From positions 1-64,000 of the forward strand of contig JAFIHG010000018.1 of the NCBI GenBank assembly GCA_017848795.1: DNA of 64,000 nucleotides, read 5' to 3'. The notes below the pieces were generated by a model. That model worked only from the letters and a program-made list of their open reading frames with translations, did no database searches and was not told the origin of the DNA. Of this stretch, positions 1 through 64,000 are shown in pieces. Each line of letters begins with the position of its first letter. Within the stretch, counting starts at the first letter, position 1. Made by a program: the position numbers and the translations under genes. This DNA comes from Candidatus Nanopelagicales bacterium (GTDB taxonomy: Bacteria; Actinomycetota; Actinomycetes; S36-B12; CAIYMF01).

Positions 1-62
1 GCTCCCCGCCGTGCCCGCCGACCGATCCGCACGCCGGGGCGGCTCGCTCCTCGCCCGCTCAC
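1..62 (-). CDS. Possible 5' end of a coupled gene, cut by the window edge
   Basis: A minus-strand GTG at 62-60 overlaps the stop codon of the MoeA-like gene as GTGA and stays open to the window edge, about 20 Arg/Gly-rich codons. Such overlaps are typical of translationally coupled actinobacterial genes, so another member of the molybdenum-cofactor cluster is plausible. The peptide is too short to assign and may be noise. Confidence 0.3.
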   Translation of the reverse strand, partial: MSGRGASRPGVRIGRRARRG

Positions 63-1279
63 GGCATCTCCACCAGTTCGACCAGTTGCCCGGCCGGCGC
101 GCCACCGGGCGGCACGACGGCAAGGCTGTGCGAGGTCGCCAAGCCCAGCAGCGGTCCGCCGACTGCCGGGGCGGCGGTGTCGGCGAGCTCCCCGCGGTGA
201 TGCACGGCGGGCACCAGCGTCGTCACGTCGGGGTCGCCTTCCGCCGCCTCGTCGAGCAACGCGAGCGTCGGTGCAGGCTCGGCACGCCCGGACATCGCAC
301 GCAGCAGTGGAAGGACGAGCGTCACGAGCGCCGCGACGGCGCCGGCCGGGTCGCCGGGCAGGTACGCCGCGAGGCGGCCGTCCGGCAGTTCGGCGAGGAT
401 GCCCTCCGCGCCGGGGTGTACCGCGACGTCTGCGACGAGCGGCGTGGCGCCGAGGCTCGACAGGACCGACGCCGCCTCGCGCTGCGCCGCCGCGCCGGGC
501 TCACCGGTGAGCAGCACCAGGTCGGCGGCGACGTCGTCGACGACCTTGCAGGCCTGCGCGTGCAGCGTGCCGACCGTGCCAGGCACCTGCTGCAGGGGCA
601 GGCAGCGCGCTCCGGCCCGGGCGATCGCGCCGGGAAGAAGCGGCGTCACGGCTTCGCGCGTCCGGCCGCCCCGCGCCGGTCCCTTCGCCAGGCGGGTGTC
701 GCCGAGCAGCACCGGCGCGACGTCCGGTGGGCGGGTCACCTCCAGGGTGTCGTTGCCGCTGGCCGCCGCGACAGCGACGAGTGCCGGTGTGACGACGGTT
801 CCGGCGGGCGCCACGATCCCGCCCGCCGCGCATTCGGCTCCGCCGGTCGTGACGAAGCTGCCGGGCGGGATGTGGCCCGGACGCTGCGCCTGGCGGCCGG
901 TGTGCGCGTCACCGACGTACAGCCAGGTGACGTCCTTGCCGGTGCGTACGACGGCGTGTGCCTCGGGCAGCACCGCGTCCGTTCCCGGCGGCAGCGAGGT
1001 GTCTGCCGCGACGCGGACGGCGGCGCCGTCGTGGAGCCGGCCGCTCGCGCCGGTATCGACGGTCCAGGGTCCGGGACCGCTCACCGCGAAGCCGTCGGTG
1101 GTGGCGACGTCGTACGGCGGCAGCGGCGTACGGGCGAGCAGCGGCGCGGCGAGCACCAGACCGGTCGCCTCTTCGAGGCTCACGGCGAGCCCGGGACGCG
1201 GGAGCGCGGCGCGGGCGGCGGCCCGGCGGGCGCGTCCCCACGGGAGCGAACCCGATGCGGCGGTCACACCACCGATCAT
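59..1279 (-). CDS. Divergent MoeA-like molybdopterin molybdenumtransferase family protein
   Basis: At 406 residues this matches the length of MoeA, which inserts molybdate into adenylylated molybdopterin in the cytoplasm. The N-terminal part has the family pattern around TTDGFAV, and the C-terminal half has a MoCF-like Rossmann region ending in LPGDPAGA, equivalent to the LPGNPVSA of MoeA. The expected SSGGVSVG and KPGKPFAFG motifs are replaced by LTGEPGAAA and HPGAEGILA, so the molybdopterin site is eroded. A MobA-like gene lies about 1 kb away on the same strand. The start is the ATG at 1279; GTG at 1267 is an alternative. It may be a non-catalytic or specialised MoeA paralogue. Family placement is good, activity doubtful. 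Confidence 0.75.
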   Translation of the reverse strand: MIGGVTAASGSLPWGRARRAAARAALPRPGLAVSLEEATGLVLAAPLLARTPLPPYDVATTDGFAVSGPGPWTVDTGASGRLHDGAAVRVAADTSLPPGTDAVLPEAHAVVRTGKDVTWLYVGDAHTGRQAQRPGHIPPGSFVTTGGAECAAGGIVAPAGTVVTPALVAVAAASGNDTLEVTRPPDVAPVLLGDTRLAKGPARGGRTREAVTPLLPGAIARAGARCLPLQQVPGTVGTLHAQACKVVDDVAADLVLLTGEPGAAAQREAASVLSSLGATPLVADVAVHPGAEGILAELPDGRLAAYLPGDPAGAVAALVTLVLPLLRAMSGRAEPAPTLALLDEAAEGDPDVTTLVPAVHHRGELADTAAPAVGGPLLGLATSHSLAVVPPGGAPAGQLVELVEMP

Positions 1280-1345
1280 GCCCGTCCGCGCCCGTCGTAC
1301 TGGACCGGACACCCCGGGTCGCCCGGCGCGGGTACCGTGCGCGGC

Positions 1346-2122
1346 ATGCAGGAGCGTGACGGTGTCCGGTACGAGCGCGCCGGTGGCGTCGTGACCCTCA
1401 CCCTGGCGGCACCCGAACGACGCAACCGTCTCGACCCGTCGATGATGACGGCGCTGCTCGGGCACCTGCACGCCGCGGCCGCGGACGAGACGGCTCGCGT
1501 GGTGGTACTCACCGGCGAGGGCAGCACCTTCTGCGCCGGCGCCGACCTGTCCAGCGGCGAGGATTTCGCCTCCAGTGGGCCGGCGCGGTTGGTCGAAGTG
1601 CTCGAGGCGTTGCTCGACCTGCCCAAGCCGGTGATCGCGCGGGTGCAGGGGCATGTCGCAGGCGGTGGCAACGGCCTTGTCGCGGCCTGCGACCTGGCGG
1701 TCGCGGCGGACACCGCGCGCTTCGCCTTCAGCGAGGTGAGGGTCGGCGTCGCACCGGCCGTCATCAGCGTGGTCTGCCTGGCGCGGATGAACGCGGCCGA
1801 CGCCCGGGAGTTGATGCTGACCGGTGCGCGGGTCGACGCCGAGCGGGTTCGCGCCGCGGGGCTGGTGAACCACGTTGTCGCACCTGAGCAGCTCGACTCC
1901 GCCGTCGATGCGTACGTCGAGGCGCTGCTGCTCGGCGGTCCGCAGGCGTTGGCGCACACCAAGGAACTGCTGCGCCGCGTTCCGGGGATGACGCGGGACG
2001 AGGCGTTCGCCTGGACCGCCGACCTGAGCGCGAGCGTCTTCGGCTCGGCCGAGGCGCGGGAGGGAATGGCCGCGTTCGTCGCGAAGCGCCCCCCGCGCTG
2101 GCTGCCCCCGGCATCCGGGTGA
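1346..2122 (+). CDS. Enoyl-CoA hydratase/isomerase family protein
   Basis: A 258-residue crotonase-fold protein, the usual family length. The oxyanion-hole segments are visible as CAGADL (around residues 64-69) and AGGGNGLVAACDLA (around 104-117), the hallmarks of CoA-thioester hydratases and isomerases. The position that is Glu in classical hydratases is not obviously conserved, so hydratase versus isomerase or lyase activity cannot be decided. It is divergent from the MoeA-like gene, and a TACCGT -10-like hexamer lies eight bases before the ATG, suggesting a very short leader. The stop codon falls inside the dispersed repeat beginning at 2117, so the repeat abuts the gene end without obvious damage. 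Confidence 0.85.
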   Translation: MQERDGVRYERAGGVVTLTLAAPERRNRLDPSMMTALLGHLHAAAADETARVVVLTGEGSTFCAGADLSSGEDFASSGPARLVEVLEALLDLPKPVIARVQGHVAGGGNGLVAACDLAVAADTARFAFSEVRVGVAPAVISVVCLARMNAADARELMLTGARVDAERVRAAGLVNHVVAPEQLDSAVDAYVEALLLGGPQALAHTKELLRRVPGMTRDEAFAWTADLSASVFGSAEAREGMAAFVAKRPPRWLPPASG

Positions 2123-2310
2123 CCCCTCGTAGATCGAACGTGCTCGAGACCTCCGCCACCAAGCGGGCGCAACCATCCGCTGGTCGAGCGTCGTCGAGAC
2201 CATGATCATCGGCGTGGTCTCGACTACGCTCGACCACCGAGTACTCGCCCGGTCTTTCATGCGCCGGGCGCGCCAGGCCCAAAGTGTCTCGACTGGGCTC
2301 GACCGGCGTG
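2117..2310 (+). repeat. Dispersed intergenic repeat, copy 1
   Basis: About 194 bases rich in the palindromic unit GGTCTCGACTACGCTCGACC and variants. Reverse-complemented, the block matches 24416-24723 over its length: the outer unit next to GGGTGACCCC, the stretch GAGTACTCGCCCGGTCTTTC and the trailing CTCGACCGGCGTG all recur in order. Copy 2 holds extra internal sequence. No coding capacity is evident. It starts on the stop codon of the enoyl-CoA hydratase gene. Confidence 0.85.
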
Positions 2311-2351
2311 GAATGGGTGCGCTCCCGATGGAGAATGCGCCGCGAATCGCT

Positions 2352-2915
2352 TCAGTACGGGCTGAATCCGTGCCGTTGCGCGTCGTCCAGCGTGTCGATG
2401 TCCGCCGCTGCGTCCCACCTGTCGGCGACCCTCGCCAGCCGGGCACCGTCCAGTAGCGCGCGCGCCGCCACCGCGCCGGTCGCCGTCCGTTCCGCCAGCC
2501 ACCGGCGGGTGTACGCAGCCAGCAGTGGTTGCAGCACCTGTTCGCGGTCGACGAGCACTGCCGCATCGACGTCCGGCGTCAGCGCACGGAGCAGCGCCGT
2601 AACCGCAGGACCCGGCTGCGGTTGGTCCCCGGCCAGCACGATCACGCGGTCCGCCGTCACGTGCACCAGCCCGGCGGCGACGGCAGCGACCGGCCCGGCG
2701 TACGGCGGGTCCTCGCGGCACCAGAGCGCATCCGGGACGTCGCTGGCAGGCGGCTCGGGGCCGACGAGCACGATGCGCCGGGCCGTCGCGACGGCTGCGA
2801 CGGCGTGCGCGAGCAGCGTCCTGCCCCCGCGCCGCAGCGCGAGCTTGCGCCCCTGTGCGCGCCGCGCCCGCCCGCCGGCCAGCACGATCGCGTCGTACGG
2901 CTCCACGTCGCGCAC
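2352..2915 (-). CDS. MobA-like NTP transferase (molybdenum cofactor guanylyltransferase family)
   Basis: A 187-residue protein with the nucleotidyltransferase signature LAGGRARRAQGRK near residues 12-24, the counterpart of LAGGxSxRMGxDK in MobA, and a GDQP segment near 95 matching the metal-binding GDxP motif. MobA-type enzymes attach GMP or CMP to molybdopterin. The Met and Asp of the classical signature are replaced, so the nucleotide or acceptor could differ, and a related sugar-nucleotide or MocA-type role is possible. The start is GTG at 2915. The MoeA-like gene on the same strand supports a cofactor role. Confidence 0.75.
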   Translation of the reverse strand: MRDVEPYDAIVLAGGRARRAQGRKLALRRGGRTLLAHAVAAVATARRIVLVGPEPPASDVPDALWCREDPPYAGPVAAVAAGLVHVTADRVIVLAGDQPQPGPAVTALLRALTPDVDAAVLVDREQVLQPLLAAYTRRWLAERTATGAVAARALLDGARLARVADRWDAAADIDTLDDAQRHGFSPY

Positions 2916-2961
2916 CGTACGGCACCTCGGGCCGCGGGCGATCTGGGAGACTGCTGGCCCA

Positions 2962-3051
2962 GGAGGGCTCGCATAGTGGCCTAGTGCGGCGGTCTTGAAA
3001 ACCGCTGTGGCGGCAACCCCGTCACCGTGGGTTCGAATCCCACGCCCTCCG
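2962..3051 (+). tRNA. tRNA-Ser(UGA)
   Basis: A 90-base tRNA with a long variable arm. The acceptor stem is GGAGGGC paired with GCCCTCC, the anticodon stem GCGGT/ACCGC closes the loop CTTGAAA giving anticodon TGA, and the T loop is GTTCGAATCC. CCA is not encoded. It resembles the tRNA-Ser(GGA) at 52951 in its D-arm region. Confidence 0.97.
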
Positions 3052-3065
3052 CGCTCGGAACCCCT

Positions 3066-3111
3066 GCGTGGCGGGTGGGGTGCCGCTCTAGCGGCACCAC
3101 ACCCGCCACGC
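3066..3111. terminator. Strong bidirectional hairpin between tRNA-Ser and the permease gene
   Basis: Arms of 22 bases (3066-3087 and 3090-3111) pair with a single mismatch around a two-base gap. There is no clear U-tract. It separates the convergent tRNA-Ser(UGA) and ABC permease genes. Its right arm shares 19 bases with the hairpin at 44798-44837, so this belongs to a repeated hairpin type. Confidence 0.7.
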
Positions 3112-3135
3112 GCGGCGTCAAGGGGTGCGCGCGGC

Positions 3136-4152
3136 TCAGACCCGGCGTCTGCGGCGTACGACGGTGTCCAGCGCGACCGAGGCGATGATCACGACACCGA
3201 TGACGATCGTCTGCCAGAACGACGACACGCCCGCGAGGATCAGGACGTTCTGCAGCGTCGCGATCAGCAGCACCCCGACCAACGTCCCGAGCATCGTCCC
3301 GGACCCGCCGAACAGCGCGGCCCCGCCGATGATGACGGCGGTGATGACGAGCAGCTCCAGACCGACCCCGGTCGTGCCCTGGACGTAGAGCAGGAACGAC
3401 AGCCCGACAGCGCCCGCGAGCCCGGCGAGGACACCCTGGATCACGAACGACATCACGCGGACCCGGGCGGTTGCGATCCCGCACAGCCGCGCCGCCTCGC
3501 GACTGCCACCGACCGCATAGGTGTGGAAGCCGAACTTGGTGAAGCGCAACAGGAACCCGCCGACCAGGACGGCGAGCAACATCAGGATCAGCTGCATCGG
3601 GATACCGAACGGGCGGCCGTTGCCGAGGTAGGCGAAGCCCTCGATGTTCGGGATGGTCTGGTCGAGGCTGATCGGCGCGGCGTTCGTCATCAGCAGCGCG
3701 ATCCCGCGGAACACGCTCAACGTCCCGAGCGTGACGATGAAGCTGGGCAGGCCCAGCCCGACGGTGATGACACCGTTGACCAGGCCGCACAGTCCGCCGA
3801 CGACCAGCCCGAGAAGCAGCGCCACCGGCCACGCGACCTCGGCCTGCAGCAGCATCCCGACGCACATGCTCACCAGGACGTAGATCGAGCCGACGCTCAG
3901 GTCGATCTCGCCGGCGATGATGACGAACGTGGCGCCGACCGCCATGATCCCGATGAGCGACGCCTGCTGACCAACGTTGAGCAGGTTGTCGCTGCTGCGG
4001 AAGCCGTCGGTGCCGAAGATGCCGTAGACGCAGAGCAGGGCGAGCGCGAGGATCACGCCGAGCTCGCGCTGGCGGATCACCCGGTCGACCATGCTCCGGG
4101 TCGTACGGGGGCCGGCAGGCGGCGTGCTCACGGGGGGTACGGCGGTCTGCAT
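3136..4152 (-). CDS. Sugar ABC transporter permease (RbsC/BPD_transp_2 family)
   Basis: A 338-residue integral membrane protein with about eight to ten hydrophobic segments. The segment GEIDLSVGS (around residues 100-108) is the EAA-like conserved region of ribose/xylose/galactose-type permeases (Pfam BPD_transp_2). It forms the membrane channel with the ATPase encoded immediately upstream at 4196-5707 and the lipoprotein at 5704-6759; all three are on the minus strand, divergent from the catabolic genes starting at 7098. The start is the ATG at 4152, 43 bases after the ATPase stop; an internal ATG at 4092 is less likely because it removes the cytoplasmic N terminus. Confidence 0.9.
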   Translation of the reverse strand: MQTAVPPVSTPPAGPRTTRSMVDRVIRQRELGVILALALLCVYGIFGTDGFRSSDNLLNVGQQASLIGIMAVGATFVIIAGEIDLSVGSIYVLVSMCVGMLLQAEVAWPVALLLGLVVGGLCGLVNGVITVGLGLPSFIVTLGTLSVFRGIALLMTNAAPISLDQTIPNIEGFAYLGNGRPFGIPMQLILMLLAVLVGGFLLRFTKFGFHTYAVGGSREAARLCGIATARVRVMSFVIQGVLAGLAGAVGLSFLLYVQGTTGVGLELLVITAVIIGGAALFGGSGTMLGTLVGVLLIATLQNVLILAGVSSFWQTIVIGVVIIASVALDTVVRRRRRV

Positions 4153-4195
4153 CAGTTCACTCTCGTCAGGGTCGACGGCGGGTGGGTCGGGCGGT

Positions 4196-5707
4196 TCACG
4201 CTGGGCTCGCGGCTACGGACCGGGTGGCGAGCGCCATCACCTCTTGCTCGGTCGCGGTACGCGCATCGACGGCACCGGTGACCTGACCGCGGCTGAGGAC
4301 CACGATCCGGTCGCAGACCCGCAGCAGCTCGGGCAGGTCCGAGGAGGACATCAGGACGGCGGCGCCGCTGCGCGCCACGTCGACGAGACGGTCGTGGATC
4401 TCCGACTTCGCCCCGACGTCGACGCCGCGTGTCGGGTCGTCCAGGAGCAGCAGGCGGGGCTCGCGGGCGAGCCAGCGGCTGAGGATGACCTTCTGCTGGT
4501 TGCCGCCGGAGAGCCCGGTGACGACACCGCCGGAGCTCCCGCGGACGTCGTACTCGGCGAGCCGCGCCTTACCCATGCGACGCAGCCGGCGGTGATTGAC
4601 CAGGCCGAACCGGGACGAGGTCTCGACGTCGAGCACCGTCGCATTGTCGTTGACGGAGAGGTCGGGGAACAGCGCCTGCGAGCGTCGTTCGGCAGGCACG
4701 TAGCCGATCCCGGCACGCATCGCGTCCCGCGGCGAGCGGACACGCAGGCGCACCCCGTCGAGCCGCACGTCACCGGTCGCGGGTACGGCGCCGAAGAGTG
4801 CGGCGACGAGGGCGTTGCTGCCGGAGTCGGGAAGGCCCGCGACGCCGACGATCTCGCCGGCGCACACGGTCAGCGACACGCCGCTGAAGGCGGCAGCGGA
4901 GAGGTTCGCGACCTCGAGCAGGGGTGAGCCGACCGTACGGCCGTCGTCGCGCACAGCAGCGGCGAGCTCGCGCCCGACCATCGCCGAGATGAGCCGGTCG
5001 GTCGTGACCTCCGCGGCATCGAACGATGCGACGTGCCGGCCGTCGCGCAGCACGTGGACCAGGTCGGCGAGCTCGATGATCTCGGGAAGCCGGTGGGAGA
5101 CATAGAGGATCGTCGTGCCCCGGTCGCGCAGCCGGCGCAGCAGCGCGAACAGCCGCGACGCCTCGTTCGGCGTGAGAGAGGTCGTGGGCTCGTCGAGGAT
5201 CAGCACCCGGCAGTCTCGGGCGAGTGCCCGCGCGATCAGGACGAGCTGCTGCTCGGCCACCGACAGCAGGCCGGCGTCCTGACGCGGGTCGATGGGGGTG
5301 TCGATCTGCTCGAGCAGCGCCCGGGTCTGCTCGTTCATCCGGCGCCGCGACGGCAGCACGCCGGGTTCCCTGCCGAGCAGCACGTTCTCGGCGACGGTGC
5401 GGTCGCGGCACAGCGCGATCTCCTGTGGCACGAGCGCGATCCGGTGCTCGTGCAACATCTGGCTCGGCGAGTAGCCGCTGACCGCCGTCCCGGCGACGGT
5501 CAGCGTGCCGGAGTCGGGACGCTGCAGCCCGGCCATGATCGTCATGAGCGTCGACTTGCCGGCGCCGTTCTCGCCGAGCACCGCCGTGATCTTGCCGGGC
5601 GGGAAGTCGAGGCTGACGTCGTTCAGCGCCTGGACTCCGCCGAAGCGCTTGCAGAGCCCGCTCACGCGCAGCGTGAGCGGGCTCTGCAGCAGGGTGTCTT
5701 CCGTCAT
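4196..5707 (-). CDS. Sugar ABC transporter ATP-binding protein, two ABC domains (RbsA/MglA type)
   Basis: A 503-residue protein with two fused nucleotide-binding domains, the layout of CUT2 monosaccharide importers. The first has Walker A GENGAGKST, signature LSVAEQQLV and Walker B ILDEPTTSL. The second has a degenerate P-loop (GLPDSGSNAL) but intact LSGGNQQKV and LLLDDPTRGVDV. One canonical and one degenerate site is normal for this class. The start ATG overlaps the stop of the binding-protein gene as ATGA, so the two are translationally coupled. It would energise uptake of the substrate of the adjacent ribokinase/RbsD operon. Confidence 0.93.
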   Translation of the reverse strand: MTEDTLLQSPLTLRVSGLCKRFGGVQALNDVSLDFPPGKITAVLGENGAGKSTLMTIMAGLQRPDSGTLTVAGTAVSGYSPSQMLHEHRIALVPQEIALCRDRTVAENVLLGREPGVLPSRRRMNEQTRALLEQIDTPIDPRQDAGLLSVAEQQLVLIARALARDCRVLILDEPTTSLTPNEASRLFALLRRLRDRGTTILYVSHRLPEIIELADLVHVLRDGRHVASFDAAEVTTDRLISAMVGRELAAAVRDDGRTVGSPLLEVANLSAAAFSGVSLTVCAGEIVGVAGLPDSGSNALVAALFGAVPATGDVRLDGVRLRVRSPRDAMRAGIGYVPAERRSQALFPDLSVNDNATVLDVETSSRFGLVNHRRLRRMGKARLAEYDVRGSSGGVVTGLSGGNQQKVILSRWLAREPRLLLLDDPTRGVDVGAKSEIHDRLVDVARSGAAVLMSSSDLPELLRVCDRIVVLSRGQVTGAVDARTATEQEVMALATRSVAASPA

Positions 5708-6759
5708 CCCTCAGGGGTTGTCGTGTCGACGTTGCTCTTGTCGACGAGGAGCGCCGGCATGATCTTCGTCTCCGGCGGCGTGCCGTTCTCCAGGTAGTCC
5801 TTGATCATCTCGATCGCCGTGAAGACCTGGCCGACCGGGTCCTGGCTCAGTGCGAAGGCGATCGTGCCCTTCTTGATGTAGTCGAGCGTGGCCTGCAGGG
5901 CATCGGTGCCGATCACCACGACCTTGCCCGACTTGCCCTCCTTCTCGGCCCACTTCGCCGCCCCGACGATGCTGCAGCAGTCGACGCTGGCGATGGCGAG
6001 CGCGTCCGGGTTGGCCGTCATCGCGTTCTGGATCGCGTTGTACATCTGGGCCGGTTCCATGCCGGTGTTGACCGGGCCGACGAACTCGAGGTCGGGGTTG
6101 TCGCCGAGCCCTTCCTTCAGCCCGTCCATGCGCTCCTTGGACCAGCCGGCCGCGGTGTCGACCGAGATGGCGACGACCTTGCCCTTCTTGCCCTGCAGGG
6201 TCTCGGCCAGCTTGCTGCCCTCTTCCTTGCCGAAGGCGGTGTTGTCGGCACCGACGAACGCGAGCTGCTTGGAGTTCGGCTGGTCGGTGAAGGCCGAGAC
6301 GAACGGGATGCCCGCGTCGAACGCCTGCTGGATCACCGGCTTGAGCGAGTCGACGTTCACCGCGGCGACGACGATGCCGTCCACCTGCTTCTGCGCGATG
6401 AGCGTCTGGATCAGCGAGACCTGGTCCTCCGCCTTGCCGGTCGGGGGTCCCTGCAGCTCGGCGTCGACCCCGAGATCGGCCACCGCCTTCTCGACGCCGG
6501 CCTTCTGCGCCGCCGTGTACGAGCTGGACAGGTCGTTGGTGATGTAGACGAACTTCAGCTTCTGCCCGGACGCGACGTGGTCCTTGATGTAGTCGGCGAG
6601 CTCGAAGCCGGCGAGCGTGCCGGTCGCCGACGCGGACGGTGAGGAGTCGGTCGGGGTGCCGTCCGTCGCCGGCGTCGAGGAGGAGCTGCCGCCACACGCC
6701 GCGAGGACGAGGGACGCAGCACCGAGCGCCGCGACCACGGCGACCCTTCTTCTGAGCAT
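5704..6759 (-). CDS. Sugar-binding lipoprotein of the ABC importer (Peripla_BP_4 family)
   Basis: A 351-residue secreted protein. A lipoprotein signal peptide with lipobox LAAC (residues 18-21) is followed by a Ser/Thr-rich linker to about residue 48, then a two-lobed periplasmic-binding-protein fold of the ribose/galactose type. It should be anchored outside the membrane and deliver a monosaccharide-like ligand to the permease. It contains an unusual CC pair near residue 258 (ASVDCCS) that might be a disulfide. It is the first gene of the minus-strand importer operon. The ligand cannot be read from the sequence; the ribokinase/RbsD neighbours suggest a pentose or a related compound. Confidence 0.9.
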   Translation of the reverse strand: MLRRRVAVVAALGAASLVLAACGGSSSSTPATDGTPTDSSPSASATGTLAGFELADYIKDHVASGQKLKFVYITNDLSSSYTAAQKAGVEKAVADLGVDAELQGPPTGKAEDQVSLIQTLIAQKQVDGIVVAAVNVDSLKPVIQQAFDAGIPFVSAFTDQPNSKQLAFVGADNTAFGKEEGSKLAETLQGKKGKVVAISVDTAAGWSKERMDGLKEGLGDNPDLEFVGPVNTGMEPAQMYNAIQNAMTANPDALAIASVDCCSIVGAAKWAEKEGKSGKVVVIGTDALQATLDYIKKGTIAFALSQDPVGQVFTAIEMIKDYLENGTPPETKIMPALLVDKSNVDTTTPEG

Positions 6760-7097
6760 TTATGACCTCCGACGAGGGCTATCCGGCACCGCCCTGTGGA
6801 GATGCCTGGTGGCTGTGGATGATCGTAGACAACCTGTCACATAGTCAAGCACGTCACCGAACCGTTATGGTCCGTGTCGCAATCCTCTGGCCGGCCGCAC
6901 CCGCGATCCTCCCAGGCCGTGGACCGGATGGGAAATCTGCCTGTGGCGAGGCCGGTTTGACGGCTGCTCGGCATGTGCTCCGGGCCGCGGTCCCGTCGAG
7001 AGCACATGCTTGCGGCGCCTCCCCCGGCGCGTTACAGTCCCCGAGCAACCCCCTGTGGACCACCCAGTACAAATCCACCCGGTACGAATGAGGTGCG
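6760..7097. promoter_or_regulatory. Divergent control region between importer and catabolic operons
   Basis: This 338-base gap holds promoters for both operons. Toward the binding-protein gene, TTGACT (6847-6842) and TACGAT (6826-6821) lie 15 bases apart, with a small dyad GACA-ACC-TGTC (6828-6838) between them. Toward the ribokinase gene, a larger inverted repeat pairs GCATGTGCTC (6971-6980) with GAGCACATGC (7000-7009). Either dyad could be the operator of the GntR-family regulator at 8505; which one is unknown. Confidence 0.5.
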
Positions 7098-7991
7098 ATG
7101 TCGGACATCGTCGTCGTCGGCAGCTACGGCGCCGGGCTCACGGTCCGGCTCGACCGGGCCCCGCTCGCGGGAGAGACTGTCGTCGGGTCCGACTTCACCG
7201 TGGCGCACGGCGGGAAGGGTTCGAACCAGGCCGTCGGCGCGGCCCGGCTCGGCGCTCGCACCTTGCTGTGCACGGCGGTCGGCGAGGACCACTACGGCGC
7301 CAACGCCTTCGAGCTGTGGAACGAGGAGGGTGTCGACACGAGCCTCACCCGCAGGCTGCCCGGCTCGACGATGGTCGGCGTCATCCTCGTCGACGCGCAG
7401 GGCGAGAACCGGATCGCGATCGTGCCCGGGGTGCTCGCGGACTTCGACGCGGGCGCCCTGCAGGGGCTCGCGGAACGGCTCGATGGCGTCGGCGTGATGC
7501 TCGTCGGGCTGGAGATCCCGGTCGCCACCGCCCACGAAGCGTTGCGGATCGGCCGGGCGGCCGGTGTCACGACCGTGCTGAACCCGGCACCTGCGCCGGT
7601 GGAGACACTGCCAGCGGGCATGCTCGAGCTTGTCGACCACATCACCCCGAACCGCACCGAGGCGGCGACGCTCACCGGGCTGCCGCCCGATACCGATCCG
7701 GCAGCGCTCGCCTCCCACAGCGTTTTCGACGCCGTGCCCAACGTCGTGCTGACGCTGGGCGCGGAGGGTGTCCTGCTGCGTGGGACCGACGGTCACGAGC
7801 GGGTGCCGGCGCCGGTCGTCGATGTGGTCGACACGACCGGCGCGGGTGATTCCTTCAACGCGGCGTACGCGGTCGCACTGTCCCGCGGCGAGGCGCCCGC
7901 GGCCGCCGCGAAGTACGCCGTACGCGCAGCGGCTTTCAGCGTCACTCGGCCGCTGCCGATCCCGTCGCTGCCGTACCAGAGCGATCTCTGA
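7098..7991 (+). CDS. rbsK: Ribokinase (PfkB family sugar kinase)
   Basis: A 297-residue PfkB-family kinase, typical ribokinase length. The N-terminal substrate motif HGGKGSNQA (around residues 38-46) and the C-terminal signature DTTGAGDSF (around 248-256, with the catalytic Asp) are intact. It phosphorylates a pentose, usually D-ribose to ribose 5-phosphate, in the cytoplasm. It is followed by rbsD 29 bases later and lies opposite a monosaccharide ABC importer, the classical ribose-utilisation arrangement. Because a DeoC-like aldolase ends the operon, a 2-deoxyribose kinase or a kinase for a modified pentose is an alternative. Family call is firm; substrate is inference. Confidence 0.88.
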   Translation: MSDIVVVGSYGAGLTVRLDRAPLAGETVVGSDFTVAHGGKGSNQAVGAARLGARTLLCTAVGEDHYGANAFELWNEEGVDTSLTRRLPGSTMVGVILVDAQGENRIAIVPGVLADFDAGALQGLAERLDGVGVMLVGLEIPVATAHEALRIGRAAGVTTVLNPAPAPVETLPAGMLELVDHITPNRTEAATLTGLPPDTDPAALASHSVFDAVPNVVLTLGAEGVLLRGTDGHERVPAPVVDVVDTTGAGDSFNAAYAVALSRGEAPAAAAKYAVRAAAFSVTRPLPIPSLPYQSDL

Positions 7992-8020
7992 CGATCGCCC
8001 GATCCACCGAGGAGAACGCC

Positions 8021-8482
8021 GTGAAACGCTCCGGACTGCTCAACGCCGAGCTGTGCCATGCCATCGGCTCGCTCGGCCACGGCGACGAGCTGCTCGTGGT
8101 CGACGCGGGCTTCCCCGTCCCGCGCAGCGCCTGGCGGATCGACCTGGCGGTCACCGCCGACCTACCGGCCCTGCGCACCGTGCTCGACCTCATCGGCGAG
8201 GAGATGATCGTCGAGGGCATCACGGTCGCCGACGAGGTGAAGACGAACAACGCGCCACTGTACGAATGGCTCGACGCACGGTGGCCCACAGTCGAGGTCG
8301 GCACCGTGCCCCATACCGAGATGCTCGCCGAAGCCGCCGGGCGCGCCAAAGCGGTCGTACGCACCGGCGCGTTCGAACCCTGGGGCAACGTCCTGCTCGC
8401 GAGCGGCGTCGACGTCCCTGCCTGGTTCACCAATCCCGATGTCGTCGTGCCGGACTACTACCGCGACCGGCTGGGCTCATGA
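8021..8482 (+). CDS. rbsD: D-ribose pyranase (RbsD/FucU mutarotase family)
   Basis: A 153-residue RbsD/FucU-type mutarotase, near the family length of about 140. It keeps the conserved SLGHGDE segment with the catalytic His (around residues 17-23), DAGFPVP and the C-terminal RTGAFEPWGN. RbsD interconverts pyranose and furanose forms so the kinase receives the right anomer. The GTG start at 8021 has a clear AGGAG seven bases upstream. It sits directly after the ribokinase gene and before the GntR regulator, consistent with one transcript. Confidence 0.9.
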   Translation: MKRSGLLNAELCHAIGSLGHGDELLVVDAGFPVPRSAWRIDLAVTADLPALRTVLDLIGEEMIVEGITVADEVKTNNAPLYEWLDARWPTVEVGTVPHTEMLAEAAGRAKAVVRTGAFEPWGNVLLASGVDVPAWFTNPDVVVPDYYRDRLGS

Positions 8483-8504
8483 TGCGCAGCAGCGGAGGCA
8501 CGCG

Positions 8505-9278
8505 ATGACCGTCGCGATCGACGAGCAGATCGAGGGGCTCGCGGCGCTGCTGAGCCGCACGTCTCCGGAGCCGCTGCACGACCAGATCTCGGGGATGCTG
8601 CGCCAGCGCATCGTCTCCGGGCGGTGGCCACCGCGGATGCGGTTGCCGAGCGAGCCGGAGATGGCGACCCTGCTCGGGGTCGCGCGCGGCACCATCCGCC
8701 GTGCGATAAAGACGCTGCTCGCAGAACGGCTGCTCGTCCAGCACCAGGGACGCGGCACTTTCGTGGCGTCGCAGATGCTCGAGCAGTCCTTCGCCCAGGA
8801 GATCATCTCGACCTCGGAGGCGCTCGACCGCGACGGCGTCCGCTACGACACCAAGGTGCTGCGGCGCGCGGTGGAGCTCGCCGCCCCGGCGGTCGCCGCC
8901 CACCTGCACCTGCTGGACCAGGAGGCGCAGGTCGTGGCGCTGCGCCGCGTGCGCTCGGTCGAGGGCGCGCCCGTGTTCGTCCTCGACAACTACGTGATCG
9001 CGTCGCTGTGCCCGGGCCTGGAGTCCGCCGACCTCGGCGGCCGCGCGCTGTTCACGGTGCTGGAGGAGGACTTCGACATCGTGGTCAGCGGGGTGCAGCG
9101 CACCTTCCAGGCACAGGCCGCCACTCCGGAGATCGCCCAGCTGCTCGAGATGGAGCCGGGTGAGCCGGTGCTGTACCTCGAACAGGTGTCGTTCGAGCCG
9201 GACGGCCAGCCGATCGAATACTCGGACGTGTGGATCCGCGGCGACAAGCTCCGCGTCTCCTCCTGGCTGGCCCGATGA
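8505..9278 (+). CDS. GntR-family transcriptional regulator (HutC/UTRA type)
   Basis: A 257-residue regulator. Residues about 25-90 form the GntR winged helix (LHDQISGMLRQRIVSG, LPSEPEMATLLGVARGTIRRAI), and about 100-250 match a UTRA effector-binding domain, placing it in the HutC subfamily. It should repress the importer and catabolic operons until a pathway sugar or sugar phosphate binds. The ATG at 8505 is preceded by GGAGG and removes a non-conserved upstream extension. Its position inside the operon implies autoregulation. Its operator is probably one of the dyads in 6760-7097. Confidence 0.9.
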   Translation: MTVAIDEQIEGLAALLSRTSPEPLHDQISGMLRQRIVSGRWPPRMRLPSEPEMATLLGVARGTIRRAIKTLLAERLLVQHQGRGTFVASQMLEQSFAQEIISTSEALDRDGVRYDTKVLRRAVELAAPAVAAHLHLLDQEAQVVALRRVRSVEGAPVFVLDNYVIASLCPGLESADLGGRALFTVLEEDFDIVVSGVQRTFQAQAATPEIAQLLEMEPGEPVLYLEQVSFEPDGQPIEYSDVWIRGDKLRVSSWLAR

Positions 9279-9319
9279 CGAACCGCGACCGGCACGGATC
9301 CGGACTGGGGAGGAAGTGA

Positions 9320-10258
9320 ATGGACGACTACATCGATCCAGGCGCGGCGAAGGTGCTGGCGGACGCGGCGGGGATACCCGACGCCAAGGACTGGTGGCAG
9401 ATGACGCCGGCCGAGGCGCGCCAGACGATGGCCGACGCCGGGGCGCTCATGCGCGAACCGGTGCAGGTGGCGCACGTGCGCGACCTGGTGATCCCCGCCG
9501 AGCACGGCGAGCTCTCTGCCCGGCTCTACCGCCCCCACGACCGGCCCGCGCCGTTCGTCGTCTTCGTCCACGGCGGTGGCTGGGAGGTGGGCTCGGTCGA
9601 GATCTACGACCCGCTCGTACGCCGGCTCGCTGTCGAATCAGGCTGCGCCGTCCTGGCGTTCGACTACCGGCTCGCGCCCGAGCACCCGTTCCCGGCCGCA
9701 CTCGAGGACTGCTGCACCGCGATCTCCTGGGCCTACGACAACCTCGCCGAGCTCGGCGGTGACGACGGGTTCTTCGCGGTGGCCGGCGACTCCAGCGGCG
9801 GCAACCTGGCGGCCGGTGCTGCACAACGGTTACGCGACAACGGGTTCGCCGCCATCGACCACCAACTGTTGATCTACCCGGTCGTCACGCGCGACTTCGT
9901 CAGCCCCTCGTACGAGGCGTACGGCGAAGGGTTCGCGCTGACCACCCGGACCATGCAGTTCTTCTGGGACCTCTATGTCGGTGACGAGACGCCCCGCTAC
10001 GCCGACCTGCTGGCGGCGCCGCTCGAGGGCCTGCCGCCGGCGACCATCGTCACGGTCTCGCTCGACCCGCTGCGCAGCGAGGGCGAGGAGTACGCCGAAC
10101 GGCTCGCGGCCGCCGGGGTGCCCGCGACGCTCGTGCGGGTCTACGGCTTGCTGCACGGCGGTTGGCTCCAGGACAGCACCAGTGAGCGCGCGTACCAGTT
10201 CGGCCACGACCTCGCGGGGATCCTGCGCCGCGCGGCGGCGCGACCGGACGCCGGCTGA
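9320..10258 (+). CDS. Alpha/beta hydrolase, HSL/family IV esterase
   Basis: A 312-residue cytoplasmic esterase of the hormone-sensitive-lipase group. The oxyanion-hole motif HGGGW (around residues 81-85) and the nucleophile motif GDSSGGN (around 156-162) are intact, with a C-terminal LHGGW segment likely carrying the catalytic His. A GGGAGGAAG ribosome-binding site precedes the ATG. It lies 41 bases after the GntR gene and 50 before the dioxygenase gene, so it probably belongs to the same operon and may de-esterify or open a lactone of the pathway substrate. The actual ester is unknown. Confidence 0.87.
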   Translation: MDDYIDPGAAKVLADAAGIPDAKDWWQMTPAEARQTMADAGALMREPVQVAHVRDLVIPAEHGELSARLYRPHDRPAPFVVFVHGGGWEVGSVEIYDPLVRRLAVESGCAVLAFDYRLAPEHPFPAALEDCCTAISWAYDNLAELGGDDGFFAVAGDSSGGNLAAGAAQRLRDNGFAAIDHQLLIYPVVTRDFVSPSYEAYGEGFALTTRTMQFFWDLYVGDETPRYADLLAAPLEGLPPATIVTVSLDPLRSEGEEYAERLAAAGVPATLVRVYGLLHGGWLQDSTSERAYQFGHDLAGILRRAAARPDAG

Positions 10259-10308
10259 GTGCCCGCGTTCCGCCAACGACACCCACACCGCACCGATAGG
10301 AGTAGTCC

Positions 10309-11079
10309 ATGCTCAGCGCTGAGCAACTGAGCCAGTACGAAGCAGAGGGATTCGTCATCATCCCGGGGCTGCTGCAACCGGATGAGGTGACGGCCTTCCG
10401 CGACCGGGCGCGCAGCGACCTGCGCGGTGCGGCAGAGTCCGAAGGTCTGATGGCCAAGGGCGACACCGAGGGCAACACCACGCTGCTGAAGATGTGGTAC
10501 CGCGCGGACGACAGCTTCTACGGCCGGGTCGCCCGCGACCAGCGGCTGGTCGACATCGCCCGGCAGATCATCGGGCGCGACACCTACCTCTACAGCCACA
10601 AGATGACGATGAAGGAACCGCGCATCGGCGGCGCCTGGGAGTGGCACCAGGACTACGGCTACTGGTACCAGAACAAATGCCTCGCGCCGGACATGCTCAG
10701 CATCTGGCTGGCGCTGGACGACTCCACCCGCGCGAACGGCTGCCTGCAGGTGCTGCCGCGCTCGCACCGCCTGGGCCGGCTCGACCACGACCGGGTCGAC
10801 GGGCAGACGGTGGTGGACGCCGAGTACCTCGCGGCGGCGCTCGAGCGGTTCGACCTGCAGTACGTCGAGATGGATGCGGGGGACGCGCTCGTGTTCGACT
10901 GCAATCTGCTGCACCGCTCGGACGCCAACCGCAGCGACGGCCCGCGCTGGGGCTACATCGCGTCGTACAACGCCGTCGACAACGAGCCGTTCCGGCACGT
11001 GCGCGAGTACGGCCGGTACGAAGAGCTGGTGCCGGTGCCCGCCGGAAGCTTCCGGGACGCCGACGCGATCCCCGTCTGA
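10309..11079 (+). CDS. Phytanoyl-CoA dioxygenase (PhyH) family protein
   Basis: A 256-residue Fe(II)/2-oxoglutarate dioxygenase of the PhyH superfamily. The iron ligands are visible as the HxD of WHQDYGYW (around residues 109-116) and a distal His in LLHRSDANRS (around 201-210), whose Arg would bind 2-oxoglutarate. Such enzymes hydroxylate or demethylate small metabolites. The stop shares a base with the start of the alcohol dehydrogenase gene (TGATG), indicating tight coupling, so the hydroxylated product may be the dehydrogenase substrate. A TAGGAG sequence precedes the ATG. Substrate unknown. Confidence 0.87.
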   Translation: MLSAEQLSQYEAEGFVIIPGLLQPDEVTAFRDRARSDLRGAAESEGLMAKGDTEGNTTLLKMWYRADDSFYGRVARDQRLVDIARQIIGRDTYLYSHKMTMKEPRIGGAWEWHQDYGYWYQNKCLAPDMLSIWLALDDSTRANGCLQVLPRSHRLGRLDHDRVDGQTVVDAEYLAAALERFDLQYVEMDAGDALVFDCNLLHRSDANRSDGPRWGYIASYNAVDNEPFRHVREYGRYEELVPVPAGSFRDADAIPV

Positions 11080-12158
11080 TGCGCCAGGCGCCGGCCGTCG
11101 TCCTCGAGGCGTATGGCCGTCCGCCGGTGCTGCGCGAGGTGAGCATCGCGGACCCCGGAGCGGACGAGGTCCTCGTCGGCGTACGTGCCAGCGGCGTCTG
11201 CCGCACCGACCTCGCGGCGGTACGTGACGCGCGCGCGGTCCCGGTGGTGCTCGGGCACGAAGGCGCCGGGGTTGTGCTCGCGGCCGGCGCGGCGGTCCGG
11301 ACGGTCGAGCCGGGGGACCACGTGGTCGTGAACTGGCAACCCAAGTGCGGCCGGTGCCGGTACTGCGTGAGCGGGCGCCGGGAGTTCTGCGACGGCGTCC
11401 GCGGGACCGCCGCGCCGCGGGTGCACCACGGGGGCGAGCCGCTCGCGGTGATGCTGAACGCAGGCACGTTCTGCCCCTTCGCTGTGGTGCCGGCCGCCGG
11501 GGTGGTCAAGGTCCGTCCGGATCTGCCGTTCGCCGCAGCCGCGCTGCTGGGGTGCGCCGTTGCGACCGGAGTCGGCGCCGCCCTGTACGGCGCGCGGATC
11601 CAGCCGGGCGACACCGTGGTGGTGCTCGGTGCCGGCGGGGTGGGACTGAACGCGGTGCAAGGAGCGCGGATCGCCGGAGCCGGACGGATCATCGTCACCG
11701 ACCACGACCCCGAGCACCTCGCGCTCGCCGGCCGGCTCGGCGCGACCGACCTGATCGCCGCCGCCGACGACGTGCGGGGTGCCGTACACGACCTCACGGC
11801 CGGGCTCGGCGCGGACCACGTGCTGGAGGCGGTCGGCGCCGCGCAGCTCGTCGAGCTCGCGGTCTCCCTGCTGGCCCGCGGCGGCACCGTGACGTTGCTC
11901 GGTGCCACCGCACGCGACGCGGTGGCCGGGTTCTCGCCCCGCACGCTGCTGAGCCGCCAGCAACGGATCCAGGGCTGCATCTACGGGAACATCGCGCCCG
12001 AACGCGACCTGCCGCTTTTCGCGGACTGGTACCTGCAGGGCCGGCTCGAACTCGACCCCTTCGTCTCTCGCACCATCGCACTGGCCGAGGTTCCGGAGCT
12101 GTTCACCGAACAGAGCGGATCGGGCGTGCGGACCGTCGTCGACCTGGAGGCAGCATGA
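11079..12158 (+). CDS. Zinc-dependent alcohol dehydrogenase (MDR family, class III-like)
   Basis: A 359-residue medium-chain dehydrogenase. Catalytic zinc ligands appear in SGVCRTD and GHEGAG (around residues 40 and 62), the four-Cys structural zinc loop is complete (CGRCRYCVSGRREFC, around 90-104), and the Rossmann motif GAGGVGLNAVQ lies near 185-195. It oxidises an alcohol with NAD(P), probably the product of the upstream dioxygenase; reduction of the aldehyde released by the DeoC-like enzyme is an alternative. It overlaps both neighbours (TGATG upstream, ATGA downstream). Confidence 0.9.
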   Translation: MRQAPAVVLEAYGRPPVLREVSIADPGADEVLVGVRASGVCRTDLAAVRDARAVPVVLGHEGAGVVLAAGAAVRTVEPGDHVVVNWQPKCGRCRYCVSGRREFCDGVRGTAAPRVHHGGEPLAVMLNAGTFCPFAVVPAAGVVKVRPDLPFAAAALLGCAVATGVGAALYGARIQPGDTVVVLGAGGVGLNAVQGARIAGAGRIIVTDHDPEHLALAGRLGATDLIAAADDVRGAVHDLTAGLGADHVLEAVGAAQLVELAVSLLARGGTVTLLGATARDAVAGFSPRTLLSRQQRIQGCIYGNIAPERDLPLFADWYLQGRLELDPFVSRTIALAEVPELFTEQSGSGVRTVVDLEAA

Positions 12159-13021
12159 CGTATCACCGGCTCGAGGAGCTGCGACCCGACCAGCTCGAAC
12201 GCCGGCTCGCGGAGAAGCCGGTGCTGGTGCTGCCGTTCGGCACCATCGAGTGGCACAGCTACCACCTCCCGCTCGGGCTCGACGGGCTCGTCGCCGACGA
12301 CGTCGGCTCCCGGATCGCAGCGGAGTGCGACGCGGTGCTCGCGCCCACGTCGTACTGGGCGGTCGGCGGGGTCCCGTACCCGCACACCCTCAATCTGCCC
12401 ATCGACCTGGTCGAGCCGCTGCTGCGGACGCTGTTCGAACAGTTCGCCGAGATGGGGTTCGAGGTGATCGTCGGGTTCACCGGTCACTTCGGGCTCGACC
12501 AGACTCTCGCGCTCAAGCGTGCGGCGGTCGAGGTGATGCGACGGTCCCCCGCGACCGTGGTCCCCTTGACCGCGTACGACGTGGTGACCGACCTCTACCC
12601 CGGCGATCACGCCGCGGTCGGCGAGACGTCCATGCTGCTGGCGAGCCGTCCCGAGCTCGTCGACCTGCAGGCCGTACCCGACGGACAACCGCTGGACGGC
12701 GTGCTCGGCGACGATCCGCGCGGTCGGGCCGATGGTGCACGGGGTGCCGAGATCCGCGACGCCGTCGTGAGCCGTACCGCCGCGGTCGTGGACCGGCTGC
12801 TGGGTGCGGAACGGCTCGCCCGCCGCCAGTACGTCGAGGCGCTCGCCGCCGGGGTCGCTGCGCTCGCCGACCTGGCCGACCGGCGCAGCCGGGCACCCAA
12901 GAGCACCGTGCCGCCGGTCGCCACGCCGACCTATCTCTCGCACTGCGGTGCACTCTGGGCAGGGGACTACGGAAGCGCTAGACAGTTTGCGGAGCAGAAG
13001 CGGCTCGATCCCGCAATCTGA
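12155..13021 (+). CDS. Creatininase-family metal-dependent amidohydrolase
   Basis: A 288-residue protein of the creatininase fold, whose members include creatinine amidohydrolase, MftE and FAPy deformylase ArfB. Metal-ligand motifs are recognisable though altered: IEWHSYHLPLGLD (around residues 27-39) stands for the usual EQHGxHLPxxTD, and GHFG (around 111) for GHGGN. The late DDPRG..ADGARG segment matches the family's substrate loop. It overlaps the dehydrogenase by ATGA. Cleavage of a cyclic amide or C-N bond in the pathway is the simplest idea, but the residue changes leave the reaction open. Confidence 0.82.
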   Translation: MTYHRLEELRPDQLERRLAEKPVLVLPFGTIEWHSYHLPLGLDGLVADDVGSRIAAECDAVLAPTSYWAVGGVPYPHTLNLPIDLVEPLLRTLFEQFAEMGFEVIVGFTGHFGLDQTLALKRAAVEVMRRSPATVVPLTAYDVVTDLYPGDHAAVGETSMLLASRPELVDLQAVPDGQPLDGVLGDDPRGRADGARGAEIRDAVVSRTAAVVDRLLGAERLARRQYVEALAAGVAALADLADRRSRAPKSTVPPVATPTYLSHCGALWAGDYGSARQFAEQKRLDPAI

Positions 13022-13065
13022 CGAAGTGTACATACCTGTCCAGTCGCAGGGTGTAGCATGACCGC

Positions 13066-13749
13066 ATGCTTGCCGCACTCCTCGCGCCCGCCCAGCTCGC
13101 CCCCTACATCCAGCACACCCTGATCCGCGCCGACGCGACGGAGCAGCAGGTCCGCGCCCACGTCGAGGAGTGCCTCGAGTACGGCTTCGACGCGGCGATG
13201 GTCCCCGGCCCATGGGTGCCGCTCGCGGCGGACATCCTGCGGGGGAGCAATGCCGTCGTCGCGTCCGCGCTCGACTTCCCCACGGTCGGGGTCATGACGA
13301 GCGCCGGAAAGGCCGCGGAGGCCGCCGAGCTGGTGCGCCTCGGCGCTGAGCAACTCGACATGGGCGTGCAAATCGGGTGGCTCAAGAGCGGGCGCTACGC
13401 CGCGTTCCGCGACGACATCGCCGGTGTGGTGGCGAGCGGAGTGCCGGTAAAGGTGATGCTCGAATTGCCCCTGCTGACCGCGCCCGAACGCGAGACGGCG
13501 ATCGCGCTCGCGGTCGAGGCGGGCGCTGCGTACCTCAAGAACGCCAGCAGCGGCACCGTGGAAACGGCCAACGTCGAGAGCATCCGCTATCTGGTGGAAC
13601 GCGCCCCGGAAGGCGTTCTCGTGAAGGCCTCCGGTGCGATCACGTCGTACGAGCAGACGGTCGCGTTGCTCGACGCCGGAGCCGCGCTCGTCGGTACCAG
13701 CGCAGGAGTCGCCATCGTCGACGGCTGCGGCTCGAGCGAGAGCTACTGA
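13066..13749 (+). CDS. deoC: DeoC-like class I aldolase with altered phosphate-binding residues
   Basis: A 227-residue TIM-barrel aldolase of the DeoC family (deoxyribose-phosphate aldolases are about 220-260). The Schiff-base Lys is in YLKNASSG, the second active-site Lys in VLVKASGAIT, and the Asp in LDMGVQIG aligns with DERA Asp102. However, IDHTL is IQHTL, and residues that hold the 5-phosphate in E. coli DERA differ: KTSTGK is KNASSGT, GGxR is GAIT and the C-terminal GASS is GTSA. The family is clear, but a substrate other than deoxyribose 5-phosphate is likely. A 44-base gap with a TGTAGCAT -10-like element precedes the ATG, so it may have its own promoter. Confidence 0.8.
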   Translation: MLAALLAPAQLAPYIQHTLIRADATEQQVRAHVEECLEYGFDAAMVPGPWVPLAADILRGSNAVVASALDFPTVGVMTSAGKAAEAAELVRLGAEQLDMGVQIGWLKSGRYAAFRDDIAGVVASGVPVKVMLELPLLTAPERETAIALAVEAGAAYLKNASSGTVETANVESIRYLVERAPEGVLVKASGAITSYEQTVALLDAGAALVGTSAGVAIVDGCGSSESY

Positions 13750-13840
13750 GCGAGAACATCACCGCCGTCCGAAGCGGCGACCGCCGCCCCGGCTGGTGCC
13801 GGGACGGCGGATCGGTGGCGGGCGCGGCGGCCGCGACCTG

Positions 13841-13993
13841 TCACGTACGACTGCGCCGGCCGAGCACGACCCCGTTGATCAGTCCGGCGATCAGCAGGAT
13901 CGCCGCAATGATCAGCAACCATTTCAGGGTGGTACCAAGGCCGATGCCGAAGAGGATTACCGCGGCTACCAGCAACACGATGAGCAGCGTCAT
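13841..13993 (-). CDS. Small hydrophobic membrane protein (50 aa)
   Basis: A 50-residue protein with two adjoining hydrophobic helices (residues 2-20 and 23-46) ending in a basic GRRSRT tail. A GGAGGTG ribosome-binding site lies six bases before the ATG at 13993. The two-helix hairpin with a positive tail resembles the short 'hydrophobic protein' family common in actinobacteria, probably in the cytoplasmic membrane; function unknown. It is convergent with the DeoC-like gene. Confidence 0.7.
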   Translation of the reverse strand: MTLLIVLLVAAVILFGIGLGTTLKWLLIIAAILLIAGLINGVVLGRRSRT

Positions 13994-14183
13994 GAAGCAC
14001 CTCCAGTGTGCTCTCGCTCCCAGCGTTGGAAGCGTCCTTCACAGCACCGTAAGGGCGTCAACCAGTTTCCGCTTCTCGGAGCAATCACTGCTCACCCACG
14101 GGTGACATGCTTCAGGTCTGCGCGGGACCGGTCGATGTAGCCAGTCGTCAGCGTCGGGCAGGTCAGGCGAAGGAGCAGCGGAC

Positions 14184-15818
14184 GTGGCAGACAGCACGCC
14201 CGGCACCGGCGCCTCCGCGGCGGCCGCGGTGCGGTCGCGCATCGCCGAGGTCCGGGTCATGGGCGACTCGCTCGAGTTCACCCGCCGCAACCTGATCGAG
14301 ACCAGCGCGATGCATGGCGGGCTCGTGCTGTTCACCGTGCTCCTGCTCGCGACCGGGCTGCCGGCCAGCGGCTGGGTGCTCGTCGGCGCGCAGCTCGTCA
14401 CGGCCGCTGCTGCGACGGCCTTGGCGGTGCGCGCCACGCGCCGGCGAGACACCTACGCGCAGACCGATTTCTGGGACGGCGTCACCGCGGCGCTGCAGCT
14501 GCTGCTCGTGGTGTCGACCACGTACGTGACCGGTGGGGCCAGCAGCCCGCTCTGGTTCGTGGCGCTGCTGCCCGCGGCGTACCTGGCCAACGTGTGGGTC
14601 ACCAGGCTGGGGGAGGTCTCGGCCGCGCTGCTCGGCGTCCTCGCTGCCGGCTCGGCCGCGGTCAACGGCCAGTGGTCCGGGCCGCAGCTACCGCTGGCCC
14701 TCGCGCTCACGATCGGTGCTCCGTGCCTGTTCCTGCTGGTGATGCTGAACGCGCGGCACCTCTACGAGGACTCCGAGCGCCGGGTCTGGGAACGGGAGGT
14801 GCTGCGCGCGCGCGTCGACGACCTGTCGGAGCTGCTGCTGCTCGCCCAGCAGGGCGACCTCACCGTCGCCGGGCGGCTCGCTGTCCTGGCCCGTGAGGAG
14901 GGTGTCGAGGACGACAACCTGCTCGTGCTCACGGCCGCCTTCGACAGCACGTTGTCGGCCCTGCGTTCGCTCGTGGGACAGGTGCGCGTGAGCGCCCAGC
15001 ACCTCGCGGGCTCGGCGACGGAGATGCTCGCGGCCGTGCAGGAGAACGCGGCCGTCGCCGACCAGCAGACGTCGGTGGCGGTCGAGACGACGACGTCGAT
15101 GCAGGAGCTGGCGGCGACAGCGGCACAGATCGCAGCTACCGCCGAGGCCGTCGCGCGCCTGACGACCGAGGCGGCCCAGTTCGTAAGCGAGGGCCGCAAG
15201 GCGGTCGAGGAGTCGGTGGCCGCGCTCGACTCGCTATCCTCGCGTGCCGAGCAGATCGAGCAGCGCGCCGCCCTGCTCGGGGAGATGGGCCTCGAGATCG
15301 GCCGGATCGTCGAGGTCATCGACGACATCGCCGACCAGACCAACCTGCTGTCGTTGAACGCGGCGATCGAGGCGGCGCGAGCCGGGGAGCAGGGGACCGG
15401 GTTCGCCGTCGTCGCCGCCGAGGTGCGGCGGCTCGCCGAACGCTCGCGCAAGTCCGCCGGGGAGATCAAGCAGATCGTCGCCCGCGCCCAGCAGGAGACC
15501 GTCGTCGCGATCAAGGAGTCGCAGGTGGGTGCCCGGGAGGCGCATTCCGGCGTCGAGCGCGCCAGGGGAATCGCCTTGGTGCTCGAGCAGCTCTCGACCA
15601 TGGTCGCGCAGACGACCACGGCCGCGCTGGAGATCTCCGTCGCCACCGAGCAGCAACGCGTCTCCTCGGGCCAGGTCGCGGCAGCGATGGCGGAGGTGTC
15701 CGAAGGCGCCCGGCGTTCTGCCGCCGCGTCGAGCCGGGCGGCGCTGGTGGCTGACGAGCTGGACGGGATGACGCGCGAGTTGCAGGGCGCCGTCGTCGCC
15801 TTCCGCGACGACGGCTGA
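14184..15818 (+). CDS. Methyl-accepting chemotaxis protein
   Basis: A 544-residue chemoreceptor. About five or six hydrophobic segments lie between residues 45 and 190 with no sizeable extracellular domain, followed by a coiled-coil signalling domain (about 270-540). The hairpin tip [19 protein letters not shown] is intact, so it should bind a CheA/CheW array. The short loops suggest sensing of a membrane or cytoplasmic signal. The GTG start has AAGGAG nine bases upstream. No cheA, cheW, cheR or flagellar gene is present in the window, so the receptor is isolated from its partners. Confidence 0.92.
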
Positions 15819-15850
15819 GCCCGCAGGCTACAGCGAGCGGTCCTACCGGT

Positions 15851-16078
15851 TCAGCCGGCGGGGCTCTGGTGGTGATCGGCGCTGTCGGGCCCGTACCGGT
15901 ACGCGGCGAAGACCGCCCAGCCCGCCATCAGCACGGTCGTCACGACGACCCCGCCCGCACCGAGCGACAGTCCGGCCAGCCACGCGAACAGCGCGCCGAA
16001 GAGTACGGCGATCACCACTCCGACGACGGCGCCGACCGTGGGAAGCGGGCGGCGGGCGGAAGTCTCGTCGTCGGTCAT
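15851..16078 (-). CDS. Small two-helix membrane protein (75 aa)
   Basis: A 75-residue protein with two predicted membrane helices (about residues 13-36 and 41-60) between a polar N terminus and a His-rich tail (DSADHHQSPAG). No domain is recognised. It is convergent with the chemoreceptor gene, with only 32 bases between stops, and lies about 100 bases upstream of tRNA-Ser(GCU) on the opposite strand. GTG/GCC-rich codon use matches its neighbours, supporting it as real. Confidence 0.65.
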   Translation of the reverse strand: MTDDETSARRPLPTVGAVVGVVIAVLFGALFAWLAGLSLGAGGVVVTTVLMAGWAVFAAYRYGPDSADHHQSPAG

Positions 16079-16180
16079 GACGCTCCTCGTACGTGGCGGT
16101 CCTCGGCCACGCAGTCTACGGAGCCCGGCCGCCCTACGACGGTCCGGGCCACCGCGCGGCTCCGGTACCCTGTCCGTGCT

Positions 16181-16274
16181 GGAGGCGTCGCCTAGTCCGG
16201 TCTATGGCGCCCGCCTGCTAAGCGGGTTTGGGGCTACAACCCCATCGAGGGTTCAAATCCCTCCGCCTCCGCCA
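16181..16274 (+). tRNA. tRNA-Ser(GCU), CCA encoded
   Basis: A class II tRNA of 91 bases plus an encoded CCA (16272-16274). Acceptor GGAGGCG pairs with CGCCTCC, and the anticodon loop CTGCTAA in a CCCGC/GCGGG stem gives anticodon GCT. A TACCCT -10-like hexamer lies at 16166-16171. It is the only tRNA in the window with CCA in the gene. Confidence 0.97.
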
Positions 16275-16277
16275 ATG

Positions 16278-16321
16278 CGTGAAGGGGGACCCCGGGTGTT
16301 CTTCCCGGGGTCCCCTTCACG
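16278..16321 (+). terminator. GC-rich hairpin downstream of tRNA-Ser(GCU)
   Basis: CGTGAAGGGGGACCCCGGG (16278-16296) pairs with CCCGGGGTCCCCTTCACG (16304-16321) with one bulged G and a seven-base loop. There is no U-tract. It starts four bases after the encoded CCA, so it probably ends or processes the tRNA transcript. The core GGGACCCCGGG also occurs in the hairpin behind tRNA-Ser(CGA). Confidence 0.75.
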
Positions 16322-16367
16322 TACTGACGATGTTGCAGTCGGAGTTGGAGGACGGCTCCTCACGCCG

Positions 16368-16877
16368 TTACGTGAGGGACGGCGCTGCGGTCGAGCCGGT
16401 GTCGCTGAAGGCGACCATCGGCAGCTGCTCCATCATGCGCTCCCGTGCAGAATCAGAGCCGTCGTACGACTGCCCCATCAGCGCGAGCAGGCGGCGGGCG
16501 GCGCGTGGGTGACGTCGCTCGTACCGGCCGAAGCGCAGCCCGGCCTCCGCTGCGCTCGGGAAGCGCTGCTCCGGGACCCAGGTCCGCCGTCCGACCGTGA
16601 TGCTCGCCGCCGGATGCGCGCGCACGTTGCGGTACCAGTCCGCGCCAGGGCCCGTGCCGGAGACGACGAGGAACTCGCCCGACAGTCGGTCGTGCTCGGC
16701 CACCTCGAGGGTGGTGTAGCGCGGGACGCCGGAGACGCGGCCGACGTGCGTGAGAAGCAGCAGCCGCTCGCCGAACAGGAATCCGAGACCGTGTCGCAGC
16801 ACGAGGTCCGGCAGGTGCAGTACCCGCCGGAACAACCCGGACGGTCGCTGTCGGAAGTCCCACCGGCCGAGATCCAT
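16368..16877 (-). CDS. Deazaflavin (F420)-dependent nitroreductase family protein
   Basis: A 169-residue split-beta-barrel protein of the Ddn/DUF385 type. The segment LLLTHVGRVSGVPRYTTLEV (about residues 40-59), then FLVVSGTG, WYRNVRAHP and TVGRRTW are the conserved F420-binding and core strands of this family. Members use reduced F420 to reduce quinones or nitro compounds near the membrane. A GAAGGAG sequence precedes the ATG at 16877. It is divergent from the beta-phosphoglucomutase gene with a 79-base gap. Family assignment is firm; substrate unknown. It implies the host makes F420. Confidence 0.85.
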   Translation of the reverse strand: MDLGRWDFRQRPSGLFRRVLHLPDLVLRHGLGFLFGERLLLLTHVGRVSGVPRYTTLEVAEHDRLSGEFLVVSGTGPGADWYRNVRAHPAASITVGRRTWVPEQRFPSAAEAGLRFGRYERRHPRAARRLLALMGQSYDGSDSARERMMEQLPMVAFSDTGSTAAPSLT

Positions 16878-16956
16878 CGCGACTCCTTCGCACGGACGTT
16901 GTCCGCCCTGCATCGAAATGTAGCGGGGTACCGCCGAATGATGATGTGCTGGCACC

Positions 16957-17706
16957 GTGCCTGATCATTCGAAGCTCGGGCTGCCGCAGGGCATCCGAGC
17001 CTGCTTGTTCGACATGGACGGTGTGCTGACGGACACCGCCTCCGTGCACCGTGCCGCCTGGAAGCACATGTTCGACGACTTCCTGCGTGATCGGGACGGC
17101 ACCGGGTTCCGGCCCTTCACGCTGGCCGACTACAACAGGTACGTCGACGGCAAGCCGCGCGCCGACGGCACGCGGGACTTCCTGGCCTCGCGAGACATCC
17201 GCCTGCCCGAAGGAAGTCCCGACGACCCGCCGGGTGCCCCTACCGTGCAGGGACTGAGCCGGCGCAAGAACGACCTGGTGCAGGAACACCTGCGCACCGA
17301 CGGAGTCACGGTTTTCGATGGCTCGGTCCGCTACCTCGACGCGGTGCGAGCGGCCGGACTGCGGGTCGCTGTCGTCTCGGCGAGCGAGAACACGGCAGCA
17401 GTGCTCGAGCAGGCTGGGATCGCCGACCGCTTCGACGCCCGGATCGACGGATTCGTTGCCAAGGAACGCGGACTGGCCGGAAAACCGGCGCCCGACACGT
17501 ACCTTGCCGGGGCCGCGGCGGTGGGCGCGGAGCCCGCCGCGAGCGCCGTCTTCGAGGACGCCATCGCCGGGGTGCAGGCCGGTCGGGCCGGTCGCTTCGG
17601 CTACGTCGTCGGCGTCGACCGGGTCGATCACGCTGCTGCACTGCGGTCCGGGGGCGCCGACATCGTCGTCATGGATCTTGCCGAACTGCTGGAGGGAGAA
17701 CGGTGA
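16957..17706 (+). CDS. Beta-phosphoglucomutase-like HAD hydrolase
   Basis: A 249-residue HAD-superfamily protein of the PGM-like subfamily with C1 cap. Motif I is [10 protein letters not shown] (around residues 13-22; nucleophile Asp and general acid Asp), motif II VVSASEN, and motifs III/IV are represented by [10 protein letters not shown] and [12 protein letters not shown]. It should convert beta-glucose 1-phosphate, the product of inverting GH65 phosphorylases, to glucose 6-phosphate. Its stop overlaps the GH65 start (GTGA), so the pair is translationally coupled. GTG start. Confidence 0.9.
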
Positions 17707-20198
17707 GCGCGAGCGTCGACGGGTTCGTGGAGCATGCGCCGGACGACGAGCCGGGCCAGCCGCTGCAACAACGCGCCGTCGGCCCGGGAACCGCTGAAGC
17801 CGAAGCGATCTTCGAGGTCGAGCCGTGGGCGGTACGCGTCAGCTCGCTGCACCTCGACGACCTCGCGCGCACCGAGTCGGTCTTCGCGCTCTCGAACGGG
17901 CACCTCGGCGTACGCGGGAACCTGGAGGAGGGGGAGCCCCACGGGCTTCCGGGCACCTACCTGAACTCGGTGTTCGAGCGGCGTCCACTGCCGTACGCCG
18001 AGGCGGGATACGGCTATCCGGAGTCAGGGCAGACGGTCATCAACGTCACGAACGGCAAGTTGATCCGCCTGCTCGTGGATGACGAGCCGTTCGACGTGCG
18101 GTACGGCACGCTTCTCGAGCACGAGCGGACCCTCGACCTCCGAGCCGGCGTGCTGCGCCGCGAGGTCCACTGGGCGACACCGAACGGCAAGGCGGTGCAC
18201 GTGCGCACCGAGCGGCTGGTGTCGCTCACTCACCGGTCGATCCTCGCGATCTCGTACGAGGTGGAGGCGACCGACGAGCCGGTCCGGATCGTGCTGCAGT
18301 CGGAACTGGTCGCCAACGAGGCACTGCCTCCGGCGAGCGCGGACCCGCGCACCGCCGCCGTCCTCGACTCGCCGCTCGAACCCATCGAGCACGACTGCCG
18401 CGGCACCGAACTGCACCTGCAGCACCGCACCCGCAGCAGCCGCATCGAGGTCGCCGTCGCGTGCGACCATCTGTTCGAAGGGCCCGACGACGCTCCGCTG
18501 GAGGTCGCCTCCGAGTGCCGTCCGGACTGGGGCCGCACGACGTTCGCGACCGAGCTGCAGCCCGGACAACGGCTGCGGCTGCTCAAGTTCGTCAGTTACG
18601 GCTGGTCGTCCATCCGCTCCACGCCGGCGTTGCGGGACCAGGTGGCCGCAGGGCTCACCGGGGCCAAGCTCACCGGGTGGGACGGACTGCGGGACGAGCA
18701 GCGTGCAGTGCTCGACGAGTTCTGGGCCGGCGCGGACGTGCAGATCGAGGGCGCACCGGCGCTGCAGCAAGCGGTGCGGTTCGGGCTGTTCCACGTGCTG
18801 CAGGCCTCGATCCGCGCAGAGCGTCGCCCGGTCGCAGCGAAGGGCCTGACCGGACCCGGGTACGACGGACACTGCTTCTGGGACACCGAGACCTTCGTGC
18901 TGCCCGTGCTGATCCACACCTGGCCGCACGCGGCGCGGGATGTGCTCTGCTGGCGCCTGGAGACGATCGGCAAGGCGAAGGAGCGTGCGGAGTCGCTCGG
19001 GCTGGGCGGTGCGACCTTTCCCTGGCGCACGATCAACGGCGAGGAGTGCTCGGCGTACTGGCCGGCGGGGGTGGCGGCGTTCCACATCAACGCCGATATC
19101 GCCGATGCCGTGGTGCGTTATCACGACGCCACGCACGATCTCGACTTCGCGGCGAGCACGGGGGTCGAGCTGCTGGTGGAGACAGCGCGGCTCTGGTGCT
19201 CGCTGGGACAGCACGGCCGCGACGGCCATTTCCGGATCGACGGGGTGACCGGACCGGACGAGTACAGCGCCGTGCAGGACAACAACGTCTACACCAACCT
19301 GATGGCGCAGCGGAACCTGCGCGCCGCGGTCGAGGCCGTCAAGCGCAACCGCGAGACCGCGGAGCGGCTCGGCGTGACGAAGGGCGAGGTCACGAACTGG
19401 ACCAAGGCCGCGGACACCATGTACGTGCCGTACGACGAGCAGCTCGGCGTACACTCGCAGAGCGACGGATTCACCGATCTGGCGTGCTGGGACTTCGAGG
19501 CGACGCCGAGCGATTCGTACCCGCTGCTGCTGCACTATCCGTACTTCCAGCTCTACCGCAAGCAGGTCGTCAAGCAAGCGGATCTGGTCCTCGCGATGCA
19601 GCTGCGCGGCGATGCGTTCACGGCCGAGCAGAAGGCGCGGAACTTCGCGTACTACGAGGGGCTCACGGTGCGTGACTCGTCGCTGTCGGCGTGCACGCAG
19701 GCCGTCATCGCGGCGGAGGTGGGTGCGCTGGACCTGGCGTACGCGTACGCCTGCGAGGCCGCGTTCATGGACCTGCACGACCTGGCGCGCAATACGCGCG
19801 ACGGGCTGCACATCGCCTCGCTCGCCGGTGCCTGGATGGCGCTCGTCGCGGGCTTCGGCGGGTTCCGCGACCACGACGGGGTCCTCGAGTTCGCGCCGCG
19901 CCTGCCGTCCGGGATCGACCGGCTCGCCTTCACCATCCGCCACCGTGGGCACCGGCTCTCGGTGGACACGGACGGCAGGAAGGTCACCTATCGGCTCGCC
20001 AACCACGGCGGTTCGGTCAGGCTGATCCATCACGGCGAGCGGCTCACGCTGCGCTCGGGCACCGACATCACGGTCGACGTGCCGGCGTACCCCGACCCGC
20101 CGGAGACCCGGCAGCCCGCCGGCCGTGCCCCGCGGGAGCCAAGCAGCTACCACCTCGACGCCAACGAACCGGCCGCGCGACTGGAGGAGCGGACATGA
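17703..20198 (+). CDS. GH65 family disaccharide phosphorylase (trehalose/maltose/kojibiose type)
   Basis: An 831-residue glycoside hydrolase family 65 protein: N-terminal beta-sandwich to about 290, helical linker, alpha/alpha barrel from about 340 to 720, and a small C-terminal sheet. The catalytic general acid is Glu520 in [15 protein letters not shown], and [21 protein letters not shown] is the conserved substrate loop. It phosphorolyses an alpha-linked glucose disaccharide with inversion, releasing beta-glucose 1-phosphate for the coupled HAD mutase. Trehalose or maltose is most likely; specificity cannot be fixed by eye. It overlaps genes on both sides. Confidence 0.92.
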
Positions 20199-20719
20199 CC
20201 CTGCAACGACCTGTAGCACCCGACCCGTACGACTACCTGCCGAAGGCCGGGTCGTTCCGGGTGACGAGCGAGGACGTGCGTCATGGCGAGCCGATGGACC
20301 GTAGGTTCACCCAGGACGGCGAGAACACCTCACCGCAACTGGCCTGGGACGGCGCGCCGGACGGGACCGCGTCGTTCGTCCTCACCTGCTTCGACCCGGA
20401 CGCGCCGACCGGGTCCGGGTTCTGGCACTGGGTCGTGGTGGACCTTCCCGCCGACGTGACGGCGTTGGCCGGCGGCTCCGGCGCGGCAGACGACTCCCTT
20501 CCGGGCGGGTTCCACGTCGCCGGCGACGCCGGCTCGCCCGCTTACGTCGGACCGGCGCCCCCGGAGGGCGACCACGTGCACCGCTACATGTTCGTCGTGC
20601 ATGCGGTCGACGTCCCGAGCCTGGGTGTCGACGCGTCCGTGCGGCCAGCGGTGGTCGGGTTCAACCTGGCGTTCCACACGCTGGCGCGGGCTGTCATCAC
20701 CCCGACCTACCAGCGTTGA
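20195..20719 (+). CDS. YbhB/YbcL family Raf kinase inhibitor-like protein (PEBP)
   Basis: A 174-residue phosphatidylethanolamine-binding-protein fold. NTSPQLAWDGAPDGTASFVL and FDPDAPTGSGFWHWVVVDLP carry the conserved D-P-D-A-P and H of the ligand pocket; the usual GPxPPxGxHRY motif appears as GPAPPEGDHVHRY. Bacterial members have no settled role. It overlaps GH65 by ATGA, which suggests co-expression, although a link to disaccharide metabolism is not established. Its 3' end overlaps the convergent membrane-protein gene by 23 bases. Confidence 0.88.
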   Translation: MTLQRPVAPDPYDYLPKAGSFRVTSEDVRHGEPMDRRFTQDGENTSPQLAWDGAPDGTASFVLTCFDPDAPTGSGFWHWVVVDLPADVTALAGGSGAADDSLPGGFHVAGDAGSPAYVGPAPPEGDHVHRYMFVVHAVDVPSLGVDASVRPAVVGFNLAFHTLARAVITPTYQR

Positions 20720-21608
20720 GGGAACGGGGCACCCCGCTGCCCGGCTCGATCACCCGCAGCAGGACCACGGTCGCCGCGAGCGTGACGACGCCGAGCACCG
20801 CGAACAGCGGCGTCATCTCGGCTGCGACGACCGGCGAGCTGGGGTCGGCGTGCGACCCGGCCCACTGGTCGACCGCGATGCTCGCGGACTCCAGCACCCA
20901 GTAGACGAGCGTGGCACCGGCGATCAACGGTCCGAGACGGCTGCGCCGCCACAGCCAGAGCGCGGCTGCGGTGGCGACCGGGAGCCACACCGCCAGGTCC
21001 TGGACCCAGACGGCGTTCGTCATGACGCCGGTGCCCGCCAGCACCGACGCCGGGTCGGCAGCCGTGATCGACGGGAGGATCTGGCGCAGCCAGGCGAGCC
21101 CGTTGAAGGCGACGACGACGAGCATGAACACCGCCAAGGCGCGGGGCGCGTGGCGCACGTTGCTCCGGAGCCGTACCGCGTCCGGCCGGGTGGCGCGGAG
21201 CAGCGCGACCAATGCCCAGAGGGCCGTGCCGAGCGCTGCCACGTACAGCAGGAAGTACCGGTTGTACGGGGTGAGGAACAACAGCAGGACCGCGTTGTAG
21301 ATCGCGTACCCCAGCCCGCCGGCCGCCGCGATCAGGCCCCGGCTCGACCCGCGCCACGCGAGCACCGCACCGGCGGCGATCGTGGGGACGGCGGCGAAGA
21401 GCAGGACGTACGCGGTGCCGCGCGCCGACCCTTGCATCGCGGGCGGGCCGCTGAGCGCACCTCCGCACGCCGTCGACGCCGCCGCGCCGGCGGCTGCCGC
21501 GATGGCGAGGGCGAGCAACGCGAGCAGCCCGCTACTGGCGCGCAGGGCCGGTCGGACGGGCAGACGCTGCACGGTCACGGGGCCGGGGTGCCGGACTGTC
21601 GTGTTCAT
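20697..21608 (-). CDS. Multi-pass membrane protein of unknown function
   Basis: A 303-residue integral membrane protein with about eight hydrophobic helices and no soluble domain. Segments such as GYAIYNAVLLLFLTPYNRYF and WVQDLAVWLPV are hydrophobic with conserved-looking aromatic residues, but I recognise no transporter signature. The ATG at 21608 was chosen; an upstream in-frame start would add a polar, non-conserved 12 residues. It is convergent with the PEBP gene (3' overlap) and divergent from tRNA-Arg. Confidence 0.7.
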   Translation of the reverse strand: MNTTVRHPGPVTVQRLPVRPALRASSGLLALLALAIAAAAGAAASTACGGALSGPPAMQGSARGTAYVLLFAAVPTIAAGAVLAWRGSSRGLIAAAGGLGYAIYNAVLLLFLTPYNRYFLLYVAALGTALWALVALLRATRPDAVRLRSNVRHAPRALAVFMLVVVAFNGLAWLRQILPSITAADPASVLAGTGVMTNAVWVQDLAVWLPVATAAALWLWRRSRLGPLIAGATLVYWVLESASIAVDQWAGSHADPSSPVVAAEMTPLFAVLGVVTLAATVVLLRVIEPGSGVPRSLNAGRSG

Positions 21609-21759
21609 GACGTCACCAGCTTCGGTGCGGCGGTACGGACGCATCCGCCATGCCTCCAGCCCACACCGACGGGCGCTTTCGGAACAGGGGCGATGGTCCC
21701 GCCGGATTTCGGTACCCGGCGCGCCCTCCGGTATGCTCGCGGGCGGCCTTCCGGGCCAC

Positions 21760-21832
21760 GCGCCCGTAGCTCAACGGATAGAGCATCTGACTACGGATCA
21801 GAAGGTTAGGGGTTCGAATCCCTTCGGGCGCG
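21760..21832 (+). tRNA. tRNA-Arg(ACG)
   Basis: A 73-base tRNA: acceptor GCGCCCG/CGGGCGC, anticodon stem TCTGA/TCAGA with loop CTACGGA giving anticodon ACG (to be read as inosine after TadA deamination; tadA is at 60597). T loop GTTCGAATCC. A TATGCT -10 hexamer is at 21732-21737. CCA is not encoded. It is followed immediately by an integrase remnant and lower-GC DNA, so it looks like a used integration site. Confidence 0.97.
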
Positions 21833-21893
21833 CTCCATCATCGCAGGTCACAGGCCTGACGGCCGGTCCTGCTCGTCTTGGCCAAGATCGTGA

Positions 21894-22265
21894 GAACCTT
21901 GTGAGAACCATCGTTCTCACGAGGGGGTTGACGGGTACCGGAGGTCTGAGGAGGCCCAACCCGGTGCGAGCTGGTACTTCAAGCTCACCGTTGGGCGTGA
22001 CCCCTTGACCGGCCAACGCTCGCAGCTCACCCGCCGGGGCTTCGCCGCAGCGGCCGAAGCGGCTCGCGCCCGGCGTGAGCCTGTTACCAAGGCCGATGCT
22101 GGACTGGCCGGACGTCGCTCGAGCCCGCTCACCACGAGCGTGCTGCTCGGACTCAAGGTCGATCTGACCCGCCGTCGGGTCCACATCGTGCAGTTGGCCG
22201 ACAGCCTCGGACCCAACTCGATCGAACGCACGTGTGCCCGCCGCTATGCAAGGCAGCGATCTTGA
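21894..22265 (+). pseudogene. Fragment of a tyrosine integrase (arm-binding N-terminal region)
   Basis: The frame is open from 21894 to a stop at 22265 but has no start codon before the recognisable part. From about 21966 it reads SWYFKLTVGRDPLTGQRSQL followed by TRRGF and an Ala/Glu-rich helix, matching the arm-type DNA-binding domain of phage integrases (DPxTGKRxQxxRRGF then a helix). The core-binding and catalytic domains with R-H-R-Y are absent. Inverted copies of GTGAGAAC/GTTCTCAC lie just upstream (21890-21918). Location 60 bases past tRNA-Arg supports a decayed integrative element. Confidence 0.65.
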
Positions 22266-22370
22266 CCGCTCGTCCTCGGGACAAGTGCCGCTGCGAAATC
22301 TCCGCCCTATGTCTTGTGCAGCGGAACCGTCGTCGTATCTATCCGGAGGATCGCCGTCACTGGGCTCGAC

Positions 22371-23954
22371 TCAAGGGATATCCCAGGGCAGCGCCGAGTC
22401 GAAAGTAGTTCCGTTCCCCAGTTGCCCGGACCTGCCCTGTCCCCAACAGGCGGCTATTCCATCCATGCGGATGCCGCAACTGTGGTAGCCGTACCTGGAG
22501 GGGGCGACGCTAGTCCATTCGCCCGGGAACTGCCGAGGACTTGAGAAGTCTGTAGTGGTGCCATCGCCGCGCTGCCCGTCGCTGTTGTAGCCCCAGCACC
22601 ATCCTGTGTGATCTGGCTGGATTCCGCATGCATAGTTGTTACCCGTACGGATCATGATCCATTCACCTGGTACTTGGACGGCGGTCGAGGACGAAGTGTT
22701 TGTTGCGTTGCCGAGTTGACCGAACCGGTTGTCGCCCCAGCACCATGCGGTGCGGTCCTCCTTGAGCCCGCATGTGTTGTTCGCTCCAGCGCTGATGGCG
22801 GTCCATTGTCCGACGACTTGAAGCGGGATCATTGATGAGACTGTGTTCCCGTTGCCGAGCTGCCCAGAGCCGTTGTCTCCCCAGCACCAAGCCGTGTGAT
22901 CTAGTCTGACGCCGCAGGTGTGATACTCGCTCGCGGCAAGCGCCGCCCAACCTCCAGCGCCGGCAACCTTGACCGGGATCGTTGAACTGAGCGACGTTCC
23001 ATCGCCGAGCTTCCCCTTGTTGTTCGAACCCCAGCACCAAGCGGAATGATCAGTCTTGATTCCACACGTGTGACTCGGGCTTGCGTCGATCGCGATCCAT
23101 GACCCTGGCGCGGAGACTCGCACCGGTTGTGCCGAACGCGTAAATGTCCCGTTGCCGAGTTGTCCATGAAAGTTGTCGCCCCAGCACCAGGCTGTTGCGT
23201 CAGCCATGAGGCCGCACGTGTGGGTGTTTCCAACGCTGACTGCCTCCCACGAGCCCGGAACAACCACAGGAGTCGTGGAGTTCGTCTCAGTTCCGCCGGC
23301 CGTGTTTCCATCGGTGAGGTAGCCCCAGCACCATGCGGAACCGTCCGTCTTGACTCCGCAGGACGACGCGGCGTTCGCGTTGATCGAGTTCCACACGATC
23401 GGCGTAGGTGTGGGTGTCGGTGTGGGTGTCGGAGTCGGTGTGGGTGTGGGTGTGGGTGTCGGTGTGGGTGTCGGAGTCGGTTTGGGTGTCGGAGTCGGTG
23501 TGGCTACTCGGTAGTGGAACTTCGTTCTGTTGCTGACCCCAGCTTGGTTGCGCACCGTGACGTGTACGGTTCCTCTACCGGACGGAACCTGGACTGCGAT
23601 CTCCTTCCTTCCCAGAGCGGCGACTTTCCGAGTCTTTTTGTCACCGAACTTCACCCATTTGATGCCATGCAGCCGCTTTCCTCGAATGGAGATCAGGTAT
23701 CCCCCAGCGGGACTCCCTGAACTTGGTGAGATGCGTGCAACGTACGGCCGTAAGGGTGCGAGGCGGTGGTGGTGGCGACCCGACAGTGCGATTGCGGTCT
23801 CGCTTGCCGCGGGCACGGTCGTGAGCAGCGTTCCCTGGACAGCTGAGGCCTGCTCCGGTGCGGCTGGAACTTGCACGAGGCCAGCTGCGACGAGGCCAAG
23901 GGTGAGCGCTGAGAAGGTAATGCCGCGGTGGATCGTCACCAGCAACTCAACACA
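22371..23954 (-). CDS. Secreted RCC1-repeat (seven-bladed propeller) protein with IPT/TIG domain
   Basis: About 527 residues. A signal peptide (ending near AAPEQASA) is followed by an IPT/TIG-like domain (RISPSSGSPAGGYLISIRGK, roughly residues 75-155), a Pro-Thr stalk of about 20 PT pairs and seven RCC1-type repeats with the core WCWGxNxxGQLGNG. The repeats, each with a Cys pair (CGxKxDxxAWCWG), should close into a beta-propeller stabilised by disulfides. It is probably an exported surface-exposed binding protein. DNA here is lower in GC (about 60-65 % by eye) than the flanks, fitting acquisition at tRNA-Arg. The start is uncertain between GTG at 23954 and 23942. Confidence 0.85.
   Translation of the reverse strand, partial: CVELLVTIHRGITFSALTLGLVAAGLVQVPAAPEQASAVQGTLLTTVPAASETAIALSGRHHHRLAPLRPYVARISPSSGSPAGGYLISIRGKRLHGIKWVKFGDKKTRKVAALGRKEIAVQVPSGRGTVHVTVRNQAGVSNRTKFHYRVATPTPTPKPTPTPTPTPTPTPTPTPTPTPTPTPTPIVWNSINANAASSCGVKTDGSAWCWGYLTDGNTAGGTETNSTTPVVVPGSWEAVSVGNTHTCGLMADATAWCWGDNFHGQLGNGTFTRSAQPVRVSAPGSWIAIDASPSHTCGIKTDHSAWCWGSNNKGKLGDGTSLSSTIPVKVAGAGGWAALAASEYHTCGVRLDHTAWCWGDNGSGQLGNGNTVSSMIPLQVVGQWTAISAGANNTCGLKEDRTAWCWGDNRFGQLGNATNTSSSTAVQVPGEWIMIRTGNNYACGIQPDHTGWCWGYNSDGQRGDGTTTDFSSPRQFPGEWTSVAPSRYGYHSCGIRMDGIAACWGQGRSGQLGNGTTFDSALPWDIP
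23403..23510 (-). repeat. Pro-Thr-coding minisatellite inside the RCC1 protein gene
   Basis: Tandem GGTGTGGGTGTC / GGTGTGGGTGTGGGTGTC units (plus-strand view) encode the alternating Pro-Thr stalk between the IPT domain and the propeller. The six-base period keeps frame whenever units are lost or gained, so stalk length can vary without breaking the protein. Confidence 0.9.
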
Positions 23955-24415
23955 CTCCCCGTCGGGATCTGCTCGGTAGAACCGCGGCGTGCAGCTTGAA
24001 CTGCATCGATACCCGCCTGATCGACGCAAACCGGTTGAGTCTTTAGGCGTCTGCTTCTCGCCTGCTCACAGCGAGCTTGGACGGCCACGCCGTCCCGTTC
24101 GTCGAAGTGGATGCTGACCTGGGACCGCTTGTGGGCGCGCAGCTGTCTCCCCCGCTGATGCGTCTAATGCGGAGGTGAAGCCGGACCTGGTCTGCCCGCC
24201 CTATCGCGAGCGCAAGGTCCTTGTCGTCGCCAATCCACGTGTGTCACGACCAACGGCGATCGGAGCAGGTACGGGGCGTTGCCCGCTCGCACCCGAGCGG
24301 CTCACGTGAGCCGCGTCCCGAGTAGCGGACGAGGACCCCGCCGAGCGAGGAGCACCGGGGGCTCGCGACGGTGATCGAGGCGGGTGGTCTAAGTCGAAAC
24401 GGGCGGCCGCAACCA
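23955..24415. other. Non-coding or decayed island DNA
   Basis: Between the RCC1 gene and the dispersed repeat I see only short frames (for example VCPPYRERKVLVVANP near 24188-24235) with no recognisable family, start or ribosome-binding site. Codon use is mixed and GC is slightly lower than the surroundings. It is best read as remnants of the element inserted at tRNA-Arg. Confidence 0.5.
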
Positions 24416-24723
24416 CACGTCGGTCGAGCGCAGTCGAGTCACGTTGGGCCTGGTGACGCGCGCCCGTCGGCGCGTGAAAGACCGGGCGAGTACTCGGTGG
24501 TCGAGCGTAGTCGAGACCACGTCGGCGATCATGGTCTCGACTACGCTCGACCGACGGTTGGTTGCGTCAGCTCTTTCGGAGCAGCACCTCGGGCCCTTCG
24601 GGCCGCCCTGGACGGTGGAAAATCCGACTGCGGTCGTGGCCACCCAGCGTACTGCCAGGCCATTTTCGACTCAGACCTTGGTGACCGTGGTCTCGACTAC
24701 GCTCGACCACCGAGGGGTCACCC
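24416..24723 (-). repeat. Dispersed intergenic repeat, copy 2 (with internal extra segment)
   Basis: Read on the minus strand, this begins GGGTGACCCCTCGGTGGTCG and ends CTCGACCGACGTG, matching 2117-2310 in order, including GAGTACTCGCCCGGTCTTTC. Roughly 100 extra bases lie between the first unit and the ACGCAACCA block. Three GGTCTCGACTACGCTCGACC-type palindromic units are present. It marks the right side of the low-GC island. Confidence 0.85.
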
Positions 24724-24786
24724 GGTTCTACAACGGTTGCTTGACCGCCGGGGCTGCATTCTGGGCTGAGCAGCGGCGGCTGGTCG

Positions 24787-25299
24787 TCAGTTGTCGCCGA
24801 GGATGAACTCCAGGATCCGAGCGTGCTTCTTCGTGTCGAGGATCATGAGATCGATGAGCAGCGCCCAGATCGTGGTGTCCTGCGCGTCCCTGAATGCCTC
24901 GCGCAGGGCACGGAGTGCCTGGACGTCGCGATGCTCGAAGGCGAGCAGGTCACGCGTGGCGTCCCGGAGCTCGGGATCGTCGTGCACGGCGCCGAGCGGG
25001 GGAGTCCGGTGGGTGCCGATCGGTGCCGCGTGATCGCCCCACGCGATGGCGTTGGCGATCTCACCGAGAACGCGGTGGTGGCGGCGTTCGTCGTCCATGA
25101 CGAGCTGGATCAGGTACCGGATCGCGGGCGAGTCCACGGAGTCCTCGAGTCGCTCGTACGCCGCGAGGAGCTCGCCCTCGCCGGCCCCGTGCTCGGCGAG
25201 CAGTTCGATGAGGGCTCGTTCGCGGTCGGTCGTGCCGGTCGTCGCGATCCCACGCTTGGCTTGCACGAACGGGTCGGTCTCCGGAAGCAGGTCGGTCAT
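24787..25299 (-). CDS. Ferritin-like four-helix protein
   Basis: A 170-residue protein that looks all-helical. Helices carry spaced acidic and His residues: ERALIELLAEHGAGEGELL, MDDERRHHRVLGEI (ExxHH) and FEHRDVQALRALREAF, then LDTKKHARILEFIL with a C-terminal KKH. This Glu/His pattern fits a ferritin-like or rubrerythrin-like diiron bundle, but I cannot show all metal ligands. It could store or sense iron or bind redox stress. It sits 64 bases downstream of the response-regulator gene on the same strand. The ATG at 25299 follows no strong Shine-Dalgarno. Confidence 0.65.
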   Translation of the reverse strand: MTDLLPETDPFVQAKRGIATTGTTDRERALIELLAEHGAGEGELLAAYERLEDSVDSPAIRYLIQLVMDDERRHHRVLGEIANAIAWGDHAAPIGTHRTPPLGAVHDDPELRDATRDLLAFEHRDVQALRALREAFRDAQDTTIWALLIDLMILDTKKHARILEFILGDN

Positions 25300-25363
25300 G
25301 CAGTGACCCTCGCAACGACTCCGTCGGCTCCGGTAGGGCCCAAGGTCCCCGATCAGACCGGGG

Positions 25364-26032
25364 TCACGAAAGGTCTGACGCGCGCTCGCCGAGTCGCTCG
25401 TCGAGGTAGGAGAGGACCGCGCGCACGCGGCGATGAGTGCTGCCGTCGTCGCTGAGGCCAAGACGCGTGAAGACCGAGCGCATGTGCGCCTCAACGGTGC
25501 GTTCGGAGACGTGCAGCGACTGCGCGATCGCCGCGTTCGAGCGGCCCTCGGCGACGAGGCCGAGCACCTCGCGTTCCCGCTCGGTCAGCAAGGCGATCGC
25601 CGAGGGTGCGGACCGCGAGCGCACCAGCGCGCGGATGATCTGAGGGTCGAGCGCCGAACCACCGTCCGCGACGCGGCGGGCAGAAGCGTCGAAGTCGGCC
25701 AGGTCGAGCACGCGGTCCTTGAGCAGGTACCCGAAACCGGGAGTGCCGATGAGGTCGAGGCAGTGCCGCAGTTCGATGTGCTGGGACAGCAACAGGACGC
25801 CGACGCTCGGCACCTGCGCCCGCACGCGAGCAGCGACCCGGGCACCGTCGGACTCCATGTCGGGCGGCATTCTGATGTCGAGAACCGCGAGATCTGGTAA
25901 CTGCTGGACGATCGCCTCGTACGCTGCGTTCGCGTCCCCTACGGCGGCCACGACCTCGTGCCCGTGCTCGGCCAGGACCCGGACCAGCCCCTCTCGGAAG
26001 AGCACCGAATCGTCCGCGACCACGACCCGCAT
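25364..26032 (-). CDS. NarL/LuxR-family response regulator
   Basis: A 222-residue response regulator. The receiver domain (1-125) shows the acidic pair ADDS near residues 5-8, the phospho-acceptor Asp in AVLDIRMPP (about 54) and a Lys in YLLKDRV (about 105). The LuxR helix-turn-helix is at 150-215 (LTEREREVLGLVAEGRSNAA, RTVEAHMRSVFTRL). Its ATG overlaps the stop of the kinase gene by one base (TGATG), so kinase and regulator are co-translated. Target genes are unknown; the ferritin-like gene downstream is the nearest candidate. Confidence 0.93.
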   Translation of the reverse strand: MRVVVADDSVLFREGLVRVLAEHGHEVVAAVGDANAAYEAIVQQLPDLAVLDIRMPPDMESDGARVAARVRAQVPSVGVLLLSQHIELRHCLDLIGTPGFGYLLKDRVLDLADFDASARRVADGGSALDPQIIRALVRSRSAPSAIALLTEREREVLGLVAEGRSNAAIAQSLHVSERTVEAHMRSVFTRLGLSDDGSTHRRVRAVLSYLDERLGERASDLS

Positions 26033-27939
26033 CAGATGACCGCCTCGATCGTCGTCCCCTGTCCTACCGGGCTGTCGATGACGAGCATCCCACCCACCGA
26101 GAGCACCCGGTCACGAAGTGCGCTCAGCGGCGCGTCGACCGAGACCCCGCCGACACCGTCGTCGCGCACCAGCACGGCGACCCGCCCTTCCCTCGCCCGT
26201 ACGTCGACATCGATCCGACGCGCGTCCGCATGCTTGAGGGCGTTCGCGACGGCTTCGGCGACGACGAAGTACGCGGTGAGGGCACGGGTCTCGTCGAGCG
26301 GCGGAAGCTCCTCGACCACGAGACCGAACGGCAACGGCGACGCCTCCCGGACCGCGCTGAGTGCGGCGGCGAGGCCGTCGTCGAGCTGCCGGGGCCGGAC
26401 GCCGTGTGCGACGTGACGCAACTCGTCCACGCACGCCTGCAACTCTGCTACAGCAGTATCGACCTCGGCGTGGTACGGCTCGGGCAGCTGGCGCTGCAGC
26501 AGCCGCAGTCGCATCCCGACAGCGACCAGGCGCTGCTGGGCGCCGTCGTGCAGATCGCGCTCCAGACGGCGCCGCTCCAGCACGGTCGCCTCGGCGAGGC
26601 GGGCGCGGCTGGCGGTGACCTCGTCCAGGCTCGCCCGCAGTGCGAGGCGCAGCCGGCAGACCTCGATCGGCAACCATGCCGCGCGGGCCAGCTCGCCGAT
26701 CCGGCGCCGGGCACGGGCGGAGTCCCGGCCGAGGACGATCCGGGCGAACGGCTCGGCGGCGGTCTGCAGGACGAACCCTTCTGCGAGCTCGGTCGGCCGA
26801 CCCTCGACGGTGACCCACCCGCCGTCCGGAGCGGCCAGCAGCAGCCGCAACGCCGGATCGTCCTGGGCGATCCGCAGCACCTGCTCCACCTCCTCCGGCT
26901 CGCGTCGCGCGGCGCTCACGTCCACCGTCAACGCCCGGACGGCAGCGAGCGCGACGAAACGATCGCGGTCGAGGACTTTCCCGACCAGCCCGGCCATCCA
27001 GCGCTGCAGCGGCAGCAGCAGCAGCGCGGTGACGAAGGCCGCCATCGTCGGCCCCATCGCGGTACGCGACTGCAGCACCAGTGCGGCTGCCATGGTGACG
27101 GTCGCGAACACCGCTGCCGAGACCAGCAAGGTGAGCACCCACGTGGCGGACGCACTCAGCAGACGGTCCACGTCGTACAGGTCATGACGCACGATCGCCA
27201 GCCCGACGGCGAGGGGGACGAGCACCAGGATCCCGACCAGGAACGGCACGTACGCGATGTCGAGCGATGCACCGAGGGCGTCGACGATCCAACCCGAGAC
27301 CAGGAGTACGACGATCCCGATGCCCGCCAGCATGAGCCAGCGGACCTGCGCCCGGACCCGGCCGTCACCGACGCGGTAGGTGACGGTCAGCGCCCACACG
27401 GCCGACAGCAGGCAGCCCGCGATGAGCGCCAGCGCGCAGATGGTCACGGTCGAGCGGGCAGCGGACGGGTCGTCGACCACGCGCCCGTCCACCTGCCTCG
27501 CACCCCAGGTGGCGCACACGATCACCACTGTCGCCAGGAGATAGATCCACGGTACGTACCGCCACCGGCGACCTGCTGGACGACCGTCAGGAAACACCAA
27601 GAGCAACAGCAGGATTCCGAACAGGTTGATCGGCCACAGGCCGACCGCCATCGGCTTGAACAGGCTGGCGAACGGCAACGGCTCGCTCGTGTACGCCGAC
27701 GCTGCCAAGGTGTCCGCGATCTGGACGAGCGCGATGCAGCCGCTGCTCCACGCGACCGCCGGTCCGACCGGCGAACGCGGACGGTTGCGGACGACGATCC
27801 AGCCGACGCCGATGCTGACCAGCCCGATCATGGGCGCGATCAGCTGCTCGGGGCGGCCGGTCAGCGACCCGAGCGCGGCCGCTCCGAGCACGGCGGCCGT
27901 GGCGAGCCCGGTGCTCAGCGACGTCGCGGGAAGGCCCAT
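26032..27939 (-). CDS. NarL-family sensor histidine kinase, multi-pass membrane
   Basis: A 635-residue kinase. Up to about residue 320 there are roughly nine or ten membrane helices with short loops; then a linker, a HisKA_3 box RRLERDLHDGAQQRL (phospho-acceptor His near 453) and a HATPase domain (AEAVANALKHADA, VRDDGVGG). The lack of an extracellular domain suggests an intramembrane or envelope signal. The ATG at 27939 was chosen because upstream codons are not hydrophobic or conserved. Coupled to the response-regulator gene. Confidence 0.92.
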   Translation of the reverse strand: MGLPATSLSTGLATAAVLGAAALGSLTGRPEQLIAPMIGLVSIGVGWIVVRNRPRSPVGPAVAWSSGCIALVQIADTLAASAYTSEPLPFASLFKPMAVGLWPINLFGILLLLLVFPDGRPAGRRWRYVPWIYLLATVVIVCATWGARQVDGRVVDDPSAARSTVTICALALIAGCLLSAVWALTVTYRVGDGRVRAQVRWLMLAGIGIVVLLVSGWIVDALGASLDIAYVPFLVGILVLVPLAVGLAIVRHDLYDVDRLLSASATWVLTLLVSAAVFATVTMAAALVLQSRTAMGPTMAAFVTALLLLPLQRWMAGLVGKVLDRDRFVALAAVRALTVDVSAARREPEEVEQVLRIAQDDPALRLLLAAPDGGWVTVEGRPTELAEGFVLQTAAEPFARIVLGRDSARARRRIGELARAAWLPIEVCRLRLALRASLDEVTASRARLAEATVLERRRLERDLHDGAQQRLVAVGMRLRLLQRQLPEPYHAEVDTAVAELQACVDELRHVAHGVRPRQLDDGLAAALSAVREASPLPFGLVVEELPPLDETRALTAYFVVAEAVANALKHADARRIDVDVRAREGRVAVLVRDDGVGGVSVDAPLSALRDRVLSVGGMLVIDSPVGQGTTIEAVI

Positions 27940-28090
27940 CGACGCATGTTGGCACCGTGCGGGGCCCGGCAGATCAGTGGCAGCACCTAGGTCGTTCTGG
28001 TAGGCGAGGTCAGCGTGGCCGCCGATGCTCGCACGCGCAGTGCCCGGGCACGCTGATCGCGAGGTCTCGACCAACCATCAGGAGTGCCGC

Positions 28091-28432
28091 ATGAACATCA
28101 TCCTCGCCATCGTCGTCGCCTTCCCCCTCGGCTACTTCGTCAAGCAGCGCGGCATGGCCGTCCTGGCGTTCTTCACCGCAGGGACGTTCGTGTTCAGCTT
28201 CCAGACTCTCGACGTGCTGCTCAACTGGATGGCAGGCAGGACCGGCATCGGGGGAGCGTCCGCCTTCGGGCCCGCCCCCGATTCGATGCCGATCTCCTAC
28301 GAGCCCTCCGACGTCTTCGCATACGGGCTGATCAACGCGCTGATCCTGGCGGGTGGGATCGGCCTGACCGTGCTCGGCTCCGTGGTACGGGCGCGGCGTA
28401 CCGCCCGCCTGACCGCGGCGACCGTCGGCTGA
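28091..28432 (+). CDS. Small membrane protein (113 aa)
   Basis: A 113-residue protein with an N-terminal membrane helix (1-20), a second hydrophobic stretch (about 24-50), a polar Gly/Pro-rich loop and a third helix (about 80-100) before a basic tail (RARRTARL). No family is recognised. The ATG is preceded by AGGAGTG. It is divergent from the sensor-kinase gene with a 151-base gap, so a shared promoter region and a role as an accessory membrane partner are possible but unproven. Confidence 0.7.
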   Translation: MNIILAIVVAFPLGYFVKQRGMAVLAFFTAGTFVFSFQTLDVLLNWMAGRTGIGGASAFGPAPDSMPISYEPSDVFAYGLINALILAGGIGLTVLGSVVRARRTARLTAATVG

Positions 28433-28477
28433 GTCCTGGTCCGCCGGTCGTCGCCGCGGACTACGTAGGGTGGCGGC

Positions 28478-28786
28478 ATGGCAAGGAGCTGGCTCTCGAT
28501 CGGATCGCGCAACTCGGTGCTGTCGATCGGTTCGGTGGGCTCGGTGCTGTCGATCGGCTCTGTCGGCTCGATGCTCTCCATCGGGAGCCTGTGGTCGTTC
28601 GCGTCGGTCGGCTCGCTCGGCTCGGCGATGAGCCTGCTGTCGGTGCTGTCCCACCAGTCGCTGGGTGCGGTGCTCTCGTTGCAGAGCGACCTGGCCGTGC
28701 TCTCGGTCCAGTCGACCCGTGCGGTGAGGGCGTACCAGAAAGCCGAGCGGCTCAGCGCGATCCTGCCGTTCAGCCGGCGAGGATGA
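28478..28786 (+). CDS. Ser-x-x triplet-repeat protein of unknown function
   Basis: A 102-residue protein that is almost entirely a three-residue repeat beginning with Ser: SVL SIG SVG SVL SIG SVG SML SIG SLW and on to SLQ SDL AVL SVQ, about 24 triplets, capped by a basic tail (RAVRAYQKAERL, FSRRG). The regular spacing of small and aliphatic residues would suit a beta-solenoid or another repetitive fold; no signal peptide or enzyme motif is seen. It lies 45 bases after the small membrane protein gene. Its 3' end overlaps the convergent TauE gene by 17 bases. Confidence 0.75.
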   Translation: MARSWLSIGSRNSVLSIGSVGSVLSIGSVGSMLSIGSLWSFASVGSLGSAMSLLSVLSHQSLGAVLSLQSDLAVLSVQSTRAVRAYQKAERLSAILPFSRRG

Positions 28787-29522
28787 CAGCCGTCTCGTAG
28801 CCGGCGACCGCCAGCAGCAGGACGCCGAAGCCGCGCTGCAACGGGGTGGTCCCGACCCGCGTCTGCAGCAGCGCGCCGGCGACGGCGCCCACTGCGGCGG
28901 CGCCGGAGATCCAGGCGGTGACCGTGAGGTCCAGGTGGGCCGTACCGCGCGCGAGGAAGGCGGCGGTGACGTTCACCAGGATCACGACCAGGGCGGTGGC
29001 GCTGGCCCGCTTCATCGGCATCCGCAGCGCCAGGACGAGCGCGGGCACGGTGACGAACCCGCCTCCGACGCCGAAGAACCCGGTGATCAGGCCGACGCCC
29101 GAGGCGAAGAGCACCGCCCGCCACCAGTTCGGGGCCGGGGCCGCGTCCTGGTCGCTCTCGGTGTCCGGGCGGCGCTGGCGGATCATGCCCCAGCCTGCGA
29201 ACAGCAGCAGTACGACCAGACCCCCGAGCTGCAGCCGGTCATCGGCCACGAACGACAGCCGAGCGCCGGCGACCGCCCCGACGGTGCCGAGCAGGCCGAA
29301 CAGCAGCCCGATGCGCCAGTCCACGCGCCCCGACCGGGCGTGCATGAGCAGCCCGGCCGCCGCTCCGATGCCGACGACCACCAGGGACGCGGTGGAGGCC
29401 TGGTCCATCGACATGCCGAGCACGAGCAGCAGCGGCACGGCGAGGATGCCACCACCGCCGCCGAGCAGGCCGAGCACGAGCCCGAGGGCCGCCCCGACGA
29501 CAAGGGGGAGCAGCAGGGTCAC
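28770..29522 (-). CDS. TauE/SafE-family sulfite/sulfonate exporter
   Basis: A 250-residue membrane protein with about eight helices in two halves. The duplicated TauE motifs are visible: GLLGGGGGILAVPLLLVLG near residues 18-36 and GFFGVGGGFVTVPALVL near 150-166. The family exports sulfite, sulfonates or related anions. It starts with GTG ten bases after the rhodanese stop, as last gene of the persulfide operon, so removal of sulfite or thiosulfate made by that pathway is the natural role. Confidence 0.9.
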   Translation of the reverse strand: MTLLLPLVVGAALGLVLGLLGGGGGILAVPLLLVLGMSMDQASTASLVVVGIGAAAGLLMHARSGRVDWRIGLLFGLLGTVGAVAGARLSFVADDRLQLGGLVVLLLFAGWGMIRQRRPDTESDQDAAPAPNWWRAVLFASGVGLITGFFGVGGGFVTVPALVLALRMPMKRASATALVVILVNVTAAFLARGTAHLDLTVTAWISGAAAVGAVAGALLQTRVGTTPLQRGFGVLLLAVAGYETAVILAG

Positions 29523-29532
29523 GTGCGGACTC

Positions 29533-29877
29533 TCACGCCACCTCGCCGGGCGCTCCGCCCGAGGTGACGACCAGCCCGCCCAGCAGCGCCCACGCCTGCA
29601 TCCCGCCGGCGACGTTGTACGCGTCGTGCCCGCGACCGACCAGCAGCAACGTCGCCTCCTGCGAGCGGTGCCCGCTGCGGCAGATCACGAGCACCGGCCC
29701 GTCGCCGGCAGGTACGTCGGCGGTGGGCAGCGCGGCGAGCGGGACGTGCACCGCCGTGGGGGCGTGCCCGGCCTCCCACTCGTACGGCTCCCGCACGTCG
29801 ACGAGCACCGCACCGGCGCTCGCCAACCGCAGCGCGTGCTCGGGGTCCACTGTCGGCACCTGCGCGCTCTCGAACAT
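29533..29877 (-). CDS. Single-domain rhodanese
   Basis: A 114-residue rhodanese domain. The active-site loop CRSGHRS (Cys near residue 67) and the structural motifs VDVREPYEWEAGHAP and NVAGGMQAW are intact. It transfers sulfane sulfur, probably from persulfide or thiosulfate to an acceptor. It lies 12 bases downstream of the persulfide dioxygenase gene and 10 upstream of the TauE gene, the order of reactive-sulfur-species operons regulated by CstR in other bacteria. Confidence 0.92.
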   Translation of the reverse strand: MFESAQVPTVDPEHALRLASAGAVLVDVREPYEWEAGHAPTAVHVPLAALPTADVPAGDGPVLVICRSGHRSQEATLLLVGRGHDAYNVAGGMQAWALLGGLVVTSGGAPGEVA

Positions 29878-29889
29878 TTCGTGCTCCCG

Positions 29890-31377
29890 TCAGTCCGCGT
29901 ACGCGGCGCCGAGCCGCGTGGCGTCGGCCTGCCCACCCGGTACCCATGCCGGCAACCCGTGTGCGGTCTCCACGTCGCCGTCCACGTGCACCAGTGCCAC
30001 GCCGGCCCGCTCGAGCAGCGACGCGGCCACCGACGCCCGCATTCCCGAGCCGCAGTAGACCCAGATCGTGCTGTCGCGACCGGCGTGCTCCGCCGCCCGC
30101 GCCCAGGCGATCACCTCGCCGAGCCGGTCGGGCAGGTCGTGCAGCGGCACGTGCCGGGCGCCGGCCAGGTGGCCGTCGTCCCACTCCGTACGCCGCCGGG
30201 CATCCAGCACGAGCAGCTCCGGGTCCCGGTCCAACGCCGCTTGCAGGCCGGCGAAGTCGGTGCGCGGGTACGCGCGTACGTCGGAGGGGTCCAGCACCCA
30301 GTCGCGCGGACCGCCCACGTCGTACGCCGCCGGGCGGTCGATGCCGATCCGGACCAGCTCGCGCTGCATCGCGCTCACCTGCTCGGGCGTCGCGCCGAGC
30401 AGCGTCACCGGGGTGCCCCACGGGATCAGCCAGCCCAGGTAGGTGACGGCGTTGCCCTCGCTGTCGAACGACAGCGTGCCGCGCAGGTGGCCCTCGGCGA
30501 ACACCCGCCGGGAGCGCAGGTCCACGACCCACTCACCGGCGTCCAGCCGGCGCCGCAGCTCGGCGGCATCCGCGCGGGTCGGCAGCGACAGGTCGACCGG
30601 TCCGCCGCCGGCCTCGTTCGCGGGCTGCATGTGCGCGTAGTACGCCGGGTACACGTCGAGCCCCGCGATCAGCTCGGCGACGAACCGGTCCTCGTCCACC
30701 GTGCAGGCCGGGTTCCGCGCCGCCTGCTCCCCGATCGTGGACTCTCCGCCGACCGTGGCGGTCGCGCTGCAGAAGGAGCCGAAACCGTGGGTCGGGAACA
30801 CCGCGGCCTGCGCGTCGACCTCGTGCGCGAGGCGGCGCACCGAGCGCCACTGCGCGTGCGCGAGCTCGTGGGTGTGCTCGGGACCGATGAGATCCGGGCG
30901 CCCCACGCTGCCGTACAGCATCGAGCCGCCGGTGAATGCGGCGACGTCACGCCCGTCCACCGCCACGACGTACGACAGGTGCTGCGGGGTGTGCCCGGGC
31001 GTGTGCACCGCCCGCCAGTGCATCGCCCCCGCCACGAAGCCGTCGCCGTCGCGCGCCTCGGTCGCCGGATAGGCGATGTCGTAACCGGCCGGGACGACGT
31101 ACGCCGCGCCGAGCTGCTCGGCGAGCACCTTGCCACCGGAGACGTAGTCGTTGTGCATGTGCGTCTCCAGCACGTGCGTGAGCGTGACCCCGTGCTCGGC
31201 GAGCACCGCCTCCACCCTGTCGATGTCGCGTTGCGGATCCACCACGACCGCCACCCCGTCCAGGTGGACGACATAGGAGCGGTCGCCGAGGTTCGGTGTC
31301 TCGAGGACGACGACCGCCGGGGTACGTCCCGCGCCGGCGGCGTCGTCATGGTCGGTGGTGCGCTCGGTGATGCTCAT
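29890..31377 (-). CDS. Persulfide dioxygenase-type metallo-beta-lactamase fused to rhodanese domains
   Basis: A 495-residue fusion. Residues about 25-260 form an ETHE1-like metallo-beta-lactamase fold with metal motif THMHNDYVSGG, then HTPGHTPQH and THGFGSFC. Two rhodanese domains follow: the first (about 280-370) lacks an active Cys (GWLIPWGT loop) and the second (about 385-480) has VYCGSGMRAS. This matches CstB/PDO-rhodanese proteins that oxidise glutathione- or CoA-persulfide to sulfite and thiosulfate. The ATG at 31377 is preferred over one seven codons upstream. It is first in the operon with rhodanese and TauE, about 70 bases downstream of a CsoR/CstR-like palindrome. Confidence 0.9.
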   Translation of the reverse strand: MSITERTTDHDDAAGAGRTPAVVVLETPNLGDRSYVVHLDGVAVVVDPQRDIDRVEAVLAEHGVTLTHVLETHMHNDYVSGGKVLAEQLGAAYVVPAGYDIAYPATEARDGDGFVAGAMHWRAVHTPGHTPQHLSYVVAVDGRDVAAFTGGSMLYGSVGRPDLIGPEHTHELAHAQWRSVRRLAHEVDAQAAVFPTHGFGSFCSATATVGGESTIGEQAARNPACTVDEDRFVAELIAGLDVYPAYYAHMQPANEAGGGPVDLSLPTRADAAELRRRLDAGEWVVDLRSRRVFAEGHLRGTLSFDSEGNAVTYLGWLIPWGTPVTLLGATPEQVSAMQRELVRIGIDRPAAYDVGGPRDWVLDPSDVRAYPRTDFAGLQAALDRDPELLVLDARRRTEWDDGHLAGARHVPLHDLPDRLGEVIAWARAAEHAGRDSTIWVYCGSGMRASVAASLLERAGVALVHVDGDVETAHGLPAWVPGGQADATRLGAAYAD

Positions 31378-31447
31378 GTCGTCGTGTCCTCTCTGCACAG
31401 GATGGCTCCCGTCGCAAGGTCGGAGCGGTCGCGGGCCCCTCGAAGGG

Positions 31448-31461
31448 TACCCCCGGGGGTA
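31448..31461. promoter_or_regulatory. CsoR/CstR-like operator, perfect palindrome TACCCCCGGGGGTA
   Basis: A 14-base perfect dyad centred between 31454 and 31455, flanked by an A/T-rich ATTATT unusual for this DNA. The shape, C-run joined to G-run between TA ends, resembles operators of the CsoR/CstR (DUF156) repressors. It lies about 70 bases before the persulfide dioxygenase start, so a persulfide-sensing repressor is expected to act here. No DUF156 gene is in the window. Confidence 0.75.
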
Positions 31462-31628
31462 TTATTCCACGACCCGGCACATACGGCCCGCGGACCGCAC
31501 GTTCGGGACCTTGGGCCCGGCCGGTCAGGGTCCAAGGGACCTGCCAGGCGTCGGTGCGGCTTGGTTGGCTGGAGCCAGGTCCGGCGGACGCGCAGAGGTC
31601 GCCGGCACGGGAGAAGGGCAGACCCACC

Positions 31629-32000
31629 ATGCAGATCGGGGAGCTGTGCCGGGCGGAGATCTTCTCGGTCGGGGCGACCGACCGGCTGGCGGAGGCGGCG
31701 CGGACGATGCACGAGTCCGGGGTCGGTGCGCTGGCGGTGTACGACGGGGACGAGCTGGCAGGGATCATCACGGAACGCGATCTCACCCGGGCCGTCGCCA
31801 CGCGGAACGACGTCGCGGACGCTCCGGTCGCTGACTTCATGTCGAGCCGGTTGCTCGTCGCCGACGTCGGCTCCGAGTCGACCGAGGTCGCGAACCGGAT
31901 GCTCACGATGGAGATCCGCCACATGCCGGTAGTCGACGGCGACAAGGTCGTGGGGATGATCTCGATGCGGGATCTGCTCGCCGAGTCCACCTGGGCCTGA
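31629..32000 (+). CDS. Paired CBS-domain protein
   Basis: A 123-residue stand-alone CBS pair: first domain about 6-58 (GALAVYDGDELAGIITERDL), second about 65-120 (HMPVVDGDKVVGMISMRDLL). Such Bateman modules bind AMP, ATP or related nucleotides and regulate a partner. It is divergent from the persulfide operon, sharing a 250-base control region with the CstR-like palindrome, so it may respond to the same stress. An AGAAGG sequence lies upstream of the ATG at 31629. The partner protein is unknown. Confidence 0.9.
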   Translation: MQIGELCRAEIFSVGATDRLAEAARTMHESGVGALAVYDGDELAGIITERDLTRAVATRNDVADAPVADFMSSRLLVADVGSESTEVANRMLTMEIRHMPVVDGDKVVGMISMRDLLAESTWA

Positions 32001-32007
32001 CATCGGG

Positions 32008-33498
32008 TCACTTCACCAGGGTCGCGACGTGGGGTAGCAGCGCCGCCGCGATGGCCAGCTCGCCCGCCGCGTCGGGGTGGAACGGGTAACGCGCCGACAG
32101 GCCCTGCACCCAGGACTGCGCGGCGCACAGCGCGTGCCCGGAGAAGTCCGGCTGTACGGTCGTGAACCCGAACGCCTGCGCTCCCTGTGCGAGCACGTCG
32201 TTGAGCTGGGCCAGCTCCGAACGCAACGGGTCGATCTTCTCGGCGATCTTCTGCGCCTGGTCGTCCTGCCCCGGATCGGGGCCGAACCCGAAACCCTTCG
32301 GCGGGTCGGCGGGCGCGTTCGGGTCCTGCAGCGCGGGACAGTCGAAGGTGTCGCCGAACGGGTCGTAGTACTTGACAACGATCACCGCCGGGTGGCTGGG
32401 CAGGTCGCCGAGCTGCTGGAGCAGTTGGGCGTACTGGAGGCGGAAGGAGTCCAGGCGGCGCTGGAACAGCCGGCTGCTCGCCTGGTCGTCGCAGCGTACG
32501 AGGGCGTAGCAGTAGCGCAGGAAGTCCGACCAGCCGACGTCATTGGCGCCGGCGCTGACGATGACCACCCGCAGGGAACGGATCGACTTGAGCACCCCCA
32601 CCTGCGGCGGCATCGTGACACCGTTCCAGGTCTGCGGACCGAGCAGTCCGTCGGCGAGCGTCGCCGAACTGCAGGCGAGGTTGAGCACGCTCAGGCCAGT
32701 CGCATGGCCGAGTACCTCGGCGTACGCGTCGGCGGAGCGACCGCACGCGGTGTCCTCGCGCGAGGGGTTGGGCAGGTCGGCGTTGCCGACGCCGGCAGCG
32801 GTCGAGTCGCCGATCACCGCCACGTCGATGTCGCCCCGGTGCGGGCCCACCGGAGCCGGCAGCGGCACGAGGTGCGCGCGCCCGGTCAGATCGGCCAACG
32901 AGGTGACGTGGGCGAGCGCGGACCGCGCGGATGCGACGGTGAGGGCGGCGCACGCGCAGAGGAGCAGCACGCTCGCCGCGACGCTGAGGGCGAGCCCGAC
33001 GAGCAGCGGCCGGCGCCGCAGCGTCGACAGCCGGCCGGTCCGGGCGACGCTGTAGATGCCGATCAGCGCGAGATAGAACCCGGCACCGACGAGGGCCGTG
33101 ATGATCAGCAGCCGCACGAAGTACTCGACCCAGCCGTCCGCCAGGTCGCGCCCGACGGTCGCGGTGCCGGAGCCGATCGAGGGGCCGCCGGTCTGGATGA
33201 AGGCCGCGGCCGCGTCGTTGCGGTTGAAGCGCTGCCACACGATGCGCGGGCGGATCGGGCCGGAGAACTGCTGGACGGTCGCGACCGCGCCCTCGCCGAA
33301 CAGGTCCGCTTCGCCGGGACCCGACCAGCCGAGCCCGAGCGAGGGAGCGACGGCACCGACGCGGACCGTCTGCCCGAAGGTGGACACCGGGACGGTCGGC
33401 GTGACGAACAGCGCGACGAGCAGCGCGGCCACCGCGATCACCAGGTACCGCAGCGCCCGCAGCAGCGCGTACGCCAGTCTCCGGGGCAGGAACGCCAC
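32008..33498 (-). CDS. SGNH/GDSL hydrolase with N-terminal membrane region
   Basis: A 496-residue membrane-anchored esterase. Helices near residues 14-36, 135-155 and 170-195 flank a small extracellular loop domain, and the C-terminal 270 residues form the SGNH fold: block I IGDSTAAG (nucleophile Ser), block III GANDVGW and block V HPDAAG with the catalytic His; several Cys suggest disulfides outside the cell. It likely deacylates an envelope polymer or lipid. It is convergent with the CBS gene (7-base gap). Substrate not identifiable. Confidence 0.85.
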   Translation of the reverse strand: MAFLPRRLAYALLRALRYLVIAVAALLVALFVTPTVPVSTFGQTVRVGAVAPSLGLGWSGPGEADLFGEGAVATVQQFSGPIRPRIVWQRFNRNDAAAAFIQTGGPSIGSGTATVGRDLADGWVEYFVRLLIITALVGAGFYLALIGIYSVARTGRLSTLRRRPLLVGLALSVAASVLLLCACAALTVASARSALAHVTSLADLTGRAHLVPLPAPVGPHRGDIDVAVIGDSTAAGVGNADLPNPSREDTACGRSADAYAEVLGHATGLSVLNLACSSATLADGLLGPQTWNGVTMPPQVGVLKSIRSLRVVIVSAGANDVGWSDFLRYCYALVRCDDQASSRLFQRRLDSFRLQYAQLLQQLGDLPSHPAVIVVKYYDPFGDTFDCPALQDPNAPADPPKGFGFGPDPGQDDQAQKIAEKIDPLRSELAQLNDVLAQGAQAFGFTTVQPDFSGHALCAAQSWVQGLSARYPFHPDAAGELAIAAALLPHVATLVK

Positions 33499-33591
33499 CG
33501 ATCCAGCATGCGCCAGGGCGGCTCAGGCGGCAGGGGGAAGATCGCGTAGGCGTTCAGGCGGTCGAGCGTGAAGACCCCGCCGCGCGGGAGG

Positions 33592-34308
33592 TCAGGACGC
33601 CAGGTGCAGCTTGTCGCGGACCAGGTCGACGTTGTCCTTGACCGGTTCGGCGACGGCGTGCGTCACCGTCTGCAGCATGTGCTGCGCGGTCTGCTTGGCC
33701 TGCTTGGCGGAATCGCCGGCCCCACCGAGCCGGTCCCGCACGTCGTCGACGGCGTCGCTGAGCTGGGCACCCACGGACGACCCGATGTCCGCAACCGCCT
33801 GCAGCGGAGCCGACGCCGGCCGTTGCAGCTCACCCTCGCGCGCCGCGAGGACCACCATGATGCCGGTGAGGACCGGGGTCGCCGCGTCGAGCGCCCGCGC
33901 CTGCAACCGCAGCCGGGCGGCGTGGCGCTGGGCGTCCTGCTCGCCGGACTCCGCGTCCTGCTCCGCCTGCAGCAGCCGCTTGCCGACGACCCCCTGCAGC
34001 GCAGTCGTCAGCATGGCGGCACCGGTCACGGCGGCCTTGATGACGGTCGTACGCATGACTTCGGGGCGACGCTGGTGACGGTCCCAGTCGGTGACGATCA
34101 GCCCGGCACCGCCGATCAGGTGCGCACCGGCAGAGATCGCGACAACGGGCGACCAGGCGCTCCAGCCGTCGGCCTCCCGCCCGGTCTTGCGGGCGACGGA
34201 GTCCGCGCCCGAGTACGCGGCGCCGCGCAGCCCGGTGATGCCCATCACCGCGCCGCCGAACCAGCTCGCCAGTCCCAGGTCGTGGAGGCTGCGAAAGATC
34301 GTGTTCAT
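33592..34308 (-). CDS. Membrane protein with amphipathic helical tail, unknown function
   Basis: A 238-residue protein. Hydrophobic segments lie near residues 10-30, 50-70 and 88-105 (SWFGGAVMGITGL, AGAHLIGGAGLIV, AAVTGAAMLTTALQG); then a charged helix (LQAEQDAESGEQDAQRHAAR), another hydrophobic stretch and a C-terminal amphipathic helix with alternating Ala, Asp and Lys that resembles phasin- or apolipoprotein-like repeats. No named family is recognised. The ATG at 34308 was chosen because upstream codons are Arg/Pro-rich and not protein-like. It is divergent from dinB. Confidence 0.7.
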   Translation of the reverse strand: MNTIFRSLHDLGLASWFGGAVMGITGLRGAAYSGADSVARKTGREADGWSAWSPVVAISAGAHLIGGAGLIVTDWDRHQRRPEVMRTTVIKAAVTGAAMLTTALQGVVGKRLLQAEQDAESGEQDAQRHAARLRLQARALDAATPVLTGIMVVLAAREGELQRPASAPLQAVADIGSSVGAQLSDAVDDVRDRLGGAGDSAKQAKQTAQHMLQTVTHAVAEPVKDNVDLVRDKLHLAS

Positions 34309-34436
34309 CGTGGTCACCGTGTTCGTCGGGGCCGGTAGTCGATCACCAGCCTGGCCCGACCGTTGCGAGTTCGCACGTCGAGGCGGATACCGCGACGGTC
34401 GGTCCCACGCCGTGCGGCGTGCCACACACTGGTGCG

Positions 34437-35477
34437 GTGCGTGACTGGATCCTGCACGTGGACCTGGACCAGTTCCTCGCCGCGGTCGAGATCCGCCGGC
34501 GACCGGAGCTGCGTGGCCTGCCGGTCGTGGTCGGGGGCAACGGTGATCCCACCGAGGCGCGCAAGGTCGTCGCGACGGCGTCGTACGAGGCGCGCGCGCA
34601 CGGCGTGCATTCCGGGATGCCGCTGCGGGCCGCGCTGCGCCGCTGTCCGGACGCGGTCTTCCTGCCCAGCGATCCGCCGGCGTACGACGCCGCCTCGGCC
34701 GAGGTGATGGCCGCGCTGCGCGAGCTTCCTGTCGTGCTCGAGGTCGCCGGCTGGGACGAGGCGTACCTGGGCGTACGTACCGACGACCCGCAGGCGCTGG
34801 CCCGCCGGGTGCGGGCGACGGTGCTCGAGCGGACCGGGCTGTCGTGCGCGGTCGGCATCGGGGAGACCAAGCCGCAGGCCAAGCTCGCGGCACAGGCAGT
34901 GAAACCGGGCGGCATCGGATGCCTGACGTACGCGACCTGGCCCGAGACGATGCACGCCAAGCCGGTCGACGCCCTCGTCGGCGTCGGCGCCCGGACCGCG
35001 GCGCGGCTCGCGGAGCGCGGGATCCGTACCGTCGGCGAGCTCGCGGCCTCCGATCACCGGGAACTCGCGGCGGTGTTCGGACCGACGACCGGACCGTGGC
35101 TGGTGCTGCTCGCGCGTGGTGGCGGTGACCGTACCGTCGCCTCCGAGCCGTGGCAGGCGCGCTCGCGCAGCCGCGAGACCACCTACCCGCAGGACCTGGT
35201 CGACCGGGACGAGCTCGCGGCGGCGGTGGCGGTGCTCGCCGAGCAGGTCGCGCGGGACGTCGCGGCGGACGGCCGGAAGGTCGTGCGCGTCGGGGTCAAG
35301 GTGCGCAGCTCGAGCTTCCGCACCCGTACCAAGGCCATGAAGGTGCAACCGACCCGGGATGCGGCCCTGATCCGCGGCGCGGCGCTCGAGGTGCTCGGCC
35401 GCTTCGAGATCGACCGCCCGGTGCGGCTGCTGGGCGTACGCGCCGAGTTCGCTCCCGGCAACGACGTCACTGTGTAG
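34437..35477 (+). CDS. dinB: DNA polymerase IV, Y family (DinB/DinP type)
   Basis: A 346-residue Y-family translesion polymerase. Catalytic carboxylates are present in HVDLDQFLAAVE (around residues 7-18) and WDEAY (around 105-109); the palm, fingers and little-finger (RSRETTYPQDL, about 245 on) regions are in order. It copies past DNA lesions. The start is the GTG at 34437 just before RDWILHVDL; another GTG 18 bases upstream is possible. It is convergent with dnaE2, with a hairpin between, so it is not in the mutasome operon. It lacks an evident beta-clamp-binding C-terminal extension. Confidence 0.9.
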   Translation: MRDWILHVDLDQFLAAVEIRRRPELRGLPVVVGGNGDPTEARKVVATASYEARAHGVHSGMPLRAALRRCPDAVFLPSDPPAYDAASAEVMAALRELPVVLEVAGWDEAYLGVRTDDPQALARRVRATVLERTGLSCAVGIGETKPQAKLAAQAVKPGGIGCLTYATWPETMHAKPVDALVGVGARTAARLAERGIRTVGELAASDHRELAAVFGPTTGPWLVLLARGGGDRTVASEPWQARSRSRETTYPQDLVDRDELAAAVAVLAEQVARDVAADGRKVVRVGVKVRSSSFRTRTKAMKVQPTRDAALIRGAALEVLGRFEIDRPVRLLGVRAEFAPGNDVTV

Positions 35478-35499
35478 CGGGTCGTTCTCGCGTGGGATC

Positions 35500-35518
35500 G
35501 GGGCGGGTTCTCCGCCCC
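35500..35518. terminator. Short GC hairpin between dinB and dnaE2
   Basis: GGGGCGG (35500-35506) pairs with CCGCCCC (35512-35518) around a five-base loop in the 66-base gap between the convergent dinB and dnaE2 stops. No U-tract. A probable shared terminator. Confidence 0.5.
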
Positions 35519-35543
35519 CAGGACAGTGACGTCGTAAGGTCGG

Positions 35544-38500
35544 TCAGCGGAAGTCGCGGGACCGGGCAGCGACCGGCATGGGCAGTGGCTCGAGGCGGTC
35601 GGCGAGCAGGTTGACCACGCCTTCCGGGCTGCGCTCGAGGCGACCGCGGACCAGCAGCGCTGCGGCGGTACGCGCGACCCGCCGGTAGCGCGCCCACAAG
35701 CCTTGGGAGCACACGATGTTCGCCATCCCGGTCTCGTCCTCCAGGTTCAAGAAGGTGACCCCGCCCGCGGTCGCGGGGCGCTGCCGATGGGTGACGATGC
35801 CGCCGACCCAGACGCGCCGGTCCGGCTCGGCCGTCCGGAGGGCGTCCGTCGAGAGGATGCCCCGCGCGGTGAGCTGCCCACGCAGCAGCTCGGTCGGGTA
35901 CCCGTCCGTCGTGATGCCCGTCGCCCACAGGTCCGCCACGGTCCGCTCCACCGCGGTCATCCCCGGCAGGGTCGGCGCGCGTACGCCGGTCGCGGTGCCC
36001 GGAAGTCGCGCGCCGTGGGCTCCGGCGAGCGCTCCGGCCGCCCACAGCGCCTCTCGACGGGAGAGCCCGAAGCACCCGAAAGCCCCTGCCGTCGCGAGGG
36101 CTTCGGCCTGCGGGGCGGTGAGGGGTACGCGCTCGGCGAGGTCGGCGAGGTCCGCGTACGGCCGCTCGGCCCGTACGGCGGCGATCTGCTCGGCCAGCCC
36201 GCTGCCGATGTGCCGCACGCTGTCGAGCCCCAACCGCAACGCCGGTCGTTCCTCCGGAACGGGCTCGAGGGTGGCGCTCGCGGCGGAGGCGTTCACGTCC
36301 GGACCGCGTACGACGACCCCGTGCCGGCGGGCGTCGGCGACCAGCGACTGCGGGGAGTAGAACCCCATCGGCTGCGCGCGCAGCAGCCCGGCGCAGAACG
36401 CGGCCGGGTAGTACCGCTTGAACCAGGCGCTGGAGTAGACGATCTGGGCGAAGCTGATCGCGTGGCTCTCGGGGAAGCCGTAGCTGGCGAACGCGATGAG
36501 CTTGTCGAAGAGGGTACGGGCGACGTCCGGCTCGACGCCCTTGCGGGTCATGCCCTCGTACAACCGCTGCTCGAAGCTCTGCATCCGCGCCACGGAGCGC
36601 TTCGAGCTCATCGCCCGGCGCAGCTCGTCCGCCTCGCCCGGGGTGAAGTCGGCAAGGTCGACTGCCATCTGCATCAACTGCTCCTGGAACAGCGGTACGC
36701 CGAGGGTGCGGGCGAGGGTCTTCTCCAGCAGCGGGTGCGGAGGCAGTGCCGGCTCGCGTCCCGCCCGCCGGCGCAGGTACGGGTGCACCGAGCCGCCCTG
36801 GATGGGCCCGGGCCGGATCAGCGCCACCTCGACGACCAGGTCGTAGAAGCAGCGCGGCTTCATCCGCGGCAGCGTCGCCAGCTGGGCGCGGCTCTCCACC
36901 TGGAACACCCCGACCGCGTCGCCGTCGCAGAGCATGTCGTAGACGCCCGGGTCCTCCGCGGGGATCCGGCCCAGGTCGAGGTCGAGCCCGTGGTGCTCGG
37001 CGACGAGGTCGCGGGTGTGCTGCAGCGCGGTCAGCATCCCCAGGCCCAGCAGGTCGAACTTCACCAGCCCGACGCGGGCGCAGTCGTCCTTGTCCCACTG
37101 CAGCACGCTGCGCCCCGGCATCCGCGCCCACTCGACCGGGCACACCTCGACGACCGGGCGGTCGCAGATCACCATTCCCCCGGAATGGATCCCAAGGTGA
37201 CGGGGGAAGTCGCGCACCTGGTCGGCGAGGGCGAGCACGTCGGGCGGGATGTCGTGATCGGCGGTGTCCTTCAGCGATCCCCACCGCTCGATCGCCTTGG
37301 ACCAGGCGTCCTGCTGGCCGGGGGAGTGGCCGAGCGCGCGCGCCATGTCCCGTACCGCCGACTTCGGCCGGTACGTGATGACGTTGGCGACCTGGGCGGC
37401 GCAGTCCCGGCCGTACCGGTCGTAGACGTGCTGGATCACCTCCTCGCGCCGCTCGGAGGAGATGTCCAGGTCGATGTCGGGATAGCCCTCCTCACGCTCC
37501 GGGGACAGGAACCGTTCGAAGAGCAGGTTGTGCCGCACCGCATCGGCGGTGGTGATGCGCAACGTGTAGCAGACCGCGGAGGTCACTGCGGAGCCGCGCC
37601 CCTGGGCGAGGATCCCGTTGTCGTGACAGAACTTCGCGATCTCCCACACGATCAGGAAGTAGCCCGGGAAACCGAGCTGCTCGATCATGCCGAGCTCCTT
37701 GTCCAGGCGGGCGTACGCCCCCGGCACCCGCTCGGCGTCCCGGCTGCCGTACCGCTCGGCCGCGCCCTGCCACACCAGCTCCCGCAGGTAGCTCGCCTCG
37801 GTGTGAGCCGGCGGTACGGGGAACGGGGGCAGTCCGGGGGCGACCAGCGCGAGGTCGAACGCGCACTCCGCCCCGAGTCGCGCCGCGTTCGCCACCGCAT
37901 CCGGATGGTCCCTGAACCGCAGTGTCATCTCGGCTCCGGAACGCAGGTGCGCCGAGGGCGCAGCGGGTAGCCAGCCGTCCATGTCGTCGAGGGAGCGGCG
38001 CGCGCGTACGGCGGCGAGCGCCGCGGCGAGCCGGGACCGCGCCGGCGTGTCGTAGTGGACTCCGCCGGTCGCGACGAGCGGCAGCCGGGCCTCGGCCGCG
38101 AGGGCGGCGAGCGCGTCGCAGCGCTCGTCGTCGAGCGGGTCGTCGTACCGGGTCAGCTCGACGGCGACGTTGTCGGCGCCGAAGAGCGCGGTGAGCCGGT
38201 CGAGCTCACGTCGCGCGGCGCCCGGGCCCTCGGTGGAAAGGGCATGGGGCACAGTGCCCTTCCGGCATCCGGTGAGCACCAGCCAGTGACCGTCCGCGGT
38301 CGCGGCGAGCCGCTCGAGGTCGTAGACGGGCCGCCCCTTCTCCCCGCCCGTGCGCTGCCCGTCGCTGATCGCGCGGGACAACCGCGCATAGCCGTCGAGG
38401 CCGCGGGCGAGCACCAGCAGGTGCCGTCCGGCCGGGTCGGGGACGCCCTGTTGCGGGCCGGGCAGCCCGAGGCTCAGTTCCGCGCCGTACCCGGTGCGCA

Positions 38501-38846
38501 GCCCGACCGCCCGGGCCGCCTCCGCGAAGCGGACCACGCCGTACAGCCCGTCGTGATCGGTGAGGGCGAGGGTCTCGATCCCGAGCCGCGCCGCCTCCAC
38601 GGCGAGCTCCTCCGGGTGGCTCGCCCCGTCCAGGAAGCTGTAGTTGGAGTGGGCGTGCAGCTCGGCGTACGGCACGACGGCGCCGGCCGGGGCGGCGATG
38701 GGCGGCGCCTCGAACGGTTCGCGCCGCCGGCTCCACGCCGGGCTGTCGTTGCCGTCGCCCCGGGTCGGTGCACGGCGTGGGACCGGCCGTCCGGAGAGCC
38801 GGCTCTCGAGCTCCCGCCACGGCATCGCCGGGTTGTTCCACCCCAT
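35544..38846 (-). CDS. dnaE2: Error-prone DNA polymerase III alpha (DnaE2)
   Basis: A 1100-residue C-family polymerase of the DnaE2 class. It starts with a PHP domain (YAELHAHSNYSFLDGA), continues with the polymerase core (catalytic Asp pair in EGYPDIDLDIS) and ends with a helix-hairpin-helix and OB-fold (RVWVGGIVTHRQRP, VTFLNLEDETGMANIV), without the long tau-binding tail of DnaE1. With ImuA' and ImuB it forms the inducible mutasome. The ATG at 38846 (MGWNNPAMPW) is preferred; the frame extends upstream into a palindromic repeat via a TTG. The repeat separates it from imuB. Confidence 0.95.
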   Translation of the reverse strand: MGWNNPAMPWRELESRLSGRPVPRRAPTRGDGNDSPAWSRRREPFEAPPIAAPAGAVVPYAELHAHSNYSFLDGASHPEELAVEAARLGIETLALTDHDGLYGVVRFAEAARAVGLRTGYGAELSLGLPGPQQGVPDPAGRHLLVLARGLDGYARLSRAISDGQRTGGEKGRPVYDLERLAATADGHWLVLTGCRKGTVPHALSTEGPGAARRELDRLTALFGADNVAVELTRYDDPLDDERCDALAALAAEARLPLVATGGVHYDTPARSRLAAALAAVRARRSLDDMDGWLPAAPSAHLRSGAEMTLRFRDHPDAVANAARLGAECAFDLALVAPGLPPFPVPPAHTEASYLRELVWQGAAERYGSRDAERVPGAYARLDKELGMIEQLGFPGYFLIVWEIAKFCHDNGILAQGRGSAVTSAVCYTLRITTADAVRHNLLFERFLSPEREEGYPDIDLDISSERREEVIQHVYDRYGRDCAAQVANVITYRPKSAVRDMARALGHSPGQQDAWSKAIERWGSLKDTADHDIPPDVLALADQVRDFPRHLGIHSGGMVICDRPVVEVCPVEWARMPGRSVLQWDKDDCARVGLVKFDLLGLGMLTALQHTRDLVAEHHGLDLDLGRIPAEDPGVYDMLCDGDAVGVFQVESRAQLATLPRMKPRCFYDLVVEVALIRPGPIQGGSVHPYLRRRAGREPALPPHPLLEKTLARTLGVPLFQEQLMQMAVDLADFTPGEADELRRAMSSKRSVARMQSFEQRLYEGMTRKGVEPDVARTLFDKLIAFASYGFPESHAISFAQIVYSSAWFKRYYPAAFCAGLLRAQPMGFYSPQSLVADARRHGVVVRGPDVNASAASATLEPVPEERPALRLGLDSVRHIGSGLAEQIAAVRAERPYADLADLAERVPLTAPQAEALATAGAFGCFGLSRREALWAAGALAGAHGARLPGTATGVRAPTLPGMTAVERTVADLWATGITTDGYPTELLRGQLTARGILSTDALRTAEPDRRVWVGGIVTHRQRPATAGGVTFLNLEDETGMANIVCSQGLWARYRRVARTAAALLVRGRLERSPEGVVNLLADRLEPLPMPVAARSRDFR

Positions 38847-38862
38847 CAGCCGCTGCGCCTTC

Positions 38863-38995
38863 CTTCCCAAAGGGGCGATCTAGGCAGTTGAACTGCGCAA
38901 TCAGACCCGAACCAGTGATCTTGCCTGCGGTGCTCTTGATCGTCGTTTCGGGTCGTATCGCGTAGTTGAGCTGCCGTGATCGCCCCTTTGGGAAG
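38863..38995. repeat. 133-bp imperfect palindrome between imuB and dnaE2
   Basis: Arms of about 48 bases pair: the left begins CTTCCCAAAGGGGCGATC (38863-38880) and the right ends GATCGCCCCTTTGGGAAG (38978-38995), the outer 18 being perfect. Loop of about 35 bases. A related half-copy lies between lysC and asd at 46865. It resembles a small non-coding palindromic or MITE-type element; no transposase. Confidence 0.85.
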
Positions 38996-39012
38996 AAATG
39001 GGGAGTTGGGCA

Positions 39013-40647
39013 TCAGTCGTAGGCTCCTTCGAGGGACCAGCCGACGGGGGAACTCACCAGCAGCAGCGCCCGGGTCGCCTCCTCGGGCGTGGTCGACCGG
39101 GTGGGCTCCGGAGTACGGCTACGCGTCTGGCCCGCGTCGCGCACCAGGACCTGCAGCCGGGCGCAGCGGCCGCCCGCGCCCGCTGCGGCGGTGTCCCACC
39201 AGCGGGTGTCGACCGGCCACGGACCCGCCCACCCGGTGATCCACAGGTCCCGACCGTCCAGCCCGACGACCGCGGGCTCGCCGCTGAGCAGGGCGCGCTC
39301 GCTCACGGTCACCGGTTCCCCGGCGAGGTCGCGTACGCTCACCGGCCGCGGCGGGTCCAGGACCACCGACGGGTGCGGGGCGGGCAGCCGCCCGGGCCAC
39401 GGCGGCTGCGCCGGCAGCGCCGCGGTCCGCTCGTCCTGCCAGGGCACCAGCCGCACGCGCTCCCGCGGCCCGCGTCCGCCGCCGAGCACGGGCACCAGTA
39501 CGGCCTCCGGCCCGAGCATTCCCTGCACCCGGGCCAGTCCGCGTCCCGCCCGCTCGCCGTGCTCGTCCCAGCCGCCCCACAGCGTGAGCTGGGCCCCGGC
39601 GTGGGGGACGACCTCCTCCGCGGTCAGCCGCAGCAGGACGACTCCCGCGCTGGGCCGCGTCGCGCTGCGGCCGGACAGCCAGCCGTCGAGCTGCCAGCGG
39701 GCCCGGTCGGCGATGGCGGCGGTGGAGAGCGTGCCGTCGCACCGCCAGGTACGGGCGTGCTCCTCGCCGTTCTCGGTGCGTGCCAGCACCGTGAGCCGGG
39801 TGCAGGCCAGGCCGTGCCCCGCCAGACGGTCGCCGAGGCTCTCCGCCAGCGCGCGGGTCGCGAACGCCGCGGCCTCCACCTGCGCCGCCGGCGGGTCGAG
39901 GGCCAGGTCGACCGCGAGGTCGACGGGCACCGCGCGACCGGTCACCGGTACCGGGTCGAGCCCGCGCGCCAGGCGGTGCGCGAGCGTCCCGTCGGCGGCG
40001 AACCGGGAGGCGACGTCGGCCGCCGGCAGTGCGACGAGGTCGCCGAGGGTGCGGACCCCCAACCGTCGCAGCAGGTCGACGAGGGCCTCCCGACCGGTGC
40101 CGGCGCCCGCGACGCCGGGCCCGGTGAGCAGCGAGACGTCCTGCGGGGCAAGGAAGTCTGCGCTGTGCCCGGCCGGTACGACACGGCAGTCGCGGGCCGC
40201 GACGAGGGCGGTGAACAACCCGTCGGCGATCCCGACGCGGACGCCTGCGAGCCCGCGCAGCCGGGCGGCGACCTCGCTGCCGAGCAGCTCGAGGACCGGT
40301 TCGTCGCCCCCGAAGTACCGGGCCGGCCCGCGGGCCCGCAGCGCCAGGATCCCCGGCTCGACCACCGCCACCCCGGGCGCCAGCGCCTCCACCGCGGCGA
40401 CCACCGGCTCGAACTCGCGGGCGTCGCGGTCCGGGTCGTGGCCGATCACGACGAGCTCGGGGCAACGCGCCTGGGCCTCGCGGCGGCGATGACCGGGGCG
40501 TACGCCCTCGGCCCGCCCGGCGGTGGACACCGCGAGCGCCCGCCCGGCGTGGAACACCGCGGCCGGGACGTCCGGCGGGTAACCGGCAGCAGCGATCGGC
40601 CAGTCCGGGCAACGGACAACGACGGTACGGACAGCAGGCTCGGCCAT
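39013..40647 (-). CDS. imuB: ImuB, catalytically inactive Y-family polymerase-like adaptor
   Basis: A 544-residue Y-family homologue. The catalytic positions are lost: the first carboxylate motif is RCPDWPIAA instead of xxDMDxFF, and the SxDE motif is VVEPGIL. That is characteristic of ImuB, which tethers DnaE2 to the beta clamp during mutagenic repair. Palm and fingers span about 8-230, the little finger about 235-340, and the C-terminal part is ImuB-specific. It starts three bases after the imuA' stop and lies ahead of dnaE2, the standard actinobacterial mutasome order. Confidence 0.93.
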   Translation of the reverse strand: MAEPAVRTVVVRCPDWPIAAAGYPPDVPAAVFHAGRALAVSTAGRAEGVRPGHRRREAQARCPELVVIGHDPDRDAREFEPVVAAVEALAPGVAVVEPGILALRARGPARYFGGDEPVLELLGSEVAARLRGLAGVRVGIADGLFTALVAARDCRVVPAGHSADFLAPQDVSLLTGPGVAGAGTGREALVDLLRRLGVRTLGDLVALPAADVASRFAADGTLAHRLARGLDPVPVTGRAVPVDLAVDLALDPPAAQVEAAAFATRALAESLGDRLAGHGLACTRLTVLARTENGEEHARTWRCDGTLSTAAIADRARWQLDGWLSGRSATRPSAGVVLLRLTAEEVVPHAGAQLTLWGGWDEHGERAGRGLARVQGMLGPEAVLVPVLGGGRGPRERVRLVPWQDERTAALPAQPPWPGRLPAPHPSVVLDPPRPVSVRDLAGEPVTVSERALLSGEPAVVGLDGRDLWITGWAGPWPVDTRWWDTAAAGAGGRCARLQVLVRDAGQTRSRTPEPTRSTTPEEATRALLLVSSPVGWSLEGAYD

Positions 40648-40650
40648 GGC

Positions 40651-41376
40651 TCACGCCGCCGCCCCGCGCCCGGGTCGCCCAGGCGCACCCGCTCCCGCTG
40701 GCGGCGGCGCTGCCGGGTCGGTCAGGTGCAGCACCGTCCGGCGCGGTCGAGCGGCACCGCCCCGGCCGCGCGACTCCACCTCCAGCCGGCAGCCGCGCAG
40801 CCGTCCGCGGCCGTTGCCGAGCCCTTCCCACCCGGTGCGTACGACCCGCAGCCCGACCTCGGCACCGGGCCAGTCGCCTCGTACGACGAGGACTGCGCCG
40901 CGTTCGCGGGCCCGGGCCGCGAGCCGCCGCGGCACCGCTGCCGGAGGTGCGGCGGGTGGGGCCAGGACGACGACGTCGAGGGCGTCGATCAGCGCGGCGA
41001 CGACCGTCGGCCAGTCCGGCCCGGGTTCCGGCACCAGCGCGAGCCGCGTCAGGTCGATCCCCGCGTCGGCGGCGGCGAGTAGCCCCGCGTCGGGCAGCCC
41101 GACGAGGGCGCACCAGGCGCCCGCGGCCGAGGCCGGCCCCACCAGCGCGAACAGCAGCGCCGTCGAGTCGTGCACCGCGTGCACTGCCCCGCGCCGCAGC
41201 CCACCGGCGGGCAGCAGCCCGGCGAGCTCGGGGCGGACGGGCAGGAGCGGCTCCCGGTCCCCCGGCAGGTGCGCGCCGAGCCCGGAAGAGGGCAGGATGG
41301 TCCCCCCGGTCGCCGCGGCGGCACGCAGCCGGGAGAGCGTCTCCTTCGGGAGCAGCGAGGCGGCGGATGCGGACAC
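40651..41376 (-). CDS. imuA': ImuA'-type RecA-like mutasome protein
   Basis: A 241-residue divergent RecA-fold protein. LLPAGGLRRGAVHAV (around residues 47-61) corresponds to the ImuA' N-terminal region, and ALVGLPDAGLLAAADAGIDL and LRGCRLEVESRGRG follow the family pattern; the Walker A lysine is absent. It is the first gene of the imuA'-imuB-dnaE2 operon. The GTG at 41376 is chosen because a promoter (TTGTCA, 17 bases, GATACT) ends six bases before it, implying a leaderless mRNA; GTG at 41394 would lie upstream of that start site. The C-terminal tail is Pro/Ala/Gly-rich. Confidence 0.85.
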   Translation of the reverse strand: MSASAASLLPKETLSRLRAAAATGGTILPSSGLGAHLPGDREPLLPVRPELAGLLPAGGLRRGAVHAVHDSTALLFALVGPASAAGAWCALVGLPDAGLLAAADAGIDLTRLALVPEPGPDWPTVVAALIDALDVVVLAPPAAPPAAVPRRLAARARERGAVLVVRGDWPGAEVGLRVVRTGWEGLGNGRGRLRGCRLEVESRGRGGAARPRRTVLHLTDPAAPPPAGAGAPGRPGRGAAA

Positions 41377-41382
41377 CTGTCC

Positions 41383-41411
41383 AGTATCAGACACTCGTCC
41401 GATTCTGACAA
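41383..41411 (-). promoter_or_regulatory. Putative promoter of the imuA'-imuB-dnaE2 operon
   Basis: On the minus strand TTGTCA (41411-41406) and GATACT (41388-41383) are separated by 17 bases, and a GTG follows six bases after the -10. The TTGTCAG core resembles the PafBC-controlled DNA-damage promoter element TTGTCRGTG, but the remainder of that element is not matched. No GAACNNNNGTTC LexA box is visible nearby. Confidence 0.5.
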
Positions 41412-41476
41412 CACCGCGTTCCACCCTGTCCAGGGCCGCGGGCGCAGCGCGCACGGCACCTGCCAGAGTGCCTCCC

Positions 41477-43147
41477 GTGGAGACGACCGAGCCGCTGCTG
41501 GAGCAGGTACGGCAGGCCGCGCTGCGGCTGGCCGGGGTCACCGGCGAGGTGACGCTGCTCGGCGGCGAGTACGACCTGAACGCCCGGGTCGGCGAGCACC
41601 ACCTGGTCAAGCTCCCGCAGCCGGGCGTCGATCCGGGCGGTCTCGCGCTGCAGGACGCCGTACTGCGCCACCTCGCGGACTCGCCCGTCGCGTCGTACGT
41701 CCCGCGGCTGGTCGCCTCCTCCCTCGACGACCCGGACCCGACGCAGCCGCCCGCCCGGGTGCTGTCCTGGATGCCCGGGCGGCTGTGGCGGGACCTGCCG
41801 CGTCCCACCCCCGAGCAGCTGCGCCAGCTCGGCCGCATCGTCGCCGCGGTCGACGCTCAGCTCGCCGGATTCACCCATCCGGGCGCCGAGCGCGACCTGG
41901 ACTGGAACCTGCTCACCGCACCCGACCTGCTCGACCGGCTGCCGACGCTCACCGACCCCGAGCGCCGCGAGACGGTCGAGGCGGTGCTGCGCCGCCATGC
42001 CGGCCAGCTCGCCCCCCGGCTGGCGCGGCTTCCCCGGCAGGTGATCCACAACGATGCCAACGACTACAACGTCATCGTCGCCGCGGACGGCGCGGTGCGC
42101 GGGCTGGTCGACTTCGGCGACGTGGCGAGCGCACCGCGGATCTGCGGGCTCGCGATCGCCTGCGCCTACGCGACTTTCAGCCAACGACACCCCGTCCGCG
42201 ACGTCGCCCCGCTCGTCGGCGGCTACCACGAGGTGAGCCCGCTCGCCCCCGAGGAGCTCGAGCTGCTGCTCGACCTGATGCGCAGCCGGCTGGCGACGAG
42301 CGTGCTGATGGCCGCCTGGGGGGTGCGCGAGCAGCCCGACAACGCGCACCTGCTCACCAGCCACGACGACGCGTGGCGGGTGCTCCCGCGGCTGGTGGCC
42401 GAGGACGACGTGCTCGCGCTGTGCCGGTTCCGGGCGGCCTGCGGTTACGAACCGCACCCATCGGCCCGCGACGTACGGCGGTGGCTGGAAACCGCCCCCG
42501 TGGCACCGGTTCTCTCCGCGCCGCTCGCCGAGCTCCCGCGGGTCGTGCTGGACTGGAGCGCGGGCAACCCGGACGCGCCCGCCGGCGCCGACGACGTACG
42601 CGCCGCGATGGCACAGGCCGGTGCCGCGGTCGCGATCGGCCGGTACGGCGAGGACCGCGCGATCTACCGCGGCGCCGCGTTCACGGACCCCGACGGCGGC
42701 CCGCCGCGGACCGTACATCTCGGCGTCGACCTTTTCGCGCCGGCGGGGACACCGGTGCGCGCACCCCTCGACGGGGTGATCCACGCGTTCCACGACAACG
42801 CTGCGCCGTTCGACTACGGCCCGGTGATCGTGCTCGCGCACCGCACGCCGGACGGCACCCCGTACTACACGCTGTACGGGCACCTGTCCCGAGAATCATT
42901 GCAGGGCAAGCGGATCGGCGATCGGGTACGGGCCGGGGAGCAGCTCGGCGCCATGGGGGAGCAGCACGAGAACGGTGGCTGGGCGCCGCACCTGCACTTC
43001 CAGATCCTCCTCGACCTGGTCGGCAGGGGGACCGACGTGCCGGGCGTCGCCGGCGTCGACGAGCTCGCGGTGTGGCGCTCGCTGTCGCCGGACCCGAACC
43101 TGGTGCTGCGGGCCCCGGAGCGTCTGGACGCGGAGCCGGCGGGATGA
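41477..43147 (+). CDS. Phosphotransferase (APH) - M23 peptidase fusion protein
   Basis: A 556-residue two-domain protein. Residues about 1-330 form an aminoglycoside-phosphotransferase-like kinase: VIHNDANDYNVIV is the catalytic HxDxxxxN loop and VDFGDVASAP the metal-binding DFG-like motif. Residues about 370-540 form an M23/LytM-like domain with metal ligands in HLGVDLFAPAG and HLHFQI. The same two domains precede a class III aminotransferase in large bacterial proteins related to hydroxylysine/phosphoethanolamine metabolism; here the aminotransferase is missing. It overlaps the GH13 gene by ATGA. The start is the GTG at 41477. Confidence 0.82.
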   Translation: METTEPLLEQVRQAALRLAGVTGEVTLLGGEYDLNARVGEHHLVKLPQPGVDPGGLALQDAVLRHLADSPVASYVPRLVASSLDDPDPTQPPARVLSWMPGRLWRDLPRPTPEQLRQLGRIVAAVDAQLAGFTHPGAERDLDWNLLTAPDLLDRLPTLTDPERRETVEAVLRRHAGQLAPRLARLPRQVIHNDANDYNVIVAADGAVRGLVDFGDVASAPRICGLAIACAYATFSQRHPVRDVAPLVGGYHEVSPLAPEELELLLDLMRSRLATSVLMAAWGVREQPDNAHLLTSHDDAWRVLPRLVAEDDVLALCRFRAACGYEPHPSARDVRRWLETAPVAPVLSAPLAELPRVVLDWSAGNPDAPAGADDVRAAMAQAGAAVAIGRYGEDRAIYRGAAFTDPDGGPPRTVHLGVDLFAPAGTPVRAPLDGVIHAFHDNAAPFDYGPVIVLAHRTPDGTPYYTLYGHLSRESLQGKRIGDRVRAGEQLGAMGEQHENGGWAPHLHFQILLDLVGRGTDVPGVAGVDELAVWRSLSPDPNLVLRAPERLDAEPAG

Positions 43148-44820
43148 CGACGCGGCGGGACGGCTGGTGGACCGATGCGGTCGTCTACCAGATCTACCCG
43201 CGCTCGTTCGCCGACTCCGACGGCGACGGGATGGGCGACCTGCCCGGGATCACCGCCCAGCTGCCGGCGGTGGCCGAACTCGGCGTCGATGCGGTGTGGC
43301 TCTCGCCGTTCTACCGCTCCCCGCAGGACGACGGCGGCTACGACGTCGCCGACTACCGCGACGTCGACCCCCTCTTCGGCACGCTCGCGGACGCGCAACG
43401 GCTGGTGGAGCAGGCGCACGCGGCGGGGCTGAAGGTGATCGTCGACCTGGTCCCCAACCACACGTCCGACGCGCATCCCTGGTTCGTCGCGGCGCTCGCC
43501 GCCCCACCCGGCAGCCCCGAGCGGGACCGGTACGTGTTCCGCGACGGCCGCGGGTCGCACGGCGAGCTGCCGCCCAACGACTGGGTCAGCGAGTTCGGCG
43601 GCCCGGCCTGGACGCGGGTCACCGAAGCGGACGGGCGTCCGGGACAGTGGTACCTGCACCTGTTCAGCCGCCGCCAGCCGGACCTGAACTGGGGGTTGGC
43701 CGAGGTGCGGGCCGAGTTCGTCGACATCCTGCGCTTCTGGCTCGACCGCGGCGTCGACGGGTTCCGGGTCGACGTCGCCCACGGGCTGGTCAAGGCCGAA
43801 GGGCTGCCGGACTGGCCGTACGAGCGCGACCGGCTCGCCATGTACGGCGGGCCGAAACCGCCGCTGCCGTTCTACGACCAGGACGGCGTGCACGACATCT
43901 ACCGCGAGTGGCACCGGGTGCTCGCGGGCTACCAGCCGGCGCGCATGATGATCGCCGAGGCGTACGTCGGACCGGCGCCGCGGCTGGCCCGCTACGTGCG
44001 CGCCGACGAGATGGACCAAGCGTTCAACTTCGAGTTCCTCGTCACCCCATGGGATCCGGCCGAGCTGCGCGCCGTCGTCGACCGCGGGCTGGCCGCGTTC
44101 CGTGACGTCGCAGCGGCTCCGACCTGGGTGCTGTCGAACCACGACGTGGTGCGCCACCCCAGCCGGTACGGCATGCCCGCCGACTACCCGATCGCCCGCG
44201 GGTTGCGCGCGGGAGGCCAGCAGCCGGACGAGGCGCTCGGCCTGCGCCGGGCTCGGGCGGCGACGCTGCTGATGCTCGCGCTGCCGGGGAGTGCGTACCT
44301 CTACCAGGGAGAGGAGCTCGGCCTGCCCGAGCACGGGACGATCCCGGAGGAACTGCGCCAGGACCCGGCGCGGCTGCGCGGCGGCACCCACGCGGGCACG
44401 CGCGACGGCGCCCGGGTCCCGATCCCGTGGGCCGCGCGGTCGCCCGCGTACGGCTTCAGCCCGAGCGGACGCAGCTGGTTACCGCAGCCGCCCTCCTGGG
44501 CCGCGTACGCCCGCGACCGGCAGGTCGGGGTGGCCGGCTCGACGTACGAGCTGTACCGCGCGGCGCTGGCGCTGCGGCGTACGCACCGGCTGGGCCGCGG
44601 CGAGCTCCGGTGGCGCGAGGTCGCGCCCTGCGCCCTGGCCTTCGAGAACCGAGACCTATTGGTGTTGCTCAACTTCGGTCCGTCGCCAGTGCGGCTTCCA
44701 GAGGGCTGGGAACCGATCCTCGCCTCCGCCGACCTCGCAGCGGCGGGCGTGCCGACCGACGCGGCGGTGTGGGCGCGCCGCGCGCGGAGGTCGGCTGTGG
44801 CGGGTGTGGTCCCGGTATAG
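43144..44820 (+). CDS. GH13 alpha-glucosidase (oligo-1,6-glucosidase/AglA type)
   Basis: A 558-residue GH13 enzyme. Conserved regions are in order: I DLVPNHTSD, II DGFRVDVAHG (nucleophile Asp), III IAEAYVG (acid/base Glu) and IV LSNHDVVRH, with the N-terminal VVYQIYPRSFADSDGDG typical of subfamilies 23/30/31. It hydrolyses alpha-glucosides such as maltose, sucrose or isomaltose-type oligosaccharides in the cytoplasm. The start overlaps the kinase-peptidase fusion gene (ATGA). The stop lies inside a terminator hairpin. Exact linkage preference is not resolved. Confidence 0.92.
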   Translation: MTTRRDGWWTDAVVYQIYPRSFADSDGDGMGDLPGITAQLPAVAELGVDAVWLSPFYRSPQDDGGYDVADYRDVDPLFGTLADAQRLVEQAHAAGLKVIVDLVPNHTSDAHPWFVAALAAPPGSPERDRYVFRDGRGSHGELPPNDWVSEFGGPAWTRVTEADGRPGQWYLHLFSRRQPDLNWGLAEVRAEFVDILRFWLDRGVDGFRVDVAHGLVKAEGLPDWPYERDRLAMYGGPKPPLPFYDQDGVHDIYREWHRVLAGYQPARMMIAEAYVGPAPRLARYVRADEMDQAFNFEFLVTPWDPAELRAVVDRGLAAFRDVAAAPTWVLSNHDVVRHPSRYGMPADYPIARGLRAGGQQPDEALGLRRARAATLLMLALPGSAYLYQGEELGLPEHGTIPEELRQDPARLRGGTHAGTRDGARVPIPWAARSPAYGFSPSGRSWLPQPPSWAAYARDRQVGVAGSTYELYRAALALRRTHRLGRGELRWREVAPCALAFENRDLLVLLNFGPSPVRLPEGWEPILASADLAAAGVPTDAAVWARRARRSAVAGVVPV

Positions 44821-44837
44821 CGGCACCACACCCGCCA
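44798..44837. terminator. Bidirectional hairpin at the 3' end of the GH13 gene
   Basis: TGGCGGGTGTGGT (44798-44810) pairs perfectly with ACCACACCCGCCA (44825-44837) around a 14-base loop containing the GH13 stop codon. It separates convergent genes and shares AGCGGCACCACACCCGCCA with the hairpin at 3066-3111. Confidence 0.75.
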
Positions 44838-44847
44838 GTGTGGCCGC

Positions 44848-45798
44848 TCACGGCAAGCTGAGCGTGACGAGCAGGGCGGCGTGGTCGCTGTCGGGGACCT
44901 GCGCGGTGTGCAGCGCACTGGCACGGACGCCCTCGCCGCGCACCAGGACGTGGTCGATGGCGACGGCGGCGGGGACGCGACGTCCGTACGGGAAGGTGAA
45001 GGCGAGGCCGGCACCTGCCTGGTCGGCGGCGTCGACCACGTCGAGCGCCGCGCTCAACTGCTGGAACGGGACGTGGTCGCGTGTCGCATTGAGGTCGCCC
45101 AGCACGAGTAGCGGACCGGCCGGCTCCGCGAGATCGCGCGCGAGTTGCTCGTACTCGCGCTTCCAGGCGGACCCGTCGAACGGTCCCGGCGCGATCGGGT
45201 GCAGAGCGGCCACCGTGACGGGACGGCCGCCGACTTCGGTACGGGCGAGCAGCTGCTCGGAGGTATACCCGGGCAGGCTCTCCCCGGCCCGCAGCGGCGT
45301 ACGGGACCACAGCCCGGTCCCGGTGAAGCCGTCGGCGGGGCGCAGGAAGTGATGCGGCAGCAGGTGGTCCAGGCCTGCGGTACGCAGCGCGCTCACCGCC
45401 AGTGGGGTGAGCTCCTCGAGCGCCAGGACGGACACGTCGTGCTCGCGGACGAGACGTACGACCGCGTCGGGATCGGCGCTGCCCTTATTGAGGTTCAACG
45501 TCATGACGGTCGCGGTCGTCGACCCGTCGGGGCCGCCGTCGCGCACGAAGACCGGCGCGAGCCACCACCCCTGCACGACGACCAGGGCACCGGCGACGAC
45601 GAGCAGCACCACCGAGCGGGAGAGCGCCGCAAGCACCAGGCAGAGCACCGCGGGCCCGGCGAACCACGGCGTCAGCGCGACGACGTAGGCGACCGGGCCG
45701 GCGTCGTAGCCGAACCCGCGGGCGAGCGTCGCGAGCACGACGGGGACGAGCAGCAGCACCGTGAGCGCCCACAGCGCGGTGCGGCACGGGTGCAGCAC
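44848..45798 (-). CDS. Membrane-anchored endonuclease/exonuclease/phosphatase family protein
   Basis: A 316-residue protein. Three membrane helices (about 8-27, 35-58 and 62-82) precede an EEP domain with all core motifs: TLNLNKG, LEE, HPIAPGP, GDLNATRDH and the final SDHAALLV. Members cleave phosphodiester or phosphomonoester bonds; the anchor places this domain outside the membrane, as in VanX-region and YafD-like proteins. It starts five bases after the asd stop, so it shares the asd transcript, though no functional link to aspartate metabolism is known. Confidence 0.88.
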   Translation of the reverse strand: MLHPCRTALWALTVLLLVPVVLATLARGFGYDAGPVAYVVALTPWFAGPAVLCLVLAALSRSVVLLVVAGALVVVQGWWLAPVFVRDGGPDGSTTATVMTLNLNKGSADPDAVVRLVREHDVSVLALEELTPLAVSALRTAGLDHLLPHHFLRPADGFTGTGLWSRTPLRAGESLPGYTSEQLLARTEVGGRPVTVAALHPIAPGPFDGSAWKREYEQLARDLAEPAGPLLVLGDLNATRDHVPFQQLSAALDVVDAADQAGAGLAFTFPYGRRVPAAVAIDHVLVRGEGVRASALHTAQVPDSDHAALLVTLSLP

Positions 45799-45803
45799 GC
45801 GCG

Positions 45804-48270
<2,467 letters not shown>

Positions 48271-48386
48271 GGCGAACTCTCCTGCAGCCTCAGCGGCCAT
48301 GGGACGCGGCACGGCCGTACCAGACGGACACCGCAGTGTACCGACGTCCGCGACGCGACCGTTTCAGGTCCGGATGGTGGAACCGC

Positions 48387-48959
48387 TCACTGGTCGTCGG
48401 TCGCGGCGTCCTCCAAGGGGACACCGAGCCGCACGTGCGCCACGACCGACTGCAGCGCGCGCAGTGCGCCGGACGCCGCCGGACCCCAGGTGGACAGGTA
48501 CGAGAACTGCCACCACCACAGGGCTTCCAGGTGCCGTCCGGACAGGTGGTGGGAGAGCCCGTGCAGCAGGTCGGTGCAGATCTCGGCCAGGTCGTCGGAG
48601 AGCCGCGCCGGGACCAGCTCGGCCGGGGCGTACGGGTCGAAGACCTCGACGTAGTCGTCGGCCTCGCCGAGCAGCTCGCGCAGGTGTACGCGCAGCAGAT
48701 CCACGTCCACCTCGTACCCCGCGTCCGGCTCGAACCGTTCCTCGGGGACGATGTCGACGATCGCGCCCAGGGCCGCTCCCGAGCCGAGCAGCACGGACAG
48801 GTCCAGCAGCAGCCGCGACACGGTCTCGTCCGGGTTGCCGCCCGCGGCGACCTCCTGCACGGACTCCACGAACGCCCGCGCGGAGCGCGCCACGTCGTCC
48901 GCGAGCGTCACCAGGTCGGCGCCCTGGCCGGGTGCAGCGTCGGTCGTACTCGTGGTCAT
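48387..48959 (-). CDS. DUF5063 domain protein
   Basis: A 190-residue soluble, acidic, mostly helical protein of the DUF5063 family, recognised by the segments DPYAPAELVPARLSDDLAEI and EALWWWQFSYLSTWGPAA and by its position between recR and lysC, where homologues sit in many actinobacteria. Function is unknown; the aromatic WWW patch may be a binding surface. The ATG at 48959 has GGGAGG nearby. It is followed by a 116-base gap before the lysC start. Confidence 0.85.
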   Translation of the reverse strand: MTTSTTDAAPGQGADLVTLADDVARSARAFVESVQEVAAGGNPDETVSRLLLDLSVLLGSGAALGAIVDIVPEERFEPDAGYEVDVDLLRVHLRELLGEADDYVEVFDPYAPAELVPARLSDDLAEICTDLLHGLSHHLSGRHLEALWWWQFSYLSTWGPAASGALRALQSVVAHVRLGVPLEDAATDDQ

Positions 48960-49106
48960 CGCGCCTCCCTCGGGTGTACGGGTCGCATGGCGTGCGCCAC
49001 TGCCAAGCCTGTCATCTCCGGCGGGGCGGAGCCACGCCCCGTACCGTGTCGGTCCCCACCTTCGAGCGTCTGCGACCCGGCCGGCAGACCGCTGCGCCGA
49101 ACGGGG

Positions 49107-49135
49107 TGTGCACGCGGCCGCTATCCCGCTATAGT
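49107..49135 (+). promoter_or_regulatory. Promoter of the TauE gene at 49171
   Basis: TGTGCA (49107-49112) and a near-consensus TATAGT (49130-49135) are 17 bases apart, about 35 bases before the start codon. This is one of the clearest sigma-A-type promoters visible in the window. Confidence 0.6.
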
Positions 49136-49170
49136 CTGCCGGGTTAGTAGGGAATGGACGGGAGCAGCGC

Positions 49171-50148
49171 ATGGGAATCGAGCACGTGGACGTACTGCTC
49201 GCCCTCGGCGGTCTGGTGGCCGGCCTGATGGTCGGGCTGACCGGGATGGGTGGCGCGGTGCTCGTCACACCGCTGCTCATCGTCGGGTTCGGCATCCCGG
49301 CCACGGCGGCGGTCTCGAGCGACGTCGTCGCCGGGGCGGTCGTCAAACCCGTCGGCGCGTACGTCCACGCCCGGCGCGGCACCGTCCACTGGGGGCTGGT
49401 GCGGTGGCTCTCGTTCGGTTCCGTGCCCGGGGTCCTGATCGGCACGCTGGTCTTCAGCCGCGCCATCGGGGCGAGCGGGCTCGACGACGCCCTGCGTACC
49501 TGGATCGGCGCGATCCTGATCGTCGCGCTGTTCGCGATGATCGCCAAGACCCGGATCATGCGGCGGCGCGAGTCGCGGCCGGACTACCAGGCGGTGCCGG
49601 GTGACGACCCGCGGCACGGGCCGCGTGCCCCGATCCGGCCGGTCGTCACCCTGGTGCTCGGCTTCTTCGTCGGGATGGTGGTCGGGACCACCTCGGTCGG
49701 GTCCGGCTCGCTGGTCGTGACGCTGCTGCTCCTGCTGTACCCGCTGCTGCGTCCCTCGGTGCTCGTCGGGACCGACCTGGTGCAGGCGGCGCCGATGCTG
49801 ATCGCCGGTGCGATCGCGCACGCCGGGATCGGCGACGTCGACTGGCGCGTGACGGCCGCGCTGCTCGTGGGGCAGATCCCGGGTGTCTGGTTCGGTGCGC
49901 GGCTCTCGTCGCGGTACAACGGGCTGGGGCTGCGCTACCTGCTGATGGTGGTGCTCGCCGCGACCGCGCTGAAGCTGCTGCACGTACCCACCCTGATCTG
50001 TTCGCTGGTCGCGGTCGGCGGGCTCGTCGTCGTCGGCATCGTGCTGCTGCGCCAGCGCGCGGGACGCGCCGTCGTCGTGGACCCGGAAGCCGCGCAGGCC
50101 GTCCAGGCCGCGCCGCAGCCGGTACGGCACCCGGCCGACACCGCCTGA
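49171..50148 (+). CDS. TauE/SafE-family permease
   Basis: A 325-residue membrane protein with about eight helices. Both half-repeats carry the family motif: GLTGMGGAVLVTPLLIVGFG (about 22-41) and VGTTSVGSGSLVVTLLLLLY (about 170-189); the second lacks the double Gly of the first. A cytoplasmic loop of about 30 charged residues separates the halves. It probably exports a sulfur or carboxylate anion. It is in a conserved chromosomal neighbourhood next to recR rather than in a sulfur operon, so its substrate may differ from that of the paralogue at 28770. Confidence 0.87.
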   Translation: MGIEHVDVLLALGGLVAGLMVGLTGMGGAVLVTPLLIVGFGIPATAAVSSDVVAGAVVKPVGAYVHARRGTVHWGLVRWLSFGSVPGVLIGTLVFSRAIGASGLDDALRTWIGAILIVALFAMIAKTRIMRRRESRPDYQAVPGDDPRHGPRAPIRPVVTLVLGFFVGMVVGTTSVGSGSLVVTLLLLLYPLLRPSVLVGTDLVQAAPMLIAGAIAHAGIGDVDWRVTAALLVGQIPGVWFGARLSSRYNGLGLRYLLMVVLAATALKLLHVPTLICSLVAVGGLVVVGIVLLRQRAGRAVVVDPEAAQAVQAAPQPVRHPADTA

Positions 50149-50169
50149 CGGCCCGGCCCAGCGCGCGGC

Positions 50170-50772
50170 TCAGGGCACGTCGAGGCGCCGGCGCCCCTCG
50201 AAGGCCCGGCCGAGCGTCACCTCGTCGGCGTACTCGAGGTCCCCGCCGACCGGCAGCCCGCTCGCGAGGCGGCTCACCGCCACGCCCATGGGTGCGATCA
50301 GGCGCGCCAGGTAGGTCGCCGTCGCCTCGCCCTCGAGGTTCGGGTCGGTCGCGATGATGAGCTCGCGTACCGTGCCGTCGGCGAGCCGGCCGAGCAGTTC
50401 CTTGATCCGCAGGTCGTCGGGCCCCACCCCGTCGATCGGGCTGATCGCGCCGCCGAGGACGTGGTAGCGCCCGCGGTACTCGCGGGTCCGCTCGACGGCG
50501 ACGATGTCCTTGGGCTCCTCCACGACGCACAGCACCGCCGTGTCCCGGCGCGGGTCCTGGCAGATGCGGCACTCGGCGTCCTCGGCGACGTTGCCGCAGA
50601 CCGTGCAGAAGCGGACCCGCTCCTTGACCTCGAGCATCGCCTGCGCGAGGCGGCGTACGTCCTCGGAGTCGGCCTGCAGCAGGTGGAAGGCGATCCGCTG
50701 CGCGCTCTTGGGGCCGACCCCGGGCAGCCGGCCGAGCTCGTCGATGAGGTCCTGGACCACGCCTTCGTACAC
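50170..50772 (-). CDS. recR: Recombination mediator RecR
   Basis: A 200-residue protein of standard RecR size and order: N-terminal helix-hairpin-helix ([20 protein letters not shown]), C4 zinc finger ([16 protein letters not shown], about 56-71) and Toprim domain ([14 protein letters not shown] to [12 protein letters not shown]). With RecF/RecO it loads RecA on gapped DNA. GTG start at 50772, 45 bases downstream of the dnaX stop; the dnaX-recR pairing is conserved across bacteria. Confidence 0.97.
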
Positions 50773-50817
50773 GTCAGAGGCCTTTGTTCGCAGTCGCTAA
50801 CCAGCTCGCGGCCCTGG

Positions 50818-52698
50818 TCAGGGCCGGTCGTACTCCTCGACGACGCTGCCGCCGAGCTCGCGCTGCAGCAGGGCGAGCGGTGAGCTGTCGCCCTCGTCGG
50901 CGTCCGGGTCGTCCGGAGCGGCGTCGTCGTCCTCCGCGACCGGCGGAGGTGACGGGCGTTCGGCAGGCACCGCCGCACCGGAGCCGGCCGGCGGTGCGGT
51001 GCCACCGCCGAGCACCAGGTCGAGCTCGACGGGCGTACCGGTGACCGCCGCGACGGCCTCGCTCAGCGTCGCGAGGTGCGCCGCGCTGCGCCGCAGGAAG
51101 TCGAGCCGGGACGCCTCCGGGTGCGCCACCACCACCGTGGTGCCGCTCACCAGCTGCACCGTCGTGCCGTCCACGAGGGTGTGCGCGACCCGGCTGCGCT
51201 CGAGCACGGTCGCCAGCACCTGCGGCCAGGCCGCCCGGACCGCGGTCAGGTCCAGGGCCGCCTCGGCGCTCGTGGCGGCCGGCGCAGCGGCCGCGTCCGG
51301 GGCCGGCGTCGCTGCAGCACCTGTCACCGTCGAGAGCCGGGGCGGGGCGGGAGGCACCGCGGCGGGTGGGGCCGTACGCGGCGGGGCCGGAGGTACGGGT
51401 GGCGGCGCAGTCATGGCGGCATCCGGTGGCGGGGCTGCAGGCGTGGGCTGCGCGAAGGGGGCGCGCTCGGGCGGTGCGGTGCGCGCGGGGGCGGCGGCGA
51501 TGCCGGGCTCGGTGGTGGTGCCGGGCTCGGTCCCGTGCAGGGCGAGCCGGTGCTCGACCCGGTCGAGGCGGGCCAGCACCCCGGACGCGGAGTCGTCGGC
51601 CGCCGGCAGCAGCAGCCGCGCCCCGAGCAGCTCGAGCTGCAACCGGGGCGCCGTCGACCCCTTCAACTCCGACAGGCCCGCGGACACCAGGTCGGCCGCC
51701 CGCGAGAGCTGCCCGGTCCCGAGCGCCGCGCTCTGGCGGGCCATCGCATCCAGCTCGCTGTCGGGCACCTCGAGCAGCCCGACCGACGCCGCGTCGGGGA
51801 CCTGCTGCAGCACGAGCAGGTCGCGCAGCCGTTCCAGCAGGTCGGTGGCGAACCGGCGGGGGTCGGTGCCGGCCTCGACGACCTCCTCGATGACGGCGTA
51901 CAGCGCCCTTCCGTCGCCTGCCACCAGCGCGTCGACGAGCCGGTCGAGGACTGCGGCATCGGTGAACCCGAGCTGGGCGACGGCGTCCGCCTGCGTGATT
52001 CCGTCGGCGCCCGAGCCCGCGATCAGCTGGCCGAGGATCGACTGGGCGTCCCGTACCGAACCTTGCGCGGCCCGCGCCACGAGCGTCAGCGCTGCCGGGT
52101 CGGCGGGCACGTTCTCCTGCTCGCAGGTCCACGCGAGGTGCTCCTGCAGCCGGCGGGTGGGGACCAGGCGGAACGGGTACTGGTGGGTGCGGCTGCGGAT
52201 CGTCGGCAGTACGGCGTCCGGCTCGGTCGTCGCGAAGACGAACCGCAGGTGGGCGGGCGGCTCCTCGATCAGCTTGAGCAGCGCGTTCCAGGCCTCCTTG
52301 GTGAGCTGGTGCGCCTCGTCGATGATGAAGACCTTGTAGCGGCTGGCCGCCGGGGCGTACATCGCCTTCTCGCGCAGCTCGCGCGCGTCGTCGATGCCGC
52401 GGTTGGTCGCGGCGTCCATCTCGACCACGTCGATGCTGCCCGGGCCGTTCGGTGCCAGGTCCTGGCACGACTGGCACGTACCGCACGGCTCGGAGGTCGG
52501 GCCCGCGACGCAGTTGAGCGAACGGGCCAGGATCCGGGCGGTCGACGTCTTGCCGCACCCGCGGGGCCCGGTGAACAGGTACGCGTGGTGCACCCGACCG
52601 GAGTCCAGCGCCCGCGCGAGCGGCACCGTGACGTGGTCCTGCCCGATCACGTCGGCGAGCCGGCCGGGCCGGTAGGTGCGGTAGAGAGCGAGCGCCAC
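50818..52698 (-). CDS. dnaX: DNA polymerase III subunits gamma/tau
   Basis: A 626-residue clamp-loader protein. The AAA+ domain has Walker A GPRGCGKTS (about 44-52), a four-Cys zinc module (CxxxxxxxxCGTCQSC), Walker B FIIDEAH and an SRC-like sensor. After the collar domain (to about 365) comes a Pro/Ala-rich linker (about 400-490) and a C-terminal tau-like domain with an acidic tail. GTG start at 52698. I did not see an obvious slippery A-rich frameshift site, expected to be rare in such GC-rich DNA, so only tau may be made. The SRP RNA gene lies directly upstream. Confidence 0.96.
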   Translation of the reverse strand: MALALYRTYRPGRLADVIGQDHVTVPLARALDSGRVHHAYLFTGPRGCGKTSTARILARSLNCVAGPTSEPCGTCQSCQDLAPNGPGSIDVVEMDAATNRGIDDARELREKAMYAPAASRYKVFIIDEAHQLTKEAWNALLKLIEEPPAHLRFVFATTEPDAVLPTIRSRTHQYPFRLVPTRRLQEHLAWTCEQENVPADPAALTLVARAAQGSVRDAQSILGQLIAGSGADGITQADAVAQLGFTDAAVLDRLVDALVAGDGRALYAVIEEVVEAGTDPRRFATDLLERLRDLLVLQQVPDAASVGLLEVPDSELDAMARQSAALGTGQLSRAADLVSAGLSELKGSTAPRLQLELLGARLLLPAADDSASGVLARLDRVEHRLALHGTEPGTTTEPGIAAAPARTAPPERAPFAQPTPAAPPPDAAMTAPPPVPPAPPRTAPPAAVPPAPPRLSTVTGAAATPAPDAAAAPAATSAEAALDLTAVRAAWPQVLATVLERSRVAHTLVDGTTVQLVSGTTVVVAHPEASRLDFLRRSAAHLATLSEAVAAVTGTPVELDLVLGGGTAPPAGSGAAVPAERPSPPPVAEDDDAAPDDPDADEGDSSPLALLQRELGGSVVEEYDRP

Positions 52699-52784
52699 GC
52701 AGTGACCCTAGTCGCGCCCCCCGACGCTCGCGGAACGGGGAAGTTCCCCAAGCCCGGTGACTCGGCACGTTCCCCGTCGTGCAA

Positions 52785-52880
52785 GAGGTGACCCCTCGCG
52801 CACCCGCCAGAGCCCACCTGCCCTTGCTGCCTTCCGGCCCTGGGGGATTCAGCGGGGTGACGCCGCACGAGGGGTCGAGG
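52785..52880 (-). ncRNA. ffs: Bacterial small signal recognition particle RNA (4.5S type)
   Basis: On the minus strand GACCCCTCGTGC pairs with GCGCGAGGGGTC to close a long hairpin whose apical part contains the invariant SRP Ffh-binding signature CAGGGCCGGAAGGCAGCAAG. Length is about 90-96 bases; exact ends are estimated from pairing. Location immediately upstream of dnaX is the usual one in actinobacteria. Confidence 0.93.
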
Positions 52881-52950
52881 CGCAAGTGTACGGGGCGGCT
52901 GCGGGCCGGGCGATTTCGGTCGCCGCACGCGGACCCGTATCCTCCTGCGC

Positions 52951-53035
52951 GGAGGATTCGCATAGTGGCCTAGTGCGCACGCTTGGAAAGCGTGTTGGGT
53001 TAACGCCCTCAGGGGTTCGAATCCCCTATCCTCCG
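52951..53035 (+). tRNA. tRNA-Ser(GGA)
   Basis: An 85-base class II tRNA: acceptor GGAGGAT/ATCCTCC, anticodon stem CACGC/GCGTG with loop TTGGAAA giving anticodon GGA, variable arm GTTGGGTTAACGCCCTC, T loop GTTCGAATCC. CCA is not encoded. Confidence 0.97.
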
Positions 53036-53089
53036 CGCTGCCGCGCGCGCCGTCGTACCGGCGCAGGGTCGGCCCCGTCCGCGCGCGGG

Positions 53090-53183
53090 CCGTTGATCAT
53101 GGCATCGTCGGCCGCAAACGCCGTTCGGGACCGACGACCCCATGATCGACCTGTTGTGCGGCGCACGACGTCATGATCAACGG
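53090..53183. repeat. Palindromic intergenic element with TGATCATG ends
   Basis: CCGTTGATCATG (53090-53101) and CATGATCAACGG (53172-53183) form perfect 12-base arms, and a CCCATGATCGAC half-unit lies inside. About 94 bases, no coding capacity, between tRNA-Ser(GGA) and hmgA. The element at 57319 is similar in style and also carries CATGATCA. Confidence 0.75.
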
Positions 53184-53339
53184 CGAGTGCCGTACAACGA
53201 GTACGACGGGTCGGGTACGGGAGGGCCGTCGCACAGGTTGCCCAGTGCGGCGATCGTCGCTTGACCACTGTGTTCGGCGGTGGTGGGGTCGGATGGACAA
53301 GCTGAGCACGCCCGTGACCTCACCCCTGTGGAGCGCGCC

Positions 53340-54680
53340 ATGACTGCGACCGAGTCCCGCCCCCAGCCCGCCGCGCCGGCCCTGTCCGACCTGCGGTACC
53401 TGTCGGGGTTCGGCAACGAGCACGAGAGCGAGGCGGTGCCCGGCGCGCTGCCGGCGGGGCGAAACTCGCCGCAGCGCGCCCCGCTCGGGCTGTACGCCGA
53501 GCAGCTCTCGGGCACCGCGTTCACCCAGCCGCGCGCGGTCAACCGCCGTACCTGGGTGTACCGGATCACGCCCTCCGCCTCGCACCCGGCGCTGCGGCGG
53601 ATCGGGAACGGGCTGCTGCGTACGGCACCGTTCCGCGACGCCCCGCCGGACCCGAACCGGTTGCGCTGGGACCCGCTCCCGCTGCCGGACGGACCGACCG
53701 ACTTCGTCGAGGGGCTCTACACCGTGGGCGGCAACGGGGACGCCGCCACGCACTGCGGCATCAGCATCCACTGGTACCGCGCCAACCGCTCGATGACCGA
53801 CCGATACTTCGTGGACAACGATGGTGAGCTGCTGCTGGTGCCGCAGCAGGGCCGGCTGCGGCTGCACACCGAGCTCGGCGTGCTCGCGGTCGTACCGGGC
53901 GAGATCGCGGTGGTGCCTCGCGGGATCAGGTTCCGCGTCGTGCTGCTCGACGACGCGGCGCGCGGGTACATCTGCGAGAACCACGGAGCGATGCTGACCC
54001 TGCCCGAGCGGGGGCCGATCGGGGCCAACGGGCTGGCGAACGAGCGTGACTTCCTCGCGCCGATCGCGGCGTACGAGGACCGCACCGGCACGGTCCAGGT
54101 CGTCACGAAGTTCGGCGGCAACCTCTGGGCCGCCGACTACGACCACTCGCCGCTCGACGTGGTCGGCTGGCACGGGGACTACGTGCCGTACAAGTACGAC
54201 CTGCGGCGCTTCAACACGATGGGCACGGTCAGCTACGACCACCCGGACCCCTCGATCTACACGGTGCTCACCGCACCGACCGACACGCCCGGACTCGCCA
54301 ACATCGACTTCGCGATCTTCCCGCCGCGCTGGCTGGTCGGCGAGGACACGTTCCGCCCGCCGTGGTTCCACCGCAACATCATGAGTGAGTTCATGGGTCT
54401 GGTGACGGGGGTGTACGACGCGAAGGCCGAGGGCTTCCTGCCGGGCGGTGCCAGCCTGCACAACTGCTTCAGCTCCCACGGCCCGGACGCTGCGACGTAC
54501 GCCACGGCGAGCACCGCCGAGCTGGCGCCGCAGAAGGTGGCGGACACGCTCGCGTTCATGTTCGAGACGCGCTGGGTGATCGTGCCGACCGAGCACGCGC
54601 TGCACGCGGCGCACCGCCAGCCCGACTACGACGCGGTGTGGGCGGGCCTCCCCCGCAGCTTCACCGGCGATCAGGCCTAG
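53340..54680 (+). CDS. hmgA: Homogentisate 1,2-dioxygenase
   Basis: A 446-residue enzyme of normal length (about 430-450). [20 protein letters not shown] near the N terminus, the cupin core and the iron-ligand region [12 protein letters not shown] and [10 protein letters not shown] are intact. It cleaves homogentisate to maleylacetoacetate in tyrosine and phenylalanine breakdown. The ATG at 53340 (MTATESR) precedes the conserved start. Neighbouring maiA/fahA genes are not present in this window, so the rest of the pathway lies elsewhere. A palindromic element and tRNA precede it. Confidence 0.96.
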
Positions 54681-54754
54681 CGCTCCGGCGTTACGGCGCT
54701 CCGCAGGCCGGTGACGTGCGCGGCGGGACCGCTTGTGCCACCTAGACTGTCCGG

Positions 54755-55093
54755 GTGATCTTCAAGTCCGTGGGCGAGGGCCGCCCGTACCCGACGGAGG
54801 CGACAGCCCGCGCCGACTGGGCCCAGGTGCCCCCGCGGGTGGTGCGCCTCGCGGACCTGATCACGGTGAAGCGGACCCTCGACCTCGAGACCCTGCTCGA
54901 CGAGCACTCCACGTTCTTCGGCGACCTGTTCCCGCACGTCGTCGAGTGGCGCGGCGAGCTGTATCTCGAGGACGGGTTGCACCGCGCATTGCGTACCGCG
55001 CTGCACGGCCGGCCCACCATGCACGCCCGGGTGCTGGTGGTGTCCGACAAGGGCACCCGGGTCGCCGCGACGCAGGGGAGATCCAGCAGGTGA
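54755..55093 (+). CDS. VapB-family antitoxin-like (ParB/Arc-type) small protein
   Basis: A 112-residue protein of the actinobacterial family often labelled VapB-type antitoxin (MIFKSVGEGRPYP, LEDGLHRALRTALHGRPTMHARVLV). The Leu-Glu-Asp-Gly-x-His-Arg segment resembles ParB/Srx-like folds. No VapC PIN-domain gene adjoins it; its partner is the LytR_C protein, which overlaps it by GTGA, an arrangement also seen in other actinobacteria. A toxin-antitoxin role is therefore doubtful. A TAGACT -10 hexamer ends six bases before the GTG, suggesting a leaderless transcript. Confidence 0.75.
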   Translation: MIFKSVGEGRPYPTEATARADWAQVPPRVVRLADLITVKRTLDLETLLDEHSTFFGDLFPHVVEWRGELYLEDGLHRALRTALHGRPTMHARVLVVSDKGTRVAATQGRSSR

Positions 55094-55710
55094 GCATGAT
55101 CACCGGGGGCGGGTACGGCCAGACCGGCGGGCCCGCGCCGCGCTCGCGCGCACTGACGGTCACTCTCGTGGTGCTCGGCGCCATCGTGCTGTTCGGCGCC
55201 GGCGTGGCGCTCTCGTGGTTCCTGCGGGGCGGCAACGGCGGCGGCGGCGCGGCAGGGCCGACCTCGGGAGCCTCCCCGACGTGCGTCGCGACGACCACCG
55301 TCCCGGGCGTCGGGTTGCCCAAGCCGGGCACGGTGTCGATCAACGTCTACAACGCGACGGACCGTACCGGGCTCGCGGCCAGCACGGCCGGCGTACTGAA
55401 GGGCCGCGGTTTCACCGTCGGCGAGATCGCCAACGACCCGCTCGGCAAGACCGTGAGGCCGAGCGCCGAGCTGCGGTACGGACCCAAGGGCGAGCAGAAC
55501 GCCAAGCTGCTCTCCTTCTACATCCCGGGCGCCAAGCTCGTGCAGGACGACCGTACGGATGCGTCGGTCGACGTCGTGCTGGGCGAGAAGTTCAAGGCCG
55601 TCCGGTCGCCGGCGCAGGTGCAGAAGGCGCTCACCACCCCGGTCGTGACCAGGTCCGGCCCCGGCTGCAGCTCGTCGCCGGCGGCGCCGCCGGCCAGCGC
55701 CAGCCCCTGA
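55090..55710 (+). CDS. LytR C-terminal domain membrane protein
   Basis: A 206-residue protein: short cytoplasmic N terminus, one membrane helix (about 20-44), a Gly/Ser-rich linker and an extracytoplasmic LytR_C domain (about 75-165; SINVYNATDRTGLAASTAGV, LRYGPKGEQNAKLL, DVVLGEKF). LytR_C domains occur in envelope proteins of the LytR-CpsA-Psr system; here the LCP catalytic domain is absent. The start GTG overlaps the VapB-like stop. The C-terminal tail is Ser/Pro-rich. Confidence 0.87.
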   Translation: MSMITGGGYGQTGGPAPRSRALTVTLVVLGAIVLFGAGVALSWFLRGGNGGGGAAGPTSGASPTCVATTTVPGVGLPKPGTVSINVYNATDRTGLAASTAGVLKGRGFTVGEIANDPLGKTVRPSAELRYGPKGEQNAKLLSFYIPGAKLVQDDRTDASVDVVLGEKFKAVRSPAQVQKALTTPVVTRSGPGCSSSPAAPPASASP

Positions 55711-55712
55711 GC

Positions 55713-55970
55713 GTGCGCGTCACGATCCGGGTACGACCCGGCGCGTCGCGCACGAAGGTCGGAGGCCGGTACGGCGACGCGCTCGTCGTCGCGGTCAACG
55801 CTCCTGCCGTCGACGGTCGGGCGACCGCCGCAGCGCTCGCAGCCCTCGCCGATGCGGTCGGCGTACGTGCCCGCGACGTGCGGCTGGTGACCGGCGCGAC
55901 CTCCCGTACCAAGGTCGTCGAGCTGCCCGACGAGTGCCGCGCGACCGTCGCGGCGCTGCGCGACGCGTGA
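55713..55970 (+). CDS. DUF167/YggU family protein
   Basis: An 85-residue protein of the DUF167 fold: RVRPGASRTKVGGRYGDALV, a central VDGRATAAALAALADAVG and VRLVTGATSRTKVVEL, the family's three conserved segments. Function is unknown. GTG start at 55713, two bases after the LytR_C stop, so the three small genes from 54755 appear to form one operon. Confidence 0.87.
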   Translation: MRVTIRVRPGASRTKVGGRYGDALVVAVNAPAVDGRATAAALAALADAVGVRARDVRLVTGATSRTKVVELPDECRATVAALRDA

Positions 55971-56043
55971 CGGCCCGCCTCCTGTCGTACAAGGGATGCT
56001 GGCCCGTGCTGCTCGTGCCCGGGGGTCCCGCCCGTACCACGTT

Positions 56044-56066
56044 TTCTTGACTCGTTCCAGAAACGG
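56044..56066 (+). promoter_or_regulatory. FurA-type autoregulatory operator/promoter
   Basis: TTCTTGACTCGTTCCAGAAA, ending about 16 bases before the GTG of the Fur-family gene, closely resembles the TTGACTxxTTCCAGAA operator reported upstream of furA-katG in mycobacteria and streptomycetes (recalled, not searched). TTGACT doubles as a -35-like hexamer. It is AT-richer than the surroundings. Confidence 0.65.
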
Positions 56067-56081
56067 TGATGGGCTGGGGGT

Positions 56082-56528
56082 GTGACCGAGCTTTCGACCG
56101 CCGCGCCGCCGACCTTCGAGGGTCTGCTGCGCGACGCCGGCCTGCGCGTGACCGCCCCGCGCCTGGCGGTGCTCGCCGAGGTACACGCCGCCCCGCACAG
56201 CGATGTCGACACCGTGGTCCGCGCCGTACGCGACCGGCTCGGCAGGGTCTCGACGCAGGCGGTCTACGACGTGCTGCGCGCCCTGACCGACGCCGGCTTG
56301 CTCCGCCGGATCGAGCCGGCCGGCTCCCCTGCCCGGTACGAGGCGCGGGTGCGCGACAACCACCACCACGTGGTGTGCCGCCGCTGCGGCGCGATCGGGG
56401 ACGTCGACTGCGCCACCGGTGCCGCCCCGTGCCTGGAGGCGAGCGACCCGCAGGGATTCCTCATCGACGAGGCCGAGGTGACCTACTGGGGACTCTGCCC
56501 GGCGTGCCAGGCCAGCGGCGGTTCGTGA
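56082..56528 (+). CDS. furA: FurA/CatR-type Fur-family regulator
   Basis: A 148-residue Fur-family repressor. N-terminal winged helix: [14 protein letters not shown], then [19 protein letters not shown] as recognition region; C-terminal dimerisation domain with [18 protein letters not shown] and a second CPAC pair. The layout fits actinobacterial FurA/CatR, which senses iron and peroxide and represses katG. The usual katG partner is not downstream; the next gene is on the opposite strand. The upstream operator-like TTGACTCGTTCCAGAA supports autoregulation. GTG start. Confidence 0.9.
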
Positions 56529-56622
56529 TCGGGAGAACGGAACGGCCGGCTGGCAGCGTTGGGCAACAACCCAGGCCCCCGAACTCGCTAGCGCGGCCGC
56601 TGAGAAGGCCTCGTACTACCGC

Positions 56623-57198
56623 TCATGGTCGAGTGCGGAGCAGGGCCGTCACGTAGGCGTCGTTGCTGCGACGCACCATCCGGCGGGTGAGCGGCCCGCC
56701 GGAGCGCGCGAGCAGGGCGGACAGCCGGCTCACCGCGCGCAAGTGGAACCACACCGTGCCGTCGGCGTCGAGCTCGACGAGGAACTCCTCCCGGCCGCAT
56801 TCGACGTGGCCGGGAAGTGTCAGGTAGGAGAAGCCGATACGGGTTTCACCCGCGTGAACCTCCTGCACCCGGCATGCCATCGCAAGGTGCAGCGGGCCGA
56901 GGTGCGGACCAAGTGCCACGTCAGCGTCCGGCGTCGCGCGCCCCTCCGGTGACAGCACGGCCAGCCCTGACCCGCGGTGCATCTGCCAGCAAAGGACGGC
57001 CTGGCCGTACCGCTGCAGGTCCTGCGGCCCGGAACCCAGGCGTGCCCGCCGGATCGTCAGGTCGAACCCCGGAGGCTGGCCGCCGTCGATGACCGCGGAC
57101 GGCGCGTCCGGCTGCTGTGCGCGTGCCGCCGACAGCGCCCGCCGCAGCGGCCGCTCGCCCAGCCCGATCTCCACGCGGCTCACCTTGCCACCCGGCAC
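56623..57198 (-). CDS. DUF1990 family protein
   Basis: A 191-residue protein of the DUF1990 family, indicated by the conserved TLPGHVECGREEFLVELDADGTVWFHLRAVSR-like region (about 125-160) and the C-terminal ARSGGPLTRRMVRR. Related proteins are cytosolic beta-barrel ligand-binding proteins of unknown function, sometimes called START-like. It is convergent with the Fur-family gene; the 5' end is uncertain between GTG at 57198 and 57183. An extensive non-coding region with repeats lies upstream. Confidence 0.82.
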   Translation of the reverse strand: MPGGKVSRVEIGLGERPLRRALSAARAQQPDAPSAVIDGGQPPGFDLTIRRARLGSGPQDLQRYGQAVLCWQMHRGSGLAVLSPEGRATPDADVALGPHLGPLHLAMACRVQEVHAGETRIGFSYLTLPGHVECGREEFLVELDADGTVWFHLRAVSRLSALLARSGGPLTRRMVRRSNDAYVTALLRTRP

Positions 57199-57318
57199 GT
57201 CGAGCCGCAGGGGCGCGGTTCACGCCCGCGCCCGCGCGCTGGGAGCCGACATCCGCATGCCCGCAGGTTGACCTCGACGCCGCGCACCTGTCCTCGTGAC
57301 GACACGATGCGGACTGAC
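57199..57318. other. Upstream region of the DUF1990 gene
   Basis: About 120 bases between the DUF1990 start and the palindromic element. No gene, clear promoter or repeat is visible; runs such as GCCCGCGCCCGCGCGC are low-complexity GC sequence. Confidence 0.4.
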
Positions 57319-57426
57319 CATGATCAGGAGAACGAACGTGCAGTCGTAGGGCCAGGACGTCGCCCGATCCGTGCTCGCCAGCAGCGGCTGGCGACGGCAG
57401 CACTACGTGTTGGTTCTCCTGATCTT
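57319..57426. repeat. 108-bp palindromic intergenic element
   Basis: TGATCAGGAGAACGAACGTG (57321-57340) pairs with CTACGTGTTGGTTCTCCTGATC (57403-57424) with a few mismatches. An inner hairpin (CGCCAGC/GCTGGCG) fills the loop. The right end TGATCTTGCCTGCG also occurs at 38917-38930 in the element between imuB and dnaE2, hinting at shared ancestry. Confidence 0.7.
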
Positions 57427-57757
57427 GCCTGCGCCGCCCCGTGGTGGAGGATCGGTGATCGTCGTGGGTGGGTGCTGCGGCACGCATCCGGATACTTGAC
57501 GGGTGGGACGGAACACTACGAGGTTGCGATGCTGCGGGCGGACCGCGGACGTCACGAGCAGGCCCTGGTAGCCGTCGCGATGCAGTTGATGACCGACCGC
57601 CTGGGACGGGGCCACTGCCTCGTCGTGGGAACCGGTGGTGGCAGACCCACACGCGCCAGGCGCTCGTCGTCATCAAGCAGCGCGACCCGGTCGAGATCGC
57701 CTCTCCAGCGCCACAGATCGCGCAGCAGGGCGTGATCAGGCGGCCTCTCCACGGCAG
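57427..57757. other. Unresolved region with possible gene remnant
   Basis: About 330 bases without a supportable gene. The minus strand has an open frame with RDLWRWRGDLDRVALLDDDE near 57650-57710, protein-like in composition, but it lacks a plausible start and end and matches no family I know. A 16-base string CGTCGTCATCAAGCAG here (near 57666) recurs beside the 66-bp repeat near 57869. Probably a decayed insertion. Confidence 0.4.
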
Positions 57758-57823
57758 AAGCAGTTGAGGGACCCCGGGAAAGAGCACCCGGGATCCCTCA
57801 ACTGCTTGGCGGTGGCGGTGGGA
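57758..57823. repeat. 66-bp direct repeat, copy A (tRNA-Ser(CGA) 3' end plus hairpin)
   Basis: Identical to 57877-57942. It contains a hairpin (AAGCAGTTGAGGGA...TCCCTCAACTGCTT) followed by the last 14 bases of the tRNA-Ser(CGA) gene. Identity stops exactly within the T stem (GGGAA here, GGGAT in the gene). Period 119 bases. Confidence 0.9.
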
Positions 57824-57876
57824 ACCGTCGGGGCTCCTTCGTCGCCCCTCCTCCCAAATCCCGCAGCGTCGTCATC

Positions 57877-57926
57877 AAGCAGTTGAGGGACCCCGGGAAA
57901 GAGCACCCGGGATCCCTCAACTGCTT
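57877..57926 (-). terminator. Hairpin terminator of tRNA-Ser(CGA)
   Basis: AAGCAGTTGAGGGACCCCGGG pairs with CCCGGGATCCCTCAACTGCTT around GAAAGAGCA-type loop bases (57898-57905), with a mismatch or two. Located directly after the tRNA on the minus strand. A second identical hairpin at 57758-57807 gives a back-up terminator. Confidence 0.75.
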
Positions 57927-57942
57927 GGCGGTGGCGGTGGGA
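57877..57942. repeat. 66-bp direct repeat, copy B (at the tRNA-Ser(CGA) gene)
   Basis: The genuine 3' end of tRNA-Ser(CGA) (57929-57942) and its downstream hairpin (57877-57926). Copy A upstream is a perfect duplicate. tRNA 3'-end duplications are the usual footprint of integrative elements, though the 53 bases between copies hold no integrase. Confidence 0.9.
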
Positions 57943-58013
57943 TTTGAACCCACGGAGGCTTGCACCTCACACGCTTTCGAGGCGTGCTCCTTCGGCCGCT
58001 CGGACACGCCACC
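57929..58013 (-). tRNA. tRNA-Ser(CGA)
   Basis: An 85-base class II tRNA on the minus strand: acceptor GGTGGCG/CGCCACC, anticodon stem CACGC/GCGTG around loop CTCGAAA giving anticodon CGA, long variable arm GTGAGGTGCAAGCCTCC, T loop GTTCAAATCC. CCA is not encoded. Confidence 0.97.
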
Positions 58014-58137
58014 GCGGGAGAGGATACGGCAGGGCGGCCGCGGGACCGAAACACGCTGCACAGAACCGCGGTGGAACGGAACTGTGGTTCGATCTTCCGG
58101 CCACCGGTCGCCGTGCTGGTCGCAGGACGGAGCATCG

Positions 58138-59871
58138 ATGACGATCGAGTCGCCGGGCGAGCCCGCGAGTCTCGACGACGAGATCGCCGCGCCCGCTGCG
58201 GTGGAGGTCCCCGGGCCTGTCGACCGCATCGGTCGCGTACGCCGGTACGCGCACCGGTTCACCTACCTCGGGCTGGTGGGATCCGTCGTGGGGTTCTTCG
58301 CCGCGATGACACCGTCGCTGCTGCCGCGACCGCCGCTGTACCAAGGATTGATCGCCGGCATCGGGGCGGTGTTCGGGTACGGCATCGGGACGCTGCTCAG
58401 CTGGGTCGTACGCCGGCTCGGTGTCCCGGAGGTCCCGCGGGCCGGGAAGCGGGTCGCGTGGCGTGTCCTGGCCTTCGCCGGTCCGGTCGCGTGCGCGGCG
58501 ATCCTGGTCGCCGGAGGGATCTGGCAGAACGAGGTACGCGAGCTGGTCGGCGAGCCGACCGAGCCGACCCTCGTGCTCGCGGTCGTTGTGGTCGGGCCGC
58601 TGTTCGCACTGCTCGTCCTCGCGGTGAGCCGCGCGCTGCGCCGCCTCACCGCCTGGGTCGACCGGCAGTTCGCGCGGGTCGTACCGCGCTGGGTGGCGAA
58701 CGTGCTCGGGCTCGTGGCCGTGGTCCTGGTGCTCTACTGGCTGGCCGCGGGGATCCTGTTCAAGGTGCTGGTGACCACCGCGGACAACCTCTACGCGGGA
58801 ACGAACGCGACGACCCCCAGCGGCGTACGCCCGCCCACCGCCCCGCAACGGTCGGGCAGCCCGGCCTCGCTCGCGGCGTGGGACACCCTCGGGCGCCAGG
58901 GCCGCGGCTTCGTCGGGAGCGGCCCCCGCCGCGGTGAACTGGCGGCGTTCTCCGGCCGGCCCGCCCAGGAACCGATCCGGGTGTACGTCGGACTCGACAC
59001 CGCCCCCAGCGCCCGCGACCGTGCCGCGATCGCCGTACAGGAACTCGAACGCACCGGTGCCTTCGAGCGCCCGGTGCTCGTCGTCGCGGGCACGACAGGG
59101 ACCGGATGGCTCGAGCCGCAGACCGTCGACGAGCTCGAGTACCTCTGGAACGGCGACACCGCGATCGTCGGCATGCAGTACTCGTTCCTGCCGAGCTGGA
59201 TCTCGTTCCTCGTGGACAAGGACCGCGCCTCGGAGGCAGGGGTGGCGCTCTTCGACGCGGTGTACGACAAGTGGTCGACGCTGCCCCCGGAGCACCGGCC
59301 CAAGCTGATCGCGTACGGGCTGAGCCTGGGCTCGTTCTCGATGCAGTCGGCGTTCGCCAGCGCCACCGACCTCGCCACCCGTACCGACGGCGCGCTGTTC
59401 GTCGGCACGCCGAACTTCACCCAACCCTGGGGCGCGATCACCGCCGACCGGGACGCGGGAAGTCCGCAGTGGCAGCCGGTGTACCAGGGCGGCGCGCAGG
59501 TACGTTTCGGCGCGGACCCGGCCGACCTGGCGCGCCCCACCGGGCCGTGGCCGCAGCCGCGGGTGGTCTACCTGCAGCACGGCTCGGACCCGGTGGTCTG
59601 GTGGAGTCCGGACCTGATGACCCGGCAGCCGGGCTGGCTGTCCGAACCGCGTGCCCCGGACGTCTCATCGCGTACGCGCTGGTACCCGTTCGTCACCTTC
59701 GTGCAGGTCACCGTCGACCAGTTCTTCGGCACGGACGTGCCGAACGGGCACGGGCACAACTACCCGAGCGCGATCGTCGGGGCCTGGCAGGCGGTCGTGC
59801 CGGCACCGCACGTCACGGCCGCCCAGCAGGAACGGCTGCAGGCGAGGATCGACGCGATGCCGATCGACTAG
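58138..59871 (+). CDS. Membrane alpha/beta-hydrolase family protein
   Basis: A 577-residue protein. Four to five membrane helices lie between residues 40 and 215 (the first just after a short acidic N terminus), then a long extracytoplasmic C-terminal domain with an alpha/beta-hydrolase signature: nucleophile elbow YGLSLGSFS (around 396-404), upstream VVAGTTGTGW and a late HGHNYPSA with a candidate catalytic His. This layout matches the actinobacterial family annotated simply as alpha/beta-hydrolase (DUF2319-like). The substrate may be a lipid or cell-wall ester. The ATG at 58138 excludes an upstream frame that runs through the tRNA. Confidence 0.83.
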   Translation: MTIESPGEPASLDDEIAAPAAVEVPGPVDRIGRVRRYAHRFTYLGLVGSVVGFFAAMTPSLLPRPPLYQGLIAGIGAVFGYGIGTLLSWVVRRLGVPEVPRAGKRVAWRVLAFAGPVACAAILVAGGIWQNEVRELVGEPTEPTLVLAVVVVGPLFALLVLAVSRALRRLTAWVDRQFARVVPRWVANVLGLVAVVLVLYWLAAGILFKVLVTTADNLYAGTNATTPSGVRPPTAPQRSGSPASLAAWDTLGRQGRGFVGSGPRRGELAAFSGRPAQEPIRVYVGLDTAPSARDRAAIAVQELERTGAFERPVLVVAGTTGTGWLEPQTVDELEYLWNGDTAIVGMQYSFLPSWISFLVDKDRASEAGVALFDAVYDKWSTLPPEHRPKLIAYGLSLGSFSMQSAFASATDLATRTDGALFVGTPNFTQPWGAITADRDAGSPQWQPVYQGGAQVRFGADPADLARPTGPWPQPRVVYLQHGSDPVVWWSPDLMTRQPGWLSEPRAPDVSSRTRWYPFVTFVQVTVDQFFGTDVPNGHGHNYPSAIVGAWQAVVPAPHVTAAQQERLQARIDAMPID

Positions 59872-59877
59872 CCGGCC

Positions 59878-60600
59878 TCACGCGAGCATGAGGAACAGCA
59901 CGCCCAACCCGTTCAGCGCCCAGTGCGCGACGACCGGTGCGAGCAGGCTGTGCGCGCGGCGCCGCAGCTCGCAGAACACCAACCCGCCGGCGAAGGTGAG
60001 GGCGAGGGTGCCCGCGACCCGCAGCGCGGTCGCGGCGAGACCCACGCCGGCGTCGGTCGCCGCCCGGTCCGCCGCGAGGTTGGCGGCACTGCCCGACAGT
60101 GCCGGCAGCAGGTGCCAGACCGCGAACAGCAGCGACGAGATCACCACCGCCCGCCGGCTTGTCGTGTGCCGGTGCAGCAGGGCCAGCAGCACACCGCGGA
60201 ACGCGAGCTCCTCCGGGATCGCCGTGGCGAGCGGGATCACCACCAGGACGGTGAACGCCGCGGCCGGCCACGGCTGGTCGACCGGGTCGGCGTTCGCCCG
60301 TACCGCAGGGACCAGCAGCACGACGCCGTACAGCAGAGCCAGCGCGGTGCTTGCGCCGAGCCCCCAGCGCAACCCGCGCGCGTACGTCCAGTGCGACAGA
60401 CCCAGGTGGGCCGGGCGCATCCCGGCCCGGTGTGCGACGACGAGCAGCGTGAGCGTGACAGCGATGCCGATCAGAACATCCGCGTGCGGGAAGAGCCGGT
60501 TCGCGAGGTAGTTGGCCAGCGCGAGCAGCAGCAGGCTGACCGACAGCGGCCAGTGGTGGCGGGTGAGGCGGACGCGGCGGTGCAGCCGCAGCGCACTCAT
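59878..60600 (-). CDS. CPBP family intramembrane metalloprotease
   Basis: A 240-residue membrane protein with about eight helices. The CPBP (Abi) motifs are visible: EELAFRGVLLALL (EExxxR, around 129-141), a second motif FAVWHLLPAL (FxxxH) and a third LVFCELRRRAHSLLAPVVAHWALNGLG-like region with HxxxN. Such proteases process prenylated or membrane proteins and some give bacteriocin immunity. The start overlaps the tadA stop, so both are co-transcribed, though no functional link is known. Confidence 0.88.
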   Translation of the reverse strand: MSALRLHRRVRLTRHHWPLSVSLLLLALANYLANRLFPHADVLIGIAVTLTLLVVAHRAGMRPAHLGLSHWTYARGLRWGLGASTALALLYGVVLLVPAVRANADPVDQPWPAAAFTVLVVIPLATAIPEELAFRGVLLALLHRHTTSRRAVVISSLLFAVWHLLPALSGSAANLAADRAATDAGVGLAATALRVAGTLALTFAGGLVFCELRRRAHSLLAPVVAHWALNGLGVLFLMLA

Positions 60601-61058
60601 CGCCGGGCGGCGAAGAAGTCGCCCAGCACGGCGGCGCAGTCCGCCGCGAGGACGCCGGCGACCACCTCGGGGTGGTGGTTCAACCGGGGGTCACGCAACA
60701 GGTCCCACATCGAGCCGGCCGCGCCGTACTCCTCGTTCCAGGCGCCGAACACCAGCCGCTCGATGCGGGAGAGCCATGCGGCCGCGGCGCACATCGGGCA
60801 CGGTTCGAGCGTGACGACCAGCGTCGTACCGGTGAGGCGCCAGGACCCGAGCGCGGCGGCCGCCCGGCGCAGCGCGACGACCTCGGCATGGGCGGTCGGG
60901 TCCTGGGTGCTCTCCCGGAGGTTGGTGCCGGTCGCCAGGACCTGCCCGCCGCCGTCCAGCACGAGCGCGGCGACGGGGACCTCGCCGGCGCCTGCCGCGT
61001 CCCGCGCGAGAGCGAGCGCATCGCGCATCACCGCCTCGTCCTCGGCGCGCACCTTCAC
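60597..61058 (-). CDS. tadA: tRNA adenosine(34) deaminase
   Basis: A 153-residue deaminase with the zinc motif complete: HAEV (about 57-60, catalytic Glu) and PCPMC (about 86-90). It converts A34 to inosine in tRNA-Arg(ACG), whose gene lies at 21760 in this window. The GTG start at 61058 and length fit TadA. It is followed on the same strand, overlapping, by the CPBP gene and preceded by the tadA-associated gene, an actinobacterial arrangement. Confidence 0.93.
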   Translation of the reverse strand: MKVRAEDEAVMRDALALARDAAGAGEVPVAALVLDGGGQVLATGTNLRESTQDPTAHAEVVALRRAAAALGSWRLTGTTLVVTLEPCPMCAAAAWLSRIERLVFGAWNEEYGAAGSMWDLLRDPRLNHHPEVVAGVLAADCAAVLGDFFAARR

Positions 61059-61128
61059 CCGCAGATGGTCCCACCCGTACGCAGACCGCGCGGCGTCGCG
61101 CGATGCGCGGTCGCACCGCCGCGAGGGC

Positions 61129-61614
61129 TCAGTCCGGAAGCGCCTCCAAGGTGGCGTCGAACTGCTCGCCGAACCCGATCCGCGCCGCGATCCGCGCCAG
61201 CATCTCGTCCGGGTAGAGATCCAGATCGGCGCACAGCAGGTCCAGCTCGTCCGGTCCGACGCCGAGGTCCTCGAACATCCGCAGGTCGCCCGCGGGACGC
61301 GGTTCGTCGAGCTCGTCGCCCTCCGGCATCGGCAGCGCCAAGCGGTCCACGACCTCGTGTGCGAGCGGCCAGTCGTGGGCGGCCGTCACGTCCGACAGCA
61401 GGAGCCGGACCTCCTCGCCACGTACCCGCACCGCGAGGAAGAAGTCCTCGGCCACCGAGACGAAACCCAGGACCCCGGCCTCCCCGGGTTGGGCGCGCAG
61501 CACGGTGACGAGCGCGTCGAGCGACGACGTCGTACGGGCCGGCAGCGGGTCGACGAGCCACCGCCCCTCCTCGCGCCAGGCGGCCACCGCGAAGTCGAGC
61601 GCCTCGGTCTCCAT
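61129..61614 (-). CDS. tRNA adenosine deaminase-associated protein
   Basis: A 161-residue acidic protein of the actinobacterial tRNA-deaminase-associated family, recognised by VLGFVSVAEDFFLAVRVRGE and LGVGPDELDLLCADLDLYPD and by its place 70 bases upstream of tadA on the same strand. Its biochemical role is not known; the acidic, aromatic C-terminal half may dock on TadA or tRNA. The ATG at 61614 was chosen; a GTG 12 bases upstream is possible. Confidence 0.85.
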   Translation of the reverse strand: METEALDFAVAAWREEGRWLVDPLPARTTSSLDALVTVLRAQPGEAGVLGFVSVAEDFFLAVRVRGEEVRLLLSDVTAAHDWPLAHEVVDRLALPMPEGDELDEPRPAGDLRMFEDLGVGPDELDLLCADLDLYPDEMLARIAARIGFGEQFDATLEALPD

Positions 61615-61728
61615 CGACACCCTCACCCTCGCCCGCTGCTGCCCGCCCGCTGGCCGCGCACCGCAACCCTGTCACAGCGCCGTCGGGCGCGGGTACCGGT
61701 TGCGGCGCCCGCTTTCGGCGCCGGCAGC

Positions 61729-61734
61729 TAGCCT
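61729..61734 (+). promoter_or_regulatory. -10 element of upp, probable leaderless transcript
   Basis: TAGCCT at 61729-61734 ends six bases before the GTG start of upp, so transcription would start at or next to the initiation codon. No Shine-Dalgarno is present. No clear -35 is seen. Confidence 0.5.
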
Positions 61735-61740
61735 CGGGCC

Positions 61741-62388
61741 GTGACCGGACTCGCGCTGCACGTCGCCGACCACCCGCTGGTGGCCCACAAGCTCACGACC
61801 CTGCGCGACGAGCGCACCGACTCGCCGACCTTCCGCCGGCTCGCCGACGAGCTCGTCACCCTGCTCGCGTACGAGGCGACCCGCGGCATCCGCGTCGAAC
61901 CGGTCGACATCACGACGCCGGTCGCCCCGACGACAGGTGTCAAGCTCGCCGACCCGCGCCCGCTCGTGGTGCCGATCCTGCGCGCGGGGCTCGGGATGCT
62001 GGACGGGATGGTGCGCCTGCTGCCGACCGCCGAGGTCGGTTTCCTGGGGATGATCCGCGACGAGGCGACGTTGCAGGTGTCGACGTACGCCGACCGGGTA
62101 CCCACCGACCTGTCGGGACGCCAGCTGTTCGTGCTGGACCCGATGCTCGCCACCGGGGGCACGCTCGTCGACGCCGTCGACCTGCTCCTCGGCCGGGGTG
62201 CGACCGACGTGACGGCGATCTGCCTGCTCGCGGCGCCCGAGGGCGTGGCCCGGGTGCGCGCGGCGTACGACGACCGGCCGGTGCGGGTCACCGTCGTCAC
62301 GGCCGGCCTCGACGAGCGGCTCAACGAGAAGGGCTACATCGTGCCCGGTCTCGGGGATGCGGGGGACCGGCTGTACGGCATCGTGTAG
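61741..62388 (+). CDS. upp: Uracil phosphoribosyltransferase
   Basis: A 215-residue enzyme of standard length. The PRPP loop [12 protein letters not shown] (about 130-141) and the uracil-binding C-terminal [16 protein letters not shown] are intact. It salvages uracil to UMP. GTG start with a TAGCCT -10 hexamer six bases upstream and no ribosome-binding site, suggesting leaderless translation. It is divergent from the deaminase-associated gene with a 126-base gap. Confidence 0.96.
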
Positions 62389-62501
62389 CGCTGCCTCGTC
62401 CGTGCGGCCGGCCGCCGGGAACGGGCGGGAATGCGTCACCTCGGGATATGGTTGAAGACTTGACTACCGGGGTTCACCGGTTCGAGACGAGGAGATCCGC
62501 C

Positions 62502-63476
62502 ATGCCAGCCGTCACTGTCGACGACCTCACTGCGCTGCCCCGTACCGAGCGGGTGGCAGCCGAGGCCGGTCACGCACGCCAGGTGATCTCGGTCACCGAT
62601 GCGCCGCAGGGCTTCGAAGGGGAGGGGTTCCCCGTACGCCGCGCCTTCGCCGGTGTCGCGAGCGAGCTGCTCGACCCGTTCATCCACATGGACCAGATGG
62701 GCGAGGTCGAGTACGCGCCCGGCGAGCCCAAGGGCACGCCCTGGCACCCGCACCGCGGGTTCGAGACGGTCACGTACATCATCGACGGCGAGTTCATCCA
62801 CCAGGACTCGCACGGTGGCGGTGGTCGCATCACCGACGGTGACACGCAATGGATGACAGCGGGTTCCGGGCTGCTGCACATCGAGACGCCGCCGGAGGAA
62901 CTCGTCATGAGCGGCGGGCTCTTCCACGGTCTGCAGCTGTGGGTCAACCTGCCGAGCGAGGCCAAGTGGTCGGCGCCGCGCTACCAGGACCTGCGCGCCG
63001 GCGGTGTCACGCTGCTCGCCTCGCCGGACGGCGGGTCGCTGCTGCGGGTGATCGCGGGTGACCTCTCCGGGCACACCGGACCCGGCTCCACGCACACCCC
63101 GATGACGATGATCCATGCGACGGTCAGCGCCGGGGCCGAGCTCACCCTGCCCTGGCGTGCCGACTTCAACGCGCTGGCGTACGTGCTCTCCGGCCAGGGC
63201 AGTGCCGGGCCCACGCGCGCACCGGTCCGTACCGGTCAGCTCGCGGTGTTCGGCCCCGGCCGCTCGCTCACGCTCGCGGCGGACGCGGCGCAGGAGAGCC
63301 GCAGCCCGCAGCTCGAGGTCGTACTGCTCGGCGGCAAGCCGATCCGCGAGCCGGTGGCCTGGATGGGCCCGTTCGTCATGAACACCAAGGCCGAACTGCT
63401 GCAGGCGTACGAGGACTTCCAGGCCGGCCGGCTCGGGCAGGTCCCGGCCGACGGCATCCAGCCCTTCCGTGCGTGA
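62502..63476 (+). CDS. Pirin family protein
   Basis: A 324-residue bicupin of the pirin family. The N-terminal cupin shows the metal motif HPHRGFETVTYIIDGEF and WMTAGSGLLHIE (two His, a His and Glu); the C-terminal cupin (about 200-290) is degenerate as in other pirins. Bacterial pirins bind Fe and have quercetinase or regulatory roles; which applies here is unknown. A GAGGAG site precedes the ATG at 62502. It is convergent with the acyl-ACP desaturase, separated by a hairpin. Confidence 0.92.
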   Translation: MPAVTVDDLTALPRTERVAAEAGHARQVISVTDAPQGFEGEGFPVRRAFAGVASELLDPFIHMDQMGEVEYAPGEPKGTPWHPHRGFETVTYIIDGEFIHQDSHGGGGRITDGDTQWMTAGSGLLHIETPPEELVMSGGLFHGLQLWVNLPSEAKWSAPRYQDLRAGGVTLLASPDGGSLLRVIAGDLSGHTGPGSTHTPMTMIHATVSAGAELTLPWRADFNALAYVLSGQGSAGPTRAPVRTGQLAVFGPGRSLTLAADAAQESRSPQLEVVLLGGKPIREPVAWMGPFVMNTKAELLQAYEDFQAGRLGQVPADGIQPFRA

Positions 63477-63484
63477 CGTGGGAT

Positions 63485-63527
63485 GAATGTGGCAGAAGTT
63501 CGTTCCGAACGAACTTTTGCCACATTC
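63485..63527. terminator. Long bidirectional hairpin between pirin and desaturase genes
   Basis: Arms of 21 bases (63485-63505, 63507-63527) pair with one G-T type mismatch; the centre TTCGTTCCGAACGAA is itself palindromic. The gap between the convergent stop codons is only about 50 bases, so it serves both genes. It touches the desaturase stop codon. Confidence 0.75.
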
Positions 63528-64000
63528 ACCCGGAACGGCGGGCGGCGCGCTCGGCGCGGCGCTGCTCGAAGCGGGCCGCCGACGCGTCCAGCTCGGCCAT
63601 GAAGATGGCGAGGTCGTCGCGCGCCTTGTCGCCCGCCGCGGAGAAGTCGGTGCGGTCCCACACGTTCCAGGCCCGCAGCACCGGCGCGAGCACCTCGTCG
63701 TGGTGGATCCGCAGGTCGTAGATCCCGGCCATCGCGATCGCGACCGAGCGCCGCGCGAACCCGTCGACCTCGTTGCCCGGCATCTGGAAGTCGACGACCT
63801 GGCGCGTCGTCGCTTCCATCGCGGCGTCCGGTGACACGTCGAACGCCGCAGCCATCAGGTTGCGGTAATAGAGCATGTGCAGGTTCTCGTCCGCCGCGAT
63901 CCGGGCGAGCAGCCGCTCGCAGCCCGGGTCGTCGGTGTGCCGGCCGGTGTTGCGGTGCGAGATCCGGGTCGCGAGCTCCTGGAACGAGACGTACGCCACC
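63526..64000 (-). CDS. Acyl-ACP desaturase (stearoyl-ACP desaturase family), 3' part
   Basis: The visible 158 codons are the C-terminal half; the gene runs past the right edge of the window. The diiron motif EN-x-H is present in AADENLHMLYYRNL, the second EExH-type half-site of soluble desaturases, followed by helices typical of the DesA1/A2 proteins of mycobacteria (MPGNEVDGFARRSVAIAMAG). It inserts a double bond in acyl-ACP, using ferredoxin or a similar donor. The C terminus is Arg-rich (RRAERAARRSG). The start and first iron ligands are outside the window. Confidence 0.9.
   Translation of the reverse strand, partial: VAYVSFQELATRISHRNTGRHTDDPGCERLLARIAADENLHMLYYRNLMAAAFDVSPDAAMEATTRQVVDFQMPGNEVDGFARRSVAIAMAGIYDLRIHHDEVLAPVLRAWNVWDRTDFSAAGDKARDDLAIFMAELDASAARFEQRRAERAARRSG

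Follow-up and report, generated by a model that had tools for sequence, protein, structure and literature searches.

A ribose-type uptake and catabolic cluster in an actinobacterium that looks like an operon rebuilt for methylated ribose

2'-O-Methylation ranks among the commonest RNA modifications. Hydrolases of 2'-O-methylated nucleosides set free 2'-O-methylribose, for which no described bacterial pathway was found in the literature, and the breakdown of the nucleosides has been called largely unexplored (PMC12709175). In the soil system reported in PMC6278475, the 2'-O-methyluridine hydrolase RK9NH adjoins a DERA-like aldolase, RK9DPA, which failed to replace Escherichia coli deoC, and in a relative a GntR regulator and a ribokinase lie nearby. 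These 2'-O-methylribonucleoside clusters, of the RK9 and Microbacterium/Agromyces type (with GntR in Intrasporangium), share the DERA-like aldolase and the ribokinase with the locus described here, which adds an importer, RbsD and a PhyH cassette and has no nucleoside hydrolase, by comparison with the published description of the RK9 set. The PhyH-family 2-oxoglutarate (2OG) oxygenases PHYHD1 and FJS are reported to demethylate 2'-O-methyl nucleosides, PHYHD1 leaving phosphorylated nucleosides untouched (PMC12709175); the PhyH protein of our locus, for which O-demethylation of a methylated ribose is likewise proposed, belongs to a distant subfamily and would have the sugar or its phosphate as substrate. 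The rbs operon for ribose (RbsDACBK) has the CUT2 importer, RbsD and PfkB kinase in common with the locus, whereas the present kinase has Asn14, Asp16 and Ala98 replaced, its RbsD reads PWGN, and an oxygenase, a dehydrogenase, hydrolases and an aldolase have been added. With the deoQKPX deoxyribose operon, in whose pathway DeoC acts downstream, the locus shares a PfkB kinase for a C2-altered ribose.

The window, a stretch of 64,000 nucleotides from a Candidatus Nanopelagicales genome, carries the cluster set out in Table 1. The open reading frames and family matches agree with a first-pass annotation in that all the genes it named are present, and the overlaps that it described from the dioxygenase to the creatininase homologue are real: TGATG joins the PhyH and dehydrogenase genes and ATGA joins the latter to the creatininase homologue. 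The DeoC start is preceded by a 44-bp gap, with no overlap.

Table 1. Features of the cluster, with window coordinates
Feature	Coordinates	Strand	Remarks
RbsC-type permease, CUT2 sugar ABC importer	3136..4152	-	PF02653; NCBIfam matches mostly sugar permeases, all under cut-off
RbsA-type double ATPase	4196..5707	-	PF00005 in two stretches
Periplasmic sugar-binding protein	5704..6759	-	Scores far under cut-off; closest models RhaS, rhizopine and allose binders
Divergent intergenic region, importer versus catabolic genes	6760..7097	.	Presumed control region
PfkB kinase, RbsK homologue, Asp16-less Ala98Gly clade; proposed 2-O-methylribokinase	7098..7991	+	
RbsD-family pyranase	8021..8482	+	RTGAFEPWGN replaces PY(A/S)N of solved RbsDs
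GntR/HutC-type (UTRA) regulator	8505..9278	+	Homologues in L228, L235 and G819 clusters
HSL-type esterase (Abhydrolase_3)	9320..10258	+	Homologues in clusters of G819 and G535
PhyH-family Fe(II)/2-oxoglutarate dioxygenase; proposed O-demethylase	10309..11079	+	PF05721
Zinc alcohol dehydrogenase	11079..12158	+	Kin to NDMA-dependent, mycothiol-formaldehyde and class III enzymes; under their cut-offs
Creatininase-family metal hydrolase, rare subfamily	12155..13021	+	53-60% identity to Devosia, G535 and G819 copies
DeoC-type aldolase	13066..13749	+	Catalytic Asp/Lys/Lys; Asn, not Thr, after Schiff-base lysine

That annotation had also taken the genes for one functional unit, to be judged by their co-occurrence in other genomes. 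Homologues of all 11 genes (deoC, gntR, rbsK, rbsC, rbsB, rbsA, rbsD, est, phyH, adh, creat) lie in a single stretch in G819; G535 has 10 of them, gntR being missing, and a Devosia MAG has nine, with gntR and est missing from the stretch examined. Because the set recurs in these three genomes, the cluster is, judged by its gene content, not a chance neighbourhood. The portion made up of PhyH, importer, RbsK and RbsD was found again in many Rhizobiales. An RbsK homologue is present in the locus of 17 of the 18 PhyH orthologues of at least 58% identity (the sole exception lies at a contig end) and in all three of the next by E-value (48–51% identity). Among the remaining 59 of the 80 PhyH loci kept, a comparison set with many short contigs and two members that are also 48–49% identical, one had such a homologue, ∼9 kb off. 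We considered a mobile insertion at the tRNA-Ser gene (2962-3052) and rejected it by two weak tests: the tRNA-end pattern matched only two other tRNA-Ser gene ends, and G+C is flat over the cluster.

Against the ribokinase model TIGR02152 the window kinase scores 253.3 bits, below the cut-off of 299.65, which alone says little because it is also missed by many control kinases whose pocket is ordinary (Asp16 present). Position 16 is Gly or Ala in 23/23 PhyH-linked kinases and Asp in 59/59 controls, including E. coli deoxyribokinase; position 98 is Gly in all 23 and Ala in 58 of the 59; Asn14 is replaced in all 23, although it is absent from 13 of 58 controls as well. Since all of the PhyH-linked kinases come from one clade, few independent events lie behind these counts. 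The clade, which includes the window kinase (support 98/94), is present in five phyla; E. coli DeoK, with Asp16 and Ala98, falls outside it. In PsuK the 2'-OH is held by Asn14 and Asp16 (PMC9247573), and in E. coli ribokinase the A98G change increased kcat on arabinose, the C2 epimer, 15-fold (PMC9604405). The window kinase has Gly at both of these contact positions, and keeps the catalytic Asp255 and the contacts Gly42, Lys43, Asn46 and Glu143. From sequence, then, the pocket is remodelled at the positions that bind the 2-OH in ribokinase relatives. Such a pocket does not fix the substrate, because an Arabidopsis ribokinase lacking the counterpart of Asn14 retains ribose activity (cited in PMC9604405), some controls lack Asn14, and Salmonella RbsK and DeoK are each reported to accept ribose and deoxyribose (PMC13432705). 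Elsewhere in the host genome, another ribokinase-like gene retains Asp16 (272.4 bits, likewise below the ribokinase cut-off), so plain ribose may be handled elsewhere. An order of reactions proposed earlier, in which the substrate is de-esterified, hydroxylated, oxidised and hydrolysed before it is phosphorylated, appears doubtful: given the altered C2 pocket in 23/23 PhyH-linked kinases, the kinase probably meets the still-modified sugar, before the oxygenase.

Kinases of this clade also occur with other partners. Genes of corrinoid O-demethylase systems, none of which was found in the window cluster, replace PhyH in two loci (L212 and L213; genomes G715 and G732), where cobalamin (corrinoid) methyltransferase genes stand next to the kinase and PhyH is absent. 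Their proteins score above Pfam cut-offs and below those of NCBIfam. MT1 is 92% identical between the two loci, which are closely related, and the exchange of PhyH for corrinoid genes therefore counts as one event. In the actinobacterial locus L235, a nucleoside hydrolase adjoins the same kinase, a DeoC aldolase and GntR, matching the RK9-type set; it is 52% identical to the L038 hydrolase, which lies ∼6.4 kb from PhyH. Demethylation would not be obligatory, since PhyH and corrinoid genes are both missing from the stretches seen around the Asp16-less kinases of L214, L215, L226-L228, L235 and L236. No PF01156 nucleoside hydrolase was found in the host assembly, so the sugar would need to be imported in free form.

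The RbsD homologue is above the cut-off of the NCBIfam D-ribose pyranase model NF008761 (122.5 bits; cut-off 93). The Tyr of its PY(A/S)N motif, which has an active-site role, is replaced by Trp in the window and in 17/17 PhyH-linked RbsDs read; the same position is Tyr in 3/3 PDB sequences, and Tyr in 10 and Phe in one of 11 control RbsD-like rows. The PhyH protein matches PF05721 at 147.5 bits, and H113, D115 and H202, which we take to be the His-x-Asp ... His iron site of the family, are invariant across four sequences. Its closest structures are 7e01 and 7dzz; the PHYHD1 structure 2opw matches at E 5.6e-11.

The dehydrogenase had been called class III-like. It is indeed a related zinc dehydrogenase, but membership of class III fails (228 bits against 543.95), and a formaldehyde dehydrogenase proper is rejected by that score together with 260.3 against 512.9 for the mycothiol-type enzyme. 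The locus shares a zinc dehydrogenase and a creatininase-fold hydrolase with the IolM/IolN scyllo-inosose (inositol) route, which was also rejected, the matches to NF041097 and NF041098 being far under both cut-offs (139.3 against 450; 27 against 245). A lead to this route had been L019, where a plasmid creatininase homologue adjoins rhizopine-type genes.

We conclude that the substrate is probably a ribose with a change at C2, for which 2-O-methyl-D-ribose is the best reading, and we lean towards regarding the cluster as a catabolic operon for this sugar or for a close C2-altered relative. The altered kinase pocket, the corrinoid exchange, the nucleoside hydrolase of L235 and the precedent of PhyH-family demethylases all favour the earlier suggestion of a modified, possibly methylated sugar. 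2-O-Methyl-D-ribose from the degradation of 2'-O-methylated RNA would be taken up by the ABC importer, converted in ring form by the RbsD homologue and phosphorylated at O5 by the RbsK homologue with O2 still methylated. Two exits would then be available to the sugar phosphate. DeoC, whose catalytic residues are in place, could cleave it to glyceraldehyde 3-phosphate plus a two-carbon methoxy fragment, or PhyH, as in PHYHD1/FJS, could hydroxylate the O-methyl group, which would then be lost. GntR would sense the sugar or sugar phosphate. The roles of the dehydrogenase, creatininase homologue and esterase we infer; the first two, encoded in an overlapping series that starts with the PhyH gene, most likely carry the oxidised methyl onward. 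It is possible, if tentative, that the dehydrogenase oxidises the O-CH2OH adduct or formaldehyde to a formyl ester, which the creatininase homologue hydrolyses to formate. Against the 2-O-methylribose reading, PHYHD1 rejects phosphorylated nucleosides whereas PhyH is here placed after the kinase, albeit as a different subfamily, and DeoC lies above the DERA cut-off (153.3 bits against TIGR00126; cut-off 117.3).

The DeoC score also suits an operon for 2-deoxyribose, with a deoxyribokinase, the usual DeoC aldolase and a PhyH that hydroxylates C2 to give ribose. A kinase without its 2-OH contacts and the clustering of DeoC with this kinase in several PhyH-less loci would fit, and Neurospora is known to have a nucleoside 2'-hydroxylase of the 2OG type (PMC12709175). 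We nevertheless consider this unlikely: E. coli DeoK retains Asp16 and Ala98 and stands outside the clade, the substitution of cobalamin methyltransferase genes for PhyH would make no sense with deoxyribose, RK9DPA failed to replace deoC (PMC6278475), and the catalytic lysine is followed by Asn or Gln in the window aldolase and in eight kinase-linked DeoCs, and by Thr in the five others compared. Another pentose with a change at C2 or C3 (D-arabinose or lyxose, a 2-C-branched sugar, another O-methyl pentose) is also improbable. The benefit of Ala98Gly to E. coli ribokinase on arabinose (PMC9604405) would fit, and the binding protein is closest, weakly, to rhamnose, rhizopine and allose binders; plain arabinose or lyxose, however, requires neither PhyH nor corrinoid methyltransferases.

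The creatininase fold had suggested hydrolysis of a C-N bond in a nitrogen-containing sugar or creatinine-like substrate. This we regard as very improbable, and creatinine or another N-linked substrate was rejected: the score against TIGR04448 is 70.6 bits, far below the cut-off of 235, the protein carries Gly-His-Phe-Gly where true creatininases have GHYE, and close members of its subfamily were seen only in this cluster type at the thresholds used. A plain ribose operon that merely lies among unrelated genes, for which the RbsD score speaks, is scarcely credible given the recurrence of the set, the overlapping genes, the altered kinase pocket and the second ribokinase-like gene.

For 2-O-methylribose itself, a wider scheme can be put forward as a tentative possibility: widespread salvage of the sugar from RNA by a dedicated kinase clade, with 2OG dioxygenase, cobalamin methyltransferases and methyl-on aldol cleavage interchangeable, and with a formaldehyde-free relay of PhyH, dehydrogenase and creatininase homologue in clusters of the window type (O-CH3 to O-CH2OH to O-CHO to OH plus formate). 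If true, one methyl ether would be handled by unrelated enzymes within otherwise similar operons. The kinase clade has a readable signature (Asp16 to Gly/Ala with Ala98 to Gly), and the analysis provides a testable gene set.

PanB-like genes occupy the place of DeoC in many of the Rhizobiales clusters, and the 2-O-methylribose reading holds no explanation for them. Among plasmid neighbours of six further creatininase homologues, four showed no shared cluster and the other two records are unannotated.

The first-pass annotation had treated the genes of the window cluster as one unit and proposed that the same combination be sought elsewhere; the combination does recur, in two genomes, G819 and G535, and in a Devosia MAG. 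G819 carries homologues of 11/11 window-cluster genes in a single stretch, G535 has all except GntR, and the Devosia locus is without GntR and the esterase within the stretch seen. An AraC regulator is additionally present in the G819 and G535 clusters. Scanning of 84,980 species genomes with the PhyH alignment yielded at least 564 relatives, the 80 best of these being retained. Among these best 80 of at least 564, the 18 PhyH loci at ≥58% identity include 17 with the RbsK homologue, 15 with the permease, binding protein and ATPase, and 15 with RbsD; at least 11 of the 18 also encode a PanB-like protein after RbsD. One such protein was tested, in which PF02548 is present and the PanB cut-off is missed by far. 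Within the host's order, 12 of 99 genomes, host included, have PhyH relatives at E 1e-10 or better, and the best besides the host's own is a distant relative at ≤35% identity.

Fewer loci have the dehydrogenase and creatininase homologue than have the PhyH–importer–RbsK–RbsD set. Searches for close members of the creatininase subfamily hit only the host among 394 genomes of its class (E 1e-15) and three of 397 genomes in the order of the Devosia genome (E 1e-30); of 21 genomes carrying PhyH loci, Devosia alone had one, with weak matches of 31–35% identity in three more. In all four genomes with close homologues, the gene clusters with PhyH, importer, RbsK, RbsD, dehydrogenase and DeoC. Among the loci searched, the dehydrogenase and creatininase homologue occur only where PhyH and DeoC co-occur (window, G819, G535 and Devosia), the four genomes amounting to about three lineages. 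With low confidence, we read these proteins as finishing enzymes for an oxidised methyl or C2 fragment. The esterase could remove acyl groups from the sugar prior to uptake, or have an intracellular role.

Coordinates of the window cluster and of related or neighbouring features
Feature	Location	Strand	Remark
Importer genes	window 3136-6759	minus	facing the catabolic run
Eight-gene run	window 7098-13749	plus	opposite the importer
tRNA-Ser genes	window 2962-3052 and 16181-16274		flanking the cluster
Gap preceding DeoC	window 13022-13065		holding a candidate GntR-type operator
Corrinoid-gene runs	L212:5423-17651, L213:5419-17770		importer, altered kinase and RbsD with methyltransferases
PanB-like protein	L027:16023-16853 and relatives		after RbsD
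Marinimicrobia PhyH locus	L041:3445-16648		
FGE domain	L044:12939-15503		
Fuscovulum plasmid locus	L019:1-8681		
Catenovulum locus	L018:7944-16956		

The kinase is informative about the substrate. Ribose contacts in E. coli ribokinase are Asn14, Asp16, Gly42, Lys43, Asn46, Glu143 and Asp255, and its kcat on the C2 epimer arabinose rises 15-fold with an Ala98Gly change (PMC9604405); in the related kinase PsuK, Asn14 and Asp16 bind the 2'-OH, and Asp16, Gly41 and Asn45 the 3'-OH (PMC9247573). We compared 23 PhyH-linked kinases (the window, 20 of the 21 loci L026–L046, L113 and L114; L030 stops before its kinase) with 59 controls. One search of 60 genomes of the host's class and another of 61 genomes of the order of G454 each contributed their 30 top-scoring ribokinase-model loci, and E. 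coli DeoK was added; L168 and L170 were taken out, as both are PhyH-linked with an altered pocket (Asp16 lost) and come from G456 and G454, where the PhyH locus was already known. Position 16 is Gly or Ala in 23/23 PhyH-linked kinases and Asp in 59/59 controls; position 98 is Gly in 23/23 and Ala in 58/59 controls, with Cys in one. Asn14 is absent from all 23, but also from 13 of 58 scorable controls, and its loss is therefore weaker evidence than that of Asp16. Since Gly42, Lys43, Asn46 and Glu143 are retained in 23/23 and Asp255 in 22/22 readable sequences, the pocket, as judged from these alignments, is rebuilt on its C2 side and retained elsewhere. The 23 kinases span five phyla yet form one clade (support 97/92), as do the 33 rows obtained with ten further relatives (98/94), so the residue counts do not represent independent events.

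In a reverse test with a Mesorhizobium kinase as query, 297 genomes gave 30 loci, 22 with Asp16 and eight with the altered pocket. PhyH lies within the cluster in four of these eight (G454, G456, G535 and G559, the first three known beforehand). Over the 19 kb read in G715 and G732, whose loci are close relatives of each other, no PhyH was found; after importer, kinase and RbsD, the same strand encodes two URO-D-family methyltransferases, a corrinoid protein, AraC, DeoC, a RACo-type corrinoid activator and DUF1638. The corrinoid-system proteins pass Pfam cut-offs and miss those of NCBIfam; these runs could encode a cobalamin O-demethylase acting on a sugar. In G691 and G591, DeoC is accompanied by a Gfo/Idh oxidoreductase and a TIM-barrel isomerase homologue, and the stretch contains no PhyH. 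Of 394 genomes in the host's class, six have a close kinase (E 1e-55), in each case with the altered pocket and a clustered DeoC; PhyH accompanies the kinase only in the window, one other stretch being merely 5.8 kb. We read the sugar modification as a methyl ether, mainly because two unrelated methyl-handling chemistries, PhyH and corrinoid methyltransferases, each adjoin this one kinase type.

A nucleoside hydrolase adjoins kinase, DeoC and GntR in the actinobacterial locus L235. It is 52% identical to a hydrolase ∼6.4 kb from PhyH in Mesorhizobium L038, and 33–45% identical to five hydrolases near Asp16 kinases; a sixth, in L137, has no usable ORF and falls outside the comparison. The L038 stretch lacks ABC importer and RbsD, and has ECF-like transporter genes (S component 28.4 against a cut-off of 30.7). 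As reported in PMC6278475, a soil 2'-O-methyluridine hydrolase adjoins a DERA-like aldolase that did not replace E. coli deoC, GntR and ribokinase lie nearby in Intrasporangium, and a Microbacterium cluster combines aldolase and ribokinase with a hydrolase related to an Agromyces 2'-O-methylribonucleoside hydrolase. PhyH-family enzymes demethylate 2'-O-methyl nucleosides, and a nucleoside hydrolase sets 2'-O-methylribose free (PMC12709175). Taken together, the L235 and L038 hydrolases, the published clusters and the PhyH demethylases point to 2-O-methylribose as the substrate. No published account of a PhyH/ribokinase or corrinoid/ribokinase methylribose pathway was found among the papers listed by a search thin on subscription journals.

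The host is an actinobacterium: it has eight WhiB matches over the cut-off, and WhiB occurs in one of 14 control genomes (Corynebacterium). Its assembly contains no PF01156 nucleoside hydrolase. Because a second ribokinase-like gene (G000:C28; 272.4 bits, below the ribokinase cut-off) has Asp16 intact, the window kinase may be dispensable for plain ribose use. Among eleven loci compared by protein identity, L228, an actinobacterial operon, is the best match for kinase (49%), RbsD (64%), GntR (50%), permease (56%) and ATPase (51%) and joint best for DeoC (69%); no PhyH, dehydrogenase, creatininase homologue or esterase was found in it. G819, which belongs to the order of Devosia, is the best match for PhyH (70%), dehydrogenase (57%) and creatininase homologue (60%). 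With core and cassette matching different loci best, the window cluster looks like an actinobacterial core with an acquired PhyH–dehydrogenase–creatininase cassette. The cluster is flanked by tRNA-Ser genes, at which no insertion signs were found, and the gap preceding DeoC contains GTGTACATAC, a candidate GntR-type operator.

The catalytic Asp, Lys and Lys are retained in 13/13 DeoC homologues compared. Immediately following the Schiff-base lysine, the window DeoC and eight kinase-linked DeoCs have Asn or Gln, and five others, seen only as short stretches, have Thr.

Several other loci deserve mention. The Marinimicrobia locus combines PhyH and altered kinase with an ADP-ribosylglycohydrolase and large look-alike proteins, one of these, at 11540-13873, lacking any Pfam match, and L044 encodes an FGE domain. 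On the Fuscovulum plasmid, a creatininase homologue and an aldo/keto reductase adjoin rhizopine-type genes, making an IolN-like use of the former possible. In Catenovulum, a distant PhyH relative adjoins a sugar porter, sulfatases and GH16, and may act on a methylated sugar from algae.

Follow-up and report, generated by a model that had tools for sequence, protein, structure and literature searches.

A DeoC-like aldolase in an actinobacterial sugar operon, a putative 2-O-methylribose-5-phosphate aldolase

The open reading frame at positions 13066–13749 (plus strand) of a 64,000-nucleotide stretch of Candidatus Nanopelagicales DNA (contig JAFIHG010000018.1, positions 1 to 64,000; hereafter the window) encodes a protein resembling DERA (DeoC, EC 4.1.2.4), and raises the question of which sugar such an enzyme would cleave. 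A preliminary description of the sequence had recognized a DeoC-like frame with the catalytic residues of DERA, and both points stand. In a profile search the protein scores 153.3 bits against the deoC model TIGR00126 (cut-off 117.3). Its AlphaFold model is a TIM barrel (pLDDT 94.6) for which the best PDB matches in a structure search are DERA or putative DERA structures, among them L. brevis DERA (4xbk; TM 0.88, 35% identity). The catalytic residues K167, K201, and D102 (E. coli numbering) are retained in 57/57 aligned members of a subfamily that includes the window aldolase; tier 1 of this subfamily comprises 43 sequences including that of the window (53–75% identity), and tier 2 comprises 14 (35–41%). 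The window genome possesses a second, canonical DeoC on a different contig (at C39), with the motifs KTSTGK, KPAGGIR, and RIGASS; the window aldolase has the DERA fold and is not the genome's housekeeping DERA. Because the NCBIfam deoC model takes it above the cut-off, subfamily members are probably annotated as DERA. A plasmid search with the aldolase returned solely ordinary deoC-annotated matches, at below 60% identity.

The aldolase gene shares one strand with seven others, and a sugar ABC transporter is encoded divergently:
3136–4152, minus strand: sugar ABC transporter permease, with relatives at several subfamily loci
4196–5707, minus strand: RbsA-like sugar ABC transporter ATPase, with relatives at several subfamily loci
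5704–6759, minus strand: sugar ABC transporter binding protein, divergent from the operon, with relatives at subfamily loci
7098–7991, plus strand: ribokinase-like PfkB kinase with N14G, D16G, and A98G (E. coli RbsK numbering), a putative 2-O-methylribose kinase
8021–8482, plus strand: RbsD/FucU-type ribose pyranase (122.5 bits, cut-off 93)
8505–9278, plus strand: GntR/UTRA regulator, start codon by ORF inspection, also present at most relatives' loci
9320–10258, plus strand: alpha/beta hydrolase (Abhydrolase_3), not conserved in relatives
10309–11079, plus strand: PhyH-type Fe/2-oxoglutarate dioxygenase, not conserved in relatives
11076–12158, plus strand: Zn-dependent alcohol dehydrogenase, closest to the NDMA-dependent and the mycothiol-formaldehyde dehydrogenases but below their cut-offs
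12155–13021, plus strand: creatininase-family hydrolase, not conserved in relatives
13066–13749, plus strand: DeoC-like aldolase of 227 residues, of the Gln16, Met47, Ala73, KNASSG subfamily; putative 2-O-methylribose-5-phosphate aldolase

Between the divergent transporter and kinase genes lies a perfect 10-nt inverted repeat, GCATGTGCTC, with arms 19 nt apart (6971–7009), possibly a GntR operator or a hairpin.

The preliminary description had centered on a loss of phosphate-site residues, which was dropped as the main point after a control with 33 ordinary sequences. The window aldolase and 56 relatives were aligned with E. coli DeoC and 32 other DeoC sequences, 33 ordinary DeoC in total; 30 of the 32 are the best TIGR00126 matches from a search of the window's phylum. 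Among the substitutions reported earlier, G205 to Ala, R207 to Thr, and S239 to Ala are present, but K172 to Thr is not, as position 172 is the Gly of KNASSG and the Thr occupies position 173. In the ordinary DeoC set, position 172 is Lys in 2 sequences and Phe in 29, position 207 is Arg in 22, and position 239 is Ser in 17 and Ala in 10; since all three vary, K172, R207, and S239 are not diagnostic. L. brevis DERA (4xbs), a proven DERA, itself carries Phe172, His207, and Ala239, and is thus altered at three of the four positions in question. The fourth, position 205, is Gly in 33/33 ordinary DeoC and also in 25/43 tier-1 members, while the other phosphate-site positions G204, G236, and S238 are kept in the window aldolase. 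The four positions named earlier therefore give no support for a loss of phosphate binding.

Other positions distinguish the subfamily consistently. The replacement of D16 by Gln, noted earlier for the window aldolase, extends to all 57 members, as do C47 to Met and T170 to Ser; V73 is Ala in tier 1 and Thr in tier 2, T168 is Asn or Gln throughout, and G171 in tier 1 is Ser (41) or Ala (2). The window aldolase carries C47M, V73A, T168N, S169A, T170S, G171S, I139M, and R234L, diagnostic changes absent from the preliminary description. Among ordinary DeoC, position 16 is Asp in 32/33, the remaining sequence having a trimmed end and reading MIDLTTL in full, and position 47 is Cys in 25/33. The subfamily is monophyletic and separate from DERA (support of 98 for tier 1, 100 for tier 2, and 99 for the two together). 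Relative to DERA, the window aldolase retains the fold, the Schiff-base Lys, the second Lys, and the Asp, but differs in Gln16, Met47, Ala73, Asn168, Ser170, and Ser171 and in its separate clade, and the subfamily differs in its surroundings, where an altered kinase occurs with an altered hydrolase or RbsD. Good support for the earlier view that the enzyme differs from ordinary DERAs comes from the separate clade, the invariant Gln16, the canonical DERA elsewhere in the genome, and the failure of a published homologue to complement deoC (PMC6278475).

Several of these positions are close to one another in the active site. In E. coli DERA, D16, T18, C47, and K201 line a single pocket (PMC6016325); with propanal as the donor, the stereogenic carbon examined has T18 packed against it (PMC8403123). 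The change of D16 and C47 in 57/57 members and the reduction of V73 to Ala in tier 1 fit a bulkier nonpolar group at C2, and altered specificity at the C2 side of the sugar is the most likely consequence predicted from the sequences. Two of the changes have been made in the E. coli enzyme: G171S lowers activity on deoxyribose 5-phosphate (PMC7671976), and C47M confers resistance to acetaldehyde with 60% of activity left, C47 being dispensable (Dick 2016, PMC6016325). The subfamily shares Met47 with this mutant, but here the residue is natural, invariant, and combined with Gln16 and further pocket changes; it predicts that subfamily aldolases may tolerate aldehydes.

The gene neighborhoods of relatives provide a further view of the substrate. 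Within 7 kb of the aldolase gene at the 43 tier-1 loci, a kinase is encoded at 41, a GntR regulator at 36, a nucleoside hydrolase at 31, and RbsD at 8. A sugar kinase at 41/43 loci indicates that the substrate is probably phosphorylated. The nucleoside hydrolase and RbsD co-occur at 0/43 loci (Fisher p 3e-6, only a guide because tier-1 loci are related and several contigs end near the aldolase gene), and the exchange of one for the other requires at least 4 switches on the tree. Such a pattern would be expected if some cells generate the furanose internally and the others import the pyranose. The window genome encodes no nucleoside hydrolase anywhere, and uptake of the free sugar would therefore be needed. 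An aldehyde dehydrogenase was considered as a conserved partner and rejected, being present at just 2/43 tier-1 loci. At the Sphaerimonospora locus (L050), the tier-1 aldolase gene follows FGGY kinase and Zn-dependent alcohol dehydrogenase genes on the same strand, while a ribokinase and a nucleoside hydrolase with normal motifs lie nearby on the opposite strand. Loci from Microbacteriaceae and related organisms (L018, L023, L034, L037, and L038) carry a downstream ECF transporter, ABC ATPase, MFS transporter, and second nucleoside hydrolase, some also with a uridine-phosphorylase-like gene, and resemble a larger nucleoside-use cluster.

The kinase that accompanies the aldolase is itself reshaped. 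The window kinase scores 253.3 bits against the NCBI ribokinase model TIGR02152, below the cut-off of 299.65. The ribose ligands of E. coli RbsK are N14, D16, G42, K43, N46, E143, and D255 (PMC9604405), of which N14 and D16 are absent from the window kinase (Gly/Gly). Across kinases from subfamily loci, N14 and D16 are replaced by Gly/Ala and A98 by Gly in 48/48, the L050 kinase being left out of this count (T14/D16 motif, opposite strand, ~3 kb from the aldolase gene). In 22 other ribokinase relatives, D16 and A98 are kept in 22/22 and N14 in 20/22; the window genome also encodes another ribokinase relative (L114), whose motif is normal. Selection on 2-deoxyribose has likewise yielded RbsK N14 mutations (PMC6452873), so the altered kinase does not by itself point to a methyl group in particular. 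The hydrolases are similarly altered: most of those checked in the clusters have DTDTAQDD in place of the DxDPGxDD motif of E. coli RihB and RihC, although those compared at L005, L023, and L050 retain the DxDxGxDD form.

Published work on related clusters supplies biochemical context. Aucynaite (2018) cloned a soil hydrolase/DeoC-like pair (RK9NH/RK9DPA) via selection on 2′-O-methyluridine; the hydrolase fully cleaved uridine and 2′-O-methyluridine but left deoxyuridine, deoxycytidine, and thymidine uncut, and the DeoC homologue failed to restore growth of an E. coli deoC mutant on thymidine (PMC6278475), a failure that could also reflect poor expression. The synteny described, rather than the sequence, places RK9DPA (MK014213) putatively in the aldolase clade. 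The gene order reported for Intrasporangium (kinase, aldolase, GntR, hydrolase; PMC6278475) matches loci L003, L006, L008, and L013. That study also cites an Agromyces 2′-O-methylribonucleoside hydrolase whose 97% homologue in Microbacterium resistens is encoded in a cluster with an aldolase and a ribokinase (PMC6278475), and our M. resistens locus (L016) carries a subfamily aldolase followed by a hydrolase, as described. The likeness to the RK9DPA/RK9NH cluster extends to the DeoC-like gene beside a nucleoside hydrolase in relatives and to the Intrasporangium order at several clade loci, whereas the window operon differs in having no nucleoside hydrolase and in carrying RbsD and four further enzymes together with a sugar ABC transporter. 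A 2025 paper mentions just a potential gene cluster (PMC12709175). Our literature search found no paper reporting a 2-O-methylribose-5-phosphate aldolase reaction or an aldolase assay on a 2-O-methyl sugar.

2′-O-methylation is a common RNA modification, and the aldolase most likely breaks down methylated ribose left from RNA recycling. We consider the aldolase a class I (Schiff-base) DeoC-fold enzyme whose substrate is probably, if narrowly so, 2-O-methyl-D-ribose 5-phosphate. In the window organism, 2-O-methylribose would be imported free and converted by RbsD into the furanose, whereas in relatives the nucleoside hydrolase would free the furanose inside the cell. The reshaped RbsK-like kinase would then phosphorylate O5, and the aldolase would form a Schiff base with C1 and cleave C2–C3 to yield D-glyceraldehyde 3-phosphate and methoxyacetaldehyde. 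A 2-O-methyl group should block isomerization to ribulose 5-phosphate, so that retro-aldol cleavage would be a sensible exit. The fold, catalytic residues, clade, diagnostic residues, neighborhood, altered kinase, and altered hydrolase motifs were seen directly, and the cleavage of 2′-O-methyluridine by the cluster hydrolase and the failure of the aldolase homologue to replace DERA come from the literature (PMC6278475); from these we infer the identity of the sugar in the window organism and the reaction and products of the aldolase. Whether the enzyme is a dedicated 2-O-methylribose 5-phosphate aldolase that uses methoxyacetaldehyde as donor aldehyde, and so completes a bacterial route for RNA's methylated ribose, is in our view an even call.

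Other substrates were weighed against the same evidence. It is rather unlikely, though credible, that the aldolase cleaves a plain or another 2-substituted pentose 5-phosphate, such as ribose 5-phosphate, which would give glycolaldehyde and glyceraldehyde 3-phosphate. RbsD, a ribokinase-like kinase, and a ribose-type transporter in the operon region are all consistent with this, the published cluster hydrolase frees ribose as readily as 2-O-methylribose (PMC6278475), and the residue evidence fits any C2 group. However, ribose 5-phosphate enters metabolism without an aldolase, and the kinase lacks two ribose ligands while its counterpart in the same genome (L114) keeps the normal motif. The non-phosphorylated substrate proposed in the preliminary description, with phosphate binding lost, is very improbable: Ala205 in the window aldolase and the absence of K172 and R207 are in its favor, but K172, R207, and S239 vary in ordinary DERAs, S238, G204, and G236 are kept, and a kinase gene accompanies the aldolase at nearly every tier-1 locus (41/43).

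A DERA that has diverged yet still serves deoxyribose salvage, partnered by a deoxyribokinase-like kinase, would account for the DeoC fold, the catalytic residues, and the score above the TIGR00126 cut-off, and could draw on the emergence of RbsK N14 mutants on deoxyribose (PMC6452873) and on the dispensability of C47, with C47M at 60% activity (PMC6016325). We nevertheless judge it improbable. Gln replaces D16 in 57/57 subfamily members, and Ser or Ala replaces G171 in 43/43 of tier 1, the former a change at an otherwise conserved Asp and the latter one that, as G171S, cut the activity of E. coli DERA on deoxyribose 5-phosphate (PMC7671976); the homologue failed deoC complementation and the cluster hydrolase ignores deoxynucleosides (PMC6278475). 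A simple deoxyribose operon is weakened by D16Q and these published results (PMC6278475), as well as by the canonical DERA elsewhere in the window genome.

The remaining operon genes bear on the window organism in particular. Among the 43 tier-1 loci, genes for PhyH, the alpha/beta hydrolase, and the creatininase are almost confined to the window, and no close PhyH relative was found at E 1e-35 among 396 genomes of the phylum; the PhyH gene is overlapped by the dehydrogenase gene. Its presence is suggestive because PhyH-type dioxygenases demethylate 2′-O-methyl nucleosides (PMC12709175). The window operon thus shares a PhyH-type dioxygenase with the FJS/PHYHD1 demethylases of that study, but the window protein is absent from relatives and, in a PDB search, ectoine and leucine hydroxylases were nearer than PHYHD1. 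This putative demethylase could act on the aldolase's sugar or on methoxyacetate. An L-glucose/inositol route, hinted at by the creatininase and dehydrogenase genes, was set aside: IolN and IolM matches fall far below cut-offs (27 vs 245; 139 vs 450), and neither gene is conserved beside the aldolase.

Little is known of what becomes of released 2-O-methylribose, and the catabolic pathways have been called largely unexplored (PMC12709175). A matched kinase and aldolase would supply a testable route. A review lists DERA and fructose-6-phosphate aldolase as the sole enzymes joining two aldehydes (PMC8403123); if the 2-O-methylribose 5-phosphate assignment is true, the enzyme would count as a class I aldolase that links two aldehydes and takes a donor distinct from acetaldehyde, a new class of donor of value for synthesis.

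Two further groups were observed. The tier-2 sister clade (14 loci: L044–L049 and L051–L058), from actinobacteria and some proteobacteria, has Gln16 and Met47 and always occurs with an altered kinase (Ala14/Ala16) and RbsD, many of its loci lying near enolase-superfamily dehydratases, aldo-keto reductases, and fuconolactonase-like hydrolases. In DeoC-like proteins at L087, L089, L091, and L092, which score above the deoC cut-off, Glu/Gln replaces the Schiff-base Lys167, while Asp102 and Lys201 are kept.
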